A DNA stretch of 64,000 nucleotides from an uncultured Methanobrevibacter sp. (GTDB taxonomy: Archaea; Methanobacteriota; Methanobacteria; Methanobacteriales; Methanobacteriaceae): positions 1 to 64,000 of the forward strand of contig NZ_CACZTX010000001.1 of assembly GCF_902784195.1 (NCBI RefSeq), given 5' to 3'. The notes beneath the pieces were generated by a model, which was not told the DNA's origin, ran no database searches, and saw only the letters and a list, made by a program, of their open reading frames with translations. Position 1 is the first letter of the stretch; every line of letters starts with the position of its first letter. Shown here one piece after another: positions 1 through 64,000 of this stretch. The position numbers were made by a program, and so were the translations under genes.

Positions 1-340
1 AAATCCATTCAAATAATCTTGATAAAAAAGTAAGTTCTTATCAAGCTAGATTGGTGACTACTCAAATGAATTTTACATTTATTATATATAAATATATACG
101 TATATAAAGTTTGCTGAATTAAGTTCGGTCAAAAAATTTTTTGATATAAAAGGCCATTTTAATGCTTAATCCAAATAACTGTTTTTTTTTTTCGAATATA
201 ACTATTAAAATCTAGTTTTAAATTAAACAACTAAAGAATTTCCCTTAAAAATAAAAATAAGTTAAATTTAACTGTTTAAAATTTCACTAAAAAAATGCTT
301 TTTTAGATCATCATACAATGCAGCTGTTTTTAGATAAATT

Positions 341-363
341 ATGTTTCTTTACCAAAGAAACAT
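341..363 (+). promoter_or_regulatory. Perfect 10-bp hairpin in adhesin leader
   Basis: ATGTTTCTTT (341-350), loop ACC, then AAAGAAACAT (354-363): a perfect 10-bp stem with a 3-base loop, about 120 bases before the adhesin start. A second 8-bp hairpin follows at 420-439. Role unknown; a leader RNA structure is the simplest reading. Confidence 0.5.
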
Positions 364-419
364 AAAAATCATGAGAACCTATAGGACTTATTGAAGAAAT
401 TTTCTGGATATTCTTTTCT

Positions 420-439
420 ACCTTTCCTGATGGAAAGGT
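420..439 (+). promoter_or_regulatory. 8-bp hairpin just upstream of adhesin start
   Basis: ACCTTTCC (420-427), loop TGAT, GGAAAGGT (432-439) form a perfect 8-bp stem. The adhesin ATG at 481 follows within about 40 bases and has no strong Shine-Dalgarno sequence, so the hairpin could influence translation. Function is inferred only from position. Confidence 0.45.
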
Positions 440-480
440 GAGGAATTTTGAAAATAAAAAAATTATAATTTTGTGATAAT

Positions 481-2103
481 ATGAGTTTTAAAAAGATATG
501 CATATGTTTAATACTTATATTTTGTATAATCGGAGCTGCAAGCGCTGCAGAGGATGTGTCCACGGATGTTGTGGATGCAAGCGATGATGCCGTTGCAGTT
601 GATGCGGTTTCCGAAGACGTAAGCGATTCTTTGGAATCAGTTGTTGAAGATGAGCCGGTTGTGGATGAGTCTGCACCTGCTCAGGATATTTTAACTTCAA
701 GCCCTCTTGGAGATGATCCGATTATTATTTTTGTAAATGCTAGCAAGGATAGTAGTGGGGACGGTAGTAGTTGGGATGAAGCTTTTGGGGGAGAATGGGC
801 TATTGATGATGCATATTGTGAAATAACAGATATTGGAATTATTTATGCCGCTGACGGAATCTATGGAATTGACCCCACCTTAGATATCAATTACCCAGCA
901 ACTATTACTTTTATTGGTCAAGGCGAAAACACAATTTTCAATAATGTCACTACTCCTATATATACAGCAGGGAACCCTGAAAGAGCATTTACTTTTATAA
1001 ATTTAACTATTGCGGGATCCTATAATGATTTTGGTAGAAGTTCTAATTTTATTAATTGTACTTTTTTAAGTGATATAAATATGGAAAAAGCAATTCAAGA
1101 CTATTTGGATCAAGGAATGATAACTCAAGTACAACTTGATGAAAGTGGTGATGCAAATACCTATTTCTTCAACTTTGATAATTGTGAATTTAAAAATTTA
1201 AATTCCGTAAACTCCCCAATAACCCTTTATAGATATAGTCAAGCTAAATTTACTAATTGTACTTTTGATAATATTGTTGCTGATTCTATTATTAGTAGAA
1301 ATGGTGATTTTATTAATCAAGACGGTATTTACTTCTATGATTGTAAATTCGCTAACTGTAATGTTAAAGGTGTAGTTGATATTCCTGGAAATATTGAGAT
1401 AGCTGATTACTGTGCTATTGAAAATTGTGATTATGACTTTGATGCTACTACTGATATTGCTATGGTGGATGAATACTCTCACAATTACCTAAATGCTACC
1501 AAGCTTAAAGTAGTTGCTGTTGATAGTGTTGTTGACATCAGTTCATCTGAAAAAGGTGTTGTTGTTATCACTTTAACTGATGGTGCTAATCCTATTGCTG
1601 GCGCTACTGTTAAATACACTGTTAATGGTGGAGATGAGCAAACTGATGTTACTGGTGAAGATGGAAAATTTACCATTTCTGGTTTAACCGGTGAAGTTAC
1701 CATTGCAGTAAACTATGAAGGAAACGATTCTTTCAACCCTATTAGTGACTCCATGTTCTTTAATTTCACAGAAGAGCCTGTAGTTCCTGCTAAAGTTGCT
1801 ACCAAGATCACTGCTCCTAAGGTAAGTGCTGTTTATAATGTTGCTAAAAAGCTTGTAATCACCCTTACCGATAAGGATGGCAAAGTCCTTGCTAACAAGA
1901 AAGTGACTGTAAAAGTTGGCACTATCAGCAAAACCTTGAACACTAACGCTAAAGGTCAAGTAAGCCTTAATGTCGCTACACTTGTTCCTAAAACTTACAC
2001 AGCAACTGTTAAGTTTGCAGGTGATGATAGTTACATTGCTTCCAGCGTAAGCCCTAAAGTAGTTGTAAGCAAAAAAAACCAAAAAATATACTGTTACCCT
2101 TAA
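481..2103 (+). CDS. Adhesin-like surface protein, C-terminus cut off by frameshift
   Basis: Secreted adhesin-like protein of the kind abundant in Methanobrevibacter. Residues 1 to about 23 are a signal peptide (KK, hydrophobic core, ASA cleavage site). A very acidic D/E/V-rich stretch follows to about residue 75. The middle (about 80-340) has beta-helix-like repeats with N-C-x-F motifs. From about 345 to 530 there are two Ig-like (Big-type) repeats with the family pattern of a GKxxFxxxxL turn and a Y-x-A-T-V-x-F-x-G-D-D-x-Y ending. The frame ends abruptly after a third repeat has begun: the A8 tract at 2071-2078 carries one A too many, and with seven A the reading continues to 2281. There is no membrane anchor. 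Family assignment is firm; ligand and function are unknown. Confidence 0.8.
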   Translation: MSFKKICICLILIFCIIGAASAAEDVSTDVVDASDDAVAVDAVSEDVSDSLESVVEDEPVVDESAPAQDILTSSPLGDDPIIIFVNASKDSSGDGSSWDEAFGGEWAIDDAYCEITDIGIIYAADGIYGIDPTLDINYPATITFIGQGENTIFNNVTTPIYTAGNPERAFTFINLTIAGSYNDFGRSSNFINCTFLSDINMEKAIQDYLDQGMITQVQLDESGDANTYFFNFDNCEFKNLNSVNSPITLYRYSQAKFTNCTFDNIVADSIISRNGDFINQDGIYFYDCKFANCNVKGVVDIPGNIEIADYCAIENCDYDFDATTDIAMVDEYSHNYLNATKLKVVAVDSVVDISSSEKGVVVITLTDGANPIAGATVKYTVNGGDEQTDVTGEDGKFTISGLTGEVTIAVNYEGNDSFNPISDSMFFNFTEEPVVPAKVATKITAPKVSAVYNVAKKLVITLTDKDGKVLANKKVTVKVGTISKTLNTNAKGQVSLNVATLVPKTYTATVKFAGDDSYIASSVSPKVVVSKKNQKIYCYP

Positions 2104-2281
2104 AAACAATAAAGGTAAAGTATTGAAAAAGGTCAAACTTACCTTGAAAGTAGGCAAAAAAACCTACAAAGCTACTACAAACAGCAAAGGTAAAGCAACC
2201 TTTAAAATTACCAAATTAACCAAAAAAGGCAAATACACTGCAACTATTAAATTTGCAGGAAGCAAATACTACAAAGCATAA
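2079..2281 (+). pseudogene. Detached C-terminal Ig-like repeat of the adhesin (out of frame)
   Basis: In the frame that begins one base after the adhesin frame, the sequence from 2072 to the TAA at 2279-2281 encodes about 67 further residues of the same lysine-rich Ig-like repeat, ending in F-A-G-S-K-Y-Y-K-A. It has no start of its own. It is the natural end of the upstream protein (total about 600 residues) displaced by a one-base insertion in the A8 run. Either a slippage-prone phase switch, a true mutation, or a homopolymer sequencing error. Confidence 0.8.
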
Positions 2282-2470
2282 GAAGAAAAAGAAATCAACA
2301 ATCTTTTTTTTCTTCTTTAATTTTTTTTTTATAATAATTTGGAATTTATTTCTTATTCCAATCATTTATCAAGTTGGAATAATAAATAAATTTTTTTTTA
2401 ATATAAGAAAAGATTTATTTTATAAAAAAGAAGCTAATTAATAGCTTTAAAGACGATTTAGAGGAATTTA

Positions 2471-4558
2471 ATGCAAAAAGTAAAAAGGATTGCTTTATTA
2501 TTTTCAATATTTTTAATCTTATTAATCAGCATAGCAGCTGTTTCTGCAGCGAATGCTGATGATAACCTTTCATCTGGAGTCAATGAGGAGATCGTTGAGA
2601 CGGGCATTGGTCTTGATGAATGCTCATTAAATTATCCTCTTGATGAAAGTGTTGAAGATAATGAAGATAGGGTTTTGTGTTCTGATTCTTCTTCAAATGG
2701 CGCCGATTCCAAATCATCATTAAAAGGCAATGGCAAATCCTCATTGAAGGATTCTCTTGATTCCGTTTATAATGTGGATAGTGATAATTTGGATTCCTTC
2801 TTTGCCGATGGCTTTTTAAAGGATGATTATGCCGATTCAATATTGGTCTTCAATGGAGAATTCAACGATAAGGGAATATTGGATATCAAGTCTTCCAATG
2901 TCACCATTATCGGAAACAATTCATTGTTGAAGAACACTGCATTCTGTATTGAATCCAACAATATAATGCTTGCTGGGCTTAACTTTGTATGGAATCGTGA
3001 ATTCAGCGACAATGACAATGCAGGAATCCTTGTCCTTGGTGACAACTGCACTATCTATAACTGCACTATAGATTATTCGGTTCCAGAGACCACTACTGGC
3101 TTCTGCGTTTATGCTGAAGGCAGTGATGGAGACAAGATAGAGAATTTCACTCTTGCAAACAGCACCATCAACTTTGTTGGAAACAATCTGCGTGGCGGTT
3201 GGGATTATTGCATATTCATAGACCAGGTGGAAAATGCAATGGTCTATGGAAACAATATAAACTCATCCCTTCCTTTGCGTGCCGTCGATTATTCCTTTGA
3301 TATTTTCGGAGGCGTGAGCATGGAAGCGGTAGGCGTTTTTGTTGCACAGTCCTGTCCTAATTTGACATTTTCAAGCAACAAGGTATTTTCCTCAGTTAAT
3401 GGTGGAGGCAAGACCTATCCTACCTTGGACACTCTTGTAATTTATGGATGCAACAATGCTAAAATTGAGAATAATGACATTCATGTTGAGGATTTCAACA
3501 GCAAGGATGGCAAGGACAATTACCTGCAGGGAATAGACCTATACTTCTCAAATAACGTGACAATTGTCCACAATAAGATTGATATGATTACTACTGGTGG
3601 CCGTGCAGGTATGGGAACTGCATATCCAATTCAGGTCAACGGACCTTCCAAGGGAGTATTGATTGCTTACAATAATCTTACAACCTTTAATTATGGTCCT
3701 AATTGTGGAATTTATTCCATGAATTATTATGGCCAGACCCAGAATTACATGATCAGCAACTTCATTAATGTAACTGGTGTGGCAAGCACTCATTATTATG
3801 CTTTGGTTGCAGGAATTGAGGTTCAGGATTCCGATGACCTAATCTGGAACAATACGATTATCGTAAACAATATAGGAGAGTACAATGATGCCAATAACAT
3901 TTATGGAATCAGCTATTCTCAAAGCACTGATGGTAATCATACATATAATATCCAATATAATAATGTGACTACCAATGGTCGCTATGCCGTTTCATTGTCA
4001 GGCCCCCAATCTTTGGTTGTGGATTCAATCATTGCGAATAATGTGCTGAATACCAATAAGTCCAGCGGTAATCGTGCAGTTCGTGTTGGTGCTGGTTACA
4101 ACAATACTATCCGTAACAATACTGATGGCGTTTTCAGGAATACCTTAAATCCGGATGATTTGCCTGATTGGCTGAAGAATCATAAGGGTTTGGTTCCAAG
4201 GATTGTTGTTCCTAGGTATTATCGTGAGGGGTCTAATGGTTCTGGATTGACTGATGATGAAGGTAATGGTGCAGCGCCTTGGAATACTGGGTCTAATCCT
4301 AATGGTGATACTGTTTTCGGTTCAAATAGGGATACTGCTCCTGGTTTTGGTGGTGATGCTTCTCCAAGTTTCACTGCTGCAAGTCCTGGTGAAAGTGGCA
4401 GTTCTGCTGCTGATCCGAATGCCTATGAGATTGATGAGCAGGACAATGTTGTTAGCAAGTCTTCAGATTATTTCCAATTGGGAATAATTTGCATTGTTGC
4501 CTTGTTATTGTTGCTTGTTGGTTATAAGCGTCAGAAGGATAAAGAGGAAGAAGAATAG
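2471..4558 (+). CDS. Adhesin-like beta-helix protein with C-terminal membrane anchor
   Basis: A 695-residue secreted protein. Residues 1 to about 26 are a signal peptide. Residues about 30-110 are low-complexity and acidic/serine-rich. Residues about 110-560 look like a right-handed parallel beta-helix of the NosD/pectate-lyase type, with repeated N-V-T-I, N-N-x-I and I-x-N-N-x rungs. A G/S/P-rich linker (about 590-650) leads to one membrane helix (about 669-686) and a K-R-Q-K-D-K-E-E-E-E tail. This anchors the protein in the cytoplasmic membrane with the beta-helix reaching through the cell wall. The start has the Shine-Dalgarno GAGG at 2461-2464. It precedes an ExbB/ExbD-like pair that could be functionally linked. 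Ligand unknown. Confidence 0.8.
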   Translation: MQKVKRIALLFSIFLILLISIAAVSAANADDNLSSGVNEEIVETGIGLDECSLNYPLDESVEDNEDRVLCSDSSSNGADSKSSLKGNGKSSLKDSLDSVYNVDSDNLDSFFADGFLKDDYADSILVFNGEFNDKGILDIKSSNVTIIGNNSLLKNTAFCIESNNIMLAGLNFVWNREFSDNDNAGILVLGDNCTIYNCTIDYSVPETTTGFCVYAEGSDGDKIENFTLANSTINFVGNNLRGGWDYCIFIDQVENAMVYGNNINSSLPLRAVDYSFDIFGGVSMEAVGVFVAQSCPNLTFSSNKVFSSVNGGGKTYPTLDTLVIYGCNNAKIENNDIHVEDFNSKDGKDNYLQGIDLYFSNNVTIVHNKIDMITTGGRAGMGTAYPIQVNGPSKGVLIAYNNLTTFNYGPNCGIYSMNYYGQTQNYMISNFINVTGVASTHYYALVAGIEVQDSDDLIWNNTIIVNNIGEYNDANNIYGISYSQSTDGNHTYNIQYNNVTTNGRYAVSLSGPQSLVVDSIIANNVLNTNKSSGNRAVRVGAGYNNTIRNNTDGVFRNTLNPDDLPDWLKNHKGLVPRIVVPRYYREGSNGSGLTDDEGNGAAPWNTGSNPNGDTVFGSNRDTAPGFGGDASPSFTAASPGESGSSAADPNAYEIDEQDNVVSKSSDYFQLGIICIVALLLLLVGYKRQKDKEEEE

Positions 4559-4917
4559 TTAAAAATTTTTGTTTATAATGGAGTGTTTGCCAAAAAATAT
4601 CAATTTTTTAAGCTTCATAGATTTTTAGATAATAAACCTCTAAATTTATTAGTTTTTTGGCAAATGCTTTCCTTTTTAATTTTTTAATTTTAAAATTAAA
4701 GGATAAAGTTTTGTTTTTTAATTTTAAAATTAATAGATTAATGTGGATTTATTAATTGTTTTATGTAGATATTTAATTTATAAAATTTAAGATTAGAATC
4801 TTTCTTTAATTATTTTAATGATTCGATTGATTAAACGATGGTTTTAATAATTGATTTTAAGTTTAATTCATCATATTTTTAATTAAATTGTATAGTTTTT
4901 AGGAGGAGTATTTTTAT
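4559..4917. other. Intergenic region with inverted and direct repeats
   Basis: No gene. A pair of perfect 12-bp inverted arms (TTTGCCAAAAAA 4586-4597 and TTTTTTGGCAAA 4653-4664) could fold the adhesin 3' end. A 20-base sequence built on the palindrome TTAATTTTAAAATTAA occurs twice, at 4680-4699 and 4714-4733, spaced 34 bp. The rest is T-rich. Confidence 0.5.
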
Positions 4918-5550
4918 ATGGTTGGCACTAACATTTTAACATCTACTTTGGATTTGGTTAGTCAAAGTCTTCAAATCCCTGTGATCATTTTCCTATTATT
5001 ATTTGCAATAGGTGCAATAATCCTATTGGGTGGATTGATTAGGGAGTTTAGGCATAGAAAGGCTGTTTCCAATGTGGAGATGAAAAGATTAATCAATGAA
5101 ATCTCAAATGCAAAAAGTCAAGGAGAAATATTGAATATAGTACAATCTTCAGAGATTCCAAATTCAATGAAGAATGACTTAAGAGAGATTACAGACACTG
5201 ATCTTGATCTTGAATCAAGAATAGCACTTGCAAAGAAACTAGTGAGCAGCAGGGAAAAGAAATTGGAGAAAAGACTCTCATACACTGATATTATCACTCG
5301 TATCGGCCCTACTTTAGGTTTGATGGGTACTTTGATTCCTATGGGTCCTGGTCTTGCTGCTTTAGGTAGCGGTGATATTGTGACTTTGTCCAATGCTATC
5401 ATTGTTGCTTTTGACACCACTGTTGTAGGTATTGGTGCAGGTGCACTTGCTTATGTAATCAGTAAGGTAAGACGCAGATGGTACAGTGAGTATATTGCTA
5501 ACATAGATGTCTTGACTGATGTTGTCCTTACAAAAATAGGAAAGCTTTAG
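4918..5550 (+). CDS. MotA/TolQ/ExbB-type proton channel protein
   Basis: A 210-residue membrane protein of the MotA/TolQ/ExbB family, which conducts protons to energise a partner across the membrane. One helix lies near residues 19-41. A cytoplasmic charged region (about 45-120) is followed by the diagnostic paired helices with the I-G-P-T-L-G-L-M-G-T motif (about 127-180), including the D-T-T-V-x-G-I-G segment typical of the family. It starts at ATG with a strong GGAGGAG ribosome site. The DUF2149 gene starts 13 bases after its stop, so the two are one operon and should form an ExbBD-like complex. In archaea without an outer membrane the energised target is unknown; the adjacent adhesin is one candidate. 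Confidence 0.85.
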   Translation: MVGTNILTSTLDLVSQSLQIPVIIFLLLFAIGAIILLGGLIREFRHRKAVSNVEMKRLINEISNAKSQGEILNIVQSSEIPNSMKNDLREITDTDLDLESRIALAKKLVSSREKKLEKRLSYTDIITRIGPTLGLMGTLIPMGPGLAALGSGDIVTLSNAIIVAFDTTVVGIGAGALAYVISKVRRRWYSEYIANIDVLTDVVLTKIGKL

Positions 5551-5563
5551 GAGTAATGTTTTT

Positions 5564-5902
5564 ATGGTTAAGCTTAATCGAAAGACTGCTTTTGAGGAGG
5601 AAGAGGAAGACCCAATGACTGGTGTTGCAAACCTTGTGGATGCAATGCTTGTAATAGCAGTGGGACTTTTGGTGTTTCTAGTAATAAGCTGGAACATGCA
5701 GGCAATTGTATTCAATGAGGATATCAGTCCTGATCAAAGGCAGGATGCTATCAATGCCATGAAGCAGGTTACTGAGATAGATCAAGGCAAGCAGTTGAAT
5801 GAGACCCCTGATGTAAGCTCAAGTTCCGGTGAAGGTTACAGTGAGCTTGGAAAGGTCTACAAGGATTCCAATACGGGCAAGCTGATAATGATAGAGAACT
5901 GA
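5564..5902 (+). CDS. DUF2149 protein, ExbD-like partner
   Basis: A 112-residue protein matching DUF2149. The N-terminal charged segment (E-E-E-E-E-D-P at about 10-17) leads into one membrane helix with V-D-A-M-L-V-I-A-V-G (about 25-45). That helix contains the buried aspartate expected of an ExbD/MotB-type proton-channel partner. A soluble C-terminal tail follows. DUF2149 genes are typically found beside MotA/TolQ/ExbB genes in methanogens, as here. The ExbD-like role is inferred from topology and context. The gene is followed directly by a three-copy tandem repeat. Confidence 0.75.
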   Translation: MVKLNRKTAFEEEEEDPMTGVANLVDAMLVIAVGLLVFLVISWNMQAIVFNEDISPDQRQDAINAMKQVTEIDQGKQLNETPDVSSSSGEGYSELGKVYKDSNTGKLIMIEN

Positions 5903-6118
5903 TTATTTTTTTTATTTTCAAAGTTTTACCTGTCTTTTTTTATGAGTTAATTCTATGTAGGGATTAACTCACTATTTTTTTTATTTTCAAAGTTTCACCT
6001 ATCTTTTTTTATGAGTTAATTCTATGTAGGGATTAACTCACTATTTTTTTTATTTTCAAAGTTTCACCTATCTTTTTTTTATGAGTTAATTCTATGTAGG
6101 GATTAACTCACTATTTTT
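5903..6118. repeat. Three tandem copies of a 69/70-bp unit with an internal hairpin
   Basis: Three near-identical contiguous units begin immediately after the DUF2149 stop. Landmark ATGAGTTAAT occurs at 5942, 6011 and 6081 (periods 69 and 70). Each unit holds GAGTTAAT, an 11-base loop and ATTAACTC (first copy 5944-5970), followed by a T7-T8 run. This looks like three terminator-like stem-loops in series. A decayed copy lies after the ATPase gene at about 7892-7958. Confidence 0.85.
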
Positions 6119-6127
6119 TTACACATT

Positions 6128-6154
6128 TGTGTTTATTCACAATTTCGCACTTTA
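6128..6154. promoter_or_regulatory. Shared element with GTG-N-CAC and CGCACTT (copy 1)
   Basis: This 27-base stretch contains an interrupted inverted repeat (TTGTG ... CACAA) followed by TCGCACTT. A closely matching stretch lies at 58647-58672. Each copy sits about 200 bases upstream of an accessory gene unit: the ATPase here, the DUF2283-type pair there. Meaning unknown. Confidence 0.4.
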
Positions 6155-6239
6155 AAAATTTTTATAATGTATAAATTTTAATATTCCTTTATTGTAAGTA
6201 AGTTAGGAATGTCCGTTTTGGAATTGATTTTTACATTAC

Positions 6240-6323
6240 ATTCAATTTATTGAATTTATTTTTATATATATTTATTCAATATATTGAATAACTTTATATA
6301 TTATTGTATTCAATATATTATTA
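6240..6323. promoter_or_regulatory. Three operator-like palindromes at exact 34-bp spacing
   Basis: Site 1 is ATTCAATTTATTGAAT (6240-6255). Site 2 is the perfect palindrome ATTCAATATATTGAAT (6274-6289). Site 3 is ATTCAATATATTATTA (6308-6323), which keeps one half-site. Centres are 34 bp apart in both intervals. The sites end just before the ribosome binding site of the ATPase gene, so they overlap its promoter and probably bind a dimeric repressor. Confidence 0.6.
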
Positions 6324-6337
6324 AAGAGGTGAATATT

Positions 6338-7798
6338 GTGAATCCTGATAATGAAGATTCAATCCATGATTTTTTGCAGAGTCAGATTGCAGACACTCCA
6401 TTGTCCCTTAACAGTGAACTTTCAAATAAGGGGGTTAAATTTAATCATAGGGATGATTTTGAAGAGATAAAATCATTTATAGATAACTTTATTGATGGAA
6501 ATAATGTTAATAGGTATATTGTTCTGCCTGGCCTTCGGGGGGTTGGAAAAACAACAATACTATTTCAGGCATATGAATACCTGATAAATCAAAAGAATGT
6601 TAATCCCAATCAGATACTTTACTTTTCATGTGAGGAACTGAATAAAATTGAGGATTGTGATATCTATGATACGATTAAGTATTATCTGAAAGAATTCCAT
6701 AACTCATCATTTCAGACTGTTGATGAAAAGATATTTCTATTGATTGATGAAGCACATTTTGACAAGGATTGGTCAATTTCCGGAAAGCTAATTCATGATA
6801 AGTCAAAAAACATTTTCATGATTTTCACCGGGTCATCTGCATTAAATCTGGAATATAATGCAGAAGCAGCAAGGAGAATGGTAAGATACCCGATTACTCC
6901 ATTAAATTACTCACAACACTTAAAATTGAAATATGGCTATCAAACCGATATTTCCAATGATTTAGTTGATTTATTGTTCAATGGCAATGTTGAGAATGCA
7001 ATCATAAAAGAAAAGCAGGTAAATCGGGATTTGTTGAATTTGAGGAATTATTTTTCAATGGATTGGGATAATTATTTTAAGTTTGGTGGATTTCCGGCAG
7101 TGATGCATGATACTAATTGCAGAAATGCATCTAAAAAGTTATATTATTCTGTTGAAGCGGTAGTGACAAAGGATTTGGGAACAATGAGTAACCTTACGGC
7201 TAATACTCAAACAAGTGCTTTAAGACTTATGAAATTTTTAGCGGAAAAATATCCTGGAGACATTTCACAGAATGCCCTTGCAAATAAGATCAAAACTTCT
7301 GCAGGGACAGTGAATACAATAATGGACTTGCTTGAAAAGACCCATTTGCTATTTCACATAGAACCATATTCAGGTGCAAATGCAAGAGCGAATAAATCAT
7401 GGCAATATTATTTTGCAACACCAAGCATAATGCATGCTATTAATCTTAAATTCGGCTTTTCTTCCATAAGCTTAAGCGAATATGAGGGGATACTTCTTGA
7501 AACATTAGTTGCTTCTAACTTGGTTAACCTAAAGAATAGTGAAAAATTCTTTGAATTCAGCATATTCTACGACACTTATAAAGTGAAGAGTAAGTGTGTT
7601 GATTTTATAGTGAAAAAAGAGTTTGATGATATAATTCCAATAGAAGTGGGGCATGGAAAAAAAGACACTAGTCAAATCAAGGATGCAATAAGGCGTTATA
7701 AAGCTTCCTATGGGATTATCATATCTGATACGACAAAGACTATTGAGAAAGTTGATAATGTAATATTTGTTCCAATAAATACATTCTCATTAATCTGA
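6338..7798 (+). CDS. AAA ATPase with C-terminal nuclease-like (DUF4143-type) domain
   Basis: A soluble 486-residue ATP-binding protein of the archaeal AAA_14/DUF4143 class. The start chosen is GTG at 6338, because AGAGGTG (6325-6331) lies six bases before it; an ATG at 6284 would overlap the operator sites. Walker A is L-R-G-V-G-K-T-T (about residues 65-75), Walker B is I-F-L-L-I-D-E-A-H, and a sensor F-T-G-S-S-A follows. A winged-helix segment (D-I-S-Q-N-A-L-A-N-K-I) comes next. The C-terminus has V-D-F-I-V and I-P-I-E-V-G-H-G-K, like the restriction-endonuclease fold of this family although the usual E-V-K is E-V-G. Cellular role is unknown; these ATPases are common accessory genes. The helix-turn-helix could bind the three upstream palindromes. 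Confidence 0.75.
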   Translation: MNPDNEDSIHDFLQSQIADTPLSLNSELSNKGVKFNHRDDFEEIKSFIDNFIDGNNVNRYIVLPGLRGVGKTTILFQAYEYLINQKNVNPNQILYFSCEELNKIEDCDIYDTIKYYLKEFHNSSFQTVDEKIFLLIDEAHFDKDWSISGKLIHDKSKNIFMIFTGSSALNLEYNAEAARRMVRYPITPLNYSQHLKLKYGYQTDISNDLVDLLFNGNVENAIIKEKQVNRDLLNLRNYFSMDWDNYFKFGGFPAVMHDTNCRNASKKLYYSVEAVVTKDLGTMSNLTANTQTSALRLMKFLAEKYPGDISQNALANKIKTSAGTVNTIMDLLEKTHLLFHIEPYSGANARANKSWQYYFATPSIMHAINLKFGFSSISLSEYEGILLETLVASNLVNLKNSEKFFEFSIFYDTYKVKSKCVDFIVKKEFDDIIPIEVGHGKKDTSQIKDAIRRYKASYGIIISDTTKTIEKVDNVIFVPINTFSLI

Positions 7799-8190
7799 AA
7801 TATTAATTTAAGTTAATTCAAATATGGGTTAATTGCCTCGCTCTTATTTTCATTAAACGGTTCAGTACTAATCTGAAATGATTTAACTATTTTTTTATTT
7901 CATTTTTTATTTTTTCAAAAGTTTTCACTATTTTTTTTTTAAAGGGTTAACTCACTTTTTTTAAATCATTCACTTACTTAAAGAATAGTATATATAATAG
8001 AATTGAGAAAATTTAATATAATTCTAATAATAATTAATTCTCTTTTAAATTAATTTTTATTCAATAATTTTTCAAATTTATTCATTTTGTTTAAAATTGA
8101 TTAATCTTATCTTATTAATTTATTAGAATGTTTATAATTCAAAATTCAACTAACTATAAAGAATAATGTATTTATTTAGGATTTGAGCAA
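7799..8190. other. Intergenic region with a decayed copy of the 69-bp repeat
   Basis: No gene. Bases about 7892-7958 resemble the upstream 5903-6118 unit: TTTTTTATTT, then TCAAAAGTTTTCAC, a T-run, and G-G-G-TTAACTCAC followed by T7. The 5' arm of its hairpin is missing. The ATPase gene is therefore bracketed by related sequences. The rest is AT-rich promoter sequence for the next gene. Confidence 0.45.
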
Positions 8191-9528
8191 ATGAAAGTTG
8201 TTATCGTTGGTGGTGGAGCTGGAGGAATATCCACAGCTTCAAACCTTAGAAGATTAGATAAGGAAGTTGAAATTATTGTACTTACAAGAGATAATCATGT
8301 CTCTTATTCCCCTTGTGCTATCCCTTACGTATTGTCAGATAGAATCCATTCATTTGATGATATCGTAATGAGATCTGTTGATGATTACAAGGCAAAGAAC
8401 ATTGATGTCATGCTTGAGACTGAAGTCACTGCTGTTGATAGTGCTAAAAAAACAGTAACCTATCTAAATGATGGGAAAGAAAATACCATGAGCTATGATA
8501 AATTGGTATTGGCTACTGGTGGAAGCCCATTTGTCCCTCCTATGAAAGGAGTTGATTTGGATGGTGTATTCAAGATAAGAACCTTGGATGATGGTAAAAG
8601 AGTCAAGGAATGGGCTGAAAACTGCCAAAGCGCTTTAGTTACAGGTGCAGGATTGATCGGTATTGAAATAGCATATGCATTCAAGAAAATGGGATTGAAG
8701 GTAACCTTATGTGAAATGTTGCCTCAAATAGTTCCACGTTCCTTAGACCCTGATATGGCTAAAATCATTACAGACTACTTGATTAGTGAAGGAATTGATG
8801 TTGTGCTTGGCCAGCCTATCACTGAACTTAAAGGTGAAGATGGCAGAGTCAAGACTGCTGTCTTTGAAGATGGATCTGAAGCGGATGCAGATATGGTCAT
8901 CTTGGCTACTGGTGTAAGGGCAGAGCTTACTTTGCCTAAAATGGCTGGATGTGACTGTGGTAGATGGGCTGTGCTTGTAAATGACAGAATGGCAACAAGT
9001 GTACCTGATGTTTATGCAGTTGGTGATTGTGTAGAGTCCTACAGTGCAATACTTAGATCAAACACCGTTTCCCAATTAGGGACAACTGCTGTAAGGCAAG
9101 CTAAGACATTGGCTCAAACCCTTGCAGGAAAACGTTCCAGATTCAATCCTGTCTTGAATTCAATGGTTTCCAAAGTGGGTAAATTGGAATTTGGTGCAGT
9201 AGGTCTTACAAGAAGCTTTGCTCAACAGAACAGCATAAAGGCAGTTGTGGCAAAGGTTGAAGCGTTGACAAGGGCAAGATACTATCCAAATGCAAAGCCA
9301 ATGAACGTTAAGGTAATCTGTGATGCAGATGGTACAATCATTGGATGCCAAATCATTGCAGAGGAAAGGGTGGCTGAAAGAATTGATACAATGACTTTAG
9401 CTATCACTCAAGAGCTCACTTGCTTTGAATTAAGCAATATGGAATTTGCTTATGCACCTCCAGTGTCTATGGTTATTGACCCATTGGTAATGGCTGTAGA
9501 GGAAGTAAGTAAGAAGTTTGATAATTAA
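8191..9528 (+). CDS. NADH oxidase / CoA-disulfide-reductase-like flavoprotein
   Basis: A 445-residue FAD-dependent pyridine nucleotide-disulfide oxidoreductase. The N-terminal FAD fold is V-G-G-G-A-G-G-I-S. The single redox cysteine lies in S-Y-S-P-C-A-I-P-Y (about residue 42), the signature of NADH oxidases, CoA-disulfide reductases and related peroxidases. A second dinucleotide fold (G-A-G-L-I-G-I-E-I-A) near 150 binds NAD(P)H, and A-V-G-D-C near 278 is the FAD-contact motif. The C-terminal dimerisation domain is complete. In a strict anaerobe it would detoxify oxygen or peroxide or maintain low-molecular thiols. The sequence alone does not distinguish the substrates. It stands alone between AT-rich spacers. 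Confidence 0.8.
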   Translation: MKVVIVGGGAGGISTASNLRRLDKEVEIIVLTRDNHVSYSPCAIPYVLSDRIHSFDDIVMRSVDDYKAKNIDVMLETEVTAVDSAKKTVTYLNDGKENTMSYDKLVLATGGSPFVPPMKGVDLDGVFKIRTLDDGKRVKEWAENCQSALVTGAGLIGIEIAYAFKKMGLKVTLCEMLPQIVPRSLDPDMAKIITDYLISEGIDVVLGQPITELKGEDGRVKTAVFEDGSEADADMVILATGVRAELTLPKMAGCDCGRWAVLVNDRMATSVPDVYAVGDCVESYSAILRSNTVSQLGTTAVRQAKTLAQTLAGKRSRFNPVLNSMVSKVGKLEFGAVGLTRSFAQQNSIKAVVAKVEALTRARYYPNAKPMNVKVICDADGTIIGCQIIAEERVAERIDTMTLAITQELTCFELSNMEFAYAPPVSMVIDPLVMAVEEVSKKFDN

Positions 9529-9891
9529 ATAAACTTTTTATTTATTTTATTTTTTTTTTAAGAGTTTTTATCTTATTAAATAGTTTTTTTTCTTTTTTTA
9601 ATTATAATTGCAATATTTAATTTTTATTTTTGTAATATTTTTCTATTTTTACTATTTCATTGTAATTTTTCAAATTGATCATAATTTCATATTAAAATAT
9701 AATTTTCTAAATTGATTATAATTTATTATTTTAACTTTAATTTTCCTAATTCCTTATAATTTTACGATTTACATATGATATTAAATAGTAAACCAAAAAT
9801 TATAATGAAATTGCAATTATTTTAAAAAAAGAAAGGTTTATATAGTTTTAATTATAAAATAAAGAGTAAATAATAAGTTTGGAGGGTAATT
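9529..9891. other. Intergenic region: boundary repeat copy 1 and promoter
   Basis: AT-rich spacer. A 35-base sequence at 9608-9642 starting TTGCAATATTTAATTTTTAT recurs with three mismatches at 10913-10947, on the other side of the Rpn-like gene. The TATA box TTTATATA (9837-9844), preceded by AAAGG, lies 48 bases before the start of that gene. Confidence 0.5.
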
Positions 9892-10947
9892 ATGGAAAAT
9901 AAATCTAATTACTCTCAATTTCCATCTAGATTTGATGTTGAGGATGAAATATTTATCATATGTATGTCTGAGACTGAAGAATTTCCAAAATATATTACCA
10001 ATTTCAATGATATTGTAGGCAGGTATGACAATAGGTTAATATCTTTGGATTATAAGAATTTAAGCTTGGATTCAGTTAGGCAAAGGTTAAATGGAGATTT
10101 AATAAATATTGAACATCATTCCTTCATTAATTCAAGATTAATGAGAAGAGATTATCAATATTCTGTCATTCTCCATTCAAATTCCGGTAAATATGTTCAT
10201 CCCTTCATTTTTTATACTGGAGCGTTACCTATAAAAAAGGTAGATTATTTAAATGATTTGATGTTTTTCAATCCAAATTGGTTCATTACAAAAGAAGTTG
10301 AAGGTAATATTCGTTTGAATAATATTCTTTATAAGATAAATGAAAATATTAAATTGAATGTTTTTGATTGCTTTGATTTGATCTGGCTTCCAAAATTTAA
10401 TACTAATATGGAATTTGAAGAGTGTATACTAAAGTGTATAAGTTTGTTGAAAGATATTCCTATGGACAATAAGTTAAGATATATTGTAGAGAAATCATAT
10501 TTATTGTGGATGGGAAAATATGTAAAAGATGAAAATAAATTAGAAAAAGCAAGGAAGTGTTTTACTATGTCTGAATTAAAACTTAGGCCATTTGAAGAGC
10601 AGTTTAGAGATGCATTGATGGTGAATAGATTTGAAAGAGGTATTGATATTGGTAAGAAAGAGGGTATAGATATTGGTAAGAGGCAAGGTGCTGCTGAAAC
10701 TGAGAAAAAGTTGATTCCTGCTCTTTTAAAGTTTAAAAGTCCTGAAGAGATTTCTAAAGATTATGATATTCCATTGGAAAGAGTTTTAAAATATGTGGAA
10801 AAGAGTAAATAATAAGCTAATTTTATTCTTTTTCAATCTTCATAAATTAAAACTTATACTTTTTATTTTTTTAACCAAACTATTTTTTTATTTTTAATTT
10901 TTCTAACTCTATTTGCAACACTTAATTTTTATTTTTGTACTATTTTT
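9608..10947. mobile_element. Possible cassette: Rpn-like gene between 35-bp direct repeats
   Basis: Direct repeat copies at 9608-9642 and 10913-10947 agree at 32 of 35 positions. Both begin TTGCAA and share the block TTAATTTTTATTTTTGTA. The content is AT-rich, so chance similarity is easier than usual, but the TTGCAA and TTTTTGTA anchors argue for duplication. The enclosed gene belongs to a family associated with mobility. Confidence 0.35.
9892..10812 (+). CDS. Rpn/PD-(D/E)XK-transposase-like protein
   Basis: A 306-residue protein I do not recognise with certainty. The C-terminal third has features of the Rpn (recombination-promoting nuclease) family: I-D-I-G-K-K-E-G repeats (about residues 247-262) followed by a small helical domain with S-P-E-E-I-S-K-D-Y-D-I-P. 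The N-terminal half has a beta-rich core with N-I-E-H-H-S near 85 where Rpn proteins carry the E-x-Q catalytic strand. If this is the same fold, the Q is replaced. The start has GGAGGG five bases upstream. A 35-bp direct repeat flanks the gene, suggesting past insertion as a cassette. An inactive or diverged nuclease is possible. Confidence 0.5.
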   Translation: MENKSNYSQFPSRFDVEDEIFIICMSETEEFPKYITNFNDIVGRYDNRLISLDYKNLSLDSVRQRLNGDLINIEHHSFINSRLMRRDYQYSVILHSNSGKYVHPFIFYTGALPIKKVDYLNDLMFFNPNWFITKEVEGNIRLNNILYKINENIKLNVFDCFDLIWLPKFNTNMEFEECILKCISLLKDIPMDNKLRYIVEKSYLLWMGKYVKDENKLEKARKCFTMSELKLRPFEEQFRDALMVNRFERGIDIGKKEGIDIGKRQGAAETEKKLIPALLKFKSPEEISKDYDIPLERVLKYVEKSK

Positions 10948-11085
10948 ATAAAAATCACTACTTATTTATATTACTGTAAATATATAATATAGTGATAAAT
11001 GTTTTATTATAATATTATAATTATCAAACTTAAAAAGCATTTAAAATTAATTAAAAATACTATTGGATTATTGGAGAGGATTTAA

Positions 11086-13119
11086 TTGACTAAAATATTT
11101 ATTTCATGTGCACTTCCATATGCAAATGGACCATGTCATTTAGGACATTTGAGATCCACTTACATTCCAGCTGACATCTATGCAAGATACAATCGTATGG
11201 CTGGAAATGATGTATTGATGGTTTGTGCAACTGATGAGCATGGTACTCCTATTGCAGTAAAGGCAGATGCTGAAGGCAAGGAACCTATTGAGGTTGCAAA
11301 ACGTTACCATGACATGATTGTAGAAGACATTAATAGCTGTGACATTTCCTTTGATAACTTTGCAAGGACAACTGATGAGATTCACTATAAGATTTCACAG
11401 GACTTCTTCAAATACCTTTATGATAAGGGATTGATTTATGAGGAAACCATCCAACAGCTTTACTGTGAAAACTGTGAAAAGTTCTTGCCAGACAGATATG
11501 TTGAAGGAATCTGTCCTGTCTGCGGTGCAGAAGCAAGAGGAGACCACTGTGAAGTTTGTGGTAGAGCATTGGACCCTATTGAACTTGTTGAACCTAAATG
11601 TTTGACTTGCGGCAACACTCCAGTCATTCGTGACAGTACACAGTACTTCTTTAAATTAAGTCATTTCCAAAAGCCTCTTGAAGAATACATTAGCACAAAC
11701 CCATACTTACCTCCAAATGTAAGGAATTATGCTCAAAACTGGTTGAAGGAAGGTCTTCAAGACTGGATTATGACCCGTGACATGAAATGGGGTATTCCAG
11801 TACCTTTGGAAGGTGCAGAAGGCAAGGTTATTTACGTATGGGGAGAAGCGTTCATAGGTTACATGTCCTCTGCTGCAGCTTGGTCAAGAAGAACAGGCAT
11901 TCCATGGGAAGACTATTGGAACGGCCATGTGGTTCATTTCATCGGTAAGGATATCATTTACCACCACTCATTGTTCTGGCCTGCAATGTTGCTCGGACGT
12001 GACTGCAAATTGCCTGATGACATCTTTGCAGGAGAGTTCCTTTCCCTTGAAGGCAGAAAGATGTCAACCAGTAAGAACTGGGTTGTTTGGGTAGCAGACT
12101 TCGTAAAGGACTTTGATTCAGATCTACTCAGGTATTACCTTACAATCAACGCTCCATTGAATAAGGACACAGACTTCTCTTGGGATGAGTTCCAAAGAAG
12201 GGTAAACGATGAATTGGCAGATGTAATCGGTAACTTCCTGCATAGAACATTCACTTTCACCAAGAAGTTCTTTGACGGTAAAGTGCCAGAATATAAAAAC
12301 CCAAGTGAAGCTGACTTGGAATTTGAGCAAGCAATCAAGGAATTGCCTGATAAGGTAGGGGATTTGATTGCTGACATGAAATTCAGGGAAGGTTTGGTTG
12401 AAATCATATTGACTGCCAAAAAAGGTAACAAGTACTTCAATGACCAAGAGCCATGGAAAGCTGTAAAAGAAGATATGGAAAAAGCTTCAAACTGCTTATA
12501 CTTATCAAATCAATTATGTAAGGCAATGGCAGTGCTCTTAAAGCCATATATTCCGAACAAGGCAGATGCAATCTGCAATATAATAAACATTCCAACTGAA
12601 AACACTTGGGATGATGCAAAGGTCTTCTTGGAAACCGGCCATGAAATCAACAAGGCAAAACCATTATTCAAGAAGATTGAAGATAAAGTGATTGAAGCAC
12701 AAAAAGAAAAATTATACAAGAATTTAGAGACTCAAGAAAACGAGTCTAAAGATGATAAAAAGGACGACAAAAAGAGTGAAGAGTCTAAAGATGAAGGTGA
12801 AAAAATGGATTTAATTAGTATTGATGAATTTGCAAAAGTGGAAATTAAGATAGGTAAGATTTTAGAATGTGAAAAGATTGAAAAATCCAACAAGTTATTA
12901 AGAACTCAAATTGATATCGGTGACAAAACCATTCAAGTAATTGCAGGTTTAGGCAAAAGATACGCTCCTGAAGATTTAGTGGGCAAAAAGGTACCTGTTG
13001 TAACCAATTTAAAACCTGCTAAACTCATGGGTGAATTATCTGAAGGAATGATCATGGCTACTGAAAGTGCAGCTATCTTAACTCCAGATGATTGTGAAAT
13101 CGGCGAATTACTTATGTAA
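11086..13119 (+). CDS. metG: Methionyl-tRNA synthetase
   Basis: A 677-residue class I aminoacyl-tRNA synthetase that charges tRNA-Met. The start is TTG at 11086 with GGAGAGGA five bases before it. The HIGH-type motif is C-H-L-G-H-L-R (about residues 17-23). The zinc knuckle insert carries four CxxC pairs (about 126-183). The KMSKS motif appears as G-R-K-M-S-T-S-K-N (about 325-333). After a lysine/aspartate-rich linker (about 550-570), the C-terminal 100 residues form a Trbp111/EMAP-like tRNA-binding domain (V-E-I-K-I-G-K-I-L onwards) that dimerises and holds tRNA. All key motifs are intact. Confidence 0.97.
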
Positions 13120-13257
13120 TTTGTCTTTTTTCAATTTTTATATTAATTTGAATATTTAATCATTACAAAGATTTTTATAAATTGAAAAAACTGATTTTCA
13201 TCGGTTTTAGCAAAGATGTTTATTAAACGAAATTTAATTTATAATATCCTATTAAAC

Positions 13258-13283
13258 TATAGGTTCTTGGCGGCAAACCTATA
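13258..13283 (+). promoter_or_regulatory. Leader hairpin before DUF530 gene
   Basis: TATAGGTT (13258-13265) and AACCTATA (13276-13283) form a perfect 8-bp stem around the G/C-rich loop CTTGGCGGCA, 20 bases before the DUF530 start and its CGGTGAT ribosome site. The G/C-rich loop stands out in this AT-rich spacer. It could be a regulatory leader structure. Confidence 0.45.
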
Positions 13284-13303
13284 AAAGTCCTCACGGTGAT
13301 ATT

Positions 13304-14887
13304 ATGGATGAATCATTGATGATAACAGAGTCTGAAAAATTTCTAAATCAAATAGAGAAGGAAAGATTAGATTTAACTAATCTAAAGAATGATTTTAATG
13401 ATTTAGAGTCATTTTTAGAAATCTATGAACTTCTTAAAGGAAATTTGGATAAGCTTCAGGAAATGAAGGAAAGCATGGATGAAAGCGGTTATACTGCTCC
13501 ATTCAGATCCTTGAATCGTTATGGTTCCCGTGTAAGTGAGGATGTTGATTTTGAGGAATTAGGTGAAATAAGTCGCCATAATCAAATCTTCAGAAACAAG
13601 GCATCTGCCAAGAAGAACAGTTTTGATAGGGTAAAATATGCTATTTCTGCTCATAGAATCGCATTAGGCAATCTTGAGGAATATGCTAAAATAAGATGCA
13701 AGGACTGCAAGAAGTCCTATCGTGTAAGCAGTTTTCTCGATAATGGAAAGGTCTGCAAGTGTGGTTCCTCTAATTTTGAATTCAAGATTAACCATTCTGG
13801 TGTTCACAGACTTGAAATAATCCCTTATCTTCCATTATCCGGTAATTACATGGTCTTGATGTCTGGTCTTTCAAGCTGGGGAAGGGAATCCTTCAAAAGG
13901 GTTCTAAACATCTTAAAACAGCAAAGAAGAGGAGTTGTAAAGACAGTAACTCCTATTGTCAAGTATAAAGAAAACGGCAGAACAATCACCAAAAGGGTTC
14001 CTCTTGACAGTGAATTTGCAGACAGCTATGAAGAGGAGCTTAGAAGAAGATTCGGTAAGGGAGTTCGTATTGAAAGATTGGAATTCCACAGAACCAAGCC
14101 GACAATCATCAATGACAAGCACACATGCACCAATTTGGCTCTTGCTTATGTAAAGCATGCTGAAGATATTGTAGAGCGTCATGGAGAAGCTATTTTTGAA
14201 GACAAAATCAAGGATTTAAACAATCTAAAAATCTATGATGAGATAATATACTCAGTCAATCTTGAAAAGCCAGAATTCATTGATTCAAGCGATTTAGAGG
14301 ATTGGAGAAAGGATAAAATCAACAAGACCCTTGAAGAGTTAGGCTTGATAGACAAGTTTGGCCATTTGGATAGAGGATTAAAGAAAGACCTAAAGGAAAG
14401 GGAAAAGATAAAGACAAAGATCTTTGCAGACATTGCCCCTACATTGATATTGTGGGACATCTCCAAATACTATTTATGCACTTCCCAAGACAGGCGTAAG
14501 CGTTACGGTTCACCTTTCCCATACATTCGTGGAGACATAGACAGGCAACAGCGTAAGGTATTCCAGAATCCACACACTCAAGTGGTTGACCTTTTAAGGG
14601 AAAAGGAGAAAGAGCACATCTTATCTGTTCCGGATATGGATTTATTGTTGCATAAGAAGTTCAAGTTTGAAGGAAGAATCAAAAACCTCAACATCAAGTT
14701 GAATTATGCTGCTGTAGGTCCAGCTATCGTATTCACCAATTCCAATTACAGCATTAAAGAAGTTTCACATGCCTTTAAAGTAGGTGAAAAGAGCATTAAG
14801 CGTGAAATTAATAATATGAAAAGCATTAGAAAACCTAACACTAAACGTTCCAGAGACTTTATTGATTTGGTAAAGAACAAATCTTAA
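13304..14887 (+). CDS. DUF530 family protein
   Basis: A 527-residue protein that I assign to DUF530, an uncharacterised family of methanogens. Residues 1-70 are helical and E/L/K-rich, probably coiled coil. A zinc-ribbon-like segment has C-x2-C (about 131-134) and C-K-C (about 149-151). The central region is basic, and the C-terminal region has a helix-turn-helix-like segment (S-I-K-E-V-S-H-A-F-K-V-G-E-K-S-I) near 480. The charge pattern and zinc site suggest a nucleic-acid role, but that is inference. The start has GGTGAT seven bases upstream. The acidic HTH gene follows after 23 bases, so the two are likely co-transcribed. Confidence 0.65.
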   Translation: MDESLMITESEKFLNQIEKERLDLTNLKNDFNDLESFLEIYELLKGNLDKLQEMKESMDESGYTAPFRSLNRYGSRVSEDVDFEELGEISRHNQIFRNKASAKKNSFDRVKYAISAHRIALGNLEEYAKIRCKDCKKSYRVSSFLDNGKVCKCGSSNFEFKINHSGVHRLEIIPYLPLSGNYMVLMSGLSSWGRESFKRVLNILKQQRRGVVKTVTPIVKYKENGRTITKRVPLDSEFADSYEEELRRRFGKGVRIERLEFHRTKPTIINDKHTCTNLALAYVKHAEDIVERHGEAIFEDKIKDLNNLKIYDEIIYSVNLEKPEFIDSSDLEDWRKDKINKTLEELGLIDKFGHLDRGLKKDLKEREKIKTKIFADIAPTLILWDISKYYLCTSQDRRKRYGSPFPYIRGDIDRQQRKVFQNPHTQVVDLLREKEKEHILSVPDMDLLLHKKFKFEGRIKNLNIKLNYAAVGPAIVFTNSNYSIKEVSHAFKVGEKSIKREINNMKSIRKPNTKRSRDFIDLVKNKS

Positions 14888-14910
14888 CTTTCCCTTAAGG
14901 AGATCGCTAT

Positions 14911-15591
14911 ATGGTTGAAGACTTTGATGAATTTGACGATTTTGATGATGAATTCGATGATGATTTTGAGGATTACGATGATTTTGATGATGAATTCGAT
15001 GATGATTTCGAAGACTTCAACGATGAGACACTAGACTTTGACAATCTTGATATCGATTCAAAGGAAGAGTTGGATATCTTTGATGAAAAGCCTTTGGAAT
15101 TGGATTCTGATTATGACATCAATGCTGTAGAAGTTCATATTTCAACACAGCTCACATCCCAAAAGATCATTCAATTGATGGACACTTACCCATCTTTAAA
15201 AAGAATCACTTGCCCTCAAAGCATTTATAATAGGATTTCTCCAGATTACATTAAGGCTTTAGACAATTTAGGGGTTTCAATTGAGATAAAATATAATTGG
15301 GGCAAGAAAAAGTATTCCATGACTCAAATCAATCAGGTCGTTGATTTGTTCAATGCAGGAAAACGTTCTGAAGAAATAGCTGATATATTGGAAATGCCTG
15401 TTGCAAATGTCAATTATATTAAATCAAAGTATTTTGACAAGATCAATGTAAAGCATTATAAGAGAAAGTATGATGATGAATGCAGGCTAAAGGTAAAATC
15501 ACTTAAAGAAGAAGGATTAAAGCCTAAAGAGATTTCCAAAGAGCTTGACATTCCAGTTAGGTCCGTCTACTATATCTTGAATAAAAAATAA
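14911..15591 (+). CDS. Acidic-tailed protein with DUF1699-like domain and HTH repeats
   Basis: A 226-residue protein. Residues 1-50 are a striking D/E/F repeat (units of F-D-D-E-F-D-D-D-F-E). Residues about 70-125 resemble DUF1699, with Y-P-S-L-K-R-I-T-C-P-Q-S matching that family's pattern. Two helix-turn-helix segments follow: S-E-E-I-A-D-I-L-E-M-P (about 155) and P-K-E-I-S-K-E-L-D-I-P (about 210). The ribosome site is AAGGAGAT. It probably shares a transcript with the DUF530 gene. A DNA-binding regulator with an acidic tail that mimics DNA or recruits partners is plausible; the target is unknown. Confidence 0.55.
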   Translation: MVEDFDEFDDFDDEFDDDFEDYDDFDDEFDDDFEDFNDETLDFDNLDIDSKEELDIFDEKPLELDSDYDINAVEVHISTQLTSQKIIQLMDTYPSLKRITCPQSIYNRISPDYIKALDNLGVSIEIKYNWGKKKYSMTQINQVVDLFNAGKRSEEIADILEMPVANVNYIKSKYFDKINVKHYKRKYDDECRLKVKSLKEEGLKPKEISKELDIPVRSVYYILNKK

Positions 15592-15603
15592 TTTATTTAT
15601 TTT

Positions 15604-15790
15604 AATAATCCCTTTTTTTATTTTAATAGTCCCTTTTTTAATTATAAATATTCCTTTTTTTATTTTAATAGTCCCTTTTTTAATTATAAATATCCCTTTT
15701 TTTATTTTAATAGTCCATTTTTTAATTATAAATATCCCTTTTTTTATTTATAGTCTATTTTTTTATTTTAATAACTCATTTTTTTAATTT
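15604..15790. repeat. About four tandem 42-bp T-rich units
   Basis: The landmark AATAGTCC occurs at 15625, 15667 and 15709 (period 42), with decayed units on both sides. Each unit has two T6-T7 runs separated by AATTATAAATAT. The array starts 13 bases after the stop of the acidic HTH gene. It probably acts as serial U-tract terminators. Confidence 0.8.
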
Positions 15791-16271
15791 TAATAAGATT
15801 CTATTTTATTAACTTTTTGAAAATTATTCAATCAATGATTTTTATATCAATTTTTAAGACTATTTCGTAATACTTATATATAATTTTATATAAATATATA
15901 AAGTAATATGGACGATTTTTGATAGTTTTTCATCGAAAATTATAAAGTTATCTTAGTTAAGTAAAGACTCATTTAATTGAATTTTGTTCAATTTTTTTGT
16001 TTATTATATTAACTTAATTAAGAAATATTTTTTAAAATTATCGAAAACTTTGTATTAAATTTATGTTTATTAAGTCCATGTGAAGAAATTTTATTATTAA
16101 AAATATTATAAAATTTCTAATTTGAATGAAATTATATTAATATATAATTGAGTTGTTGAATTTAAAAATCGTATGGGCTTTAAATTGGCCATATTGCGTT
16201 AATGGCAGAAATTTAAAGAGTGTATGATTTTTTCATTATTGATTAAATTTTTATTATGGAGGAAAAATTTG
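15791..16271. other. Promoter and long structured leader of the giant adhesin
   Basis: No gene. TATA-like sequence (TTATATAAATATATAAAG, about 15886-15903) lies some 370 bases before the adhesin start, a layout like that of the first adhesin in this window. An imperfect hairpin (ATTTTTGAT, ATCGAAAAT) lies at about 15916-15941. Another inverted pair around 16173-16217 includes TTGGCCAT and ATGGCAGAA. The ribosome site GGAGG is at 16258-16262. Confidence 0.45.
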
Positions 16272-19200
16272 ATGAATAATAAGACATTAATTCTTATTGG
16301 ATTATGCATATGTCTTTTATTTACCCTACCAATGGTTTCAGCTGCTGAAATAAGCGCTGATTCCGGTTTAATTGATAATTCAGTGATTGAATCCAATTTT
16401 GATAATGTAGATTCAGATATTGCTTCCAGCATTGAAGATGATGCTTTTATAGATAGTGTTGTTGCTGATGATGGGGACATTTCTCAAATTCCAGCAAAAG
16501 GAGAGAAACTTTCCCAAAGCAATCCGGACAATGATATTCTATCTGCAGATGGCAATGGAAACAGTTTCACAGATTTGAAGATTCTTATTGACAATGCAAC
16601 TTACTCAGGGAATCCCTTAACATTGAATCGTGATTTTACTTTCGTTGATGGGGATGACGATGCTTTTAAAAACGGTATTGTCATCAGCTCTCCAATCACT
16701 ATCATAGGTGCCAATCACATTATTGATGCAAATTCCTTAGCAAGAATCTTTGTTATAGAATCTGATAATGTGTTCTTGAATGGAATCACCTTTAGAAATG
16801 CTAAAACAACCGATTCAAGTGATTATGACACAGATTATGACACAAATGGTGGAGCAGTTTACATTCACGGAGATCACACTACTTTGGAAAATTGTAGTTT
16901 CATCAATAATACCGCTTATGAAAAGGGTGGAGCTATTTATATCGATGGAAGTGACTGTATTTTGAATCATACAGTTTTCCGTGACAATATCGCTCATGAC
17001 GATGGTGGTGCGATCGCATGGTATGGTCAAAATGGTATAATCTATGACTTGAATGCTTCCGGCAATACAGCTGATGGTGAAAACGGTAATCCTAATGGAG
17101 GTACCTTGCTAATTACAGGTAACAATATCCATATGGATAAGCTCAATATTTCCAACAGTCGTCTTTATAAAGATGGTGGAGAAAGAGCCCTTAGAGGGGG
17201 TGCTATCTTCTTAACTGGTAATAACTGTAACATTACCAATTCAGTATTCACTAACTGTTCCGTTGAGTCCACAGTAGAAAATTCATCAGGTGGTGCAATC
17301 TATGTTCTTGGTAACAATACCAACATAGTAAATTGTAACTTTACCAACAACACTGCAAGTGAAGATGGTGGTGCAATTTACATTGAAGGTAAGGACTGTA
17401 CCTTGAATAAAACTGTTTTCATTGGCAATGTTGCTCACAATGATGGTGGTGCAATCGAATGGAACGGTGACAATGGAGTAATCTATGACTTGACCGCTTC
17501 CAGAAATTATGCAGACTGTGGAAACGGTGGTTCCAAAGGAGGAACTCTTCTTATAGCCGGTGACAATATGGTTTTGGATAAACTAAATGTTTCCAATACC
17601 TTTGTTAATGGTGAACATTACTCAGGAAGTAGTGCCGTCCAAGGGGGAGCTTTAGCTTTATCCGGTAATAACTGTAACATTACCAATTCTACATTCACAA
17701 ATTGTTCTGTAGTTTACTATAAGGATAATTCAAACGCTTCCGGTGGTGCATTGTACATCTGGGGTAACAATACCAATATAGTAAATTGTAACTTTACCAA
17801 CAACACTGCAAGTGAAGATGGTGGTGCAATTTACATTGAAGGTAAGGACTGTACCTTGAATAATACTGTCTTTATTGGCAATGTTGCTCACAATGATGGT
17901 GGTGCAATCGAATGGAATGGTGACAATGGTAGAGTCTATAATTTAACTGCTATTGGCAATTACGCTGACAGTTCAGAAGGTTACTATTATGGAAACCCTT
18001 CTGAAGGCAGTTCCAAGGGAGGTACCCTTGTTCTAAGCGGAAACAATATGAATTTGGAAAAACTTAACATTACCAATAGCCGTGTTTTTGCTAATCATTA
18101 TACTGGTGATAAACCTCTCCAAGGTGGAGCAGTCTTTTTAACTGGAAACAATTGTAACATCAGCGATTCCATATTCCACAAATGTTCTGTCAATTACAAT
18201 AAGGGCAAGTCTTATGGTGGAGCAATGTATATCATTGGTAACAATGCTAACTTAAGCAATTGTAACTTCACCAACAACACTGCTGTTCTTGGCGCAGGAG
18301 CCATATACATTGATGGTAGTAATACCTTTTTGGATAACTGTAATGTTTTGAATAACTCTGCAAATGATGCTGGAGGAATATGGATTTATGGTAAGGAAAA
18401 CATCATTAACAATACTAACATTTCCAACAATAAGGCATCTAACAATGGTGGAGGTGTTTACTATCAAGGTAACAATAACACTGTCAGCTATTCCATTATA
18501 GACCATAACACTGCAAAAAATGGTGCTAATGTTTATATGGTAGCAAATATGATTGGTGGTAAGCTTATCGGATGTAACATTACAAATGGTCGCGCTTCCA
18601 ATTTTGGAGGTGGAGTGGAATGGCTTGAAAAATCTACAGACTGTCTGATTAAGGATTGTTATTTCTATAATGACACTTCAGCAGGTCATGGAGGTGGAGT
18701 CCACTGGTACCCTGGTACAAACGGTCAGATAGATAACTGTACCTTTGAAAGTTGTCATGTGGACAAAGAAAAGAACGGTGGTGCAATTTATGCAGGTGCT
18801 ACTGGTGGTACCCAAGCTAGTGGAACAATAATATCCAACAGCAAATTCATTAATTGTACATCTGGTAGTAGAGGAGTCCTTACTTGGATTGGAAATAACG
18901 GTTTAATCGTTAATAACACCTTTATTGATTGTGGTAAATCATCCGGATCTACTAATTATGGTGGTGTGCAAGCTATACAAATTCAACAGGGTAATAACAA
19001 TCAAATCATTGGATGTAATTTCACTAACTGTACCAGTACTCTTGGAGGAGGTGCAATAAGACTTCAAGGTGATGGTAGTAATCTTGTGAATAATATTACT
19101 ATTGCAGATTGTCACTTTGATAATTGTACTGCTCAACAGTCAGCAGGAGCTATATATATGAATTCTCTTGTTAGAAATGTGAAACTTGAAAACAACACAT

Positions 19201-22200
19201 TCACAGATAACCATGCTCCTAATTATGGTGCATTGTTTATTGATGATGCAGCAACAATATCCTCATTTGTAAACAATAACTTTACAAATAACAGCGCTAC
19301 TGCCAGTGATGGAAATGGTGGTGCTGCTAGATTGCATGCAAATATCAATGTTGTAAATTCAACATTCACTGCAAATTCATGTAATGGTTCCGGTGGAGCT
19401 ATTTACACTGCTAGCAACCTTGAAGTATCAGGATCTACATTTGAAAACAACACTGCTAAATTTGGTGGTGCAATAGCAACTGAAAATTCCAATTTGGTTG
19501 TAGATCAGTCCACTTTCAAATACAACAAGGCGGAATCCGGTTCCGCTATTAGTACAGCTACAATTGACATGAGCAATACTGAATTGCTTGAAAACCAAGC
19601 TTCATTTGATAAATGGGAAAATGAGAATTATATATTTGCAGATGACCATTTAACAGTTAGCGGTACATTTGTAGGAAAAGATAATCTCTTAAACGGTATT
19701 AAAGCAAATTCAGGCACTTTCAATAATGTTACATACTGTGGTGTAAATGGTGGAGGAGTTGGCGAAGGAACAACCAATACTGATGATGTTCTTTCAGCTA
19801 ATTCATACAATGAAGTTCATCAAATTGTGGTCATGGAAGTCTATGATGTAAATGGTGAATTGAAATATAATCTAACCAATTACACTGATGAAGACGGTAA
19901 CTATAACTTTGACTTGTCTTTAGATGGTGCTGTTGTATCTTTAGTTAAAGTTTACCATCCAGAGGATAATTATTACACTGGTGCTGAATATGAAATCGTG
20001 AGAGTCCCATCCAAACTAGATATTGATTGTGAGAACATTTATGTTGACGATGAGGAAAGAATCACTTTCAAGGTTACAGGTAAGGACACTCCTACCGGCA
20101 ATATCACTGTATTCATTAACGATACAGATGGAAATGTAATATTCAATGATACCATTTCTTTAAATGGTTCTGGTGAAGCAAACATAACCCTTACCGGATT
20201 AAATGCAAGCCAGTATTACATTTATGCAATCTATAATGGAGACAATGATTACATACCTGATGATGAAACTGCCCAGTTCAATGTAAGCAAATGGAATTCA
20301 ACCGTGGAAGTTGTTCCTATTCCATCTATCATCTATGGATCTTTGGAAGATATCAACATTACAGTTAGTTCAGATGGCACAAGTGGAAACTTCACTGGAA
20401 ACCTTATTATGAACATTACAAGTGAAGATGCAATCGGATTTGAAAACATTAGCCAAATAATCATCACTATTGGCGATGATGGCAAAGTGATTGACTGGAC
20501 CATTAATGACATGATTTTACCTGTAGGCAATTACACTATAGCTGTTGCTTATTCGGGAAATTACAAATACAATGGAAACAGTTCCAAAGCTAAATTCACT
20601 GTAAATCCAATTGATTCCAGTGTTACTGTGGATCCTGTTAACATCACTTATGGTGAAGATGAAATCATCAAGTATAATGTTACTGATGGTGCTACTGGTA
20701 ATGTGACCATTACCATTACTGGTGATGCTTTGGATGAGCCTATTGTATTGCCTGAGGTTCCTATCGTGAATGGTACTGTTGGTGTAGTTGTAGCTGATTT
20801 ACTCGGCGGTAACTATACTGTTAACGTGACTTATAATGGTGACAATAACTTCAATCCATCAAGCGCTGTTGCTAATTTCTCTGTTGGTAAGGCTACTCCT
20901 AGTGTGAATGTTAATACCACTTACATTGATTATCATGACAGTGAATCCATTAAAGTCAATGTGACTGGTGTGGATGGTGATATTCCTACTGGTAATGTGA
21001 CTGTTGTCGTTTTCAATGAAACTGGTGGTGTTGTCTATAATCAAACCCATAATCTTACTAATGGTGCTGTCACTGTTCATGTTGACGATTTAGTTGCAGG
21101 TAAGTATAATGTGACTGTTAGCTATAATGGTGATGATAATTATAGACATGCTGATGGTAATGCTAATTTCACTGTAAACAAGATTGATCCTTCAATTCTT
21201 GTTAATGCAAGTGATATTGATTATCATGACAGCGAAACCATTAATGTTACAGTTAATGATGACGCAACAGGTACTGTAAGCATTACAGTTAAAAATGAAA
21301 CAGGTGATGTTGTTTATAGTAACAGTTCTGAACTTAGTGGTAGCAAAGCTAGTTTCACTGTTCCTGATTTGTCTGCTGGCAAATATAATGTCACAGTTGA
21401 ATATTCTGGTGATAACAATTACAATGCAGAAATCGGTAAAGCTAATTTCACCGTTAATAAGATTGATACTCCAGTAAACTTAGAAACTGAGAATATCACT
21501 TATGGTGAAGAGGAAACAATAAGCGTTTCTGTTAATGATGATGCTACTGGTAGTGTGACTATCACTATCTATTCAAAGGATGACACTCCTGTTTATAGTG
21601 AAACTGTTCCTATTGATGAGGCAAGTGCACAAATCACTGTTCCTGGATTGAATGCAGGTAACTACACAGTTCATGTTGATTACTCTGGTGATGGCAACTA
21701 TAAAACAAATAGTACAGAAGGCAAGTTTGAAGTTGCTAAAGCTGATGCAATAGTTGAGATTCATGTTTATGACATTATCTATGGTGATATAGAAGAGCTT
21801 ACAGTAACCTGTAATGCTCCAGGTACTGTCACTATCTATGTAAATGGTGCTAGTGTAACCTTGCCACTTGAAAATGGTTATGGTCATATTCTATTTGCAA
21901 GTTGGCTAAGTCCATATTCAGGCAAGGCACAATGGGACCTTGAAAACTTGGCAGCAGGCACTTACCCTGCTAAAGTTCATTACAATGGTAATGAAAACTA
22001 CAACGAGGCAGAGGATGAGGATGTCTTCAATGTACTTAAAAAGGAAACATCCGTAACAGTATCTGTTGATGATATCAAGGTTGGCGAAGATGCAGTCATC
22101 AATGTGGAATTATCACCTAGCGCTGCTCCTGGAAAACTAACAATTACTGTTGATGGAAAAGAATATACTGTAACTCCTAAAAACGGTAAGGCAAGTATTA

Positions 22201-22727
22201 AAGTTCCAGGATTAAAAGCAGGCAATCACACTGTAACTGTTTCATACCCTGGAAGTGAAAATTACACTGAAAGTTCAAATGAGACTACATTCGCTGTATC
22301 TAAGGTTAAACCGGATATTGATGTTAGTGCACCAACAATTAAAGTGGGTGAAGATGGTAAAATCACTGTAACTCTACCAAAAGACGCAACTGGTAAGGTT
22401 ACTATTGAAATAGATGGCAAAAATTACACTTCTCAAATCAAAGATGGTAAAGCTGTATTTACAGTAAGTGGCTTGAAAGTGGGCAAACATTCAATTAAGG
22501 TTTTCTACACAGGTGATGACAAATATGAATCATCTGTAGTTGATGGTGGATACATTAAAGTCATAGAAGATAACAATAATGGCTCTAATGATCATAAAGG
22601 TCATGCTAATGGCATTGATTTGTCTACTAAAGCTACTGGAAACCCAGTTTTAGCACTTTTATTTGTACTTGTATTCTTAGGCATTATACCATTAAAAAGA
22701 AAAAAAGACGAAGAAGATGAGGATTAA
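16272..22727 (+). CDS. Giant adhesin-like protein (beta-helix plus Ig-like repeats)
   Basis: A 2151-residue surface protein. I start it at ATG 16272, because GGAGG lies nine bases upstream and the product begins with a clean signal peptide (residues 1 to about 24, ending V-S-A). Residues about 95-1130 are a right-handed beta-helix with Pmp-like G-G-A-I and N-N-T-A rungs repeated dozens of times. Residues about 1200-2100 hold some ten Ig-like repeats ending in the pattern Y-x-V-x-V-x-Y-x-G-D-x-N-Y. A linker leads to one membrane helix (about 2122-2140) and K-R-K-K-D-E-E-D-E-D. A 453-bp module is duplicated in the beta-helix. It is anchored in the membrane and large enough to project from the cell wall. 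The binding partner is unknown. Confidence 0.88.
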   Translation: MNNKTLILIGLCICLLFTLPMVSAAEISADSGLIDNSVIESNFDNVDSDIASSIEDDAFIDSVVADDGDISQIPAKGEKLSQSNPDNDILSADGNGNSFTDLKILIDNATYSGNPLTLNRDFTFVDGDDDAFKNGIVISSPITIIGANHIIDANSLARIFVIESDNVFLNGITFRNAKTTDSSDYDTDYDTNGGAVYIHGDHTTLENCSFINNTAYEKGGAIYIDGSDCILNHTVFRDNIAHDDGGAIAWYGQNGIIYDLNASGNTADGENGNPNGGTLLITGNNIHMDKLNISNSRLYKDGGERALRGGAIFLTGNNCNITNSVFTNCSVESTVENSSGGAIYVLGNNTNIVNCNFTNNTASEDGGAIYIEGKDCTLNKTVFIGNVAHNDGGAIEWNGDNGVIYDLTASRNYADCGNGGSKGGTLLIAGDNMVLDKLNVSNTFVNGEHYSGSSAVQGGALALSGNNCNITNSTFTNCSVVYYKDNSNASGGALYIWGNNTNIVNCNFTNNTASEDGGAIYIEGKDCTLNNTVFIGNVAHNDGGAIEWNGDNGRVYNLTAIGNYADSSEGYYYGNPSEGSSKGGTLVLSGNNMNLEKLNITNSRVFANHYTGDKPLQGGAVFLTGNNCNISDSIFHKCSVNYNKGKSYGGAMYIIGNNANLSNCNFTNNTAVLGAGAIYIDGSNTFLDNCNVLNNSANDAGGIWIYGKENIINNTNISNNKASNNGGGVYYQGNNNTVSYSIIDHNTAKNGANVYMVANMIGGKLIGCNITNGRASNFGGGVEWLEKSTDCLIKDCYFYNDTSAGHGGGVHWYPGTNGQIDNCTFESCHVDKEKNGGAIYAGATGGTQASGTIISNSKFINCTSGSRGVLTWIGNNGLIVNNTFIDCGKSSGSTNYGGVQAIQIQQGNNNQIIGCNFTNCTSTLGGGAIRLQGDGSNLVNNITIADCHFDNCTAQQSAGAIYMNSLVRNVKLENNTFTDNHAPNYGALFIDDAATISSFVNNNFTNNSATASDGNGGAARLHANINVVNSTFTANSCNGSGGAIYTASNLEVSGSTFENNTAKFGGAIATENSNLVVDQSTFKYNKAESGSAISTATIDMSNTELLENQASFDKWENENYIFADDHLTVSGTFVGKDNLLNGIKANSGTFNNVTYCGVNGGGVGEGTTNTDDVLSANSYNEVHQIVVMEVYDVNGELKYNLTNYTDEDGNYNFDLSLDGAVVSLVKVYHPEDNYYTGAEYEIVRVPSKLDIDCENIYVDDEERITFKVTGKDTPTGNITVFINDTDGNVIFNDTISLNGSGEANITLTGLNASQYYIYAIYNGDNDYIPDDETAQFNVSKWNSTVEVVPIPSIIYGSLEDINITVSSDGTSGNFTGNLIMNITSEDAIGFENISQIIITIGDDGKVIDWTINDMILPVGNYTIAVAYSGNYKYNGNSSKAKFTVNPIDSSVTVDPVNITYGEDEIIKYNVTDGATGNVTITITGDALDEPIVLPEVPIVNGTVGVVVADLLGGNYTVNVTYNGDNNFNPSSAVANFSVGKATPSVNVNTTYIDYHDSESIKVNVTGVDGDIPTGNVTVVVFNETGGVVYNQTHNLTNGAVTVHVDDLVAGKYNVTVSYNGDDNYRHADGNANFTVNKIDPSILVNASDIDYHDSETINVTVNDDATGTVSITVKNETGDVVYSNSSELSGSKASFTVPDLSAGKYNVTVEYSGDNNYNAEIGKANFTVNKIDTPVNLETENITYGEEETISVSVNDDATGSVTITIYSKDDTPVYSETVPIDEASAQITVPGLNAGNYTVHVDYSGDGNYKTNSTEGKFEVAKADAIVEIHVYDIIYGDIEELTVTCNAPGTVTIYVNGASVTLPLENGYGHILFASWLSPYSGKAQWDLENLAAGTYPAKVHYNGNENYNEAEDEDVFNVLKKETSVTVSVDDIKVGEDAVINVELSPSAAPGKLTITVDGKEYTVTPKNGKASIKVPGLKAGNHTVTVSYPGSENYTESSNETTFAVSKVKPDIDVSAPTIKVGEDGKITVTLPKDATGKVTIEIDGKNYTSQIKDGKAVFTVSGLKVGKHSIKVFYTGDDKYESSVVDGGYIKVIEDNNNGSNDHKGHANGIDLSTKATGNPVLALLFVLVFLGIIPLKRKKDEEDED
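17310..17925 (+). repeat. Intragenic near-identical repeat, 453 bp apart
   Basis: About 150 bases starting at 17310 (GGTAACAATACCAA) recur almost unchanged starting at 17763, an offset of 453 bp or exactly 151 codons. A looser third copy starts near 18237. The reading frame is kept, so the beta-helix can gain or lose modules by recombination. Confidence 0.8.
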
Positions 22728-23331
22728 TCCTTTATCTTCATTTTTTTATTTTTTTATAAAATCTAAATTTTTTATTTTTATTTTTATTTTTGAACTTATT
22801 TTTAAAATTTAATTTTTTTAAGATTATAATTTTTTGATTTTACACTTTTTTTATTTAATGAAATTTTTCTTAAAATTTTTAATTTTTAATTTTTCTCATA
22901 AATTTCATTTTTGAGAAAAAATTCTATAAAATATGCTTATTTTTGACTCATTTTTTAACAAAAAATTCATTAGTAGAAAAATAAAATTAATAATTGATAT
23001 TTTTGATAGTTATACCATGTTATTTTAATTTAATTAACTATATATTTAATATAATAAACTTTAATTGGCATTTTGCTTATTTGAATTTGTTATATGTAGA
23101 TGGGCTATTACTTTTTTATGGTTTTAGTTATTTTTTATATATTATTTTTGTCATGTCATGAATTTTATAAAAAGTTTATTTAATATAAATAATAAAAAAT
23201 AAATTAATTAAATTAGTAAATTAATTAATTAATAATTTTATTAAATTTTCAATAATTAAATTTTTAATAATTGATTCTCGTAATTTATTATTATGGAATT
23301 AATTTTAGATTAAACAATATTTGGTGTAAAA
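22728..23331. other. AT-rich intergenic region
   Basis: Six hundred bases of T-runs and A/T palindromes (for example around 23205-23240) after the giant adhesin. I find no gene, hairpin of note or conserved motif. The promoter of the next gene must lie in the last 100 bases. Confidence 0.5.
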
Positions 23332-24357
23332 ATGTCAAGTTTAATTTCAATTCCCACATTGCCTTTAGTTGTTATTGCATTGATTTGTGGGATCTTATCA
23401 TTTATCAGTACTCGATTAGTCATGCCATGGCTTATTCGTAAGCTTGAGAAGGCAGAAATCATAGGAAAGGATATCCATAAATCCTCTCGACCTATTGTAG
23501 CTGAAATGGGTGGTATGGGGATACTATTTGGTTTTATTATAGGAATTTTTGTAGGTATAATTCTTTTCCCAACATTGACATTCCAATTGGTAGTTGTTCT
23601 TGTTGTAGTTTTACTTGTTGGAATGGTTGGTATGGTGGATGACTTGATTGTCTTGTCATCTAAGGAAAAATTGTTCTTGCTCTTTTTGGCAGGTATCCCA
23701 TTATGGTGGATTGCACCACCTAATGTTGGTCTTTTGTACATGCTCTTGATTCCAATAGCTGTTTCTATCTGTTCCAATTTAACCAATATGCTTGCAGGAT
23801 TGAATGGTATTGAATCAGGTCTTGGAGTTATTTCTATGACTTCCCTTACAATAAGCTGTATCATCCTTGGAAAATATGATGTAGCTATTATAAGCATGAG
23901 CATGTTAGGTACCTTAATTGCTTTCCTCTATTACAATAAGTATCCTGCAAAGGTTTTCCCTGGAGATACCGGTACACTTATCATTGGAGCAACCATTGCT
24001 GCCATTGCATTTATTGGTAGGGTAAAATTGATTGCATTTATTGTTCTTTTGCCTAATATCATGGATGCAGCACTTAAATTCTATAGTGCTGGAGTTATGG
24101 AAAGGCAACAGCATAAGCCTACTCAGTTAAATGATGATGGTAAATTGGTAAGGCCTGAACAAGGATTCAAATCTTTAATCAGATTTGTTTTAAGAAAGCC
24201 TGTTGATGAAAAAACTGCTGTAATGATGATTTGGGGTATTGGCATTTTATTTGGTATACTTGGAATAATTGTAGCTATTTTAATGCCTGGAGTTACTCAC
24301 AATCAAACATTTGCACAATTCATTCATCTAAAAGATATTTTCTATTATTTAGGATAA
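23332..24357 (+). CDS. MraY/WecA-like phospho-sugar transferase
   Basis: A 341-residue polytopic membrane enzyme of the glycosyltransferase family 4 (MraY/WecA/Alg7). It transfers a UDP-linked amino sugar phosphate to a polyprenyl phosphate. Family landmarks are K-S-S-R-P-I-V-A-E-M-G-G (about 47-58), the metal-binding D-D in M-V-D-D-L (about 102), N-L-T-N-M-L-A-G-L-N-G (about 149-159), and F-P-G-D-T-G (about 205-210) followed by a histidine-containing loop near Q-Q-H-K-P-T. About ten helices are evident. In this lineage the product could feed N-glycosylation (AglH-like) or pseudomurein precursor synthesis; the sequence does not decide. The ribosome site is GGTG. Confidence 0.85.
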   Translation: MSSLISIPTLPLVVIALICGILSFISTRLVMPWLIRKLEKAEIIGKDIHKSSRPIVAEMGGMGILFGFIIGIFVGIILFPTLTFQLVVVLVVVLLVGMVGMVDDLIVLSSKEKLFLLFLAGIPLWWIAPPNVGLLYMLLIPIAVSICSNLTNMLAGLNGIESGLGVISMTSLTISCIILGKYDVAIISMSMLGTLIAFLYYNKYPAKVFPGDTGTLIIGATIAAIAFIGRVKLIAFIVLLPNIMDAALKFYSAGVMERQQHKPTQLNDDGKLVRPEQGFKSLIRFVLRKPVDEKTAVMMIWGIGILFGILGIIVAILMPGVTHNQTFAQFIHLKDIFYYLG

Positions 24358-24380
24358 TATCCTAATACTTTTTTTATTTT

Positions 24381-24442
24381 CATTATTCTTTTTTTAAATA
24401 TTTTTTATTTTCATTATTCTTTTTTTAAATATTTTTTATTTT
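24381..24442. repeat. 31-bp tandem repeat after MraY-like gene
   Basis: CATTATTC followed by T7 and AAATATTTTTTATTTT occurs at 24381 and 24412 (period 31), with a partial third unit. It starts about 25 bases after the stop codon and carries a T7 run in each unit, consistent with a terminator. Confidence 0.65.
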
Positions 24443-24529
24443 CAATTTTTCTATTTTCTCTCACTATTAAAATTTTTATTAATTTTATTTTCATCTTCTC
24501 TTTTCTCTTTTTTTAAGATTTTTTGCCAA

Positions 24530-25033
24530 TCAAACCCAAACTACATTTGCAGTAGTGAAACTGTACTTATTTGAAAATGCAGGATTAAACAGTTTATTTG
24601 TAATATTCTCACTTTTGAAAGATTGTGTTATGCTTTTTCTAACATTATAATTTATACGATCTCCAACAGCTTCCTTCTCTTCTTTTGTTTTCACATTGGG
24701 AGATGATGCATAAATCTTCAATTGTATTCTTGTCCTATTGAAACTGTCCTTTCCTTTTATGGATTGGCTTATATTAACTATTTTTATATTCTTTTCCCTT
24801 AAGAGTGATTGCTTCCTGAAATCTTTTGAATAGTTATCATAGGATTCCTTTGGATAAATTGCCAATCCATTTGATGAGATTCCTTCAAAAGCACCATCTC
24901 TTGCTGAAGCCATTGCCACGTTTAGTTCATTGGCATCAATTATTGCATTTGCTAATAGGATTGCCGAAATAAGTGAAAAACTGATTAATAACAGTAATTC
25001 TACACTTATTTGGCCTTTCGTATCCATTTTCAT
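24530..25033 (-). CDS. Type IV pilin-like protein with class III signal peptide
   Basis: A 167-residue protein whose N-terminus (K-G-Q-I-S-V-E-L-L-L-L, residues 6-16) is the class III signal peptide of archaeal type IV pilins. Cleavage before Q by an EppA-type peptidase is expected, and the hydrophobic stretch (about 12-28) then packs in the fibre core. The remainder is a globular charged domain. The start has AAAGGAAAA upstream. It follows the other pilin-like gene by 42 bases on the same strand, so they form an operon. It could build adhesion pili, or be a secreted pseudopilin with another use. Confidence 0.75.
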   Translation of the reverse strand: MKMDTKGQISVELLLLISFSLISAILLANAIIDANELNVAMASARDGAFEGISSNGLAIYPKESYDNYSKDFRKQSLLREKNIKIVNISQSIKGKDSFNRTRIQLKIYASSPNVKTKEEKEAVGDRINYNVRKSITQSFKSENITNKLFNPAFSNKYSFTTANVVWV

Positions 25034-25075
25034 AATATTTTCCTTTAGATAAACTTGAATGTTTTTATAAATTTT

Positions 25076-25540
25076 TTAATCACTTATCTGTCTAATCAAC
25101 ATTGAACTTTGATTGATTGTATCAGTCTTATTGTCATTAATCAATGTTTTTTCAATCAAATAAGTTCTTCCGTTATATAATTCAATCCTTTTTATTGATT
25201 TATTGCTTGTATCAATAAGTTTAATTGGATTAATAACTGATTTTCCTTTTTTATTATTAAATTCAACTATTGTCTCTCTTTCCGTTACAATGATCTTATA
25301 AAAGTTCCCTTCAATGGATTCAGGCAATTTGATCTTTTTCCTGAATCCATATTCATTTGAATTGACCTCATTTATCGAGTCTGCAATATGGTTAGCTAAA
25401 AATCTGCCTTCGCTGTTTTCATGAATTTCAATATCTGAGCTTAGGCCTTTTTCTATCATAGGCAGATTTACAATTAAAAGCAGGATTAGAATCAAGATGC
25501 AAAATAAAAGTTCTATATTGATTATTCCTTTTGAATCCAT
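25076..25540 (-). CDS. Pilin-like protein with diverged class III signal peptide
   Basis: A 154-residue protein beginning S-K-G-I-I-N-I-E-L-L-F. It keeps the K-G cleavage site and the glutamate five residues after it, but lacks the usual Q-x-S. One strongly hydrophobic segment (about 9-26) follows, then a soluble domain of beta character. First gene of the two-gene leftward operon with the neighbouring pilin-like gene. The weaker signal suggests a minor pilin or membrane-retained pseudopilin. No clear ribosome site is visible before the ATG, so the transcript may be leaderless. Confidence 0.65.
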   Translation of the reverse strand: MDSKGIINIELLFCILILILLLIVNLPMIEKGLSSDIEIHENSEGRFLANHIADSINEVNSNEYGFRKKIKLPESIEGNFYKIIVTERETIVEFNNKKGKSVINPIKLIDTSNKSIKRIELYNGRTYLIEKTLINDNKTDTINQSSMLIRQISD

Positions 25541-25857
25541 AGATATTCTTTTTATTTTATCATTATTTAAATATTTGCTAATATTTCAAGTCAATTTAAT
25601 TGTATAATTGTTATTTTTTAATTTGAATATGATTTATCAAGTTTTTAATAATTTTAAATCATCAAATCAATATTTTTATCATTTAATTAAGTTAGGTTTA
25701 TTTTAGAAAATGTAATTTAATTAAAAAAATTCATCAACCCTATAAAAAATTATTTAAATGTATTGAATTATAGTATAATATATAAAAGCTGATTTTTTTA
25801 AAAATATCAATATATTATTTTTGTTGAAAATAGTCATGAGAGCTTAGGAGTAATTAA
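25541..25857. other. Divergent promoter region between pilin operon and priL
   Basis: AT-rich spacer holding promoters for the leftward pilin pair and rightward priL. TATA-like TATAATATATAAAAG lies about 25772-25787. No gene or other motif is seen. Confidence 0.45.
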
Positions 25858-27231
25858 ATGGTTTTAGTTTCTTATTTGAATCCCCTATCACAGGAAGGAA
25901 GGAATATTGTAAGGGGATTAGGTGGACTTGAAGAGATATATTCACATAATGATGATCTTATGGATATTGTTATTCATACCAATCGTCAGACCATTTCCAA
26001 TCAGGAGGTTGTTCCTGAAACTCTTGTCGATTTGGCTTTAAATCGTATAAAATGGTATATTGAACGTAAAAACAATAAGGACTTTAATCCTAACGATTAT
26101 GCTTATTTTTTCAATGAAAGAATAGCTGAATATGATACCATTGTCTTTCACATATTGGCTCAAGCTATTGCAAATAAGTTTAGGCCAGGTTCCCGTGAGG
26201 TTAAGCTGTTTGTGGAATCCCAAGGTTTGATGATTGAGGACAGATTGATCAAGCTTCCATTATCTGAAAGGAAAGAGGCTGTAGAAGAGATTTTAAGCGA
26301 TTTGCTTATTCAAGATGGCATTGAATGGTCTTTCTTAAAGGATTTAGTGGCCACTAAGAAATTGTCCTTGACAGATCTGGTTCTTCAAAATGGAGAAATA
26401 GTTTTGGATAGGGAAGAGTTTGTTTACTCATTTGGTGATGAATTCAGTGATAGGTCTCCAGAGAGGATTTATGATATCTTGATTGGAGACAATTTGAGAG
26501 AGCTTATTTTAACTAAGCTATTGATGCAGAAGACTGAAGATTACATAAAGTCAATTCAGGATCAATTGGCTATAGTTGAAATGCATCCTGCCATTGTTGA
26601 ATTAGGTGAAATGCTTGATGAGACTATTACTGAATCATTAGCTAAATACAGCACTTATTATGCAAGCGGTGGCGCTTACGGCAATATGGAAATTGGAAAA
26701 CTCATTAGGGAAGCTTTCCCTCCATGCATTGAAAACACTGTAAATGGTGTGTCATCAGGTGGAAGAAATGATGCTATCGTTCTTCTTTTAACTTCATTTG
26801 TATCTTATGCAAGGCTCTATCCAGGTATTTTTGGCTCTGATAGGACAGTAAAGGTTTCAGACATTGATACAAACCTTAACATTACCTTAAATGAGATATT
26901 GCCTCTTATCTTTGAAGCAGCAGACAATTGTACTCCTCCTTTGTTTGAGGACCAGCCTCAGGAAAAGATAAACATCATATCAAAATTAGGATTTGGAATG
27001 CATGAGGAAGTAAGTCTTGAAAATGAGGGAGAGACCAAATGGTACACTCCAATGAGTTGTGAAAAGATCAAGATGCATTTGCCACATCTTTGTAAGGAAA
27101 ATAAGGATTGCGCTAAGATTAACAATCCATTGAGCTATTATTCAAGGAAAAAATGGATAATGAGCAAGAATGGGGAATTGCCTTCTGATGATAGCTCTAA
27201 AGGGGATTCTAAAACTGATTCTAAAGAATAG
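25858..27231 (+). CDS. priL: DNA primase large subunit PriL
   Basis: A 457-residue regulatory subunit of the archaeal/eukaryotic-type primase, which makes RNA/DNA primers for replication. The N-terminal domain (about 1-210) contacts the small subunit. The C-terminal part has conserved cysteines that bind a 4Fe-4S cluster: F-P-P-C-I-E-N (about 281-287), N-C-T-P-P (about 360), and M-S-C-E-K-I-K with H-L-C-K-E-N-K-D-C (about 399-422). The extreme C-terminus is a low-complexity S/D/K tail. The start has AGGAGT eight bases before the ATG. The small subunit lies about 800 bases downstream on the same strand, with an opposing gene between them. Confidence 0.93.
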   Translation: MVLVSYLNPLSQEGRNIVRGLGGLEEIYSHNDDLMDIVIHTNRQTISNQEVVPETLVDLALNRIKWYIERKNNKDFNPNDYAYFFNERIAEYDTIVFHILAQAIANKFRPGSREVKLFVESQGLMIEDRLIKLPLSERKEAVEEILSDLLIQDGIEWSFLKDLVATKKLSLTDLVLQNGEIVLDREEFVYSFGDEFSDRSPERIYDILIGDNLRELILTKLLMQKTEDYIKSIQDQLAIVEMHPAIVELGEMLDETITESLAKYSTYYASGGAYGNMEIGKLIREAFPPCIENTVNGVSSGGRNDAIVLLLTSFVSYARLYPGIFGSDRTVKVSDIDTNLNITLNEILPLIFEAADNCTPPLFEDQPQEKINIISKLGFGMHEEVSLENEGETKWYTPMSCEKIKMHLPHLCKENKDCAKINNPLSYYSRKKWIMSKNGELPSDDSSKGDSKTDSKE

Positions 27232-27266
27232 ATGAAATCATTTAGAGAAAAATTGGATAAAAATTA

Positions 27267-27758
27267 TTAATATGTATAATCCTCTTCATCGTAGTATCTT
27301 AAGATTATGGAATGTTCAAAATCCTGATAGTTATTGAAATGATATTCCTCATAATCCTCAATTAGAATCCTTATTTGTCTTTCTTTTTTGTCTATTGATT
27401 CAATATTGCAGAATTCATCCAAGAGTTCTGGATCATAGTCATCAAAATACTCTTCTTTCTCTTCTTTTTTTAGTTTAAATTCAAGAAATCTTTCGTATTC
27501 ATCATCATCTAGAATCTCCTCTTCATCATATAGCTCCTCTTCAGATTCTATTTTGTATAGTTCAATATGCTCGCTGTCATGGTTCATATCAAGCAATTCG
27601 TTTATATTCAATCCAATTCCTTGAACTTTTCCGGTCTTAAGGTTGATGATTGTTTTTCCGGTTGATTCGTAAGCTATCCACTTATCCAATGCTGGCTCTA
27701 TGATTTCCCTTATGCTTAAGCTTTCTATAAGTCTTCTAAGTTCCTCTTCACTTAGCAT
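27267..27758 (-). CDS. Uncharacterised acidic protein between primase genes
   Basis: A 163-residue soluble protein that I do not recognise. It is very acidic, with several runs of E/D/Y (for example E-E-E-L-Y-D-E-E-E-I-L-D-D-D-E near 85). The N-terminal 70 residues contain a small sheet-like segment (K-T-I-I-N-L-K-T-G-K-V-Q-G-I-G-L). The ribosome site GGAG precedes ATG 27758. It runs opposite to priL and priS and converges on priL with 35 bases between stops. Codon use resembles the neighbours, so it looks native. No function is proposed. Confidence 0.6.
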   Translation of the reverse strand: MLSEEELRRLIESLSIREIIEPALDKWIAYESTGKTIINLKTGKVQGIGLNINELLDMNHDSEHIELYKIESEEELYDEEEILDDDEYERFLEFKLKKEEKEEYFDDYDPELLDEFCNIESIDKKERQIRILIEDYEEYHFNNYQDFEHSIILRYYDEEDYTY

Positions 27759-28035
27759 TTCAATTCTCCATTCCAGTTTTTTATTAGCTGATTTTCCTTC
27801 AAATTATGCTTTTTTCATTAGCTATTTTCATTATAATAAGTTTTAAGTATTATATAAGTCATAAATATTTTTACTTATATATAATATTTATTTAAATCAA
27901 TTAAAAACTTTATTTAATAAATTATGAAATTTATAATTTTTTTAATTTAATTTATTTTATTTTTAATTAATAAATTATGAAATTTATAAATATTTTAATT
28001 TAATTTATTTTTCGAATTTATCTTTTGGTGATTAT

Positions 28036-29022
28036 ATGTTTGGACAATCAAGTATCCAAGAAAGAAGGAGATATTACAGGGAAGAATGGTCTGAAAAGGA
28101 CATTCCAGATTTTATCGCAGATGGAATCACTAAAAGGGAATTCGGTTTTGATCATTTAGGTCATGGTCCTAATGACCGTTATAAAGTGTTTTTTGGAACA
28201 AGGCCTCTCAAGCGATTTTTAAGAACTAAAGCACCATTTGCAGCATACATTTCTGTGGCATTTTATGCAAGTCCAAGAAATCGTGGAGGATGGGAAAAGG
28301 CAGAATACATATTTGATATTGATGCAAAGGATTTGCCTATTCGCTCCTGCACTTGCGATGGAGTATGCGAGATTTGCTTAGGGGAAGCTCTTGAGAGAGT
28401 AAACATTATGCTAGACACTTTAAAAGGTGATTTAGGCCTTAAGAACATACATCTTATTTATTCAGGAAGGGGATTCCACATAAGGATACTTGACCCTGTA
28501 ATGATGGAAGCGGACAGTGACTTAAGGGGAGAGGTTTTGAAATATGTTGCTGGAGCGGAAGTTCCAAAATCACAGTATCCAAATCCAAGTGGAAAGCCTT
28601 ATAATTTTGAGCATTTCTCAATTCCAATAGCTTATCCCGCGATTTTCACTGAAAAGGTAAAGTATAACATTCTTCACATGAAGGGAGATGAGAAGCTTGA
28701 TGGAATCAACAATAGATTGTTGAAGGACATGGTAAAGAATAGGGATTACCTTTACGATGATGATTGGGGATCATTCAAGCAGGCTATTGGTCCAAGAAGG
28801 TATAAGGATATGGTAAATGCCATGGCAAGAGTGAACCTTGCAACAATTGATGCAAAGGTAACCATTGATTTAAAGAGGATTTTAAGACTTCCTAGTTCCC
28901 TTCACTCTAAAGTAAGCATGAAATGCGTTGAGGTAAAGAATCCTGAAACATTCGATCCATTTAAACATGCTGTTCCTAAATTTGTATATGAAAGAAAGGA
29001 TGAATCTATTGCAGAAAAATAG
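28036..29022 (+). CDS. priS: DNA primase small (catalytic) subunit PriS
   Basis: A 328-residue catalytic primase subunit. The active-site acidic pair lies in E-Y-I-F-D-I-D-A-K-D (about residues 92-101), and the conserved S-G-R-G-F-H-I-R motif (about 146-153) supplies the nucleotide-binding residues. A zinc site is formed by C-T-C-D-G-V-C-E-I-C (about 108-117). The C-terminal portion holds the R-x-P-x-S-L-H motif (L-R-L-P-S-S-L-H) expected of PriS. Start ATG with GGTGAT upstream. Together with PriL it forms the heterodimeric replication primase. Confidence 0.94.
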   Translation: MFGQSSIQERRRYYREEWSEKDIPDFIADGITKREFGFDHLGHGPNDRYKVFFGTRPLKRFLRTKAPFAAYISVAFYASPRNRGGWEKAEYIFDIDAKDLPIRSCTCDGVCEICLGEALERVNIMLDTLKGDLGLKNIHLIYSGRGFHIRILDPVMMEADSDLRGEVLKYVAGAEVPKSQYPNPSGKPYNFEHFSIPIAYPAIFTEKVKYNILHMKGDEKLDGINNRLLKDMVKNRDYLYDDDWGSFKQAIGPRRYKDMVNAMARVNLATIDAKVTIDLKRILRLPSSLHSKVSMKCVEVKNPETFDPFKHAVPKFVYERKDESIAEK

Positions 29023-29050
29023 ATTTTTTAAACCTTCATTTAGATAATTG

Positions 29051-29190
29051 TACTTTTTTACTAAAAAATAGCTATTTTTAAATCTGTAAATGATAAAATT
29101 ATACTTTTTTACTAAAAAATAGCTATTTTTAAATCTGTAAATGATAAAATTATACTTTTTTACTAAAAAATAGATATTTTTAAATTTATC
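29051..29190. repeat. Three tandem 51-bp units after priS
   Basis: TACTTTTTTACTAAAAAATA occurs at 29051, 29102 and 29153 (period 51). The first two units contain the perfect palindrome AAAAATAGCTATTTTT; the third has one change in it. The array begins 29 bases after the priS stop. T6 and T5 runs in each unit suggest serial termination signals. Confidence 0.85.
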
Positions 29191-29254
29191 TTCAACATAA
29201 ATATTATTAAGAATTAATTTATTTAATTTATTAATTTCATTAAGGAGGTTCAAT

Positions 29255-29647
29255 ATGTTGAATAAAAAACTTATTATAGCTTTTATTGTTGCATTAATAG
29301 CTCTTATTGCTGTCGGTTTTGTTGCATTGCATCTTGTTCCTAACAATGATGTGCTTAATTTAAACCTAACTGATAATGCAGAGAATTTAACTGATAACAT
29401 TACTCAAAATTTAACTGTCAACACTACAGATGTAAATGCATCAGCAGTTAATGCAAATAAAACAGTTAATGATGCAAACAATACAAATGCAAACTCTAAT
29501 GCCGTAGATTCTGGTGATGTATTGAAAAAGCAAACTTTCACTGTATCCGAAAATGAAACAGGTCAACATGAAGGAATGGAACCAGGAACCTATGTGCTTT
29601 ATTACACAGAAAACGATGGTCCAATCAAAATTGAGAAAGTAGGATAA
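29255..29647 (+). CDS. Small membrane-anchored, asparagine-rich exported protein
   Basis: A 130-residue protein with one N-terminal membrane helix or uncleaved signal (about 6-28). A low-complexity N/T/V/D-rich segment with many potential N-glycosylation sites (N-x-T/S, about 35-85) follows, then a short C-terminal domain (about 90-130) with T-Y-V-L-Y-Y-T and I-K-I-E-K-V-G. The ribosome site AAGGAGGT is strong. The architecture suggests a cell-wall-exposed protein tethered to the membrane. The family is not recognised. Confidence 0.65.
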   Translation: MLNKKLIIAFIVALIALIAVGFVALHLVPNNDVLNLNLTDNAENLTDNITQNLTVNTTDVNASAVNANKTVNDANNTNANSNAVDSGDVLKKQTFTVSENETGQHEGMEPGTYVLYYTENDGPIKIEKVG

Positions 29648-30069
29648 TTTTTAATTTTTTTACTTTTTTAATTTCTTTTTTTAATTTTTTATTTTTTAAT
29701 TTCTAATAATTAATTTTTTAACTTTTTTTTTAAATTTTATTTTTTTATTTTTAATTATTTTATTTCTTCAACTTTTTTTTAAAATTTATTTTTTTATTTT
29801 TAATTTCAATCAACTACAAAGCTTTATAAGTAACAGAAATATAATGTTGTTAGAAAATGTATTTAAAAAGTCTTTTTGTCCTTTATTTTAAATTTAATTT
29901 GTTTTTAATGATTTTTTTAATCACATCTTTAAGTTTGAAATGTTGAATCCATGAAAATTTTTACCATGTTCTTAATTTTTATTCATTTGTTCTTAAAAAA
30001 AAGGACATCTTTATATACTATGAAGTTCATACTATTATTGTCGAAGAAAAATGACTTCAAAATAGGGGG
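29648..30069. other. Intergenic region with promoter for VWA locus
   Basis: Poly-T-rich terminator-like sequence (29648-29800), then the promoter TTTATATA at 30010-30017 preceded by AAAAAAAAGGAC. No gene is apparent before the first G5 element at 30065. Confidence 0.5.
30010..30017 (+). promoter_or_regulatory. TATA box for VWA locus
   Basis: TTTATATA preceded by a purine-rich BRE-like AAAAAAAAGG. Transcription would begin about 30040, giving a leader of about 180 bases that contains two G5-type ribosome sites before the VWA start. Confidence 0.55.
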
Positions 30070-30150
30070 TTGATATCTAGTTTGCTAATCATTTTTCAAC
30101 ATTCACTATATTTAATGAGTACACCATTTATCACATTAGCTGTTAAATAA
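30070..30150 (+). CDS. Possible 26-residue leader peptide
   Basis: TTG at 30070 lies directly after GGGGG (30065-30069); a second TTG at 30082 is better spaced. The frame stays open for 26 hydrophobic residues (starting M-I-S-S-L-L-I-I-F) and ends TAA at 30150, just before the next G-run. G5 runs are rare in this AT-rich region, which is the main argument. The spacing of the first start is unfavourable, so translation is uncertain. Confidence 0.25.
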   Translation: MISSLLIIFQHSLYLMSTPFITLAVK

Positions 30151-30164
30151 ACTAAAAGGGGGGA

Positions 30165-30203
30165 GTGAATGTTGTTTTAAAAATTTTTACTTTTATAATC
30201 TAA
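30165..30203 (+). CDS. Possible 12-residue leader peptide
   Basis: AAGGGGGGA (30157-30164) precedes GTG 30165; the frame gives M-N-V-V-L-K-I-F-T-F-I-I and stops at 30203, six bases before the next G5 ribosome site. An ATG four bases later gives only three codons. It may be a translated leader that couples to the VWA gene, or the G-run may serve another purpose. Confidence 0.2.
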   Translation: MNVVLKIFTFII

Positions 30204-30220
30204 ACTAAAGGGGGTATTTT

Positions 30221-31009
30221 ATGGATAATGAAAGTTTAAAAATCGACAATCAGGATTCTGGTGAAATCTCTGATCTTGAAGAAATGAAAGAAAATTTTAA
30301 TGAAACATACCAAGAAAACAAAAATAAAAATAATGTAAAAGGGGGAAATGATATGAGAAATGAAAATAAAATAGTTGTAGATGACTACAGTGATGAAAAA
30401 ATTGCAAATATTGGTCTTGAAGATGAGGAAATGGATTTATTCTTCATTTTAGACAGAAGCGGATCTATGGGGGGCAGTGAAACTGATACCATTAATGGGT
30501 TCAATTCTTTCATTGAAAGGCAAGCAAAGAAAAACCACAATATATTTGTAACAACCATTCTCTTTGATGACAGATATGAAGTCCTATATTCCAGAAAACC
30601 TATATCTAAAGTTGAGCCACTTACTGAAAAAGAGTATTATGTTAGAGGATTAACAGCATTGCTTGATTCAATTGGAAAAACTGTAAACACCTATAAAAAC
30701 AAAGTAGGCTCCGCTATGTGTATCATAACTTCAGATGGTTATGAAAATGCTTCCAGAGAGTTCAAAAGGGATCAAATAAAGAATTTAATTGAAAGTAGCG
30801 GATGGGAATTTGTATTCATAGGAGCAGATATTGACGCTTACTCTGAAGCTTCAGATATTGGAATCCGCAGTAGCCGTATAGCTAAAAGCAGAAAAAGTGC
30901 TGATGGTTTCGAAGATATGTATGATGCATGTGAAATAGTCACTGATAGGTTCTACAGATTAAGAAACATTAATGATGACAATGAGGATTGGAAAGAGAAA
31001 TTAGACTAA
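30221..31009 (+). CDS. VWA-domain protein with two possible starts
   Basis: A 262-residue soluble protein with a von Willebrand factor A domain. The MIDAS metal site is D-R-S-G-S-M-G-G (about residues 79-86), the conserved threonine is in R-G-L-T-A-L-L-D (about 144-151), and the third motif is I-T-S-D-G-Y-E-N (about 169-176). AAAGGGGG (30207-30214) is placed six bases before ATG 30221. A second GGGGG (30341-30345) lies seven bases before an in-frame ATG at 30353, giving a 218-residue form without the low-complexity E/N/K-rich N-terminus. Both starts may be used. VWA proteins usually mediate protein interaction; the partner is unknown. Confidence 0.75.
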   Translation: MDNESLKIDNQDSGEISDLEEMKENFNETYQENKNKNNVKGGNDMRNENKIVVDDYSDEKIANIGLEDEEMDLFFILDRSGSMGGSETDTINGFNSFIERQAKKNHNIFVTTILFDDRYEVLYSRKPISKVEPLTEKEYYVRGLTALLDSIGKTVNTYKNKVGSAMCIITSDGYENASREFKRDQIKNLIESSGWEFVFIGADIDAYSEASDIGIRSSRIAKSRKSADGFEDMYDACEIVTDRFYRLRNINDDNEDWKEKLD

Positions 31010-31249
31010 TCCCTTTCTTTATTTCTTTATTTTAAACTTTTAACTTAAATATTTTTTAATTTTATATTTTCTCTTTTTTCCATATTTTTTTAAATGTTTT
31101 TTATTATTAGTTTCCCATTTTTCACATAATTTTTTCAATAATTATTTACATTATAAAATCCTATATCTAATTAAGTATTGAATTATTAAATAATTTAGTA
31201 TTTCAAACTTAATAATTTTAATATCTTAATGATTATTTAGAGGAATTTT

Positions 31250-32512
31250 ATGAATAAATATGTTGAAAAATGGGTTGAATCCAGCCTAATATTAAAGATA
31301 CTTATTGGATTAATCATTGGGGCAATTTTAGGTCTTGCAGTCCCACAATATGAAATGATTGGGCTTTTAGGTCAATTGTTTGTAAGTGCATTGAAAGCTA
31401 TTGCTCCACTTCTTGTTTTTGTATTGGTTGCTTCAGCTTTGTCTAAAGCAGGAGAGGGTATAAGAAGCAGATTCAAGACTGTAATTGTTTTATATATCTT
31501 CTCAACATTCCTATCTGCTATGGTTGCAGTAACTGGCAGTTTCCTATTCCCAGTGTCAATGCATCTTACACAAGCAGGTAAAGTAACTGCTCCTGGAGGT
31601 TTAGGTGAAGTCATAAGCAACATGCTATTGAATATATTCACTAATCCATTGCAGTCACTTTCTCAAGGGGATTACCTTGGAATCCTATTTTGGGCAATCG
31701 TATTTGGTATCTGCTTGAAGCAAGTTGGAAGTCCCACAACAAAGAATGTATTTGAAGACTGTGCAAACGCTACAAGTTTGATTGTAAAAGGAATCATTCA
31801 ATTTGCTCCAATAGGTATTATGTCACTTGTATTCAGTGCAGTGGCAGAAAGCGGTTTAAGCATTTTCATTCAATATGGACAATTGATCTTACTCCTTGTC
31901 GCTTGTATTGCAACAGTTGCATTGATTACAGATCCTTTGATTGCAGCATTCGCTTTAAGACGCAATCCTTATCCACTTGTTTTCACTTGCCTTAAGGAAA
32001 GTGGTATAACTGCATTCTTTACAAGAAGTTCAGCAGCGAACATTCCGGTGAATATGAGACTTTGTGAAAGATTAGGTCTTGATAAGGACTTCTATTCAAT
32101 CAGTATTCCACTTGGAGCTACAATCAACATGGAAGGTGCAGCCATTACAATCACAATAATGACTTTAGCTGTTTGTCATACTTTGGGAATTAGTGTAGAC
32201 TTGCCTACAACCATTGTTTTATGTATTATCTCTACATTGGCAGCAGCTGGATCTTCAGGTGTTGCTGGAGGTTCCTTATTGCTTATTCCAATGGCATGTT
32301 CATTGTTTGGAATACCTGCAGACATTTCCATGCAAGCCATTGCTGTCGGATTCATCATTGGGGTAATTCAAGACTCCTGTGAAACCGCTCTTAACTCAAG
32401 TGGGGATGCATTGTTCTCTGCAACAGCCGAGTATCATGACAGGGCAAAAGCAGGAGAACCAGTTAATTTCTTAGGTGAATTTGCTAAAAATAAGGAAGAG
32501 ACAACAGCTTAA
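31250..32512 (+). CDS. sstT: Serine/threonine:sodium symporter SstT-like
   Basis: A 420-residue integral membrane transporter of the dicarboxylate/amino acid:cation symporter family. It is closest by pattern to SstT, which imports serine and threonine with sodium. Eight or so helices are evident. The family's two hairpin loops are present: the serine-rich F-F-T-R-S-S-A-A-N-I-P-V-N (about 260-272), G-A-T-I-N-M-E-G-A-A-I-T-I (about 287-299), and S-S-G-V-A-G-G-S (about 338-345). The start has GAGG upstream. It stands alone. Confidence 0.88.
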   Translation: MNKYVEKWVESSLILKILIGLIIGAILGLAVPQYEMIGLLGQLFVSALKAIAPLLVFVLVASALSKAGEGIRSRFKTVIVLYIFSTFLSAMVAVTGSFLFPVSMHLTQAGKVTAPGGLGEVISNMLLNIFTNPLQSLSQGDYLGILFWAIVFGICLKQVGSPTTKNVFEDCANATSLIVKGIIQFAPIGIMSLVFSAVAESGLSIFIQYGQLILLLVACIATVALITDPLIAAFALRRNPYPLVFTCLKESGITAFFTRSSAANIPVNMRLCERLGLDKDFYSISIPLGATINMEGAAITITIMTLAVCHTLGISVDLPTTIVLCIISTLAAAGSSGVAGGSLLLIPMACSLFGIPADISMQAIAVGFIIGVIQDSCETALNSSGDALFSATAEYHDRAKAGEPVNFLGEFAKNKEETTA

Positions 32513-32706
32513 TTTTCTTCTTTATTCTTTTAGCTTTTTTTATATTTTTTTAACTTTTTATATATTCTTTTTATTTCTATTTTGAAATTCTACTTTTATA
32601 ATAAGCTCTAAAAATTATAAAATTATAAAACTAATAAAAATTATAATATAATTATAACGACTATATATTTCAAATCAGATTTTAAATTAACTAAAGGGAC
32701 TAAACA

Positions 32707-34197
32707 ATGAATTATGAATCAATATTAAAACAATTAAGACCAACTTCTGAAGAGATTGATGCAGTTAATGGAACTACTGAAAAGGTAATTAATTTCATTA
32801 ATGAACTCTGCGAAAAAGAAGGCATTGATGCTAAAGCCAATGCTGTTGGTTCTGTTGCAAAAAACACTTGGTTAAGAGGTAAATCTGATATAGACATTTT
32901 CATTAGTTTTCCTATTGATACAGATATGGATTACCTTAAGGAAAAGGGTTTGGATATTGCATATAAAACCAATGAAGCATTAGATGGAAACCCTTCAGAG
33001 CATTACGCTTCCCATCCCTATTTGACCTGTGACATAGATGGCTTTGAAGTTGATATAGTTCCTTGTTATGCTATTGGAGAGGGCCAATCCATTATTTCTG
33101 CTGTTGATAGAACAATTTTGCATACAAAATATATTCAAAGGCATTTAAGAAAAGAGCAGGAAGATGAGGTTCTATTGCTTAAGAAGTTTATGGATGCTGT
33201 TGGAACTTATGGTTCTGAATTCAAGACAGGTGGTTTTGCAGGATATTTATGTGAATTGCTTATCTTAAAGTATGGAACATTTGAAGCCACTTTAAGAACT
33301 GCTCAAAACTGGAAAAGGCACACTGTAATTGATTTGGAAGATTTTGGTACAGCAGGAAATCCTCTCTTTAAGAATGACCCTCTTGTTTTCATTGATCCAA
33401 CAGACAAAAACAGAAATGTAGGTGCAGCTTTAAGAATGGAAAGGTATGTTGATTTCATTGTCGCTTCCAGAAACTTCTTAGGCATTGCTGATGATAATGA
33501 CTTGAATGAGGAAGAAAAGCAGGAAAAGATAATTGAATTCTTCAAGCCTCTAGAAAAAGAGCATTTATTCGGTAAATCCAATGAAGAAATAGCTAATTAT
33601 ATAATGGAGTCATTTAAAGATAGGGAGACTCAAACATTAGTCATTAAGTTCCCTATTCCAGAAATGTCTGCTGATGCTCTTCATCCGCAGTTGCTTAAGA
33701 CTGTAAGTTCCATTTGTGAAAAGATAGAGATGGAAGAATTTTCTGTATTTAAATATGATTATTGGACAGATGAAGAGAGATTCGTTATTTTTACCATAGA
33801 GCTCAATGTATTCAAGCAAGGAAAATACTACATACACAAAGGTCCTAAAGTATGGCCTAAGAAAGCTTGTGACAATTTCAAGAAGAAATGGCAGGATGCT
33901 TTATATCCTTTAGATGAATTTATGGTTTTAACAAGGGAAAGAGAGTTTAAGACTGCAAAAGAATTTTTAGAGAAAACCTTAGATGATAATCATATACATA
34001 TCTTCAAGATTGGAAAGAACATTAAGGAAGCTATTTGCAGTGATGAATGTGTTCCTATTGAAATAGATGAATTCCTTAATGATTTAAATACTGAATTTGA
34101 TTATGGCATTTCCAATAAGACTGGTGATGAATTAGCAAAAGATTATTTAAACTCTTTAGATGACTTTTTGAATCCTGGACAGTATATTAAAAGATAA
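32707..34197 (+). CDS. cca: CCA-adding tRNA nucleotidyltransferase (archaeal class I)
   Basis: A 496-residue enzyme that builds or repairs the 3' CCA of tRNAs. The nucleotidyltransferase signature is G-S-V-A-K-N-T-W-L-R-G-K-S-D-I-D-I-F (about residues 48-65), with the metal-binding aspartates in D-I-D-I and a third acidic residue in F-E-V-D-I-V (about 115-120). The archaeal body and tail domains are full length. The ThpR gene starts 14 bases after the stop, so the two RNA-processing genes are co-transcribed. Confidence 0.95.
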   Translation: MNYESILKQLRPTSEEIDAVNGTTEKVINFINELCEKEGIDAKANAVGSVAKNTWLRGKSDIDIFISFPIDTDMDYLKEKGLDIAYKTNEALDGNPSEHYASHPYLTCDIDGFEVDIVPCYAIGEGQSIISAVDRTILHTKYIQRHLRKEQEDEVLLLKKFMDAVGTYGSEFKTGGFAGYLCELLILKYGTFEATLRTAQNWKRHTVIDLEDFGTAGNPLFKNDPLVFIDPTDKNRNVGAALRMERYVDFIVASRNFLGIADDNDLNEEEKQEKIIEFFKPLEKEHLFGKSNEEIANYIMESFKDRETQTLVIKFPIPEMSADALHPQLLKTVSSICEKIEMEEFSVFKYDYWTDEERFVIFTIELNVFKQGKYYIHKGPKVWPKKACDNFKKKWQDALYPLDEFMVLTREREFKTAKEFLEKTLDDNHIHIFKIGKNIKEAICSDECVPIEIDEFLNDLNTEFDYGISNKTGDELAKDYLNSLDDFLNPGQYIKR

Positions 34198-34211
34198 TTT
34201 AGGGTGTTCAT

Positions 34212-34787
34212 ATGAAAACAAGTAAATCTGAAACCATCAGAAGCTTTTTAGCCATTGAACTTGATCAAGAATTGGTGCCTAAGATTCTAGATGTTCAAAA
34301 GGAGTTTAAGAAGACAAATGCCAATATAAAATATGTTCCATCAAAGAACATGCATTTTACCTTGAAGTTCTTTGGAAACATTGATTTGGATATGGTTGAA
34401 GATATTGCTGATGCAGTCAATAAAGTCATAAAAAATTACTCTTCTTTTGATTTGAATATTAAGAAATGTGGTTGTTTCCCAAATAAAAATGTAATTAAAG
34501 TTCTATGGTTTGGATTGGATGAAGGCTCTCCAATAATTAATCTTCAAAAGGACCTTGATAAGGAATTCAGGAAATTAGGATTCAAGAAGGAAAGGAACTT
34601 CATTTCCCATTTGACTATCGGAAGAGTGAAAAGTCCTAAGAATAAAAAAGAGATAAGGCAAACAATTGAAAAATTGGAAAATATTGAAATTGGAAATTTC
34701 ACTGTTTCTAAAATCTGCTTAAAAAAGAGCACTTTAACCCCTCAAGGGCCAATCTATGAGGATATTAAAGTGTTTGAATTGAATTAA
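34212..34787 (+). CDS. thpR: RNA 2',3'-cyclic phosphodiesterase ThpR
   Basis: A 191-residue 2H phosphoesterase, formerly called 2'-5' RNA ligase. The two catalytic H-x-T/S-x motifs are H-F-T-L-K-F-F-G (about residues 51-58) and H-L-T-I-G-R-V-K (about 134-141). It opens 2',3'-cyclic phosphates on RNA ends. It lies directly downstream of cca in the same direction with AGGGTG as ribosome site, matching a role in tRNA end processing or repair. Length is normal. Confidence 0.92.
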   Translation: MKTSKSETIRSFLAIELDQELVPKILDVQKEFKKTNANIKYVPSKNMHFTLKFFGNIDLDMVEDIADAVNKVIKNYSSFDLNIKKCGCFPNKNVIKVLWFGLDEGSPIINLQKDLDKEFRKLGFKKERNFISHLTIGRVKSPKNKKEIRQTIEKLENIEIGNFTVSKICLKKSTLTPQGPIYEDIKVFELN

Positions 34788-34837
34788 TTTTTTTAATTAT
34801 TTTTGCTATTTTTTTAATAGGATTCATAATGAATCCT

Positions 34838-35743
34838 TTATTTTTCCATTAGGAATTTCAAGTATTTGTATGAAACGAATATTACTAAAATCAATGCTAT
34901 GGCTGCTTGTATATAGAATAAATAGTTTAAAATACTAAATCCAAAGAATTTATACGCTTCACCAGTAGCTATTGCACTTATTACAAATGGAAATGTAAAT
35001 GCTGAAAAGCTTGGCATGAATTGCAATTTTTCTAAAACCAATAGTCTGATGGCCTGATAAATTGCAAAAACATAAAAAATGCATGCGGCTATATAGATTA
35101 AGCTTAAGAAGTTTCCATTAATGTTCAATGCATTCACGTATCCAACAATAAGGATTGAGAAAAGTGCAGTGTAAATGCAAATGAATGGTTTATTTTTATC
35201 CTCTATTGCAGTAAACTTAAGGTATCTGTATGAGACTAAAATGAGTGTTGGTATCATAAGTATGAAACCTATTCCAAAGAAGATAAACCCGTATTGTTGC
35301 AAGTCATATGCTGGAGCTGTAATTGAAGCCATTGTAATTCCAATGTAAACAATCCACCAGGTAGCGAATACGGTTTCAATATCAAATTTATCAATAACAT
35401 ACTTTTTAGTAAAGATTAGAAGTATTGATAAATGGAGTATTATTCCTAAAATCCATATTCCAAAAGCAATCCTTTGAGACAATGGCATGAACAATGGCTT
35501 AAGATATGTGCTGAATAGCATTAGAGCCATTGAAAATGTACCGAATGTACTTAGTGTAATCAGTGTATTCAGTTCATTTATGAAAATGTCAAAGTGAAAG
35601 ACAAGCTTTAACAGAACTAAAAATATGATGATTGATCCGATAATAAAAAATATATTGCTATAATCTGTAAAAATCTTACCTAATGATAGAATTGCTAAAA
35701 TTAGACCAGTGATTGCTAAAGGCAGATTTTTTATAATATTCAT
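34838..35743 (-). CDS. TDT-family (TehA-like) membrane transporter
   Basis: A 301-residue protein with about nine or ten membrane helices and very few charged residues. It fits the tellurite-resistance/dicarboxylate transporter (TDT) family. Landmarks are the N-terminal L-P-L-A-I-T-G-L segment, a central G-I-W-I-L-G-I-I-L-H helix, and F-S-A-F-T-F-P-F-V-I-S-A-I-A near 245. Members export or import small anions (dicarboxylate, sulfite, halide); the substrate cannot be assigned. No clear ribosome site precedes ATG 35743. Confidence 0.7.
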   Translation of the reverse strand: MNIIKNLPLAITGLILAILSLGKIFTDYSNIFFIIGSIIIFLVLLKLVFHFDIFINELNTLITLSTFGTFSMALMLFSTYLKPLFMPLSQRIAFGIWILGIILHLSILLIFTKKYVIDKFDIETVFATWWIVYIGITMASITAPAYDLQQYGFIFFGIGFILMIPTLILVSYRYLKFTAIEDKNKPFICIYTALFSILIVGYVNALNINGNFLSLIYIAACIFYVFAIYQAIRLLVLEKLQFMPSFSAFTFPFVISAIATGEAYKFFGFSILNYLFYIQAAIALILVIFVSYKYLKFLMEK

Positions 35744-35892
35744 AATATTAATTTAAAAAAAGTGTTTAATAAAATTTTTCTTAATAGTTTTGAGATATGG
35801 AAATATATTTTTTTAAAAAAGTTTTAGAAAATGTTTTAGGAAAAGTCTTAAAAAAAGATTTAGATAAGTAATGAACTTATCTAAAAAATTAT

Positions 35893-36195
35893 TTATTCGT
35901 ATAAATTTACTTCTTCAGCGCTAAGCACTTTAATTTCCATATCCTCTGCTAAATCAGCAGATTCCTTTGAGAATAATTTGAAATGAGTTGAATTCAGATG
36001 GTCACTTAATGCTTCTACGCTTTCCCACTCTTCAACGAAAGTGAAAGTTCCATCTGTAATTGATTTTAAGCATTTATAACCAATGTTTCCTTCCTCTTTA
36101 AGGGTTGCTTCAACCAATGCTTCTGCAAGAGGAATCAATTTCTCTTCTGCTCCTTCTTTTGGTATAAGTTCTGCCATAACTACTATAAAGCTCAT
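35893..36195 (-). CDS. Antibiotic-biosynthesis-monooxygenase-fold (YgiN-like) protein
   Basis: A 100-residue single-domain protein of the ABM/quinol monooxygenase fold. Recognition rests on the N-terminal strand, the helix L-I-P-L-A-E-A-L-V-E-A-T-L-K-E, the strand G-N-I-G-Y-K-C-L, then F-T-F-V-E-E-W and the helix L-S-D-H-L-N-S-T-H-F. It is a dimeric ferredoxin-like barrel. Substrate is unknown; in anaerobes these may act on quinone-like or electrophilic compounds or be non-catalytic. The ribosome site is AAGGAGAT. Single gene. Confidence 0.75.
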   Translation of the reverse strand: MSFIVVMAELIPKEGAEEKLIPLAEALVEATLKEEGNIGYKCLKSITDGTFTFVEEWESVEALSDHLNSTHFKLFSKESADLAEDMEIKVLSAEEVNLYE

Positions 36196-36255
36196 AATTA
36201 ATCTCCTTTTATTGTTCTTAAAAATTTATTATAAGTATATTAAAAACTTATTATT

Positions 36256-36708
36256 TTATTCTATTTCATATAAAAACTCATAATGGTCTATTCCATCTTC
36301 CAAATAAAGACCAGAGACTTTTTCAAAACCAAGATCCTCATAGAATTCAGTTAAATAAGCTTGTCCGGATAGTCTTATTCTTTTTTTACCTAAGTTTTCT
36401 ATTATGAATGCAATTGCCTTCTTCATCATTATTCTAGAGATGCCCTGCCCTCTGTGTGACTTCTTAACAATCACTCTTCCAATAGCCATATCATCATATG
36501 CAATATTTTCTGGAAGGATTCTTAAAAGGGCTATAACTGTTGAATTGTCTTCATCTTCTAAAAATAGATGATATGCACACTTGTCTTTATCATCCAAGTC
36601 TTGATAAGCGCAATTCTGTTCAACAACAAATACTTCTGCTCTCAATTTTAGGATTTCGTAAAGTTCATTTGCTGTAAGTTCATCAAACTTTTTAAATTTC
36701 CAGTTTAT
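36256..36708 (-). CDS. GNAT N-acetyltransferase (ElaA-like) with apparent ATA start
   Basis: An acetyltransferase of the ElaA type. The standard-codon reading (TTG at 36645) lacks the family's first strand and helix. In the same frame the sequence continues upstream to give N-W-K-F-K-K-F-D-E-L-T-A-N-E-L-Y, exactly the ElaA N-terminus, beginning at ATA 36708-36706. AGGAAGTGA (36713-36721) is placed four bases before it. No ATG, GTG or TTG occurs in that frame between there and the upstream region. With the ATA start the protein is 150 residues, the usual length. The acetyl-CoA loop is R-G-Q-G-I-S. The substrate is unknown. Confidence 0.7.
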   Translation of the reverse strand: MNWKFKKFDELTANELYEILKLRAEVFVVEQNCAYQDLDDKDKCAYHLFLEDEDNSTVIALLRILPENIAYDDMAIGRVIVKKSHRGQGISRIMMKKAIAFIIENLGKKRIRLSGQAYLTEFYEDLGFEKVSGLYLEDGIDHYEFLYEIE

Positions 36709-36851
36709 TAAATCACTTCCTAAAAATAGTTGTTTTTTAAGTGTATGTTGTTGATTTTTATATATAAAATTTTTGTAAAGGAAAAATAGAAAAAAGAAGA
36801 ATAATTATTCTATAGAAATAGAATAATTAAATCTTGGATTTGTTATTGAAT

Positions 36852-37535
36852 TTATTCATCTAATTTTGGAATTCCAGTGATTCTGAGTCCACCGTAATGG
36901 GATTTGTATTTGATGTTTAATCCGATTAACAATGGGGTAATCTTTTCGATGATTCTGGATTTTTCCAAGATTCCAGTATCGATGGTTCTTACACCAGGAA
37001 TCTTATTGATGAGTTCTGCTGCAATTTCTTTTGCTTCCTTGTCATCACCAGCAATTAAACAGTCACAGTCAATGTCTTCTGGAATGTTGGATAAGTGGGA
37101 GTTACTGATGTTACAGAATGCACAGATAACTTTTGCACCGGTTCCGTCAAGGATAGATGCGGTTCTTTCTGCAGCAGAGCCTTCCATTAAGTCAATGAAT
37201 CTGAATGGTTTTCCACCAATTGCAGTTTCTAAAGGTACAGTTGCATCTAATACGATTTTATCAGTACAGAATTCCTTGATGCCTTCTACAGTTGGTTTTT
37301 GTGCTGCGAGAGGTACAGTGAGGATTAAAATGTCTCCTTCTTTTGCTGCATCTTCGTTAGCTAAACCTTTGATGTTTAAGTCGTAGTCAGCATATTTTTC
37401 CTTAGCTTCTGCAACAACATCTAAAGCCTTTTCTTCCTTACGAGAACCGACAATAACTTCTACACCTTCAATTGCTAATCTAAGAGCAATTCCTAAACCT
37501 TGTGGACCAGTTCCACCAATTACACTTACGATCAT
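36852..37535 (-). CDS. npdG: F420H2:NADP oxidoreductase
   Basis: A 227-residue enzyme that transfers hydride between reduced coenzyme F420 and NADP, supplying NADPH for biosynthesis. The start is ATG 37535 with TAGGAG upstream; a frame extension to 37592 has no support. The NADP fold is G-G-T-G-P-Q-G-L-G (about residues 6-14), with G-S-R-K-E-E after the second strand marking NADP preference. The body carries L-I-A-G-D-D-K-E-A and the C-terminal helices of the family. A perfect 20-bp palindrome lies just upstream, so transcription is probably controlled. Confidence 0.92.
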   Translation of the reverse strand: MIVSVIGGTGPQGLGIALRLAIEGVEVIVGSRKEEKALDVVAEAKEKYADYDLNIKGLANEDAAKEGDILILTVPLAAQKPTVEGIKEFCTDKIVLDATVPLETAIGGKPFRFIDLMEGSAAERTASILDGTGAKVICAFCNISNSHLSNIPEDIDCDCLIAGDDKEAKEIAAELINKIPGVRTIDTGILEKSRIIEKITPLLIGLNIKYKSHYGGLRITGIPKLDE

Positions 37536-37578
37536 TTTTTGTCTCCTAAAATATAGTATTTTGTAAAAAGTCTTTTTG

Positions 37579-37598
37579 AATATATTGTACAATATATT
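37579..37598. promoter_or_regulatory. npdG: Perfect 20-bp palindrome upstream of npdG
   Basis: AATATATTGTACAATATATT is a perfect palindrome 44 bases before the npdG start, in the position of an operator at or near the transcription start. Confidence 0.55.
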
Positions 37599-37599
37599 G

Positions 37600-37995
37600 T
37601 TGGTATAATTTATGTTTTAAAATGTTTATAAATCTTTCTTTTTAGTTTAGAATTTTTTTATTTTACCTAGTTAATGTTTAGTTTAAATTAGATTTATATG
37701 AATATTTTTTAATATTTTTTATTTTAGTTATAATTTTGTAAAATTAATAATTTAAAAAAAATTAATATTATCATTTTAATTGAAAAAATTAAAACAATCT
37801 AATAAAAGGGTAAAATTTTTGATTTCATTTTTTGTAAAAAAATTATGAATTAAATTGAACAAATATTATAGATTTTAGAAAAATTATTTGTTTTGAATAT
37901 TTTAATTGATAAAATAAGAATTATTTTGAAAAAAGAGAAAAAATCAATTTTAAAAAATTAAATAAAAAAGAAAAAAATAAAGAAAATTAGATTAT
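37600..37995. other. AT-rich intergenic region
   Basis: Between npdG and the convergently oriented 3' end of the dehydrogenase gene. Long A/T runs, no gene and no repeat I can support. Confidence 0.45.
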
Positions 37996-38934
37996 TTATT
38001 TATAATTGTAGAATCCTTTTCCTGCATTTATACCGGTTTCACCAGCATCTATTTTTGCCTTAAGTTTTGCAGCTATTTTTCCTTGAGTTGTTTCAGGGTC
38101 TGCAGCTCTTGGATCCATAATTACAATATTGTATGCAGTTACAAGCCCTACAACATCCAAGATTTGGAATGGTCCATTAGGTGCACCAGTAGCAAGCCTC
38201 CATGTCAAGTCGATTGTTTCAGGGTCTGCCACTTCATTTGCCCATAAAGCCTGTCCTGCAGAAAGGAATGGTACAAGCAAGGAATTTAGCACATATCCTG
38301 GCTGTTCCTTAAGCAATTTAATTGGAACCATGTTTATGTCTTCTGCAAATTGAACGATTGCATCGAAGTATTGTGGATCTGTTCCAGGGTGTGGCATTAC
38401 TTCAGCAGTGTTTTGAGCCCAGATATTGTTTGCAAAGTGGAATGCAAGATACTTTTCCGGCCTTCCTGTATGTTCTGCGAATTGGCTTGGAAGCAATGTG
38501 GATGAATTGGTCACAACAACGGTCTTTTCAGGAAGATATTTTTTCAATTCTTCATAGAATGCAATTTTCTGTTCAGGGTCTTCTGCAATTGCCTCAATTA
38601 TAAGGTCTGCATCTTCTGCTGCCTCTTCATAGCTTGTTGTTAAGGTCAAGCTGTCAAATGCCTTTTGGGCTTGCTCTTTCAATGCATCGATTTCTTCATC
38701 TGTCAAATCTGTTTTCTTGCTTAATCCTCTGCAGTATGCAGCTTTATCGGTTTTCATAGCTTCAAGGGTATTGAGGTAGATGTTAAGCAATCTTTCAAAT
38801 TTAGGCTTTGCCCTTTCAATTGAACCTTCGCTTCTTAGCCAAACTGTCACATCAAATCCGCAGTATGCAGATTGATAAGCGATTTGACTGCCTAATACTC
38901 CTCCGCCAGCTACTACAAGTTTTTTAATATCCAT
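37996..38934 (-). CDS. 3-hydroxyacyl-CoA dehydrogenase family protein
   Basis: A 312-residue NAD-dependent dehydrogenase of the 3-hydroxyacyl-CoA family. ATG 38934 is preferred because GGTGAT lies just before it. The NAD fold is G-G-G-V-L-G-S-Q-I-A (about residues 11-20). V-V-T-N-S-S-T-L-L-P (about 140-149) and L-A-F-H-F-A-N-N (about 163-170) carry the catalytic serine/histidine region. The C-terminal helical domain has G-P-F-Q-I-L-D-V-V-G. Its role in a methanogen is unclear; relatives act on hydroxybutyryl-CoA or other hydroxy acids. Three copies of a 14-base motif lie upstream. Confidence 0.75.
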   Translation of the reverse strand: MDIKKLVVAGGGVLGSQIAYQSAYCGFDVTVWLRSEGSIERAKPKFERLLNIYLNTLEAMKTDKAAYCRGLSKKTDLTDEEIDALKEQAQKAFDSLTLTTSYEEAAEDADLIIEAIAEDPEQKIAFYEELKKYLPEKTVVVTNSSTLLPSQFAEHTGRPEKYLAFHFANNIWAQNTAEVMPHPGTDPQYFDAIVQFAEDINMVPIKLLKEQPGYVLNSLLVPFLSAGQALWANEVADPETIDLTWRLATGAPNGPFQILDVVGLVTAYNIVIMDPRAADPETTQGKIAAKLKAKIDAGETGINAGKGFYNYK

Positions 38935-38952
38935 TTTAATCACCAAATGTTA

Positions 38953-39032
38953 TAAACTATATTTTTAAACTATATTTTTTTAGAAACATTTTTATATGAT
39001 AATTCAATAAAATAAAATAAAAATATAGTTTA
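38953..39032. promoter_or_regulatory. Three copies of TAAACTATATTTTT around a promoter
   Basis: TAAACTATATTTTT occurs at 38953-38966 and 38966-38979 in direct orientation, and its reverse complement at 39019-39032. The set lies between the start of the dehydrogenase gene (leftward) and the zinc-ribbon/TPR gene (rightward). Likely operator sites for the former. Confidence 0.45.
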
Positions 39033-39161
39033 CTTGTATACTATTTTATCAATATGATTATTTAAAATTTTTCATATGTTTTGTCAAATGATTGAAATTT
39101 TTTTATCTCCGCATAATACAGTGAAGAATATATACTATTTGCTTGAAAGGGAGGGAAAAAC

Positions 39162-39815
39162 ATGAAATGTCCAAATTGCAATAGGAGATATTTAAACTCA
39201 TATAAGTTCTGTCCTCATTGTGGCACAAAAAGACCGGAACCTAAAATATGCCCGATTTGTGAACATGAATATTTCGTTCGGAAGGCATGTCCTAAATGCA
39301 GGGTAAAATTAGTGGAAAAAGAAGAATATATTCAGAAAAAGTCTGAGAAATCTGTAAATTATAAGGAAAAGGGTCGGGATCTGGAAAAGCTTGGAAAATA
39401 TGAAGAGGCGATTTGCTATTACAATAATGCTAAAGATCTTAATCCTGATGATTTTTTTATTCTTAAGAATATGGCTAACTGTTTTTACCATTTAAATGCA
39501 TATAATGAGGCTTTAGGTTGTCTGGATGAAGTCATAGAATTTTGTAAAAGCAATTTGCATTATGATTTAAAAGGCATTGACAGTGAATTCAGACATTTAT
39601 TAAAATACAATCCGGAAAGGTGCATTGAGAAAAAAATAGAAATCTTGGAAGAGATTGGAAGCTATGAGGAGGCATTTATGGCCTGTGATGAACTGATTAA
39701 CATGATACCAAGTGAAGAAAATTTTCTTAAAAAAATGGAGTTGCTTAGAAAATTAGGAAAAAATGAGGAAATTGATTTGATTTATAAAGATATGGCTAAT
39801 AAGGGTAACATTTAA
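39162..39815 (+). CDS. Zinc-ribbon and TPR protein
   Basis: A 217-residue soluble protein. Residues 1-45 hold two zinc ribbons built from four Cx2C pairs (C-P-N-C, C-P-H-C, C-P-I-C, C-P-K-C). After a lysine-rich linker, two or more tetratricopeptide repeats follow: G-R-D-L-E-K-L-G-K-Y-E-E-A-I with Y-N-N-A-K-D-L-N-P, then the next repeat at Y-N-E-A-L-G-C-L-D. TPRs mediate protein contacts. Such hybrids are frequent in Methanobrevibacter and have no defined role. The ribosome site is GGGAGGG. Confidence 0.75.
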   Translation: MKCPNCNRRYLNSYKFCPHCGTKRPEPKICPICEHEYFVRKACPKCRVKLVEKEEYIQKKSEKSVNYKEKGRDLEKLGKYEEAICYYNNAKDLNPDDFFILKNMANCFYHLNAYNEALGCLDEVIEFCKSNLHYDLKGIDSEFRHLLKYNPERCIEKKIEILEEIGSYEEAFMACDELINMIPSEENFLKKMELLRKLGKNEEIDLIYKDMANKGNI

Positions 39816-39819
39816 AGTT

Positions 39820-39898
39820 AGCTATTTTGTTTATTTTTTTGGGATATGATTTTGGGTAAGCTATTTTGTTTATTTTTTTAGGGTAAGCTTTAAAGTGA
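39820..39898. repeat. 39-bp direct repeat after zinc-ribbon gene
   Basis: AGCTATTTTGTTTATTTTTT occurs at 39820 and 39859 (period 39), starting five bases after the stop. Each copy ends in T7. A terminator-like duplication between convergent genes. Confidence 0.65.
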
Positions 39899-39922
39899 AA
39901 AGTTTTTTTAATTCATCTCTTT

Positions 39923-40399
39923 CTATTCATATCCATTTAATTTAGCTGATTTATGGGATAATTCAATCAACTTTATAAAGAATTCGGAATCCAGTTTGTC
40001 TAATCCCATTTGCTCTTCCCAATTTTTATTCATCTCTTCAATGATTGGAATTAAGTCTCTCCCCTTTTTTGACAATTTTAATATATTGTTTCTTTTATCT
40101 TCTTGGGATTGTTCTCTGATAATGATCCCATTGGACTCCAGTTTTTTAATTGCTTTAGTGATAGCTCCTTTTGTTATGTATAAACTATCGGACAAGTCCT
40201 TTTGATTTAAATAGCTGTGATTCAGCTCTTCTTCATTGCATATTCTAAGCATACATAATACCTGAATTAAATTTAAATCATATTCTGCTAAAGCATTGTT
40301 TAAATAGATTTTATGATTCTTATGAAAAATAAATAGGAGGTCTCCTAAACGGTTGTAATCATAAAATTCGGATTTGATTTTCTTTGTCATCACTTTCAT
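39923..40399 (-). CDS. MarR-family transcriptional regulator
   Basis: A 158-residue winged-helix repressor of the MarR family. Dimerisation helices lie at each end. The recognition helix region is N-Q-K-D-L-S-D-S-L-Y-I-T-K-G-A-I-T-K-A-I (about residues 66-85), and the wing carries the Q-S-Q-E-D-K-R-N-N pattern (about 98-106), close to the family's D-x-R-D/N signature. It is divergent from comD across a 260-base spacer that contains three repeated motifs, so it is a candidate regulator of coenzyme M genes. That link is inferred from position. Confidence 0.85.
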   Translation of the reverse strand: MKVMTKKIKSEFYDYNRLGDLLFIFHKNHKIYLNNALAEYDLNLIQVLCMLRICNEEELNHSYLNQKDLSDSLYITKGAITKAIKKLESNGIIIREQSQEDKRNNILKLSKKGRDLIPIIEEMNKNWEEQMGLDKLDSEFFIKLIELSHKSAKLNGYE

Positions 40400-40493
40400 T
40401 TTTATTGATACAATTATTTAAAAATAACTGAAATGGCCAGATTTCCATTTTTCAAATGAATATAAGTCGTGTTTTTTTTTAAATTTAAAAAGA

Positions 40494-40500
40494 TTTATAT
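40494..40500 (+). promoter_or_regulatory. TATA box of comDE
   Basis: TTTATAT preceded by purine-rich AAAAAGA. Transcription would start about 40522, leaving a 140-base leader before comD that contains the repeated TGTAATCGAA-type motifs. Confidence 0.5.
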
Positions 40501-40519
40501 AATAAAAGTTAAACATAAG

Positions 40520-40627
40520 TGTAATCGAAAATAAATTAGGAAAATATAATAAAAATTAAAATTATTTGTAACGAAAATATTTTATGAATATCTAATGAAA
40601 TTTAAAGATATTTGTTATCGAATATAA
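40520..40627 (+). promoter_or_regulatory. Three copies of a TGTWATCGAAWATAA motif upstream of comD
   Basis: Copies: TGTAATCGAAAATAA (40520-40534), TGTAACGAAAATAT (40567-40580) and TGTTATCGAATATAA (40613-40627), spaced 47 and 46 bases. They lie downstream of the TATA box, in the leader or initially transcribed region. They may be repressor sites, perhaps for the divergent MarR protein, or leader RNA elements. Confidence 0.5.
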
Positions 40628-40661
40628 TTTATTAAAAATATTAAAATAATGATGTGATATT

Positions 40662-41153
40662 ATGGACAGTAGCAAAGCCGTTTATGATGGGCTTAAATGT
40701 GTTGGAATCGATTTTATCGTAAGCGTTCCATGTGTAAATCTATCAAAGATATTGGGTATGATTGATGAAGATGATGAAATCATACATGTTCCGGTCACAC
40801 GAGAGGAAGAGGGAATAGGATTGTGTGCTGGGGCTTATCTTGGAGGAAAGAAAGTGGCAATATTGATGCAGAATTCAGGACTTGGAAACTCAATAAATGC
40901 TTTGAAATCACTTACTCAATTGTATGAAATGCCTTTGCTTATGATAATGAGCCATAGGGGAACTGAAGGGGAAGGCATTTGCGGACAGGTTCCTATGGGA
41001 GAGTCCACTCCAAGGATTTTAGAGGCAATGGACTTTAAATATTTCAAGCCGGAAAAACCTGAGGAAGCCTATGAAAATATAAAAGAGGCATGGGATTTGT
41101 CTCTTCAAGAAGGAAAGCCTGTGAGCGTTTTATTGGAGATTAAATATTGGTGA
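40662..41153 (+). CDS. comD: Sulfopyruvate decarboxylase alpha subunit
   Basis: A 163-residue subunit of the thiamine-diphosphate enzyme that decarboxylates sulfopyruvate to sulfoacetaldehyde in coenzyme M synthesis. It corresponds to the PYR half of a ThDP decarboxylase: V-P-C-V-N-L-S-K (about 19-26), and the catalytic glutamate within [10 protein letters not shown] (about 44-53). M-Q-N-S-G-L-G-N-S (about 69-77) matches the family. comE starts four bases after the TGA, so the subunits are translated together. Convergent with the hdrA-hdrC-mmp16-comA array, which holds the pathway's first enzyme. Confidence 0.95.
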
Positions 41154-41157
41154 TAAT

Positions 41158-41703
41158 ATGGCAAGAAGAGAAGCTATTGAAGATATAATGAAATGCATTG
41201 ATGATGAGCTTATCATCTGTAATATAGGATTTCCATCAAGGGAATTGTATGATATTGATGATAGGGAAGAAAACTTTTATATGATTGGATCAATGGGTCT
41301 TGCATCATCAATCGGCCTTGGTTTGGCGCTGGCACAACCTGAAAGGGATATAGTTGTAATTGATGGAGACGGTTCACTCTTGATGAATATGGGTTCTCTT
41401 GTTACAGTATTTGCAAATAATCCTTCTAACTTTACTTGGATTGTAATAGACAATGGAGCATATGGTTCTACTGGAAATCAGGACACTTATGCTCAAAAGG
41501 TCGATTTGGTTGATATTGCTAAAGGAGTTGGATTTAAAAACAGTTATCACTTTGAAGACATCAATTTAAAGGAATTAATTAAAAGTGATGATGCTAGTTT
41601 TGTAGTCTATGAAACTGAAGCCGGCAATTCTAAAGCTCCAATAATCGATTTGGACCCAGTTACAATTAGAGATAGATTTATGGCATTATTTAATGAAAAT
41701 TAG
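41158..41703 (+). CDS. comE: Sulfopyruvate decarboxylase beta subunit
   Basis: A 181-residue PP-half partner of ComD. The ThDP/magnesium motif is G-D-G-S-L-L-M-N-M-G (about residues 65-74) with the terminal N in I-D-N-G-A-Y-G-S-T-G-N-Q (about 100-111). G-S-M-G-L-A-S-S-I-G-L-G-L-A (about 43-56) is the conserved glycine-rich loop. It forms the active enzyme with ComD. It ends 250 bases before the convergent hdrA stop; a 52-bp direct repeat lies between. Confidence 0.95.
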   Translation: MARREAIEDIMKCIDDELIICNIGFPSRELYDIDDREENFYMIGSMGLASSIGLGLALAQPERDIVVIDGDGSLLMNMGSLVTVFANNPSNFTWIVIDNGAYGSTGNQDTYAQKVDLVDIAKGVGFKNSYHFEDINLKELIKSDDASFVVYETEAGNSKAPIIDLDPVTIRDRFMALFNEN

Positions 41704-41710
41704 AAAAAAT

Positions 41711-41814
41711 AATTATTGCAGAAAAATTAAGTAATTAGACAAATTTAATAATTTGAAAAATTAATTATTGCAGAAAAATTAAATTATTAGACAAATTAGA
41801 TAATTTGAAATATT
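41711..41814. repeat. 52-bp direct repeat between comE and hdrA
   Basis: AATTATTGCAGAAAAATTAA occurs at 41711 and 41763 (period 52). The following sequence (TTAGACAAATT, TAATTTGAAA) also repeats with small changes. It begins eight bases after the comE stop. Confidence 0.65.
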
Positions 41815-41950
41815 AATAATTATAAAAATAAGATAAATAAGAAAAAAGAGATTTTTGCACTCCTTTTTCTTTAAAAAAATAATTAAAAGCACAGTTTCAA
41901 ATAAAAAAAATAATATTGGGATTATTTAATCTTTTATAATCAAAAGATTC

Positions 41951-44257
41951 TTATTTCCCTTCATCCAGCTGTGCAATTTTTTTATCAAAATCTATGAATT
42001 TGCGAGCAAGTCCTGAAAAGTATGGGATATACACTTTTGAAAACATCAATCTTTCAGGATCTTCATCCATTTCAAGGATTCTATCTTTCACTCTTTGGAT
42101 TTTTCGCTCAACCTCATCATACATCAGGTCTCCAGGGAATTCACCAATGAAGACTCCATCAGCACCATGGTCCAGTGCATATCTGATATGTCTTGGACGA
42201 ACTCTATTTACTGAAATAACCTTAATGATGTGTATTGACTCAGGATAAGATAGTTTATTTACTCCAATATTGTCTGCAGCAGTGTATCCAATGTTATCCA
42301 AGAATACTAAAATCATGCGTTGGCCTTCTTGCTTTTTAGACAATACTCCTTTGATTGTGGATGTGATTTTCTCATCAATGTTACCGTTTACTGTAATTGC
42401 CCTTTGATTACATCCGGTAAGACATTTACCACATCCTGTACAGCTCATTGGATCTATATAGATTTCATCCTGCTGTATGGTCATTGATTTGTATTTGCAT
42501 CTTGAGATGCATTCTCCACAAAGTATGCAGCTTTCGTTATCTATTTCTGCAATGAATGGCTCGATTTCAACCTTTCCATAGTTGTATTCAGCAACTTTTG
42601 CAGCTGCTGCTGTTGCCTGCATGATTGAATCGGTGATGTCTTTTGGATCGTGTGCTGTTCCACATACGAATATTCCCTGAACATCAGTAGCCACAGGCTT
42701 GATTTTTGGATGTGATTCCTTGATGAAACCGTCTTCTGTTGTTCCTATATTTAAGATTTCAGCGATTTCACGAGTGCCGTCGGATGGCTCCATTGCTGTT
42801 GAAAGAACAACCATGTCCGCTTCAATTTCAATGAATTCTCCTTTCAAGGTATCCTCTGTTCTTACTATGAAGTTATCTCCTTTCTTGACTACCTCTCCAG
42901 GTCGACCTCTCAGGAAGCGAACTTGATTTTCCTGAGTGTGCTTGTAGTACTTTTCAAACATTCCAGGGGTTCTGACATCAGTATAACATATCAATACATC
43001 AGTGTCGGGGTATTTATGCTTGATGATGTTTGCATTCTTAAGGGCTACTGTACAGCAAATCTTTGAGCAGTATTTGTGTCCATCAGGCTTTTCATCCCTT
43101 GAACCAACACATTGGATCATCACTACACGTTTAGGAACTTCTCCATTGGCTTTTAGTAGCTTGCCCTTTGTAGGCCCGTTCACTCCAGTGATACGTCCCA
43201 ATTCGGACTGGGTTATAACATCATCATAACGGTCGTACCCATATTCCGGTCTTTTTGACATGTCAAAGAGCTTATGGCCTGTTGCAACGATGATTGAACC
43301 CACTTGGAGAAGGCTTCTTTCACTTTTTCCCCTAAGCTTTATTGCCTTCATATTGCATGCCTTGACACATTTTCCACATTTTTCACAGTTGTCCATATCA
43401 ATTACATAGGCTTCTGGGTAGGATTGTCCGAATGGCCTGTAAATTGCCTTTCTCATGGAGAGGTTATCGTTCCAGTCATTTGGAACTTCAACTTCACAGG
43501 CTTCACTGCATTTGCCGCATGCAATGCATTTTTCAGTGTCAACATATCTTGGACATTGTTCAATGATTAAATTATAGGTTCCCGCTCTTCTTTCAGCTTC
43601 AATCACTCTTGCATTGGTCATTATTTCAATATTGTCATGCCATACAATCTCATTCAATATTGGGTTTAAAAGGCACATCCCACATTCTTCTGCAATCTTG
43701 ACTGGTGAGAAGACCTTACCGATCTTTGCCATATGGCCTCCGATTGAAGGGGACTGCTCTATTATTGTTACCTTGATTCCTTGCTTTGCAAGGGATAATG
43801 CTGCATTCATTCCAGCTATTCCCCCACCGATTATTGCAACTTCATTTGGGGTTTGGCAGTAAATAGGGTCAACAGCTTCTGATTGCTTCAGCTTTTCGAT
43901 TGATGCATTGATGAGAGTGAGGGCCTTTTGGGTTGCTTTCTCCTTATCTGAGTGTACCCAAGAGCACTGTTCACGGATGTTTGCCATGTCCATTAAGTAA
44001 GGGTTTAGAGGTTTCACATAATCCTGAAATGTTTTTTCATGGCTTATTGGGGAGCATGCTGCAATCACAACACGGTCAAGGTCATGCTCAAATATTGCAT
44101 CTCTAATCAGTTTTCGTCCATTGAGAGAACATAAGTTCTCAAACTGGCCAATGAATTCAACATCAAGCTCGCTTCGAACCTTATCCAAATCTACAATATC
44201 CGCTATATTTCCTCCGCATTCACATAAGAATACGCCAACTTTCAATTCTTCCCTCAT
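41951..44257 (-). CDS. hdrA: HdrA-type subunit fused to cysteine-less MvhD domain
   Basis: A 768-residue iron-sulfur flavoprotein related to heterodisulfide reductase subunit A, the bifurcating FAD subunit. It has an N-terminal HdrA domain with F-L-C-E-C-G-G (about 9-15). The FAD fold is I-I-G-G-G-I-A-G-M (about 141-149). Four 4Fe-4S motifs are present: C-I-A-C-G-K-C, C-E-K-C-G-K-C, C-I-L-C-G-E-C and C-T-G-C-G-K-C. Residues 647-768 are an MvhD-like domain (G-A-D-G-V-F-I-G, N-R-V-R-P), but all its 2Fe-2S cysteines are gone: the C-C-N-W-C-S-Y position reads F-L-D-N-I-G-Y, and the G-C-H-P-G-D-C position reads G-E-F-P-G-D-L. Last gene of hdrC-hdrB-hdrA, overlapping hdrB by four bases. The fusion resembles Methanosarcina HdrA2. 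It is probably a paralogue of the methanogenic enzyme. Confidence 0.85.
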   Translation of the reverse strand: MREELKVGVFLCECGGNIADIVDLDKVRSELDVEFIGQFENLCSLNGRKLIRDAIFEHDLDRVVIAACSPISHEKTFQDYVKPLNPYLMDMANIREQCSWVHSDKEKATQKALTLINASIEKLKQSEAVDPIYCQTPNEVAIIGGGIAGMNAALSLAKQGIKVTIIEQSPSIGGHMAKIGKVFSPVKIAEECGMCLLNPILNEIVWHDNIEIMTNARVIEAERRAGTYNLIIEQCPRYVDTEKCIACGKCSEACEVEVPNDWNDNLSMRKAIYRPFGQSYPEAYVIDMDNCEKCGKCVKACNMKAIKLRGKSERSLLQVGSIIVATGHKLFDMSKRPEYGYDRYDDVITQSELGRITGVNGPTKGKLLKANGEVPKRVVMIQCVGSRDEKPDGHKYCSKICCTVALKNANIIKHKYPDTDVLICYTDVRTPGMFEKYYKHTQENQVRFLRGRPGEVVKKGDNFIVRTEDTLKGEFIEIEADMVVLSTAMEPSDGTREIAEILNIGTTEDGFIKESHPKIKPVATDVQGIFVCGTAHDPKDITDSIMQATAAAAKVAEYNYGKVEIEPFIAEIDNESCILCGECISRCKYKSMTIQQDEIYIDPMSCTGCGKCLTGCNQRAITVNGNIDEKITSTIKGVLSKKQEGQRMILVFLDNIGYTAADNIGVNKLSYPESIHIIKVISVNRVRPRHIRYALDHGADGVFIGEFPGDLMYDEVERKIQRVKDRILEMDEDPERLMFSKVYIPYFSGLARKFIDFDKKIAQLDEGK

Positions 44258-45195
44258 TTAGAAACCTCCTTCAACTCTGTAATAATTGAATCAATTGGAA
44301 CTGTATGGGCTTTTGCTCCTATTACCTTATCGAAATCCCCTCCCATTGCAAGTGCAATGAACTGGGCTATATTCAAATGAATCGCCTTGAACTTTCTGCC
44401 TTCACGCTTGGATATCAAGTCCTGATATCTGTCAAATTGAATATGGCAATTTGGACATAAATGGACTAGAATGTCCACATCCTCATCTTCAATTGCATTC
44501 ATCTTATCTGCAGTGGCTGTAAATGACAATTCTGGATTGGAATATCTTTGTCTAAATCCTGTACCGCAGGTTGCACGCTTGTGGTCATACCATCCAATTG
44601 TTTTGCATCCGCACTCTTCTATTATTTCATCCATGATGTTCGGATCCCTTACGCCGCCGATTGTATCCTCATAGTGGACCTTGCAGTAATGGCATCCATG
44701 ATGGGTTGCTATTGTGTAATCACTTAAATCATATTTGATATGGTTTTTCATCTCATCTTTCTTGCCATATAAAATGTCTATAACATGGAAAATGTTTTCT
44801 GTTGGCTTCAAGTCATCCTTTTCATATTTTAAGTGTGATAAGCCGTTTTCATCAAATAATCTGTTTATATGTTCTCTCAAATCATCCTTTTTATTGAGCA
44901 ATTTAACTGATTTCTTATTTATTGCATAGCATGTTGCACACATCATCACAAGGTTTGGGCAATCAAGTTCCTTGGCTATCTTGAAATTCCGTGCTCCAAT
45001 TGCTGTTGTGTCGATTTGGTCAAAGACATCTGAATAATATCCGAGACCAGTGCAGCAGGTTTGCTTTTCGGATATCTTATAGCCAATGCCTAATTTATCA
45101 AATACAAACTTTGTTGAAGCTTCAACACCAGGATATTCAACGCTAACAAGACAGCTTCTAAAGAGCAGAATGTTTTTATCGGGAATGGATTTCAT
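44254..45195 (-). CDS. hdrB: HdrB-type subunit with altered second CCG motif
   Basis: A 313-residue protein of the heterodisulfide reductase B family, whose two cysteine-rich CCG domains bind non-cubane 4Fe-4S clusters that cleave disulfides. The first domain is complete: C15, C47-C48 and C86-x2-C89. In the second domain C168 and C247-x2-C250 are present, but the expected Cys-Cys pair is T209-C210 (A-T-C-G-T-G). An extra cysteine, C171, follows C168. One cluster may be modified or use a different ligand. It overlaps hdrC and hdrA by four bases each, so the three are one translational unit. With the altered HdrA this suggests a specialised substrate. Confidence 0.85.
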   Translation of the reverse strand: MKSIPDKNILLFRSCLVSVEYPGVEASTKFVFDKLGIGYKISEKQTCCTGLGYYSDVFDQIDTTAIGARNFKIAKELDCPNLVMMCATCYAINKKSVKLLNKKDDLREHINRLFDENGLSHLKYEKDDLKPTENIFHVIDILYGKKDEMKNHIKYDLSDYTIATHHGCHYCKVHYEDTIGGVRDPNIMDEIIEECGCKTIGWYDHKRATCGTGFRQRYSNPELSFTATADKMNAIEDEDVDILVHLCPNCHIQFDRYQDLISKREGRKFKAIHLNIAQFIALAMGGDFDKVIGAKAHTVPIDSIITELKEVSK

Positions 45196-45851
45196 TCTTC
45201 TTCCTCCTGCATGATTCTTGATACTTGAATGTTCTTTTCATGAATGAGTGATATTTCTTCCTCTTGGCTTTCCCTTATCTTTTCAATCTTATCCTTAAAA
45301 CCGGTTATTGTCAAGATCTTGCTTACTTCATCAATAACCTCTTTTGGAGGAATCAATGGAGGATCAAGCTCCAATTCATTTCTGATTTCATCCAAGTGCT
45401 GTCTGAAATCCCACCATCCTGGAACGTCACGGTCTATGTCATCAAAGAATATTTCTGGAATTGCTCCAATTGCTGCTGTAAAATAGGAATCTGCAAATCC
45501 CATATATTCGTAAAGCTTGTCATAAGCCATTTCATTCTTTATTGCAAATTGCTTTAATATTTGATTCACTTCACATACGCTGTTTCCAACAGGGCATACG
45601 CTATGGCATGTATAGCAGTAGAAACAGTTCCATATCCAATCCTCTTCCAGGATTGTCAAGTCTCCTTCCAAGACTCTTTCCATAATGTCTCGAGGATTAT
45701 ATTCGCTATGGCGTGCTGCAGGACAGGTTGAAGTGCACATTCCACATTGCACACATTTCAAAACCCCATCTTCCTTTGAATTTTTTACATCATCAATGAC
45801 TTGTTCTGCAAAGTCTATGGGTGAATCAGTAATCTTTTGATGATTGGACAA
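45192..45851 (-). CDS. hdrC: HdrC-type iron-sulfur subunit
   Basis: A 219-residue electron-transfer protein of the heterodisulfide reductase C family. Two 4Fe-4S motifs are intact: C-V-Q-C-G-M-C-T-S-T-C-P (about residues 33-44) and C-F-Y-C-Y-T-C-H-S-V-C-P (about 76-87). The conserved Y-N-P-R-D-I-M follows the first. The C-terminal 60 residues are a charged, largely helical extension. The start is TTG 45851 with AGGTG six bases upstream. First gene of hdrC-hdrB-hdrA; 127 bases separate it from mmp16 upstream on the same strand. Confidence 0.87.
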   Translation of the reverse strand: MSNHQKITDSPIDFAEQVIDDVKNSKEDGVLKCVQCGMCTSTCPAARHSEYNPRDIMERVLEGDLTILEEDWIWNCFYCYTCHSVCPVGNSVCEVNQILKQFAIKNEMAYDKLYEYMGFADSYFTAAIGAIPEIFFDDIDRDVPGWWDFRQHLDEIRNELELDPPLIPPKEVIDEVSKILTITGFKDKIEKIRESQEEEISLIHEKNIQVSRIMQEEEE

Positions 45852-45876
45852 ATTTACACCTACTATAAATAACTAT

Positions 45877-45998
45877 TATTTTCTATCATCTTCTTTATTT
45901 TTGATAGTTTATCTCTTTTAATCTAATTTAAACTCTTTATTTTTCTATTATTTTCTTTATTTTTGATAGTCATTGCTCTTAATCTAATTTAAACTCTT
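45877..45998. repeat. About 61-bp repeat copying the 3' end of mmp16
   Basis: AATCTAATTTAAACTCTTTA occurs at 45920 and 45981, and TTGATAGT at 45901 and 45963. On the minus strand the repeat includes the last codons of mmp16 (E-N-K-E-F-K-L-D-stop), so the end of the gene has been duplicated into the spacer before hdrC. Confidence 0.7.
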
Positions 45999-47235
45999 TA
46001 TTTTCTATCATTTCTTTTAATTTCATTGATAATTTGTTTGCTCTTAATCTATCTGATTGTCTGCAAATGATTGGAATGTTAACTTCATTTCCATTGATTT
46101 TCAAATCAACATCACCGGTATTCATGTCAAATGCATTGTTAGGACAGTAATTTGCACACATTCCACAACCAAAACAATATGTGAAGTCAATTCTTTCACT
46201 TGCAAATGCATTTGTAGGGCATATTTCCTCTACAATGCATGAATCACATTTTAAACATTTGTCGCTATCATATTTTGGTCTCAAATCATTTTCTGCCCAT
46301 AATTTGCCATAATCTGTTTCATCCAAAGGCAAATGGCGTCCTCTTATGTCTGCCACTGGAATCTTAACATCTTCATCCATTATAAGTAAGTTATTATAAA
46401 TCTCTTCAGTCAATACAGGGATTGGTATTGCCACAGTATCATAAACCTCTCCGCCTTGTCCTGTCTTAAATCCTCCCATATAGTATGGATCCATTTTAGT
46501 AATATCTGCCGATAACATCAAGTTTGGCTTTTCAGGGCTTGACCTTGTTCCATTGCCTAATATGTAACCTTGGGTTCCATTCAAAAGGACTTTAGTTCCT
46601 TCCTTAATAATATTTTGAGCACAGTCGTTTTGAAGCGGATTCAATGCTCCACAGCCTGAAAATGTCAGTCCCCTTAAGTTTCCTTCAAGAGGTATCGCTC
46701 CAAATATTGATGAGACTGATTCCTCATTAGGATTTGTGAATGCAGTATAATTCTTAAATGACATACGTGAGCCTATTATCTGTGCTCTGGTAATGTCTTT
46801 CATGGTTATCTTATTTTCTATTGTTTTTCCATCAGCGCTTTCCACTCTCACATCAATTTCATTCCCTTCAAGAATGTCCTTAAGTAAGAATCCTCCGCCG
46901 TAGCTTTCATCATAGATTGAATGGGCTGTTCCATGAAGTATCACGTCAACTGAACCGAGCCATTCATTTGGGCATGGTCCTGCATAAGCCGGAACTCCAT
47001 TTAAGTAAACTTCGCTGGCCCTTATGAATTCTCCAGGTTCAGAGACTATAAAGTTTAAAATAGCTGCGGTTCCGCTCATTACACCACAGGTACCGCAAGT
47101 AACAATATCAACTTCATCAAAGCTCGGTGCATCATCATCCTTAATGAGCTTTTTGAATTCTTCAGCAGTGAAAATTTTAGCTTCGCCATCTTCAATCTTT
47201 TGGTTTATTTCAGCAATGCTCCTTTTATTGGTCAA
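45979..47235 (-). CDS. Methanogenesis marker 16 metalloprotein (DUF39 plus ferredoxin)
   Basis: A 418-residue protein matching methanogenesis marker 16. Residues about 1-330 are a DUF39 domain, the family of the enzyme that converts aspartate semialdehyde and sulfide to homocysteine. Cysteines lie in V-T-C-G-T-C-G-V (about 45-52), G-P-C-P-N-E-W (about 91-97), and S-G-C-G-A-L-N and N-D-C-A (about 192-208). Residues about 330-380 hold two 4Fe-4S motifs (C-L-K-C-D-S-C and C-F-G-C-G-M-C). The start is TTG with AAGGATGTG upstream, 12 bases after the comA stop, so it is co-transcribed with comA. A reductive thiolation of an aldehyde, here perhaps sulfoacetaldehyde, is my inference. Confidence 0.85.
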   Translation of the reverse strand: MTNKRSIAEINQKIEDGEAKIFTAEEFKKLIKDDDAPSFDEVDIVTCGTCGVMSGTAAILNFIVSEPGEFIRASEVYLNGVPAYAGPCPNEWLGSVDVILHGTAHSIYDESYGGGFLLKDILEGNEIDVRVESADGKTIENKITMKDITRAQIIGSRMSFKNYTAFTNPNEESVSSIFGAIPLEGNLRGLTFSGCGALNPLQNDCAQNIIKEGTKVLLNGTQGYILGNGTRSSPEKPNLMLSADITKMDPYYMGGFKTGQGGEVYDTVAIPIPVLTEEIYNNLLIMDEDVKIPVADIRGRHLPLDETDYGKLWAENDLRPKYDSDKCLKCDSCIVEEICPTNAFASERIDFTYCFGCGMCANYCPNNAFDMNTGDVDLKINGNEVNIPIICRQSDRLRANKLSMKLKEMIENKEFKLD

Positions 47236-47247
47236 TTGAACACATCC

Positions 47248-48030
47248 TTAAATTTTCCCTAATGTGTCTCCTCTCAATCCTCTTCTTAAAGTTTCAAGAG
47301 AAGTTATATCGTCGCTTGATATATTTCCCAAATTAACTTCATTTCCAAGTTTTAATATGAAAAATACCTGTTGGTCCTTGTTTGGAGCTTCCCAGAGAAT
47401 TTTTTCATTATCAACATTATTTAAAATAGTATCTATCTCATCTTCCTTTGCCTTGCCTGATTTGTCAAATATTCCAATGTTCTTTCCCCCTTCACGGGCC
47501 TCTACAATTATCAGGGATGAACCGGCATTTAGTTCATCGTTCATAGCTTTGATTCTATCATCGAGTGACATTTCCTTATCTAAAATAGGGTCCTTTTTTC
47601 CCACTTCAGACAAGACTTCAAACCCGTCATCGCAAGCAAGCTCAATGCATTCCAATTTGTCTTCATGGGATATGATGGTGGATCCGTCTGATATCTCAAT
47701 AGCAGGGAAGCCTAATTCATGCGCCTCATTGAAAAATTCATTGAGCCTCCCATTCTTATATGCAAGCTCAAATAATGTTCCTCCAGTATATGGGGTTATC
47801 TGGTGGGACTTATACATCTCTACCTTTGCTCTGATTATATCTTGTTCATGTACAATGGATGTTCCCCATCCAAATTTCAGGTAATCCACATATTCGCCGG
47901 AAATGTCCATTAGGCTGCTTGCAGTTTCAAGTCCTAATCCTTTATCCAAGACCATTGTCAATCCACAGGTCCTTGGTTTTTCTTCTCTTTTTTTGGATAA
48001 AAATTCAAATGATTTCAAAATATCACTCAT
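47248..48030 (-). CDS. comA: Phosphosulfolactate synthase
   Basis: A 260-residue TIM-barrel enzyme that adds sulfite to phosphoenolpyruvate, the first committed step of coenzyme M synthesis. Typical segments are R-T-C-G-L-T-M-V-L-D-K-G-L-G (about residues 20-33), Y-L-K-F-G-W-G-T-S (about 50-58), I-T-P-Y-T-G-G-T-L-F-E (about 77-87), E-I-S-D-G-S (about 111-116) and E-A-R-E-G-G-K-N-I-G (about 162-171). No ribosome site precedes ATG 48030; a TATA-like stretch about 25 bases upstream suggests a leaderless transcript. It heads the run comA-mmp16-hdrC-hdrB-hdrA. Confidence 0.94.
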   Translation of the reverse strand: MSDILKSFEFLSKKREEKPRTCGLTMVLDKGLGLETASSLMDISGEYVDYLKFGWGTSIVHEQDIIRAKVEMYKSHQITPYTGGTLFELAYKNGRLNEFFNEAHELGFPAIEISDGSTIISHEDKLECIELACDDGFEVLSEVGKKDPILDKEMSLDDRIKAMNDELNAGSSLIIVEAREGGKNIGIFDKSGKAKEDEIDTILNNVDNEKILWEAPNKDQQVFFILKLGNEVNLGNISSDDITSLETLRRGLRGDTLGKI

Positions 48031-48282
48031 TTATTTGTTTTTAAATTAATGTTTTAAATAATAACTATAGCATTATGATATTTATATATTTGGATTGTAT
48101 TGTTTTTCATCTGTTTTTGGAGATTTTTTTGATAAATTTTTGTACAAAATTATTCTTCTTATCTTCTCAATTATCATTATTATTCTTATTATTGTTATTC
48201 GTCTTTGATTCTTATTTTTCTTTATTAATTCTTCTTATTTGCTATTATTCTTATTCTTTGTTATTGATTCTTGTATTATTTA
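48031..48282. other. Low-complexity T/TC/TA-rich spacer
   Basis: Between UPF0280 and comA on the leftward array. From 48140 to 48280 it is almost all T with scattered C, A and G (repeats of TTATTC). A rightward frame is open through it but reads only hydrophobic low-complexity residues, so I do not call a gene. The comA promoter lies near 48040-48080. Confidence 0.5.
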
Positions 48283-48996
48283 TTAGATTTTCACATCAAA
48301 CTCTTTTGTCTCAACTATCTTCGGCAGTTTGCCGATTGTTCCGACATGATTGTCTGAAATGATTAAAGCCCCTTCAAAAAACTCTTTGTAATCTTCGCCA
48401 CATTCCAAACCGTTTGACACCTTGTCTTCACTGCTTTCTCCATTGATTTCATTAGCTATTCTAGTTGCAAGCCCATCTGCAATTGACGCTGATTTGGAAA
48501 TCACAGTAACGCTGTCAGATGTTCCAAAGCTTATGGAATGTCCTATTTTTCCTGAGGAAGTGCAGATTCCCAATGGCCTTTTTCGAGACTTGATCTTAAA
48601 TGCAATGTCATTTCCTAAAACTTCATTGTTTGAATAGATGCCGCATAAGACCTCTTCATCATTTATCATTGCAATGTCTCCCCCATTTTCAATGATTGAA
48701 TATCTTGAATCATTTGCAATCAAATAATCGAGAGACATTTCAGAAATTGTTCCTGCAACACAAGCCATAGGTCCAACATCAGCAATATTAGAGGATTCAA
48801 CCATTGTTTTTACAATCAAAGGCAAATTCCCATCTCTTTTTATAGGCTCAAGTGCCAATAGGAAGTCCTGATCCTTTAAGAGATAGTTTTCCAATTCATT
48901 TCTGATGTAAATGATATATTCATTCAGATTATGATTTGGCAAATCTGTTCTTAAACGAATGTGTGTTTGTTTTAAATCAATTTCAGAAAAATTCAT
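48283..48996 (-). CDS. UPF0280 (COG2122) family protein
   Basis: A 237-residue protein of UPF0280, related to the ApbE flavin transferases. Landmarks are [17 protein letters not shown] (about residues 66-82), I-E-N-G-G-D-I-A (about 103-110), and [12 protein letters not shown] (about 142-153). A Methanosarcina member of COG2122 has been linked to sulfide assimilation together with DUF39 proteins. Here it precedes comA and mmp16 on the same strand after a 250-base spacer. Taken together, a sulfide-handling role in coenzyme M synthesis is plausible; the biochemistry is not known from sequence. Confidence 0.88.
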
Positions 48997-49382
48997 ATTT
49001 TAATATTTGCTTTTAAAACTATATTAATTTTAATCAATCAGCATTAAACAATGTTCATGAATCATTTTAAAAAAAGATTTATATAATAGAACTTAGATAT
49101 TAAGATATATGTAATAAAAAATACAATAGTGTATAAATATGTACATTATTATTGGAAAATTTTCATATTTTTTCAATAAGGAAGTTTTGTTAAACAAAAA
49201 TATATAAACTATAATTTATTATATATTAAATGGAAAGATTATCATAGCTTTATATTTTAAATTATTTTTAAAGTAAAAGATTATCACATCTTTATTTTTT
49301 TTTAATAAATTTAAAAAGCAAAAGATAAATCATTATCCTAAAATTTATTTAATTATTATTTAAAGTTATGGAGACTAATCTT
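48997..49382. other. Divergent promoter region, UPF0280 / ADTH synthase
   Basis: AT-rich spacer. TTTATATAA at 49078-49086 with A-rich BRE-like sequence upstream could drive the rightward gene with a long leader. A second TATA-like stretch lies around 49200. No gene is seen. Confidence 0.45.
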
Positions 49383-50180
49383 ATGACTGAAATAGGAAAA
49401 AAAATTCGTTTAGAAAGGATTTTCAATAGAAAAACCGGAAGAACCGTAATTGCTCCTATGGACCATGGTGTATCAAGCGGTCCAATCAAAGGAATAATTA
49501 ACATGGATGAAACCGTTGAAAGCATCTCCCAAGGCGGAGCAAACGCAATATTAATGCACAAAGGTATTGTAGGACTTGGACACAGAGGATACGGTAAGGA
49601 CATAGGTCTTATTGTACACTTGTCTGCAAGTACCTCATTAAGCCCAGACCCAAACAACAAGGTAACTGTAACCAGTGTTGAAAAGGCTATCCAATTAGGT
49701 GCAGATGCAGTGTCCGTGCATGTGAACATAGGTTCTGAAACCGAACCTGAAATGCTTATGGAACTTGGTGAAATCTCTGAAACCTGCAGTTACTGGGGAA
49801 TTCCACTTTTAGCAATGATGTACCCAAGAGGTCAAAAAGTGGAAAACGAGCATGATGTTGAAATGGTAAAGCATGCAGCACGTGTAGGTTCTGAACTTGG
49901 TGTAGACATTGTAAAAACTAATTATACCGGTGATCCAGACACATTCAAGGAAGTAGTGGATGGAGCATTAGTGCCTGTAGTCATTGCAGGAGGACCTAAA
50001 GTTGAAACAGACAGGGAACTTTTAGAGATGGTAAAGGATTCCCTTGAAGTTGGAGGAGCAGGTGTAGCATTTGGAAGAAACCTTTTCCAAGCTGAAAACC
50101 CTGGAAAAATCACAAGAGCTATTGCTGAAGTAGTTCACAATGATTTGGATGTTGAAGAAGCATTGAAATTCCTCGAATAA
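49383..50180 (+). CDS. 2-amino-3,7-dideoxy-D-threo-hept-6-ulosonate synthase
   Basis: A 265-residue class I aldolase-fold enzyme that starts the archaeal route to dehydroquinate by joining aspartate semialdehyde with a 6-deoxy-5-ketofructose phosphate-derived unit. I start at ATG 49383, because GGAG (49370-49373) lies nine bases upstream; an ATG at 49368 would overlap it. Family motifs are [20 protein letters not shown] and the Schiff-base lysine in [10 protein letters not shown]. The DHQ synthase II gene follows in the same direction after 98 bases; together they replace the bacterial DAHP pathway. Confidence 0.94.
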
Positions 50181-50278
50181 TTAATCATAATTATGAAAGA
50201 TGGTTTTTTTATCTATTAACAATCAATACAGAAAAATAATGCAAGAATTAATGCAAGAAAAATTTAAGGAGATTAAAA

Positions 50279-51409
50279 TTGTCAAATAAATTCGCTTGGA
50301 TTATGTCCCCAAAAGCAGATTGGGACGATAAGAAAGAATTCATCACAACAGCACTTGAATCAGGAATAGATTACGTTCTTGATACAGAAGACAGTGAAAA
50401 CATCAGAAAGGTTGGAAACTTCAAGATAATTTCAAATGAAGAGGATGCTGACATTTATTTGGTTGGAATTGACGGTGAAGGAGACGGCACTCTTGAGCTT
50501 AAGGACAACTTGAATGAATCAGCAGATTTGGCTAAAGCAAATGAAGCTAAAAACAGTGGAAAAACTGTCTGTGCCTATATAGTCATTACCGACAAGTTGC
50601 ATGAGCAATTGGCAGTGACATTAGGCAGAGTTGTTGACTATATAATCCTTGTAGCGACTGACTGGACAATCATTCCCCTTGAAAACATCATTGCAGATTT
50701 GCAAAAGGAAAATGTTAACATCATTGCTGCTGTAAAGACTGCTGATGATGCAAAAGTGGCTATGGAAACCTTGGAAGTGGGCACTGATGGTGTCATATTC
50801 GAGCCACAGGAATTTGCACAGATTAAAGACATTGCCAACTTGATTGATGAGCTTTCTACAGAAAGCTATTCCTTAAAGGACTTGACAATCACCAATGTTG
50901 AGCCAGTAGGCTCTGGAGACAGAGTATGCATTGACACAACAACCATGATGAAGCCTGGAGAAGGAATGTTAATTGGCTCTTACTCTAAAGCAATGTTTTT
51001 CATTCACAGCGAAAGCTTAGAAAGCGAATATGTGGCATCAAGACCATTTAGAGTTAATGCAGGGCCTGTACAAGCTTATGTTATGGTTCCTGGCAACAAG
51101 ACAAGATACCTAAGTGAACTTGAAACAGGTGATGAGGTATTGATTGTTGATAAGGATGGAAAGACCAAAAAGTCTATTGTAGGCAGATCCAAGATAGAAA
51201 AAAGGCCTCTTCTTTTGATTGAAGCGGAATATGAGGATATGAAAATAAGGGCATTGGTTCAAAATGCAGAAACCATAAGATTAGTCGATGTGAATAATGA
51301 ACCTATTTCCGTTTCAGTTCTAGAGCCTGGAATGAAAGTCAAAGGATTTATTGACGATAGCGCAAGACATTTTGGTATGGCTATTGATGAACAGATCATT
51401 GAACAATAA
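50279..51409 (+). CDS. 3-dehydroquinate synthase II
   Basis: A 376-residue archaeal enzyme that oxidatively deaminates and cyclises the ADTH-synthase product to 3-dehydroquinate, the first ring of the shikimate pathway. The start is TTG with AAGGAGAT upstream. Conserved segments are F-A-W-I-M-S-P-K-A-D-W-D (near the N-terminus), V-G-S-G-D-R-V-C-I-D-T (about 212-222), and G-M-L-I-G-S-Y-S-K-A-M-F (about 230-241). V-N-A-G-P-V-Q-A-Y-V lies near 260. Adjacent to its pathway partner, as in other methanogens. Confidence 0.94.
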   Translation: MSNKFAWIMSPKADWDDKKEFITTALESGIDYVLDTEDSENIRKVGNFKIISNEEDADIYLVGIDGEGDGTLELKDNLNESADLAKANEAKNSGKTVCAYIVITDKLHEQLAVTLGRVVDYIILVATDWTIIPLENIIADLQKENVNIIAAVKTADDAKVAMETLEVGTDGVIFEPQEFAQIKDIANLIDELSTESYSLKDLTITNVEPVGSGDRVCIDTTTMMKPGEGMLIGSYSKAMFFIHSESLESEYVASRPFRVNAGPVQAYVMVPGNKTRYLSELETGDEVLIVDKDGKTKKSIVGRSKIEKRPLLLIEAEYEDMKIRALVQNAETIRLVDVNNEPISVSVLEPGMKVKGFIDDSARHFGMAIDEQIIEQ

Positions 51410-51493
51410 CTTTTTTTAGATTCTTAAGGGCAATTGCTCTTAAATCATTTTTTTTAATTTTTTTTTTAACTATTTTTACTTTTTTTTAACAAA

Positions 51494-51553
51494 TTTAAAT
51501 CAATATTATAACAAGATTGTTATAATATTATAATGATTTTAAATCAATATTAT
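51494..51553. promoter_or_regulatory. Operator-like inverted and direct repeats
   Basis: AATATTATAACA (51502-51513) and TGTTATAATATT (51518-51529) are perfect 12-bp inverted arms around AGAT. TTTAAATCAATATTAT also occurs at 51494-51509 and 51538-51553 as a direct repeat. A TATA-like TTTATATT follows at about 51577, so these look like regulator sites for the small gene at 51662. Confidence 0.55.
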
Positions 51554-51661
51554 GGTTAAATAAGAATTTTTAAGGATTTATATTAAAAATAAACTATAAA
51601 TAAAAGTAATTATATATTTTTATACCTAAATGTAAACTCTTTAAGTCCAGGAGGTGATATT

Positions 51662-51859
51662 ATGCATTTTTGCTTTATTGCCATGAATTTGGTTCAGGAT
51701 ATTCTTGAAGAAAATTCTATCTGGCAAATCCTAAAAAAGGAGGGTCATTATGTCTGTCCGATCAAAGATTTGGTTGGCACTGGTTGTGTATCTCATTTAT
51801 TTGTGGTGCATGGCCTTTATAATCATAATGATTTTATACAAATTGTTATGAGGTCATAA
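51662..51859 (+). CDS. Small protein of unknown function, perfect ribosome site
   Basis: A 65-residue frame starting at ATG 51662 behind AGGAGGTGAT (51649-51658), a very strong Shine-Dalgarno sequence. The product starts M-H-F-C-F-I-A-M-N-L-V and contains several cysteines and histidines. I know no family. A second small frame with its own ribosome site lies inside it in the +1 frame (51750-51851). The start is well supported; it is possible that the true product ends earlier and the inner frame is the conserved gene. The promoter carries operator-like repeats. Confidence 0.45.
   Translation: MHFCFIAMNLVQDILEENSIWQILKKEGHYVCPIKDLVGTGCVSHLFVVHGLYNHNDFIQIVMRS
51750..51851 (+). CDS. Nested 33-residue single-helix membrane peptide
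   Basis: ATG 51750 lies behind AAGGAGGG (51737-51744), in the +1 frame within the 65-residue frame. The product starts M-S-V-R-S-K-I-W-L-A-L-V-V-Y and is one membrane helix of about 25 residues with a basic N-terminus, ending K-L-L. The clean topology and good ribosome site make it a credible gene. It would be translated from the same transcript as the outer frame. Function unknown. Confidence 0.45.
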   Translation: MSVRSKIWLALVVYLIYLWCMAFIIIMILYKLL

Positions 51860-51884
51860 TGCCCTTTAAATTGTAGGAAAAAAC

Positions 51885-51966
51885 TTTATTGCAAGATTTT
51901 GTTTTTAAACAACTCCCTAAGTTGTTCTTGAGTTTCCTTTGGCTTGTAAAGTTCACATCCTGCAAT
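51885..51966 (-). ncRNA. Possible small structured RNA with 10-bp closing stem
   Basis: Read on the minus strand, ATTGCAGGAT (about 51964-51955) pairs with ATCTTGCAAT (about 51896-51887) with one G-U pair, and AACAACT/AGTTGTT forms an inner hairpin. A T-run follows. TATA-like TATAAAT lies about 40 bases upstream near 52008. The closing-stem sequence recurs at 52092-52114. A coding reading of 25 codons is also open here, so this is tentative. Confidence 0.3.
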
Positions 51967-52024
51967 TTATAAACATATTAAAAAAGTTTAAATATTATTT
52001 CATTTATACTCATTAGTAGAGTTT

Positions 52025-52184
52025 AAAAAGTTTATTCATTAAACTTTTTGATCCAAACCTTTTTTATGGATTTACAATATCTATCTTAGGGATTGCAGGA
52101 TTTTATCCTGCAATGTAGATATTGGGAATGATTTGAATCTTAATCCATTAGGATTAGATTCATAAATCATTTTTTTAAAAAATA
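52025..52184 (+). ncRNA. Series of strong hairpins, candidate structured RNA
   Basis: Hairpin 1 is AAAAAGTTTA/TAAACTTTTT (52025-52049). Hairpin 2 has an inner perfect stem ATTGCAGGAT/ATCCTGCAAT (52092-52114) inside an outer stem CAATATCTA/TAGATATTG (52075-52124). Hairpin 3 pairs AATGATTT-GAATC-TAATCC with GGATTA-GATTC-AAATCATT (about 52127-52170) and ends in T7. Three stacked stems followed by a T-run in a 350-base non-coding gap suggest a small RNA or a complex convergent terminator. Confidence 0.45.
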
Positions 52185-52217
52185 AAAAAATATAACTATT
52201 GCTCTTTTTTTAACAAT

Positions 52218-52739
52218 TTAACGAAGATAATGGACTTTTTCCTTATCGATATCATCAAGGCTGTAAGCTTCCGTATGCCCATCTTCTATTCCCAAAGCCA
52301 ATATTCCAACTATTCTAAAGTAATCGTCAATTCCTAAAATGTCACGTACAAGGTCTTCTGTTGATTTTCCTAATTTGGATTTTCTCAAATGTATTTGGAT
52401 CCAGCAGCTTCCAATATCCTGTTCTGCTGCCATCAAATGCATGAATGCTAAAGCTATTGAGGAATCTTCTATCCAGGTATCTGAAATCTCGCCGTTTGCA
52501 ATTACAGCTATTGCCTTATTAGCATCCTTTACAAATGAAGCTCCAAATGCTTTTGATTTGCTTATTTCCTTTAATGTTTCCTTGTTTTCAATAACTAAAA
52601 AATTGCATGGCCTTAGGTTTCTGCTTGTTGGGGCAAGGAGTCCTGCCTGCAATATCCTGTTTAGCTTTTCTTTTGGGATCTCTTCATCAGTATATTTTCT
52701 TACACTTCTTCTTTTAAGCATTACATCCAATAAATCCAT
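52218..52739 (-). CDS. Nitroreductase family protein
   Basis: A 173-residue FMN-dependent oxidoreductase of the nitroreductase fold, usually a dimer that transfers hydride from NAD(P)H. The N-terminal R-R-S-V-R-K-Y motif (residues 10-16) and A-P-T-S-R-N-L-R-P-C (about 36-45) bind FMN phosphate. A-L-A-F-M-H-L-M-A-A-E (about 97-107) and G-S-C-W-I-Q (about 113-118) complete the core. The physiological substrate is unknown. The start lies 220 bases from hemL, with a divergent promoter region between them that contains a 27-bp direct repeat. Confidence 0.88.
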   Translation of the reverse strand: MDLLDVMLKRRSVRKYTDEEIPKEKLNRILQAGLLAPTSRNLRPCNFLVIENKETLKEISKSKAFGASFVKDANKAIAVIANGEISDTWIEDSSIALAFMHLMAAEQDIGSCWIQIHLRKSKLGKSTEDLVRDILGIDDYFRIVGILALGIEDGHTEAYSLDDIDKEKVHYLR

Positions 52740-52800
52740 TCTATCATCCTTTAAAATTAGTTGATTGTTTATTTCTTGAATTGATTTTTATAGTTTATCT

Positions 52801-52869
52801 TATTAAACTTTTTATAAAATAGAAATAACTGCTTAATTATCATATTAAACTTTTTATAAAATAGAAATA
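52801..52869. repeat. Two 27-bp direct repeats in divergent promoter
   Basis: A 27-base sequence starting TATTAAACTTTTTATAAAAT occurs exactly at 52801-52827 and 52843-52869 (42 apart), between the nitroreductase and hemL genes. Either a duplicated promoter (each has TTTTTATAAA) or binding sites. Confidence 0.6.
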
Positions 52870-52960
52870 CCTATTAATTAAGATAAATAAACTATATTAT
52901 ATAATAATTGATTTATGATTAAAATTATTCATTTAAATTAAACTTATAGGAATTATTATC

Positions 52961-54226
52961 ATGAATAGCGAAGAATTATTTAAAATAAGTAAAACCATCA
53001 CTCCTGGAGGAGTAAACTCTCCAGTACGTGCTTTTGAACCTTATCCATTCTTTGTAAAGGAAGCAAAAGGTTCTCACATCAAAGACATTGACGGCAATGA
53101 TTATGTTGACCACTGTTTGGCTTATGGTCCTATCTTGCTTGGTCATAGTGATGACGATGTCATGAATGACGTTTTTGCACAGATGCAAAAGGGAACCGCT
53201 TATGGTGCTCCTACTGAAAATGAGGTTAAATTGGCTCAGGAAATAATTGACAGGGTTCCATGTGCTGAGATGGTTCGTTTTGTAAACTCCGGTACTGAAG
53301 CTACAATGGCTGCAATCAGACTTGCAAGAGGGTTTACCGGTAGGGATAAGATTGTCAAGTTTGAAGGATCTTATCATGGGGCTCATGACTATGTGCTTGT
53401 AAAATCAGGTTCCGGTGCAGCATGTCTTCCGGATTCCGCAGGAATTCCAGTGGAAACAACCCAAAACACCCTTTCCGTACCATTCAATGATGTTGATGCA
53501 TTGACCAAATTGATTGATGAGGAAGGAGAAAACATCGCCTGTATTATCGTAGAGCCGGTTATGGGAAACATAGGATGTGTGGAACCTAATGTAAAATTCT
53601 TGAAATTCCTTAGGGAAATCACTGAAGAAAATGATATTGTATTGATATTTGACGAAGTGATTACCGGTTTCAGAGTTTCCCGTGGTGGAGCTCAAGAGTA
53701 TTATGGAGTCAAACCTGATTTGGTCACTTTCGCTAAGATATTAGGTGGAGGATTCCCAATTGGTGCTTATGCAGGTAAAAAGGAAATCATGGAACTCATT
53801 GCGCCTAACGGTAAAGTTTATCAGGCAGGAACCTTTAGCGGAAACCCAATTTCAGTTCAAGCAGGTCTTTCCACATTAAAGAAATTGGATTATGTATTCT
53901 ATGGTGAATTGGCAAGAAAAGGAGACTTCTTGAGAGACAATATGAAAGACATCGTTGAAGACTTGAAATTGGACTTGCAGGTTGTAGGGCTTGCATCAAT
54001 GTTCCAAATCTACTTCAATCCAGAGCCAGTTCTCAATTATGAAATAGCTCAAAAGTCAGACACCAAAAGGTTCTTGGTATACTTCAGAGAATTGTTGAAG
54101 AATGGTGTATTCATTCCACCAAGCCAATTTGAATGTAATTTCATTTCCGGTGCACATACTGAAGATGACTTGGTAAAGACATCAGAAGCTATTGAAACTG
54201 CATTGAAAGTTGCTTGGGAAAAATAG
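52961..54226 (+). CDS. hemL: Glutamate-1-semialdehyde 2,1-aminomutase
   Basis: A 421-residue PLP enzyme that makes 5-aminolevulinate, the precursor of tetrapyrroles including coenzyme F430, cobamides and sirohaem. Features are G-G-V-N-S-P-V-R-A (about residues 16-24), [10 protein letters not shown] (about 108-117), Y-H-G-A-H-D (about 138-143), D-E-V-I-T-G-F-R (about 231-238), and the PLP lysine in [12 protein letters not shown] (about 257-268). Length and all catalytic residues are normal. No strong ribosome site precedes the ATG. It is followed by a separate flavoprotein gene. Confidence 0.96.
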
Positions 54227-54397
54227 GTAAAATTAGATTAGATTAACCTATTTAACTAAAAAAACTATATATAATCGTAAAATAAACTATTAAATGTAAA
54301 TTAATAAGATTTTATTAATTTAAAATAGGAGATTAAATGTAATTAATAATCATTTAAATTATTAAATACTGATTTAAATATTTTGGAGGTTTGAAAA

Positions 54398-54940
54398 ATG
54401 AAAATTATTGCATTACAAGGAAGTCCACGTATCGGTGGAAACTGTGACGTATTAATGGATGAAATGATTAAAGGGGCAGAAGAAAACGGTCACGAAGTAG
54501 TTAAATACTACCTCGAAGAAGAAAACATTGCAGGCTGTAAAGCATGTATGTTCTGTGCTGAAAACCCTGACTGTGTACGTGAAGACGATGGTAACAAGAT
54601 CATCAATGAATTGGTTGCAGCAGATGGTGTAATCTTTGCAACTCCTATCTACTATGGTCAAATGACTGCACAAGCAAAAACAATCATTGACCGTTTCTAT
54701 GCAATCGGTCAAAACCCAAATAAAAGCTTAAGCGGTAAAGCAGCCCTTATCTTCACTGAAAACCAACCTGAAGGAACCTACGAAGCATACATCGAATTGA
54801 CCAAATTCTCCCCATTCACATTTATGGGATATGAAGTTATCGGTCATGTAGATGCTGGTAGCGCTGGTCCTGCAGGAATCGTTGCAGAAGAACAAGAAGA
54901 CAAATTAAAAGAAGCTTACGAATTAGGTAAACAATTCTAA
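54398..54940 (+). CDS. Flavodoxin-fold iron-sulfur flavoprotein-like reductase
   Basis: A 180-residue protein of the NADPH-dependent FMN reductase/iron-sulfur flavoprotein group. The FMN phosphate loop is G-S-P-R-I-G-G-N-C-D (residues 8-17). C-K-A-C-M-F-C (about 47-53) with C59 could hold a 4Fe-4S cluster as in archaeal Isf proteins, though Isf usually has a compact C-x2-C-x2-C-x4-7-C, which fits. P-I-Y-Y-G-Q-M-T-A (about 87-95) is the second flavin loop. The strong AT-free ribosome site GGAGG and favourable codons suggest high expression. It probably passes electrons to reduce oxygen species or quinone-like compounds. A double hairpin terminator follows. Confidence 0.82.
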   Translation: MKIIALQGSPRIGGNCDVLMDEMIKGAEENGHEVVKYYLEEENIAGCKACMFCAENPDCVREDDGNKIINELVAADGVIFATPIYYGQMTAQAKTIIDRFYAIGQNPNKSLSGKAALIFTENQPEGTYEAYIELTKFSPFTFMGYEVIGHVDAGSAGPAGIVAEEQEDKLKEAYELGKQF

Positions 54941-55032
54941 CCAGCTTTTACGTTGCCTTCGGCAACGAAAAACCTGGACCAAAATATTTTCACTAGTTTG
55001 GAGTAATTACTCTTAACTAGTTCTTTTTTTTA
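54941..55032 (+). terminator. Two-hairpin terminator after flavoprotein gene
   Basis: Hairpin A starts at the base after the stop: CCAG (54941-54944), TTTT, then CGTTGCC (54951-54957), loop TTC, GGCAACG (54961-54967), AAAA and CTGG (54974-54977). It is the most G/C-rich stem in the neighbourhood. Hairpin B nests the palindrome GAGTAATTACTC inside ACTAGTT/AACTAGT (54992-55021) and ends in T8. Confidence 0.75.
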
Positions 55033-55102
55033 AACTTATTTTAACTATTTTTAAAAAATTCCTAATCATTTTTTCTAATTTTATAAAACTATAAATTAAA
55101 TA

Positions 55103-55912
55103 ATGAATAAAACAATTACTATGATTAGAATAGTGGCTGGTTTAGGAGAAAATGAGAATATCATTAAGGCTTCTAACGAACTCAATGAGATTGATGATTT
55201 GGAGATTACTTTAGTTAAAACTGAAGATGAACTTATAGAAGCATTTAAGAATCCGGAAATTGATGCAGTTATCAGAGGATCCCTAAAGGCATCTAAAGTC
55301 ATAAAAGCCATTAAAGAGTTCAAATCAGATAAAACAATCAACAGAACCACTTATATTAATACAGAAGACGATGAAAGTTTTTCAAAGGATTATGAATTCC
55401 TGCTTGCTCCAGTAGGCATTGATGAAGGAAAGAACATTGAAGAAAAAGTCACTTTGGCTATTCAAGCAGCTAATTTCATCCAATACCTTGGAAAAAAGCC
55501 TAAAATAGCTATTTTAGCTGAAGGAAGAAAGGATGATTTGGGAAGAAGCGAAAGAATTGATGAAAGTTTAATATCCTCTGAAGAATTGACAAATAAATTA
55601 ATTGAGACTTTTAAAGAATTGGATAATTTTGATAATGATAGTGATGAACTATCAAAGAATTATTCCATTAAAAACTATTATATTCTCTTGGAACAAGCTA
55701 TTGAAGATGGTTATAACATCCTTCTTGCAAATGATGGCATCTTTGGAAACATCATGTTCAGGACACTTGTGCTTCTTGACAAATGGCCGAGCTATGGTGC
55801 TGTAACTCTTGGAATAGATGAGATTTTCATTGATACAAGCCGTGACCAAACTGTAGAAGGTTATGTGAGAAGCTTAAGATTAGCTTATAATCTATCTAAA
55901 TTAAGAGAATAA
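55103..55912 (+). CDS. Methanogenesis marker 4 / MtxX-like protein
   Basis: A 269-residue soluble protein that I assign to methanogenesis marker 4 (MtxX family), distant relatives of phosphate acyltransferases. Matching segments are I-R-I-V-A-G-L-G-E-N (about 7-16), A-V-I-R-G-S-L-K-A-S (about 54-63), L-A-P-V-G-I-D-E-G (about 99-107), I-A-I-L-A-E-G-R-K-D-D-L-G-R-S (about 136-150), and L-A-N-D-G-I-F-G-N-I-M-F-R-T (about 211-224). The catalytic role is not known. Two starts are possible (55103 or ATG 55121); neither has a ribosome site. It stands alone between terminators. Confidence 0.75.
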   Translation: MNKTITMIRIVAGLGENENIIKASNELNEIDDLEITLVKTEDELIEAFKNPEIDAVIRGSLKASKVIKAIKEFKSDKTINRTTYINTEDDESFSKDYEFLLAPVGIDEGKNIEEKVTLAIQAANFIQYLGKKPKIAILAEGRKDDLGRSERIDESLISSEELTNKLIETFKELDNFDNDSDELSKNYSIKNYYILLEQAIEDGYNILLANDGIFGNIMFRTLVLLDKWPSYGAVTLGIDEIFIDTSRDQTVEGYVRSLRLAYNLSKLRE

Positions 55913-56134
55913 TTCTATTTTTTTATTTTCATGAATCTATTCATTTTACTTTTTTTTAATTATTTTTATAAATTTAAGAACTGTTTTTCTGAAAATTTAT
56001 ATAAAACTATTTAAATTATTTTTTTTAAATATATTAATATTAGAATTACTTCATTAAGTAATAGTTAAATAAAATTAAGGAAATTTTTCCAAAATAAAAA
56101 ATAAAAAAATAAAAAAATATCATGGGGGATTGTT

Positions 56135-56899
56135 TTGCCACCAAAATTTTTATACAGTATCTATGAAAAGCGTCTTTTAAAGGAATTGGATCCTGAAAGG
56201 ATGCCAAAGCATGTAGCTATTATCATGGATGGTAATAGAAGATACTCAAAGATTCAAGGAAATATGGAAGTTATCAAGGGACACGAAATTGGTGTAGATA
56301 CCTTGGAAAAGGTTCTTGATTGGAGTATTGATTTAGGAATCGAAATAGTTACCGCTTATGCTTTTTCCACTGAAAACTTCAATAGGCCTGAACATGAAGT
56401 GGAAGGATTGATGAATCTCTTTGTCAAGAATTTCAAGAGAATTGTAAGTCATGAAAAGATTCATAGGAATAAGGTTAAAGTTAAGGTTGTAGGAAGAACT
56501 GAACTCTTGCCGGATAGCGTTAGAGAAGCTATTATGGAAGCTGAAGAGGCTACAAAGGACTATGATGAAAGACTTTTCAACTTGGCTATCGGTTATGATG
56601 GAAGATTGGAAATCGTTGATGCAATCAAGAAGATCTATAAGCAAGTGGAAGCAGGTGAGATTTCCATTGACGATATCGATGAGGAAATGGTCAGCAAAAA
56701 TCTTTACACTGCAGGGCTTGAAGATCCGAGCCTTATCATAAGGACCAGTGGTGAAGAAAGACTTAGTGGATTCCTTTTATGGCAATCTTCCTATTCAGAG
56801 CTTTATTTCTGCGATAGCTTATGGCCAGAGTTAAGAAAGGTTGACTATTTAAGAGCCATTAGAGACTATCAGGAAAGAGATAGGCGTTTTGGAGTATAA
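56135..56899 (+). CDS. uppS: Cis-prenyltransferase (undecaprenyl-type diphosphate synthase)
   Basis: A 254-residue enzyme that extends prenyl diphosphates with cis units to make the long polyprenyl carrier for glycans (N-glycosylation, pseudomurein). The catalytic loop is [10 protein letters not shown] (about residues 28-37). [11 protein letters not shown] (about 75-85) and [15 protein letters not shown] (about 200-214) bind substrate. Start TTG 56135 with GGGGGA upstream. It would supply the carrier used by the MraY-like transferase at 23.3 kb. Confidence 0.95.
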
Positions 56900-56989
56900 T
56901 ACTTTAAAAACTTAAAATTTATTTCTCTTTTTATCTTTTTTTAACATAATTATTTTATTTTTATCATTGTTTTATTGATTGTGATTATT

Positions 56990-57751
56990 ATGATAGACAC
57001 ACATTGTCATATAGATTTTGATGAGTTTGATGAAGATAGGGATAATGTCATATCCAGAGCTAAGGAAAAACTCAATGCTGTCATCAATTCAGGATATGGT
57101 TTGGAAAGCAATGCAAAGGCATTGGCTCTTTCTAAGGAGTATGAAGGATTCGTTTATCCAACCTTTGGATTCCATCCGGTATCATCCCAGAACTCTCCTC
57201 AAGAGGAAATAGATGCAGCACATAAGCAGATGATTGAGCATCTTGATGAGATATTGGCCATTGGTGAAGTTGGAATGGATTTCTTCTATTGCACAGACAA
57301 GGCATTGAGGGCTCGTCAACAGGAAATCTTCACAGGATTCATTGAAATTGCAAATGAATATAAGAAACCATTGCTCATTCACGGAAGAGACTGTGAAAAG
57401 AAGATATTCAATTTGTTGAAGGATTATGATGATATTCCTAAGGTGATCTATCATTGTTATGGGGGTAGCCTAAAAACAGCCAGAAAGATTTTGGATATGG
57501 AAGACCATTACTTAAGCTGTTCTACTATGGTATGCTATAGTCAAAGGCATCAGGACTTATTCAAGGAAATCCCTATTGAAAGAATCTTGACTGAAACTGA
57601 CAGCCCATATTTGGCAATGACCAAGGATGAAAGAAATGAACCTGCAAATGTTGCACTTGCAGTTGAAAAACTAGCTGAACTCCATGAAATTAGTGTGGAT
57701 GATGTATCTATACAAACTGAAAAGAATGCAAGATATGTATTCGACATATAA
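56990..57751 (+). CDS. TatD-family metal-dependent hydrolase
   Basis: A 253-residue TIM-barrel hydrolase. ATG 56990 is chosen because the product then begins M-I-D-T-H-C-H, the family start; an ATG at 56975 adds five hydrophobic residues. Metal ligands are D-T-H-C-H (3-7), G-E-V-G-M-D (about 87-92), H-G-R-D (about 124-127), Y-H-C-Y-G (about 149-153) and T-E-T-D-S-P-Y (about 197-203). TatD proteins are DNases or exonucleases in repair and turnover. Single gene. Confidence 0.9.
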   Translation: MIDTHCHIDFDEFDEDRDNVISRAKEKLNAVINSGYGLESNAKALALSKEYEGFVYPTFGFHPVSSQNSPQEEIDAAHKQMIEHLDEILAIGEVGMDFFYCTDKALRARQQEIFTGFIEIANEYKKPLLIHGRDCEKKIFNLLKDYDDIPKVIYHCYGGSLKTARKILDMEDHYLSCSTMVCYSQRHQDLFKEIPIERILTETDSPYLAMTKDERNEPANVALAVEKLAELHEISVDDVSIQTEKNARYVFDI

Positions 57752-57837
57752 TTTTGAATGAACGATTGATTAAATTGATAGTTGTGAAAATTATTTAATT
57801 CTAATTATTCTATAATTTAACCTAAAGGTATGATAAA

Positions 57838-58518
57838 ATGAAACCTTATGTAATCCTTAATGCGGCTATGACATTGGATGGAAAAATAGCTACAAAAACT
57901 GGAAGTTCTGAAATTTCTGGAAAAGAAGATCTTGAACGTGTTCATGAAATCAGAAAGGAAGTTGATGGTATCATGGTTGGTATCGGAACCGTTCTTGCAG
58001 ATGACCCAAGGCTTACCGTTCATAAGATAAATGCAAAAAAAGAGGATAATCCAATTCGTATTGTAGTTGACAATAAGGCAAGGACTCCACTTGACTTTAG
58101 GATATTGAATGATGATGCTGAAACAATCATTGCTGTAAGCAATATCTGTGATGAGAATAATCCCGATTGCGATGAGGATGCAGTTCTAAGGGCTAAGGAG
58201 CTTTCCAAAAGAGTCAATGTTTTCTATTCATCTAAGGAATCTGTTGATTTGGATGAATTTATGGATCATTTGTATTCAAAAGGAATAGAGACTCTTATGC
58301 TTGAAGGTGGATCTACACTTAACTTTTCCATGATTAGGGGAAATCTCATTGATGAAGTGAGGATATGCATAGCTCCTATGATTGTTGGAGGAAAGGATTC
58401 CAAAACTTTCTTCGATGGTGAAGGATTTGATTATATGAAAGAAGCTATTCCTTTGAAATTGGAAAAGTATTATCCTTTAGGAAAAGACTTTGTTATGGAA
58501 TACAAGGTTTTAAAATAA
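57838..58518 (+). CDS. 2,5-diamino-6-ribosylaminopyrimidinone 5'-phosphate reductase
   Basis: A 226-residue archaeal/fungal-type reductase of riboflavin (and hence F420 deazaflavin) synthesis, reducing the ribose of the pyrimidine intermediate to ribityl with NADPH. Family features are A-A-M-T-L-D-G-K-I-A-T (about 8-18), G-I-M-V-G-I-G-T-V-L-A-D-D-P-R-L-T-V (about 43-60), L-E-G-G-S-T-L-N (about 155-162) and a C-terminal K-L-E-K-Y-Y-P-L-G. It follows tatD in the same direction after 86 bases. Confidence 0.9.
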   Translation: MKPYVILNAAMTLDGKIATKTGSSEISGKEDLERVHEIRKEVDGIMVGIGTVLADDPRLTVHKINAKKEDNPIRIVVDNKARTPLDFRILNDDAETIIAVSNICDENNPDCDEDAVLRAKELSKRVNVFYSSKESVDLDEFMDHLYSKGIETLMLEGGSTLNFSMIRGNLIDEVRICIAPMIVGGKDSKTFFDGEGFDYMKEAIPLKLEKYYPLGKDFVMEYKVLK

Positions 58519-58851
58519 GGTTTAATGATTAATTTTTTCTTACTGAATTTCCATCATTTTTTTTGAATTTTAATTTGCAAGTCTGCTAATTTTTCACCAC
58601 CCTTTTTTTAATATTAATTTAATAGATATTTCTCAAAAATCACTTCTGTGTTTTTGCACAAAATCGCACTTAGATAATGTTTATTATCCTTGCTTTTAAT
58701 ATTATTTCAATATAGAAAGTAGATTATGGGGTTCTGACTAATCAGTTTAATTTTTATAATAGTTACTTTTCTTCATGGAATGGAAGTAATCATATTCCTC
58801 TGTTTTTTATGAACTCCAGTTTGATTTAAATTAAAAAAAGGAGAATAATAA
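58519..58851. other. Intergenic region with shared element (copy 2)
   Basis: Terminator-like T-runs follow the reductase gene. The element at 58647-58672 (TGTGTTTTTGCACA then TCGCACTTA) matches 6128-6154. The remainder is promoter sequence for the small gene pair. Confidence 0.45.
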
Positions 58852-59163
58852 ATGAAGGATTATTCTATTGAAGAGGCAATTGAAATAATTAATTCATGTG
58901 ATGAATCATTTGTGGCAGATACAAAGCATTTTGATATTAGGAATGTTCAAAGAATAGGAGATTTAGGTTTGATCTTTCAGACATTCTTATATAATCAATT
59001 AATGGGAATAATCAAACAGGACTATAATAAATTCAGACTATATTTTGAACATAGTCAAAAGCCTACAAAAGATATATCATTAGTGATAGGCATAAATGAT
59101 AATAGAACTGTAAACTTTATAACTGTAATGGAAACTTATAGGAATCAAAGGGTGAGAAAATGA
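58852..59163 (+). CDS. Small protein, possible DUF4258-like toxin
   Basis: A 103-residue basic protein that overlaps the next gene by four bases. Its pattern (H-F-D-I-R near residue 22, I-G-D-L-G, G-I-I-K-Q-D-Y near 52, a strand S-L-V-I-G-I-N, then T-V-N-F-I-T-V-M-E) resembles DUF4258, a RelE-like RNase fold often encoded next to DUF2283 proteins. The gene order, overlap and size are typical of toxin-antitoxin pairs. The similarity is weak, so the toxin call is tentative. Ribosome site AAGGAG. Confidence 0.5.
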   Translation: MKDYSIEEAIEIINSCDESFVADTKHFDIRNVQRIGDLGLIFQTFLYNQLMGIIKQDYNKFRLYFEHSQKPTKDISLVIGINDNRTVNFITVMETYRNQRVRK

Positions 59164-59525
59164 GCCGGGAAGTAGTATATGATTATGATTCTAAGGGAGA
59201 CTCCCTATTCATATATTGTGTTGAGGATTATGAATATGAGGTTTCATTTGAATTGGACAATGATATAATTCTAGACATTGATTCAGAAGGGCAACCAGTT
59301 GCATTTGAATTTTTAAATGCATCAAAAATATTCAATTTGGATAAGGGATTTTTCAAAAATTTAGCAAAAATCTCCATTCGACTAATTGTCACTGAAAAGA
59401 AGATTGACTTAAAGGTTCAATTGATTGTTCCTGTTCATAATAAGACACAAATTTTTGGTGTTAATAGGATTGCAACTAATTTAAATGGGATTCCTGCAGT
59501 TGAATCTGAATTGGTTACAGTATGA
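59160..59525 (+). CDS. DUF2283-domain protein, possible antitoxin
   Basis: A 121-residue protein whose first 60 residues match DUF2283: Y-D-Y-D-S-K-G-D-S-L-F-I (about 7-18), then L-D-N-D-I-I-L-D-I-D-S-E-G (about 32-44) and F-E-F-L-N-A-S-K (about 49-56). DUF2283 proteins are often the partner of a DUF4258 toxin. The C-terminal 60 residues are an extra domain not normally present, with strands L-K-V-Q-L-I-V-P-V. Start ATG overlaps the upstream stop (ATGA), indicating coupled translation. Confidence 0.65.
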   Translation: MSREVVYDYDSKGDSLFIYCVEDYEYEVSFELDNDIILDIDSEGQPVAFEFLNASKIFNLDKGFFKNLAKISIRLIVTEKKIDLKVQLIVPVHNKTQIFGVNRIATNLNGIPAVESELVTV

Positions 59526-60205
59526 TAGATAATTGGTTTGATGATGAAAAGAACTAATTTGAAATAAAAATAGTTAAAAAGAGTAAATGAAAATTAAAAT
59601 TAAAAATTATTAATAAAATAAATAAAAAATAAAAATCTGTAATAATTTAATAAAATAAAGTAAAATCATATAAAATAATGTAAAAGCAAACAAATCATTT
59701 CTTCTTTGTTTGCTCCTACTTGTTTTTGAAATTTTGGTTTTCAAATTGAGGTTTTATTTTTCGTATCTTGATAGTTCCACCTCTAATTTTTATTTTCGAT
59801 TTGTGCGATTTGTTTTTCTTTTTTTGATTTGAAATATAGATTGAAGCAATGTTTTGTTGAATGATTTTAGTTTAATTTTCCTTGCTAAAACACATTTTTT
59901 TTACAAATTTGCTTAATTTATTTTTTGTTTGATTAATTCAAAAATTAATCATTCGTTCAACAGCTTAATTAATTGCAAATGCAATTAATACGTTTTTTGT
60001 TAAAATGTCTTAATTTAGGCTAATTAGTTCATTTTAACCTTTTTGGAGATATTCAGGTTAATTTTTTCTTTGGATTTTGATAGTATTCATTTTAATCCAG
60101 TTTCGATTTTCGACGCTGGAGTTTTCCCAAATATCTATATTAATATTTGTTCTTATAGTATATAACTGTTTTCACATATACAAACATTTTGTATATATAC
60201 AAATA
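59526..60205. other. Long intergenic region with several stem-loops
   Basis: No gene. Stem-loops: AGCAAACAAA/TTTGTTTGCT (59685-59714), TTAATTGCA/TGCAATTAA (59969-59988), TTAACCT/AGGTTAA (60034-60061, followed by a T6 run), and CCAG/CTGG with inner TCGA pairs (60097-60119). The first may end the DUF2283 transcript. The rest could belong to a small RNA. Confidence 0.45.
60188..60203. promoter_or_regulatory. Palindrome TTTGTATATATACAAA
   Basis: A perfect 16-bp palindrome directly upstream of the first TTTAGG site. A partial copy (ATACAAA ... TTTGTAT) overlaps its left side. It may be another regulator site or upstream promoter element. Confidence 0.45.
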
Positions 60206-60275
60206 TTTAGGCATACCTAAACATTTATATATGATGAAAACAAACTATAATTAAAGATATTTAGGTATACCTAAA
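60206..60275. promoter_or_regulatory. Two TTAGG-N4-CCTAA operators around a TATA box
   Basis: TTTAGGCATACCTAAA (60206-60221) and the perfect palindrome TTTAGGTATACCTAAA (60260-60275) flank the TATA box TTTATATAT (60224-60232). The half-sites TTAGG/CCTAA are those of the DtxR/IdeR metal-regulator family, though the spacing is shorter than the bacterial consensus. They would control transcription of the small CxxC protein at 60387. Confidence 0.6.
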
Positions 60276-60386
60276 TTTTAAGGATTCGCCTACAAGTAAA
60301 AAGAATACTGTCATTAATCACTCCAAATTAAAATCAAGTCCTTGAAATTTTTGTACTTTTGTCTTTAATTCTCGGAGGTGAAAATA

Positions 60387-60485
60387 TTGGGAAGAACCAA
60401 ATGTGGAATTTGTGGTAAAAAGCAAATTAAACCGACTAAACGAGAAAGAAAAAGAGATCCAAAAGTTGTTTCTTTCAGAAAATGA
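60387..60485 (+). CDS. 32-residue CxxC protein
   Basis: TTG 60387 lies five bases after GGAGGTGA (60374-60381). The product begins M-G-R-T-K-C-G-I-C-G-K-K and is basic, with one C-x2-C knuckle and an R/K-rich C-terminal half ending V-V-S-F-R-K. It is too small for a full zinc ribbon, so a dimer sharing a metal, or insertion into an RNA or protein complex, is likely. The upstream metal-regulator-like operators suggest a link to metal homeostasis. I know no named family. Confidence 0.55.
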   Translation: MGRTKCGICGKKQIKPTKRERKRDPKVVSFRK

Positions 60486-60886
60486 TTTTTGGAAATGATC
60501 TTTAAATAGTTCTAAACTTTTTAAAACTTTATTCGCTATATATGCTCTAACAACAAAACATTACGGAAAACAAATATCTTCAAAATTTCAATCAAATCAA
60601 AACACACATCCAAAATAAATTCACATATTATTTTCCAAATCGCTCAAATCAAATCTCAAATTAGAGCTGTATTAAAGAAGTTTTAATTTCTAAAATTTAA
60701 TTGATTGGCAAACAAAAAGGATGCATTCTTTTTTGTTGCTGGTTGATGATCTACTGTTTTTCGATTTTTATTTTTAAGCTATTTTTTGATTTATTATTAA
60801 AACTTTATTAATGATGTTTTACATATACATATATAATTAGTTAAAAAATTTATTATAATTATTATTTTTATTTAAAAGGTGTAAAT
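60486..60886. other. Spacer with terminator hairpin
   Basis: No gene. AACAAAAAGG-ATGCAT-TCTTTTTTGTT (60711-60737) is a stem with a T6 run, probably ending the transcript of the CxxC protein and giving it a 250-base 3' leader. The remainder is the AT-rich promoter of the next small gene. Confidence 0.5.
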
Positions 60887-61036
60887 ATGGGAAATATGGC
60901 TGAAGCAAGAAGAAAAATGCATGAAAGAGATGAAAGGGTAAAAAAGGAAAACAAGTCTGAAGTCAAGAAAATAAGAAATTTCTTCTTTGGCTGCTGTAAC
61001 GATAAGGAAAGCAAAAAAGTCAAGGAACACAAATAA
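60887..61036 (+). CDS. 49-residue basic protein with FFFGCC motif
   Basis: ATG 60887 follows AAAAGGTG (60874-60881) at five bases. The product begins M-G-N-M-A-E-A-R-R-K-M-H and is highly charged and probably helical to residue 30. It then has I-R-N-F-F-F-G-C-C-N-D, and a lysine-rich end. An adjacent Cys-Cys after three phenylalanines resembles a metal-binding or lipid-modified element, but there is no signal peptide. The opposing strand is open but lacks a ribosome site. Family not recognised. Confidence 0.6.
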   Translation: MGNMAEARRKMHERDERVKKENKSEVKKIRNFFFGCCNDKESKKVKEHK

Positions 61037-61137
61037 TATTTAAATGGATTATTAAACACTATTTTTTAAAAAAAGATTATTTTTATTTAATTTTATTTAA
61101 TTTTTTAATAAGTAAAAAAAAGTAATGAATGGAATAA

Positions 61138-61809
61138 CTAAAGGTTTATTCCATTTCTTTTTAAGATTTTTCTAGGATTTTCAACAGTAGCTTTCATAAC
61201 TTCTTCTTCTGTCATTCCAGCCCCTAATCCTATTTCAAATGCTCTTTCAAAAGTGATTAAATTGTCAGGAGAATGAGTGTCTGTATCGATTAGGAGATCA
61301 TTTCCAACTTCTCTTGCAATGTTTGCCACATGACCGTTTCCTAAGCAGTGGCCTTTTCTTGCACTGATTTCCAAAGCGACATCATTCTTTTTAGCAAGTT
61401 CTGCCTCTTCTTTTGTGATTAAACCAGGGTGACCTAAGATATCGATTTCCTTACAGTTTACTGCAGCAAAGTTAGTTCCTTCCACAACAGGTTCATTCAA
61501 TGTTTCACCATGAACAACAACAATCTTTGCACCTAATTCACGAGCCTTATCTGCAAGGTCTGGAATGGATTCAACAGGAGCGTGAGTGATTTCAGCACCT
61601 AAAACAACTGTAATGTCCCAGTTATTGTTTATGTCATCAATTGCAGCGCTGATTTCAGGGATGGTGTTGATGTTTGAATAATCGACATGGTCAGTAATAG
61701 CTATTGCTTCATGTCCAAGTACAAGTGCTCTTCTTGCAAGTTCAGATGGCAAAAGCTCTCCATCACTGAATAAGCTGTGCATATGTAAATCAATTCTTTT
61801 ATAATTCAA
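61138..61809 (-). CDS. PHP-domain phosphatase (histidinol-phosphatase-like)
   Basis: A 223-residue metal-dependent phosphoesterase of the PHP family. Metal ligands are [11 protein letters not shown] (residues 7-17), I-T-D-H-V-D (about 38-43), G-A-E-I-T-H-A (about 71-77), V-H-G-E-T (about 99-103), G-H-P-G (about 125-128) and D-T-D-T-H-S-P (about 175-181). Start TTG with GGAGAGAT upstream. Methanogens lack the bacterial HisB-type phosphatase, so a role in histidine synthesis is possible, but other phosphomonoesters cannot be excluded. Confidence 0.85.
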
Positions 61810-62043
61810 TAATATCTCTCCTTCGAGTAAAATAATTATAATTATAAATATAATTTTTATTTTTATTTTGAATATTTTATAATTATAAACTTTTATAAAT
61901 GTTAAAAATCTAATTTATATTAATTAAATAGAATTATATATTTAATGTTTAATATTTATATTCTTATAATTTATAAACTTATTATTTAATTTTAAGTTAA
62001 TTATTGATTAATTTTATATTAATTTTAAACTAGAAGTGTTAAA

Positions 62044-63039
62044 ATGATTTCCGTATTTGTTCCATCTCATATCACTGGTTTCTTCAGCATTCTTGATAAT
62101 GAAGACCCATTGTTGAAAGGGTCTTTAGGTGCAGGAGTGCTTTTGGATAAGGGTGTAATTACTGAAATGGATGAAAATGATGAGTTCTCTATTCTGATAA
62201 ATGGAAAGAAAGATGAATACAATGAGGTAATTATTCTAAAGACAATAGAGCTTATGGAAAAGGACATTGAGTTTGATATGGATAATGTCCTTATAAAGCA
62301 AACAATTCAGGTTCCAATAGGATGCGGTTTTGGAACATCCGCTTCATCAGCTATTGGCACTGCCATTTGCATAAATGAGCACTTTGATTTAGGACTCTCT
62401 ATAGAGGAATGTGGCAAGTATGCCCATTTGGCAGAAGTGGAGCTTGGAACTGGCCTTGGGGATGTGATTGGAGAGCTTTCAAAAGGAATAGTTCTCAGAA
62501 CAAAACCAGGTGCTCCCGGATATGGTGAAGCAAAATCAATCGTTCCTCATGAAAAAACAGGATTTGGAGTTTTTGAAGTCTTGAAATCAGATTTCTATGT
62601 AATAACCAAATCATTGGGAGAGATATCAACTGCTTCAATCATAGAGGACCCAAAGCATAAGAAGATAATTACACAAGTTGGATTGGAAATAGGCGAAGAG
62701 TTCAATAAGAAAGATGATGGAATAGTCATTGGATCAAAATTCAAGAATAAGTTCAATGTAGCTGTTGACAGTGAATTCAATGAAGAGGAAACAATCAAGA
62801 AATTCATGAATGCCTCATTGAAATTTGCAAAGAAGACACATCTAATCAATGATGAGCTATTGCAGATTGTCCATGAATTGCATGGAAAGGTACTTGGAAG
62901 TTCAATGGCAATGTTGGGAAACACTGTATTTGCTATAGCAAATGAAGATCAAAAGCTTAAGTTGGAAGCGAAATACTATAATGAATTTGAATTCTATAAG
63001 ATGGATACTGAAGGAATCTGTATAATGAGTCATGATTAA
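62044..63039 (+). CDS. Pantoate kinase
   Basis: A 331-residue GHMP-family kinase that phosphorylates pantoate in the archaeal route to coenzyme A, where phosphorylation precedes joining to beta-alanine. The N-terminal F-V-P-S-H-I-T-G-F-F (about 4-13) is diagnostic for PoK. The glycine/serine-rich ATP loop is P-I-G-C-G-F-G-T-S-A-S-S-A (about 93-105). G-L-G-D-V-I-G-E (about 137-144) and the C-terminal G-S-S-M-A-M-L-G-N-T (about 288-297) complete the GHMP motifs. It is followed after 17 bases by a methyltransferase gene in the same direction. Confidence 0.93.
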   Translation: MISVFVPSHITGFFSILDNEDPLLKGSLGAGVLLDKGVITEMDENDEFSILINGKKDEYNEVIILKTIELMEKDIEFDMDNVLIKQTIQVPIGCGFGTSASSAIGTAICINEHFDLGLSIEECGKYAHLAEVELGTGLGDVIGELSKGIVLRTKPGAPGYGEAKSIVPHEKTGFGVFEVLKSDFYVITKSLGEISTASIIEDPKHKKIITQVGLEIGEEFNKKDDGIVIGSKFKNKFNVAVDSEFNEEETIKKFMNASLKFAKKTHLINDELLQIVHELHGKVLGSSMAMLGNTVFAIANEDQKLKLEAKYYNEFEFYKMDTEGICIMSHD

Positions 63040-63056
63040 TCAATGGGGTGATATAA

Positions 63057-63587
63057 GTGATAAAGCTCAGTTATGACATGAAAGTCTATAGGCAACATTT
63101 AAGGGAAGTTTTGGAAAAGACAGACAATGTTGTTGAATTAGGTGCTCATGTAGGAAAATCAAGTGAAATAATATTGTATAAATTGACTACAGGACGTTTG
63201 ATAAGCATAGACAACAGTCCTGAAGCCATTGAACCTATGGATAGGCTTTCAAGATACAATGATAATTTCACATTCATAAGCGGTGATGTAAGGCTTCATG
63301 AAACCTTGGAGCAGGTAGCTAAATCAATTGACCGATGTGATGTGCTATCTATAGATTTAGGTGGCGGTTACCATCCAGACACTGTTTTCAAGGTATTTTA
63401 CATTTGGTCATCCACCCTTAAGCCAAGGGATGTATTGATAAGGAATCAAGGTTTGATAGACTTTGTAAACTCTGCAGATTATGATGAAGAATTCACCTCA
63501 AGTGAGGGATGGCTTGAATCTTGCGGAAATCAGGGAATTCCCCCTCAAATCAAGGAATTCAGTCTATGGAGCGATAAGATAGAGTGA
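63057..63587 (+). CDS. SAM-dependent methyltransferase-like protein
   Basis: A 176-residue Rossmann-fold protein. Motif I is V-V-E-L-G-A-H-V-G-K-S-S (about residues 26-37), the acidic end of strand 2 is I-S-I-D-N-S (about 49-54), and strand 4 is V-L-S-I-D-L-G-G-G (about 98-106), so it should bind S-adenosylmethionine. The substrate is unknown. Start GTG with GGGGTGAT upstream. Co-directional with pantoate kinase at a short distance, suggesting shared transcription without an obvious functional link. Confidence 0.8.
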   Translation: MIKLSYDMKVYRQHLREVLEKTDNVVELGAHVGKSSEIILYKLTTGRLISIDNSPEAIEPMDRLSRYNDNFTFISGDVRLHETLEQVAKSIDRCDVLSIDLGGGYHPDTVFKVFYIWSSTLKPRDVLIRNQGLIDFVNSADYDEEFTSSEGWLESCGNQGIPPQIKEFSLWSDKIE

Positions 63588-63748
63588 TTTCACCAATATT
63601 TTTTCTTTTTTTATTTTACTTTTTTATATTATTTTTCAATTACTTTTTTTCTTAAAATTATTATATTATAAATACATTTATAAATATAAAACTCTAAATA
63701 TTATAATGATATAAAAAATTATAATTATTTTTTTAAGGAAGGAATATT

Positions 63749-64000
63749 ATGAGGCGAAAACAAAAACTAATTATAGCAATTCTTTCTATTATTCTTATTT
63801 GGTTATTAATAGTTATAGGGACCTTTTTCATAGGAGGTCCGGATTTAGCTGCAGAAAACAAGACTATTTTAGTTTTGGCAGCTGACAAGTACGAGCAGCC
63901 AAATGGTGGATGTGATATGGCATTCATTGTTCGTTTAGAAAATGGACACTTAAAGAGCTATGATCCATTCTATCCTGGTGGAATGGTGCACCCAACACAA
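63749..64000 (+). CDS. Membrane-anchored DUF4012-like protein, partial
   Basis: The first 84 residues of a gene that runs off the window. ATG 63749 follows AAGGAAGG. One N-terminal membrane helix (about 6-28) is followed by A-E-N-K-T-I-L-V-L-A-A-D-K-Y-E-Q-P-N-G-G (about 35-54). This resembles the start of DUF4012/LytR-like extracellular domains, which have I-L-x-L-x-x-D-x-x-E-x-R-x-x-G-G. The protein would face outside and could act on cell-wall polymers. Only the N-terminal part is seen, so the call is provisional. Confidence 0.6.
   Translation, partial: MRRKQKLIIAILSIILIWLLIVIGTFFIGGPDLAAENKTILVLAADKYEQPNGGCDMAFIVRLENGHLKSYDPFYPGGMVHPTQ

Follow-up and report, generated by a model that had tools for sequence, protein, structure and literature searches.

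A putative type I toxin-antitoxin-like cassette in the archaeon Methanobrevibacter

An intergenic gap in the window (the whole stretch of DNA analysed, 64,000 nucleotides from an uncultured Methanobrevibacter sp.) probably carries an archaeal type I toxin-antitoxin-like module. Judging from the sequence record, it comprises a small membrane peptide (ORF2) whose frame is under purifying selection, two structured RNAs (RNA A and RNA B), covarying complementarity between the peptide mRNA and RNA B, a second covarying pairing which closes the peptide Shine-Dalgarno sequence (the SD lock), and a dependence of the peptide on RNA B. We consider it likely that the locus belongs to a family of type I modules native to Archaea, characterized by a tandem antitoxin RNA on the same strand, complementarity to the toxin ribosome site kept by rapid locus-by-locus coevolution and mutually orthogonal pairs within each genome; in at least one species the family would also be linked to a regulon built on 19-bp operators in tandem.

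The protein genes of the window include those for 3-dehydroquinate synthase II, a DeoC/LacD-family aldolase, a nitroreductase and a class-III aminotransferase. The cassette occupies an 800-bp gap between the end of the dehydroquinate synthase II gene (51409) and the start of the nitroreductase gene (52218, opposite strand), in a region with a G+C content of 15%. The following features were assigned:

51494..51553, strand not assigned: repeat boxes AATATTAT, a putative operator array, with boxes at 51502, 51524 and 51546 (22-bp spacing)
51595..51602, + strand: TATA box 1, TATAAATA, of the peptide mRNA, conserved in the alignment
51649..51658, + strand: SD1, AGGAGGTGAT, the conserved ribosome-binding site of the leader
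51662..51859, + strand: ORF1, a 65-codon frame whose reading frame is not conserved
51677..51728, + strand: leader hairpin ATTGCC...GGCAAA, directly 5' of the antisense target, from the fold and a motif recurring in both genera
51721..51748, + strand: antisense target in the mRNA, CTGGCAAATCCTAAAAAAGGAGGGTCAT, lying over SD2 and pairing with 52048-52077
51739..51744, + strand: SD2 (GGAGGG), the ribosome site of ORF2
51750..51851, + strand: ORF2, MSVRSKIWLALVVYLIYLWCMAFIIIMILYKLL, a 33-residue single-helix membrane peptide and candidate toxin, in a conserved frame
51850..51867, + strand: 3' lock, GAGGTCATAATGCCCTTT with AGGGTCATTATGTC, sequence immediately 3' of the stop codon and complementary to SD2 and to the start of ORF2
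51865..51971, + strand: RNA A, a 3'UTR stem-loop with a conserved 13-bp stem (AAATTGYAGGA/TCCTRCAATTT), from compensatory pair types and the fold
51987..51994, + strand: TATA box 2, TTTAAATA, 26 nt 5' of the RNA B model start
52012..52178, + strand: RNA B, a structured antisense RNA and candidate antitoxin, folding into three hairpins and ending in a T run
approximately 52024-52050, 52075-52124 and 52125-52173, + strand: the RNA B hairpins
52048..52077, + strand: antisense segment of RNA B, TTGATCCAAACCTTTTTTATGGATTTACAA, between hairpins 1 and 2

Homologous loci were found in Methanobrevibacter records, M. olleyae among them. DNA and protein searches located the cassette at the same site, beside the dehydroquinate synthase gene, in genomes G009, G012, G015 and G016, and also in G005 and G006; other copies were found in G018, G011 (three), G008 and G007, and the window genome has a paralog (G000:C1:216524-217259). 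About 26 further genomes, of a second genus (g5), were added by a peptide profile. In the alignment, variable stretches separate a conserved promoter, SD1, SD2, peptide, 3' stem, TATA box 2 and structured RNA. Presence of the cassette is patchy, with several copies per genome. Tandem arrays occur at L109 (genome G129) and L113 (G128); the former packs three copies of RNA B and two identical ORFs for the peptide into 2 kb, and of these RNAs one is predicted to pair strongly with both mRNAs and another only weakly. No relative was found among the viral contigs and plasmids searched, and there is thus no sign that the module is phage- or plasmid-borne.

The first-pass annotation had described a 65-codon frame with a ribosome site and, nested in its +1 frame, a 33-codon ORF with a ribosome site of its own, and all of these were present. 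A search of relatives for the peptide, proposed there as a check, found the ORF2 frame conserved in two genera and the ORF1 frame not conserved. Homologues of the peptide came from 36 genomes in two GTDB genera, a count which leaves out one weak match with an internal stop. They are 30-33 residues long with a hydropathy maximum of mostly 2-3, within the size (<60 residues) and one-helix limits of type I toxins, and share few conserved core residues (K6, W8 and Y14). The pN/pS ratio of the peptide frame was 0.41 in the first genus and 0.59 in the second, against 0.96 and 1.57 in the other frames; by this measure the peptide frame is coding and under purifying selection. The ATG of ORF2 is changed to ATT or ATA at three loci (G000b, G015b and G018), and precisely these have ORF1 fused to it in frame, so that the peptide stays translatable; loci with ORF1 out of register have an ATG or GTG of the peptide's own. 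No match above cut-off was obtained for the peptide in Pfam, PADLOC or NCBIfam.

Folding of the mRNA paired GGGTCATTATG, which contains SD2 and the start codon, with CATAATGCCC, directly 3' of the stop codon. The mean energy of this SD lock over 45 loci was -18.0 kcal/mol, compared with -9.3, -11.7 and -6.8 for sequence windows further 3', and the minimum among 20,000 permutations of partners was -17.1. Being conserved and covarying, the lock appears to be the inhibitory structure expected of a type I toxin mRNA.

The RNA B gene, 150 nt downstream, was absent from the first reading. A covariance model built from 25 copies matched in 57 of the 139 genomes of the family, all within two genera, and 82 copies were aligned. 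Hairpin 2 is paired in 99% of cells, with a double change from A-U to G-C in 37 sequences at one pair and two-sided change in seven of the eight pairs of its inner stem; covariation was found in P1 and P2. The fold of the window copy has a z-score of -6.8. No match to the Rfam covariance models came close to a gathering score. A TATA-like box (consensus TTTATATA) stands 5' of 46/47 complete and 31/35 other copies, at position -26 in 48 of the 77 copies with a box. It also precedes stand-alone RNA B copies without a peptide, consistent with the antitoxin RNA having a promoter of its own. RNA B would accordingly be a separate transcript, on the same strand as the peptide mRNA and at a near-constant 150-180 nt from the peptide stop. 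T runs separating RNA B from the 3' stem of the mRNA are rare (5/47 loci), so that read-through transcripts, with pairing in cis, are possible.

Every mRNA-RNA B helix was scanned at 47 loci, with the mRNA numbered from the conserved K[FI]W codons. One cell stood out, joining mRNA positions of about -45 to -30 to RNA B positions of about +45 to +60, with 42/47 cognate pairs against a mean of 8.4 after shuffling. The mean gapped duplex energy was -24.1 kcal/mol for cognate and -10.8 kcal/mol for non-cognate partners (z = -22.4; none of 20,000 permutations came near). All 45 complete testable loci which keep the leader showed complementarity, with a median of 24 pairs and a range of -18.9 to -34.3 kcal/mol, in the mRNA just 5' of and around the peptide Shine-Dalgarno sequence; the two failing loci have no testable leader, L051 being cut by the contig end and L116 having lost it. 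In the latter (G093:C87) SD1 and the antisense target are gone and RNA B is kept, and its mRNA may be leaderless. In the window the duplex of CTGGCAAATCCTAAAAAAGGAGGGTCAT and TTGATCCAAACCTTTTTTATGGATTTACAA has an energy of -23.4 kcal/mol and covers GGAGGG.

Positions -39 to -31 of the mRNA are paired in 42-45 of the 45 loci by A-U, U-A, C-G, G-C and G-U types. Compensation was two-sided in 23 of 25 comparisons of similar loci, and among nine dissimilar clusters each paired best with its own RNA B (9/9). Paralogs of the window genome have differing pairing segments. On these grounds RNA B is complementary to the peptide mRNA in the manner of a type I antitoxin, and, with the Shine-Dalgarno sequence covered by the duplex, its pairing may block translation of the peptide or destabilize the mRNA. 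A seed between AGAGUUU at the 5' end of RNA B and AAACUCU in the mRNA leader was rejected (cognate -10.2, non-cognate -10.2), the segment being explained by hairpin 1 of RNA B; failure of this 7-nt seed indicates that the cognate test can say no. Pairing of RNA A with hairpin 2 of RNA B (TCCTGCAAT/ATTGCAGGA) was also set aside, as it is confined to part of one genus and is probably incidental.

Every peptide match free of internal stops and with room on its contig was followed by RNA B roughly 260-300 nt downstream. The reverse did not hold: about 26 RNA B copies have neither peptide nor target upstream, and in G006 the copy beside the dehydroquinate synthase gene has lost the peptide and retains RNA B. 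Such a pattern, RNA B without peptide and no peptide without RNA B, would be expected of a dangerous peptide paired with a protective RNA. Copies with neither peptide nor target include G012:C10:19235-19349, G004:C28:69960-70074 and G006:C46:12574-12689.

The promoter had been termed operator-rich from a 16-base direct repeat and perfect 12-bp inverted arms. The repeat, TTTAAATCAATATTAT, was located at 51494 and 51538; the arms are indeed perfect, with a length of 13 rather than 12 bp (51502-51514 and 51517-51529). When the region was shuffled (first-order Markov, n=5000), arms of at least 12 bp appeared in 1.2% of cases, the corresponding figures being 0.9% for a direct repeat of 16 bp and 0 for the two together, and the repeats therefore exceed chance. 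The exact palindrome is common only to the window locus and its nearest homologue, G009a. The tandem-repeat arrangement, unlike the palindrome, is conserved in relatives and precedes many copies, so the operator-rich description is supported in part, by the tandem repeats. These repeats presumably bind a regulator. Based on archaeal TATA spacing, the peptide mRNA would start at about 51621-51626.

In G011 as many as ten copies of a 19-bp repeat (CAATTTYAC core) stand in tandem at the peptide promoters, and G008 has a shorter 19-bp array in the same place. The tandem pair pattern occurs 113 times in G011 against 3 times for the reversed control. Arrays with this core stand at several dozen places in G011 (e.g. 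L164, L175, L165 and L167), and among the genes that follow arrays are those for an XPD-like helicase (the next gene encoding a YgjP-type peptidase), a prepilin peptidase, a Cas4-like nuclease and a TctA-like membrane protein. From the sequences, a large regulon with array operators is possible in G011, and since the 19-bp arrays are shared the peptide may belong to a regulon. Just 3' of the arrays at L165, L167 and L168 (G011) there are three related ORFs of 39-40 codons, ending ...YSLE(I/L)(L/M)KIFI(M/L)(V/L)(L/M), possibly a second multi-copy small-peptide family.

Other explanations of the locus were considered. Overlapping coding, as the first-pass annotation had it, would require a functional 65-residue product in addition to the peptide. 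SD1 is strongly conserved and ORF1 has 64-65 codons at several loci; this similarity of length, however, mostly reflects the overlap with ORF2. Among relatives ORF1 may run into the peptide in frame, lie out of frame with it, or end before or at it; its register relative to ORF2 varies (0, +1, +2), its length varies between 31 and 68 codons, and many loci of the second genus have no ATG, GTG or TTG start for it. Its body is the antisense target and varies freely. With register, start and end varying across loci, ORF1 was rejected as a conserved second gene and the overlapping-coding claim is not supported; we regard two functional genes here as very improbable. ORF1 is probably a leader, standby or coupling sequence. 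That the repeats and ORFs are chance products of AT-rich DNA without function, as a 15% G+C region might invite, has a negligible probability given the cross-genus conservation, covariation and selection, and was ruled out by the cognate-pairing test. A single read-through RNA comprising both mRNA and RNA B, with the linker pairing in cis as a riboswitch-like lock, is rather improbable: the scarcity of T runs between the parts, the common strand and the near-constant spacing would suit it, but the TATA box lies at a fixed -26 from RNA B even where no mRNA is upstream, and RNA B stands alone in many genomes.

The main rival is that the peptide is not toxic and binds and tunes a membrane complex, in the way of the small proteins MtrR and MtrI with the Mtr complex of Methanosarcina, with RNA B setting its dose only. 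Two reports describe small regulatory proteins of methanogen membrane complexes (PMC13370731, PMC12774963), and a harmless membrane peptide under antisense control would have the same look in sequence. However, the patchy distribution, the orthogonal antisense segments of the multiple copies, the copies of RNA B alone and the double lock are more in keeping with a dangerous peptide than with a subunit-like regulator, and the core residues which might form a partner site are few. We consider this rival unlikely.

The preferred reading is thus a toxin-antitoxin-like module, and its predicted mode of action is as follows. A regulated promoter would give a short mRNA, whose functional product would be the 30-33 residue single-helix membrane peptide. 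Translation would be closed by two locks, the sequence after the stop codon pairing with the Shine-Dalgarno sequence and start codon of the peptide, and RNA B, transcribed separately from a TATA box a short way downstream and in the same orientation, pairing through the linker between hairpins 1 and 2 with about 18-27 nt of mRNA that end over the same Shine-Dalgarno sequence. If RNA B failed to keep pace with the mRNA, or if the mRNA were remodelled, synthesis of the peptide would follow, and its site of action would be the cytoplasmic membrane, which it would probably depolarise. On this reading the peptide would be toxic and its induction regulated. The conserved peptide, the covarying antisense RNA and the covarying SD lock strongly support the earlier proposal of a small, regulated and possibly toxin-like membrane peptide.

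In the literature searched, type I toxin-antitoxin systems were described from bacteria alone, and none from Archaea was found. If the reading is true, the type I class would be extended to a second domain and Archaea would offer a clear case of RNA-controlled translation. Covariation alone led to the module, in methanogens of the rumen and gut, and this offers a way of searching that does not rely on known toxins. The sequence record also predicts the RNA that silences each mRNA and the paralogs between which there must be no cross-talk. In the rumen, methane production is dominated by Methanobrevibacter, and a self-encoded membrane-active peptide would therefore be of applied interest.

Among bacterial systems, tisB has an untranslated upstream frame, tisA. 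In the tisB/istR-1 system of Escherichia coli a 29-residue membrane peptide goes together with an inhibitory structure in the mRNA, a separate antisense RNA encoded nearby and regulation of the toxin promoter (PMC8309996). The present cassette resembles it in its membrane peptide, upstream frame, inhibitory mRNA structure, nearby antisense RNA and putatively regulated promoter. It differs in that IstR-1 binds a distant standby site whereas RNA B covers the Shine-Dalgarno sequence of the peptide itself, in the position of RNA B downstream on the same strand, in having no sequence relation and in its archaeal host. Of the marks of that family, a homologous TisB and a LexA-controlled promoter, neither was found: Pfam and NCBIfam gave no match, and the promoter has tandem repeats.

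In hok/sok and AapA1-type systems the toxin ribosome site pairs over a long range with the 3' part of the mRNA, an antisense RNA is also present, and the leader frame of hok, mok, is an overlapping one. The antitoxin RNA genes of these systems lie across the toxin gene on the opposite strand, and their products are fully complementary to it. Long-range pairing between the Shine-Dalgarno sequence and the 3' end, together with an antisense RNA, is common to these and the present cassette, and mok is comparable to ORF1; in contrast, the RNA B gene is non-overlapping and on the same strand, and its complementary segment of 18-27 nt is kept by coevolution. No match to Hok-type families was found in Pfam or NCBIfam, and with RNA B on the same strand the cassette falls outside hok/sok.

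Modules of Ldr/Ibs type are duplicated on chromosomes and encode small hydrophobic peptides. Duplicated chromosomal modules are also described for zorO/orzO (PMC3919570). Both resemble the present cassette in occurring as several near-identical copies in a genome, in encoding small hydrophobic peptides and in RNA pairing that is specific to each locus; they differ in their bacterial hosts, and no homology was detected. According to PMC12390103 (2025), the type I systems known before msoT1/msoA1 of Microcystis all came from Proteobacteria, Firmicutes and Tenericutes; msoT1/msoA1 is likewise a recent extension of type I to a new phylum and differs in being cyanobacterial. The cassette thus appears to work like tisB/istR and hok while being a member of neither family.
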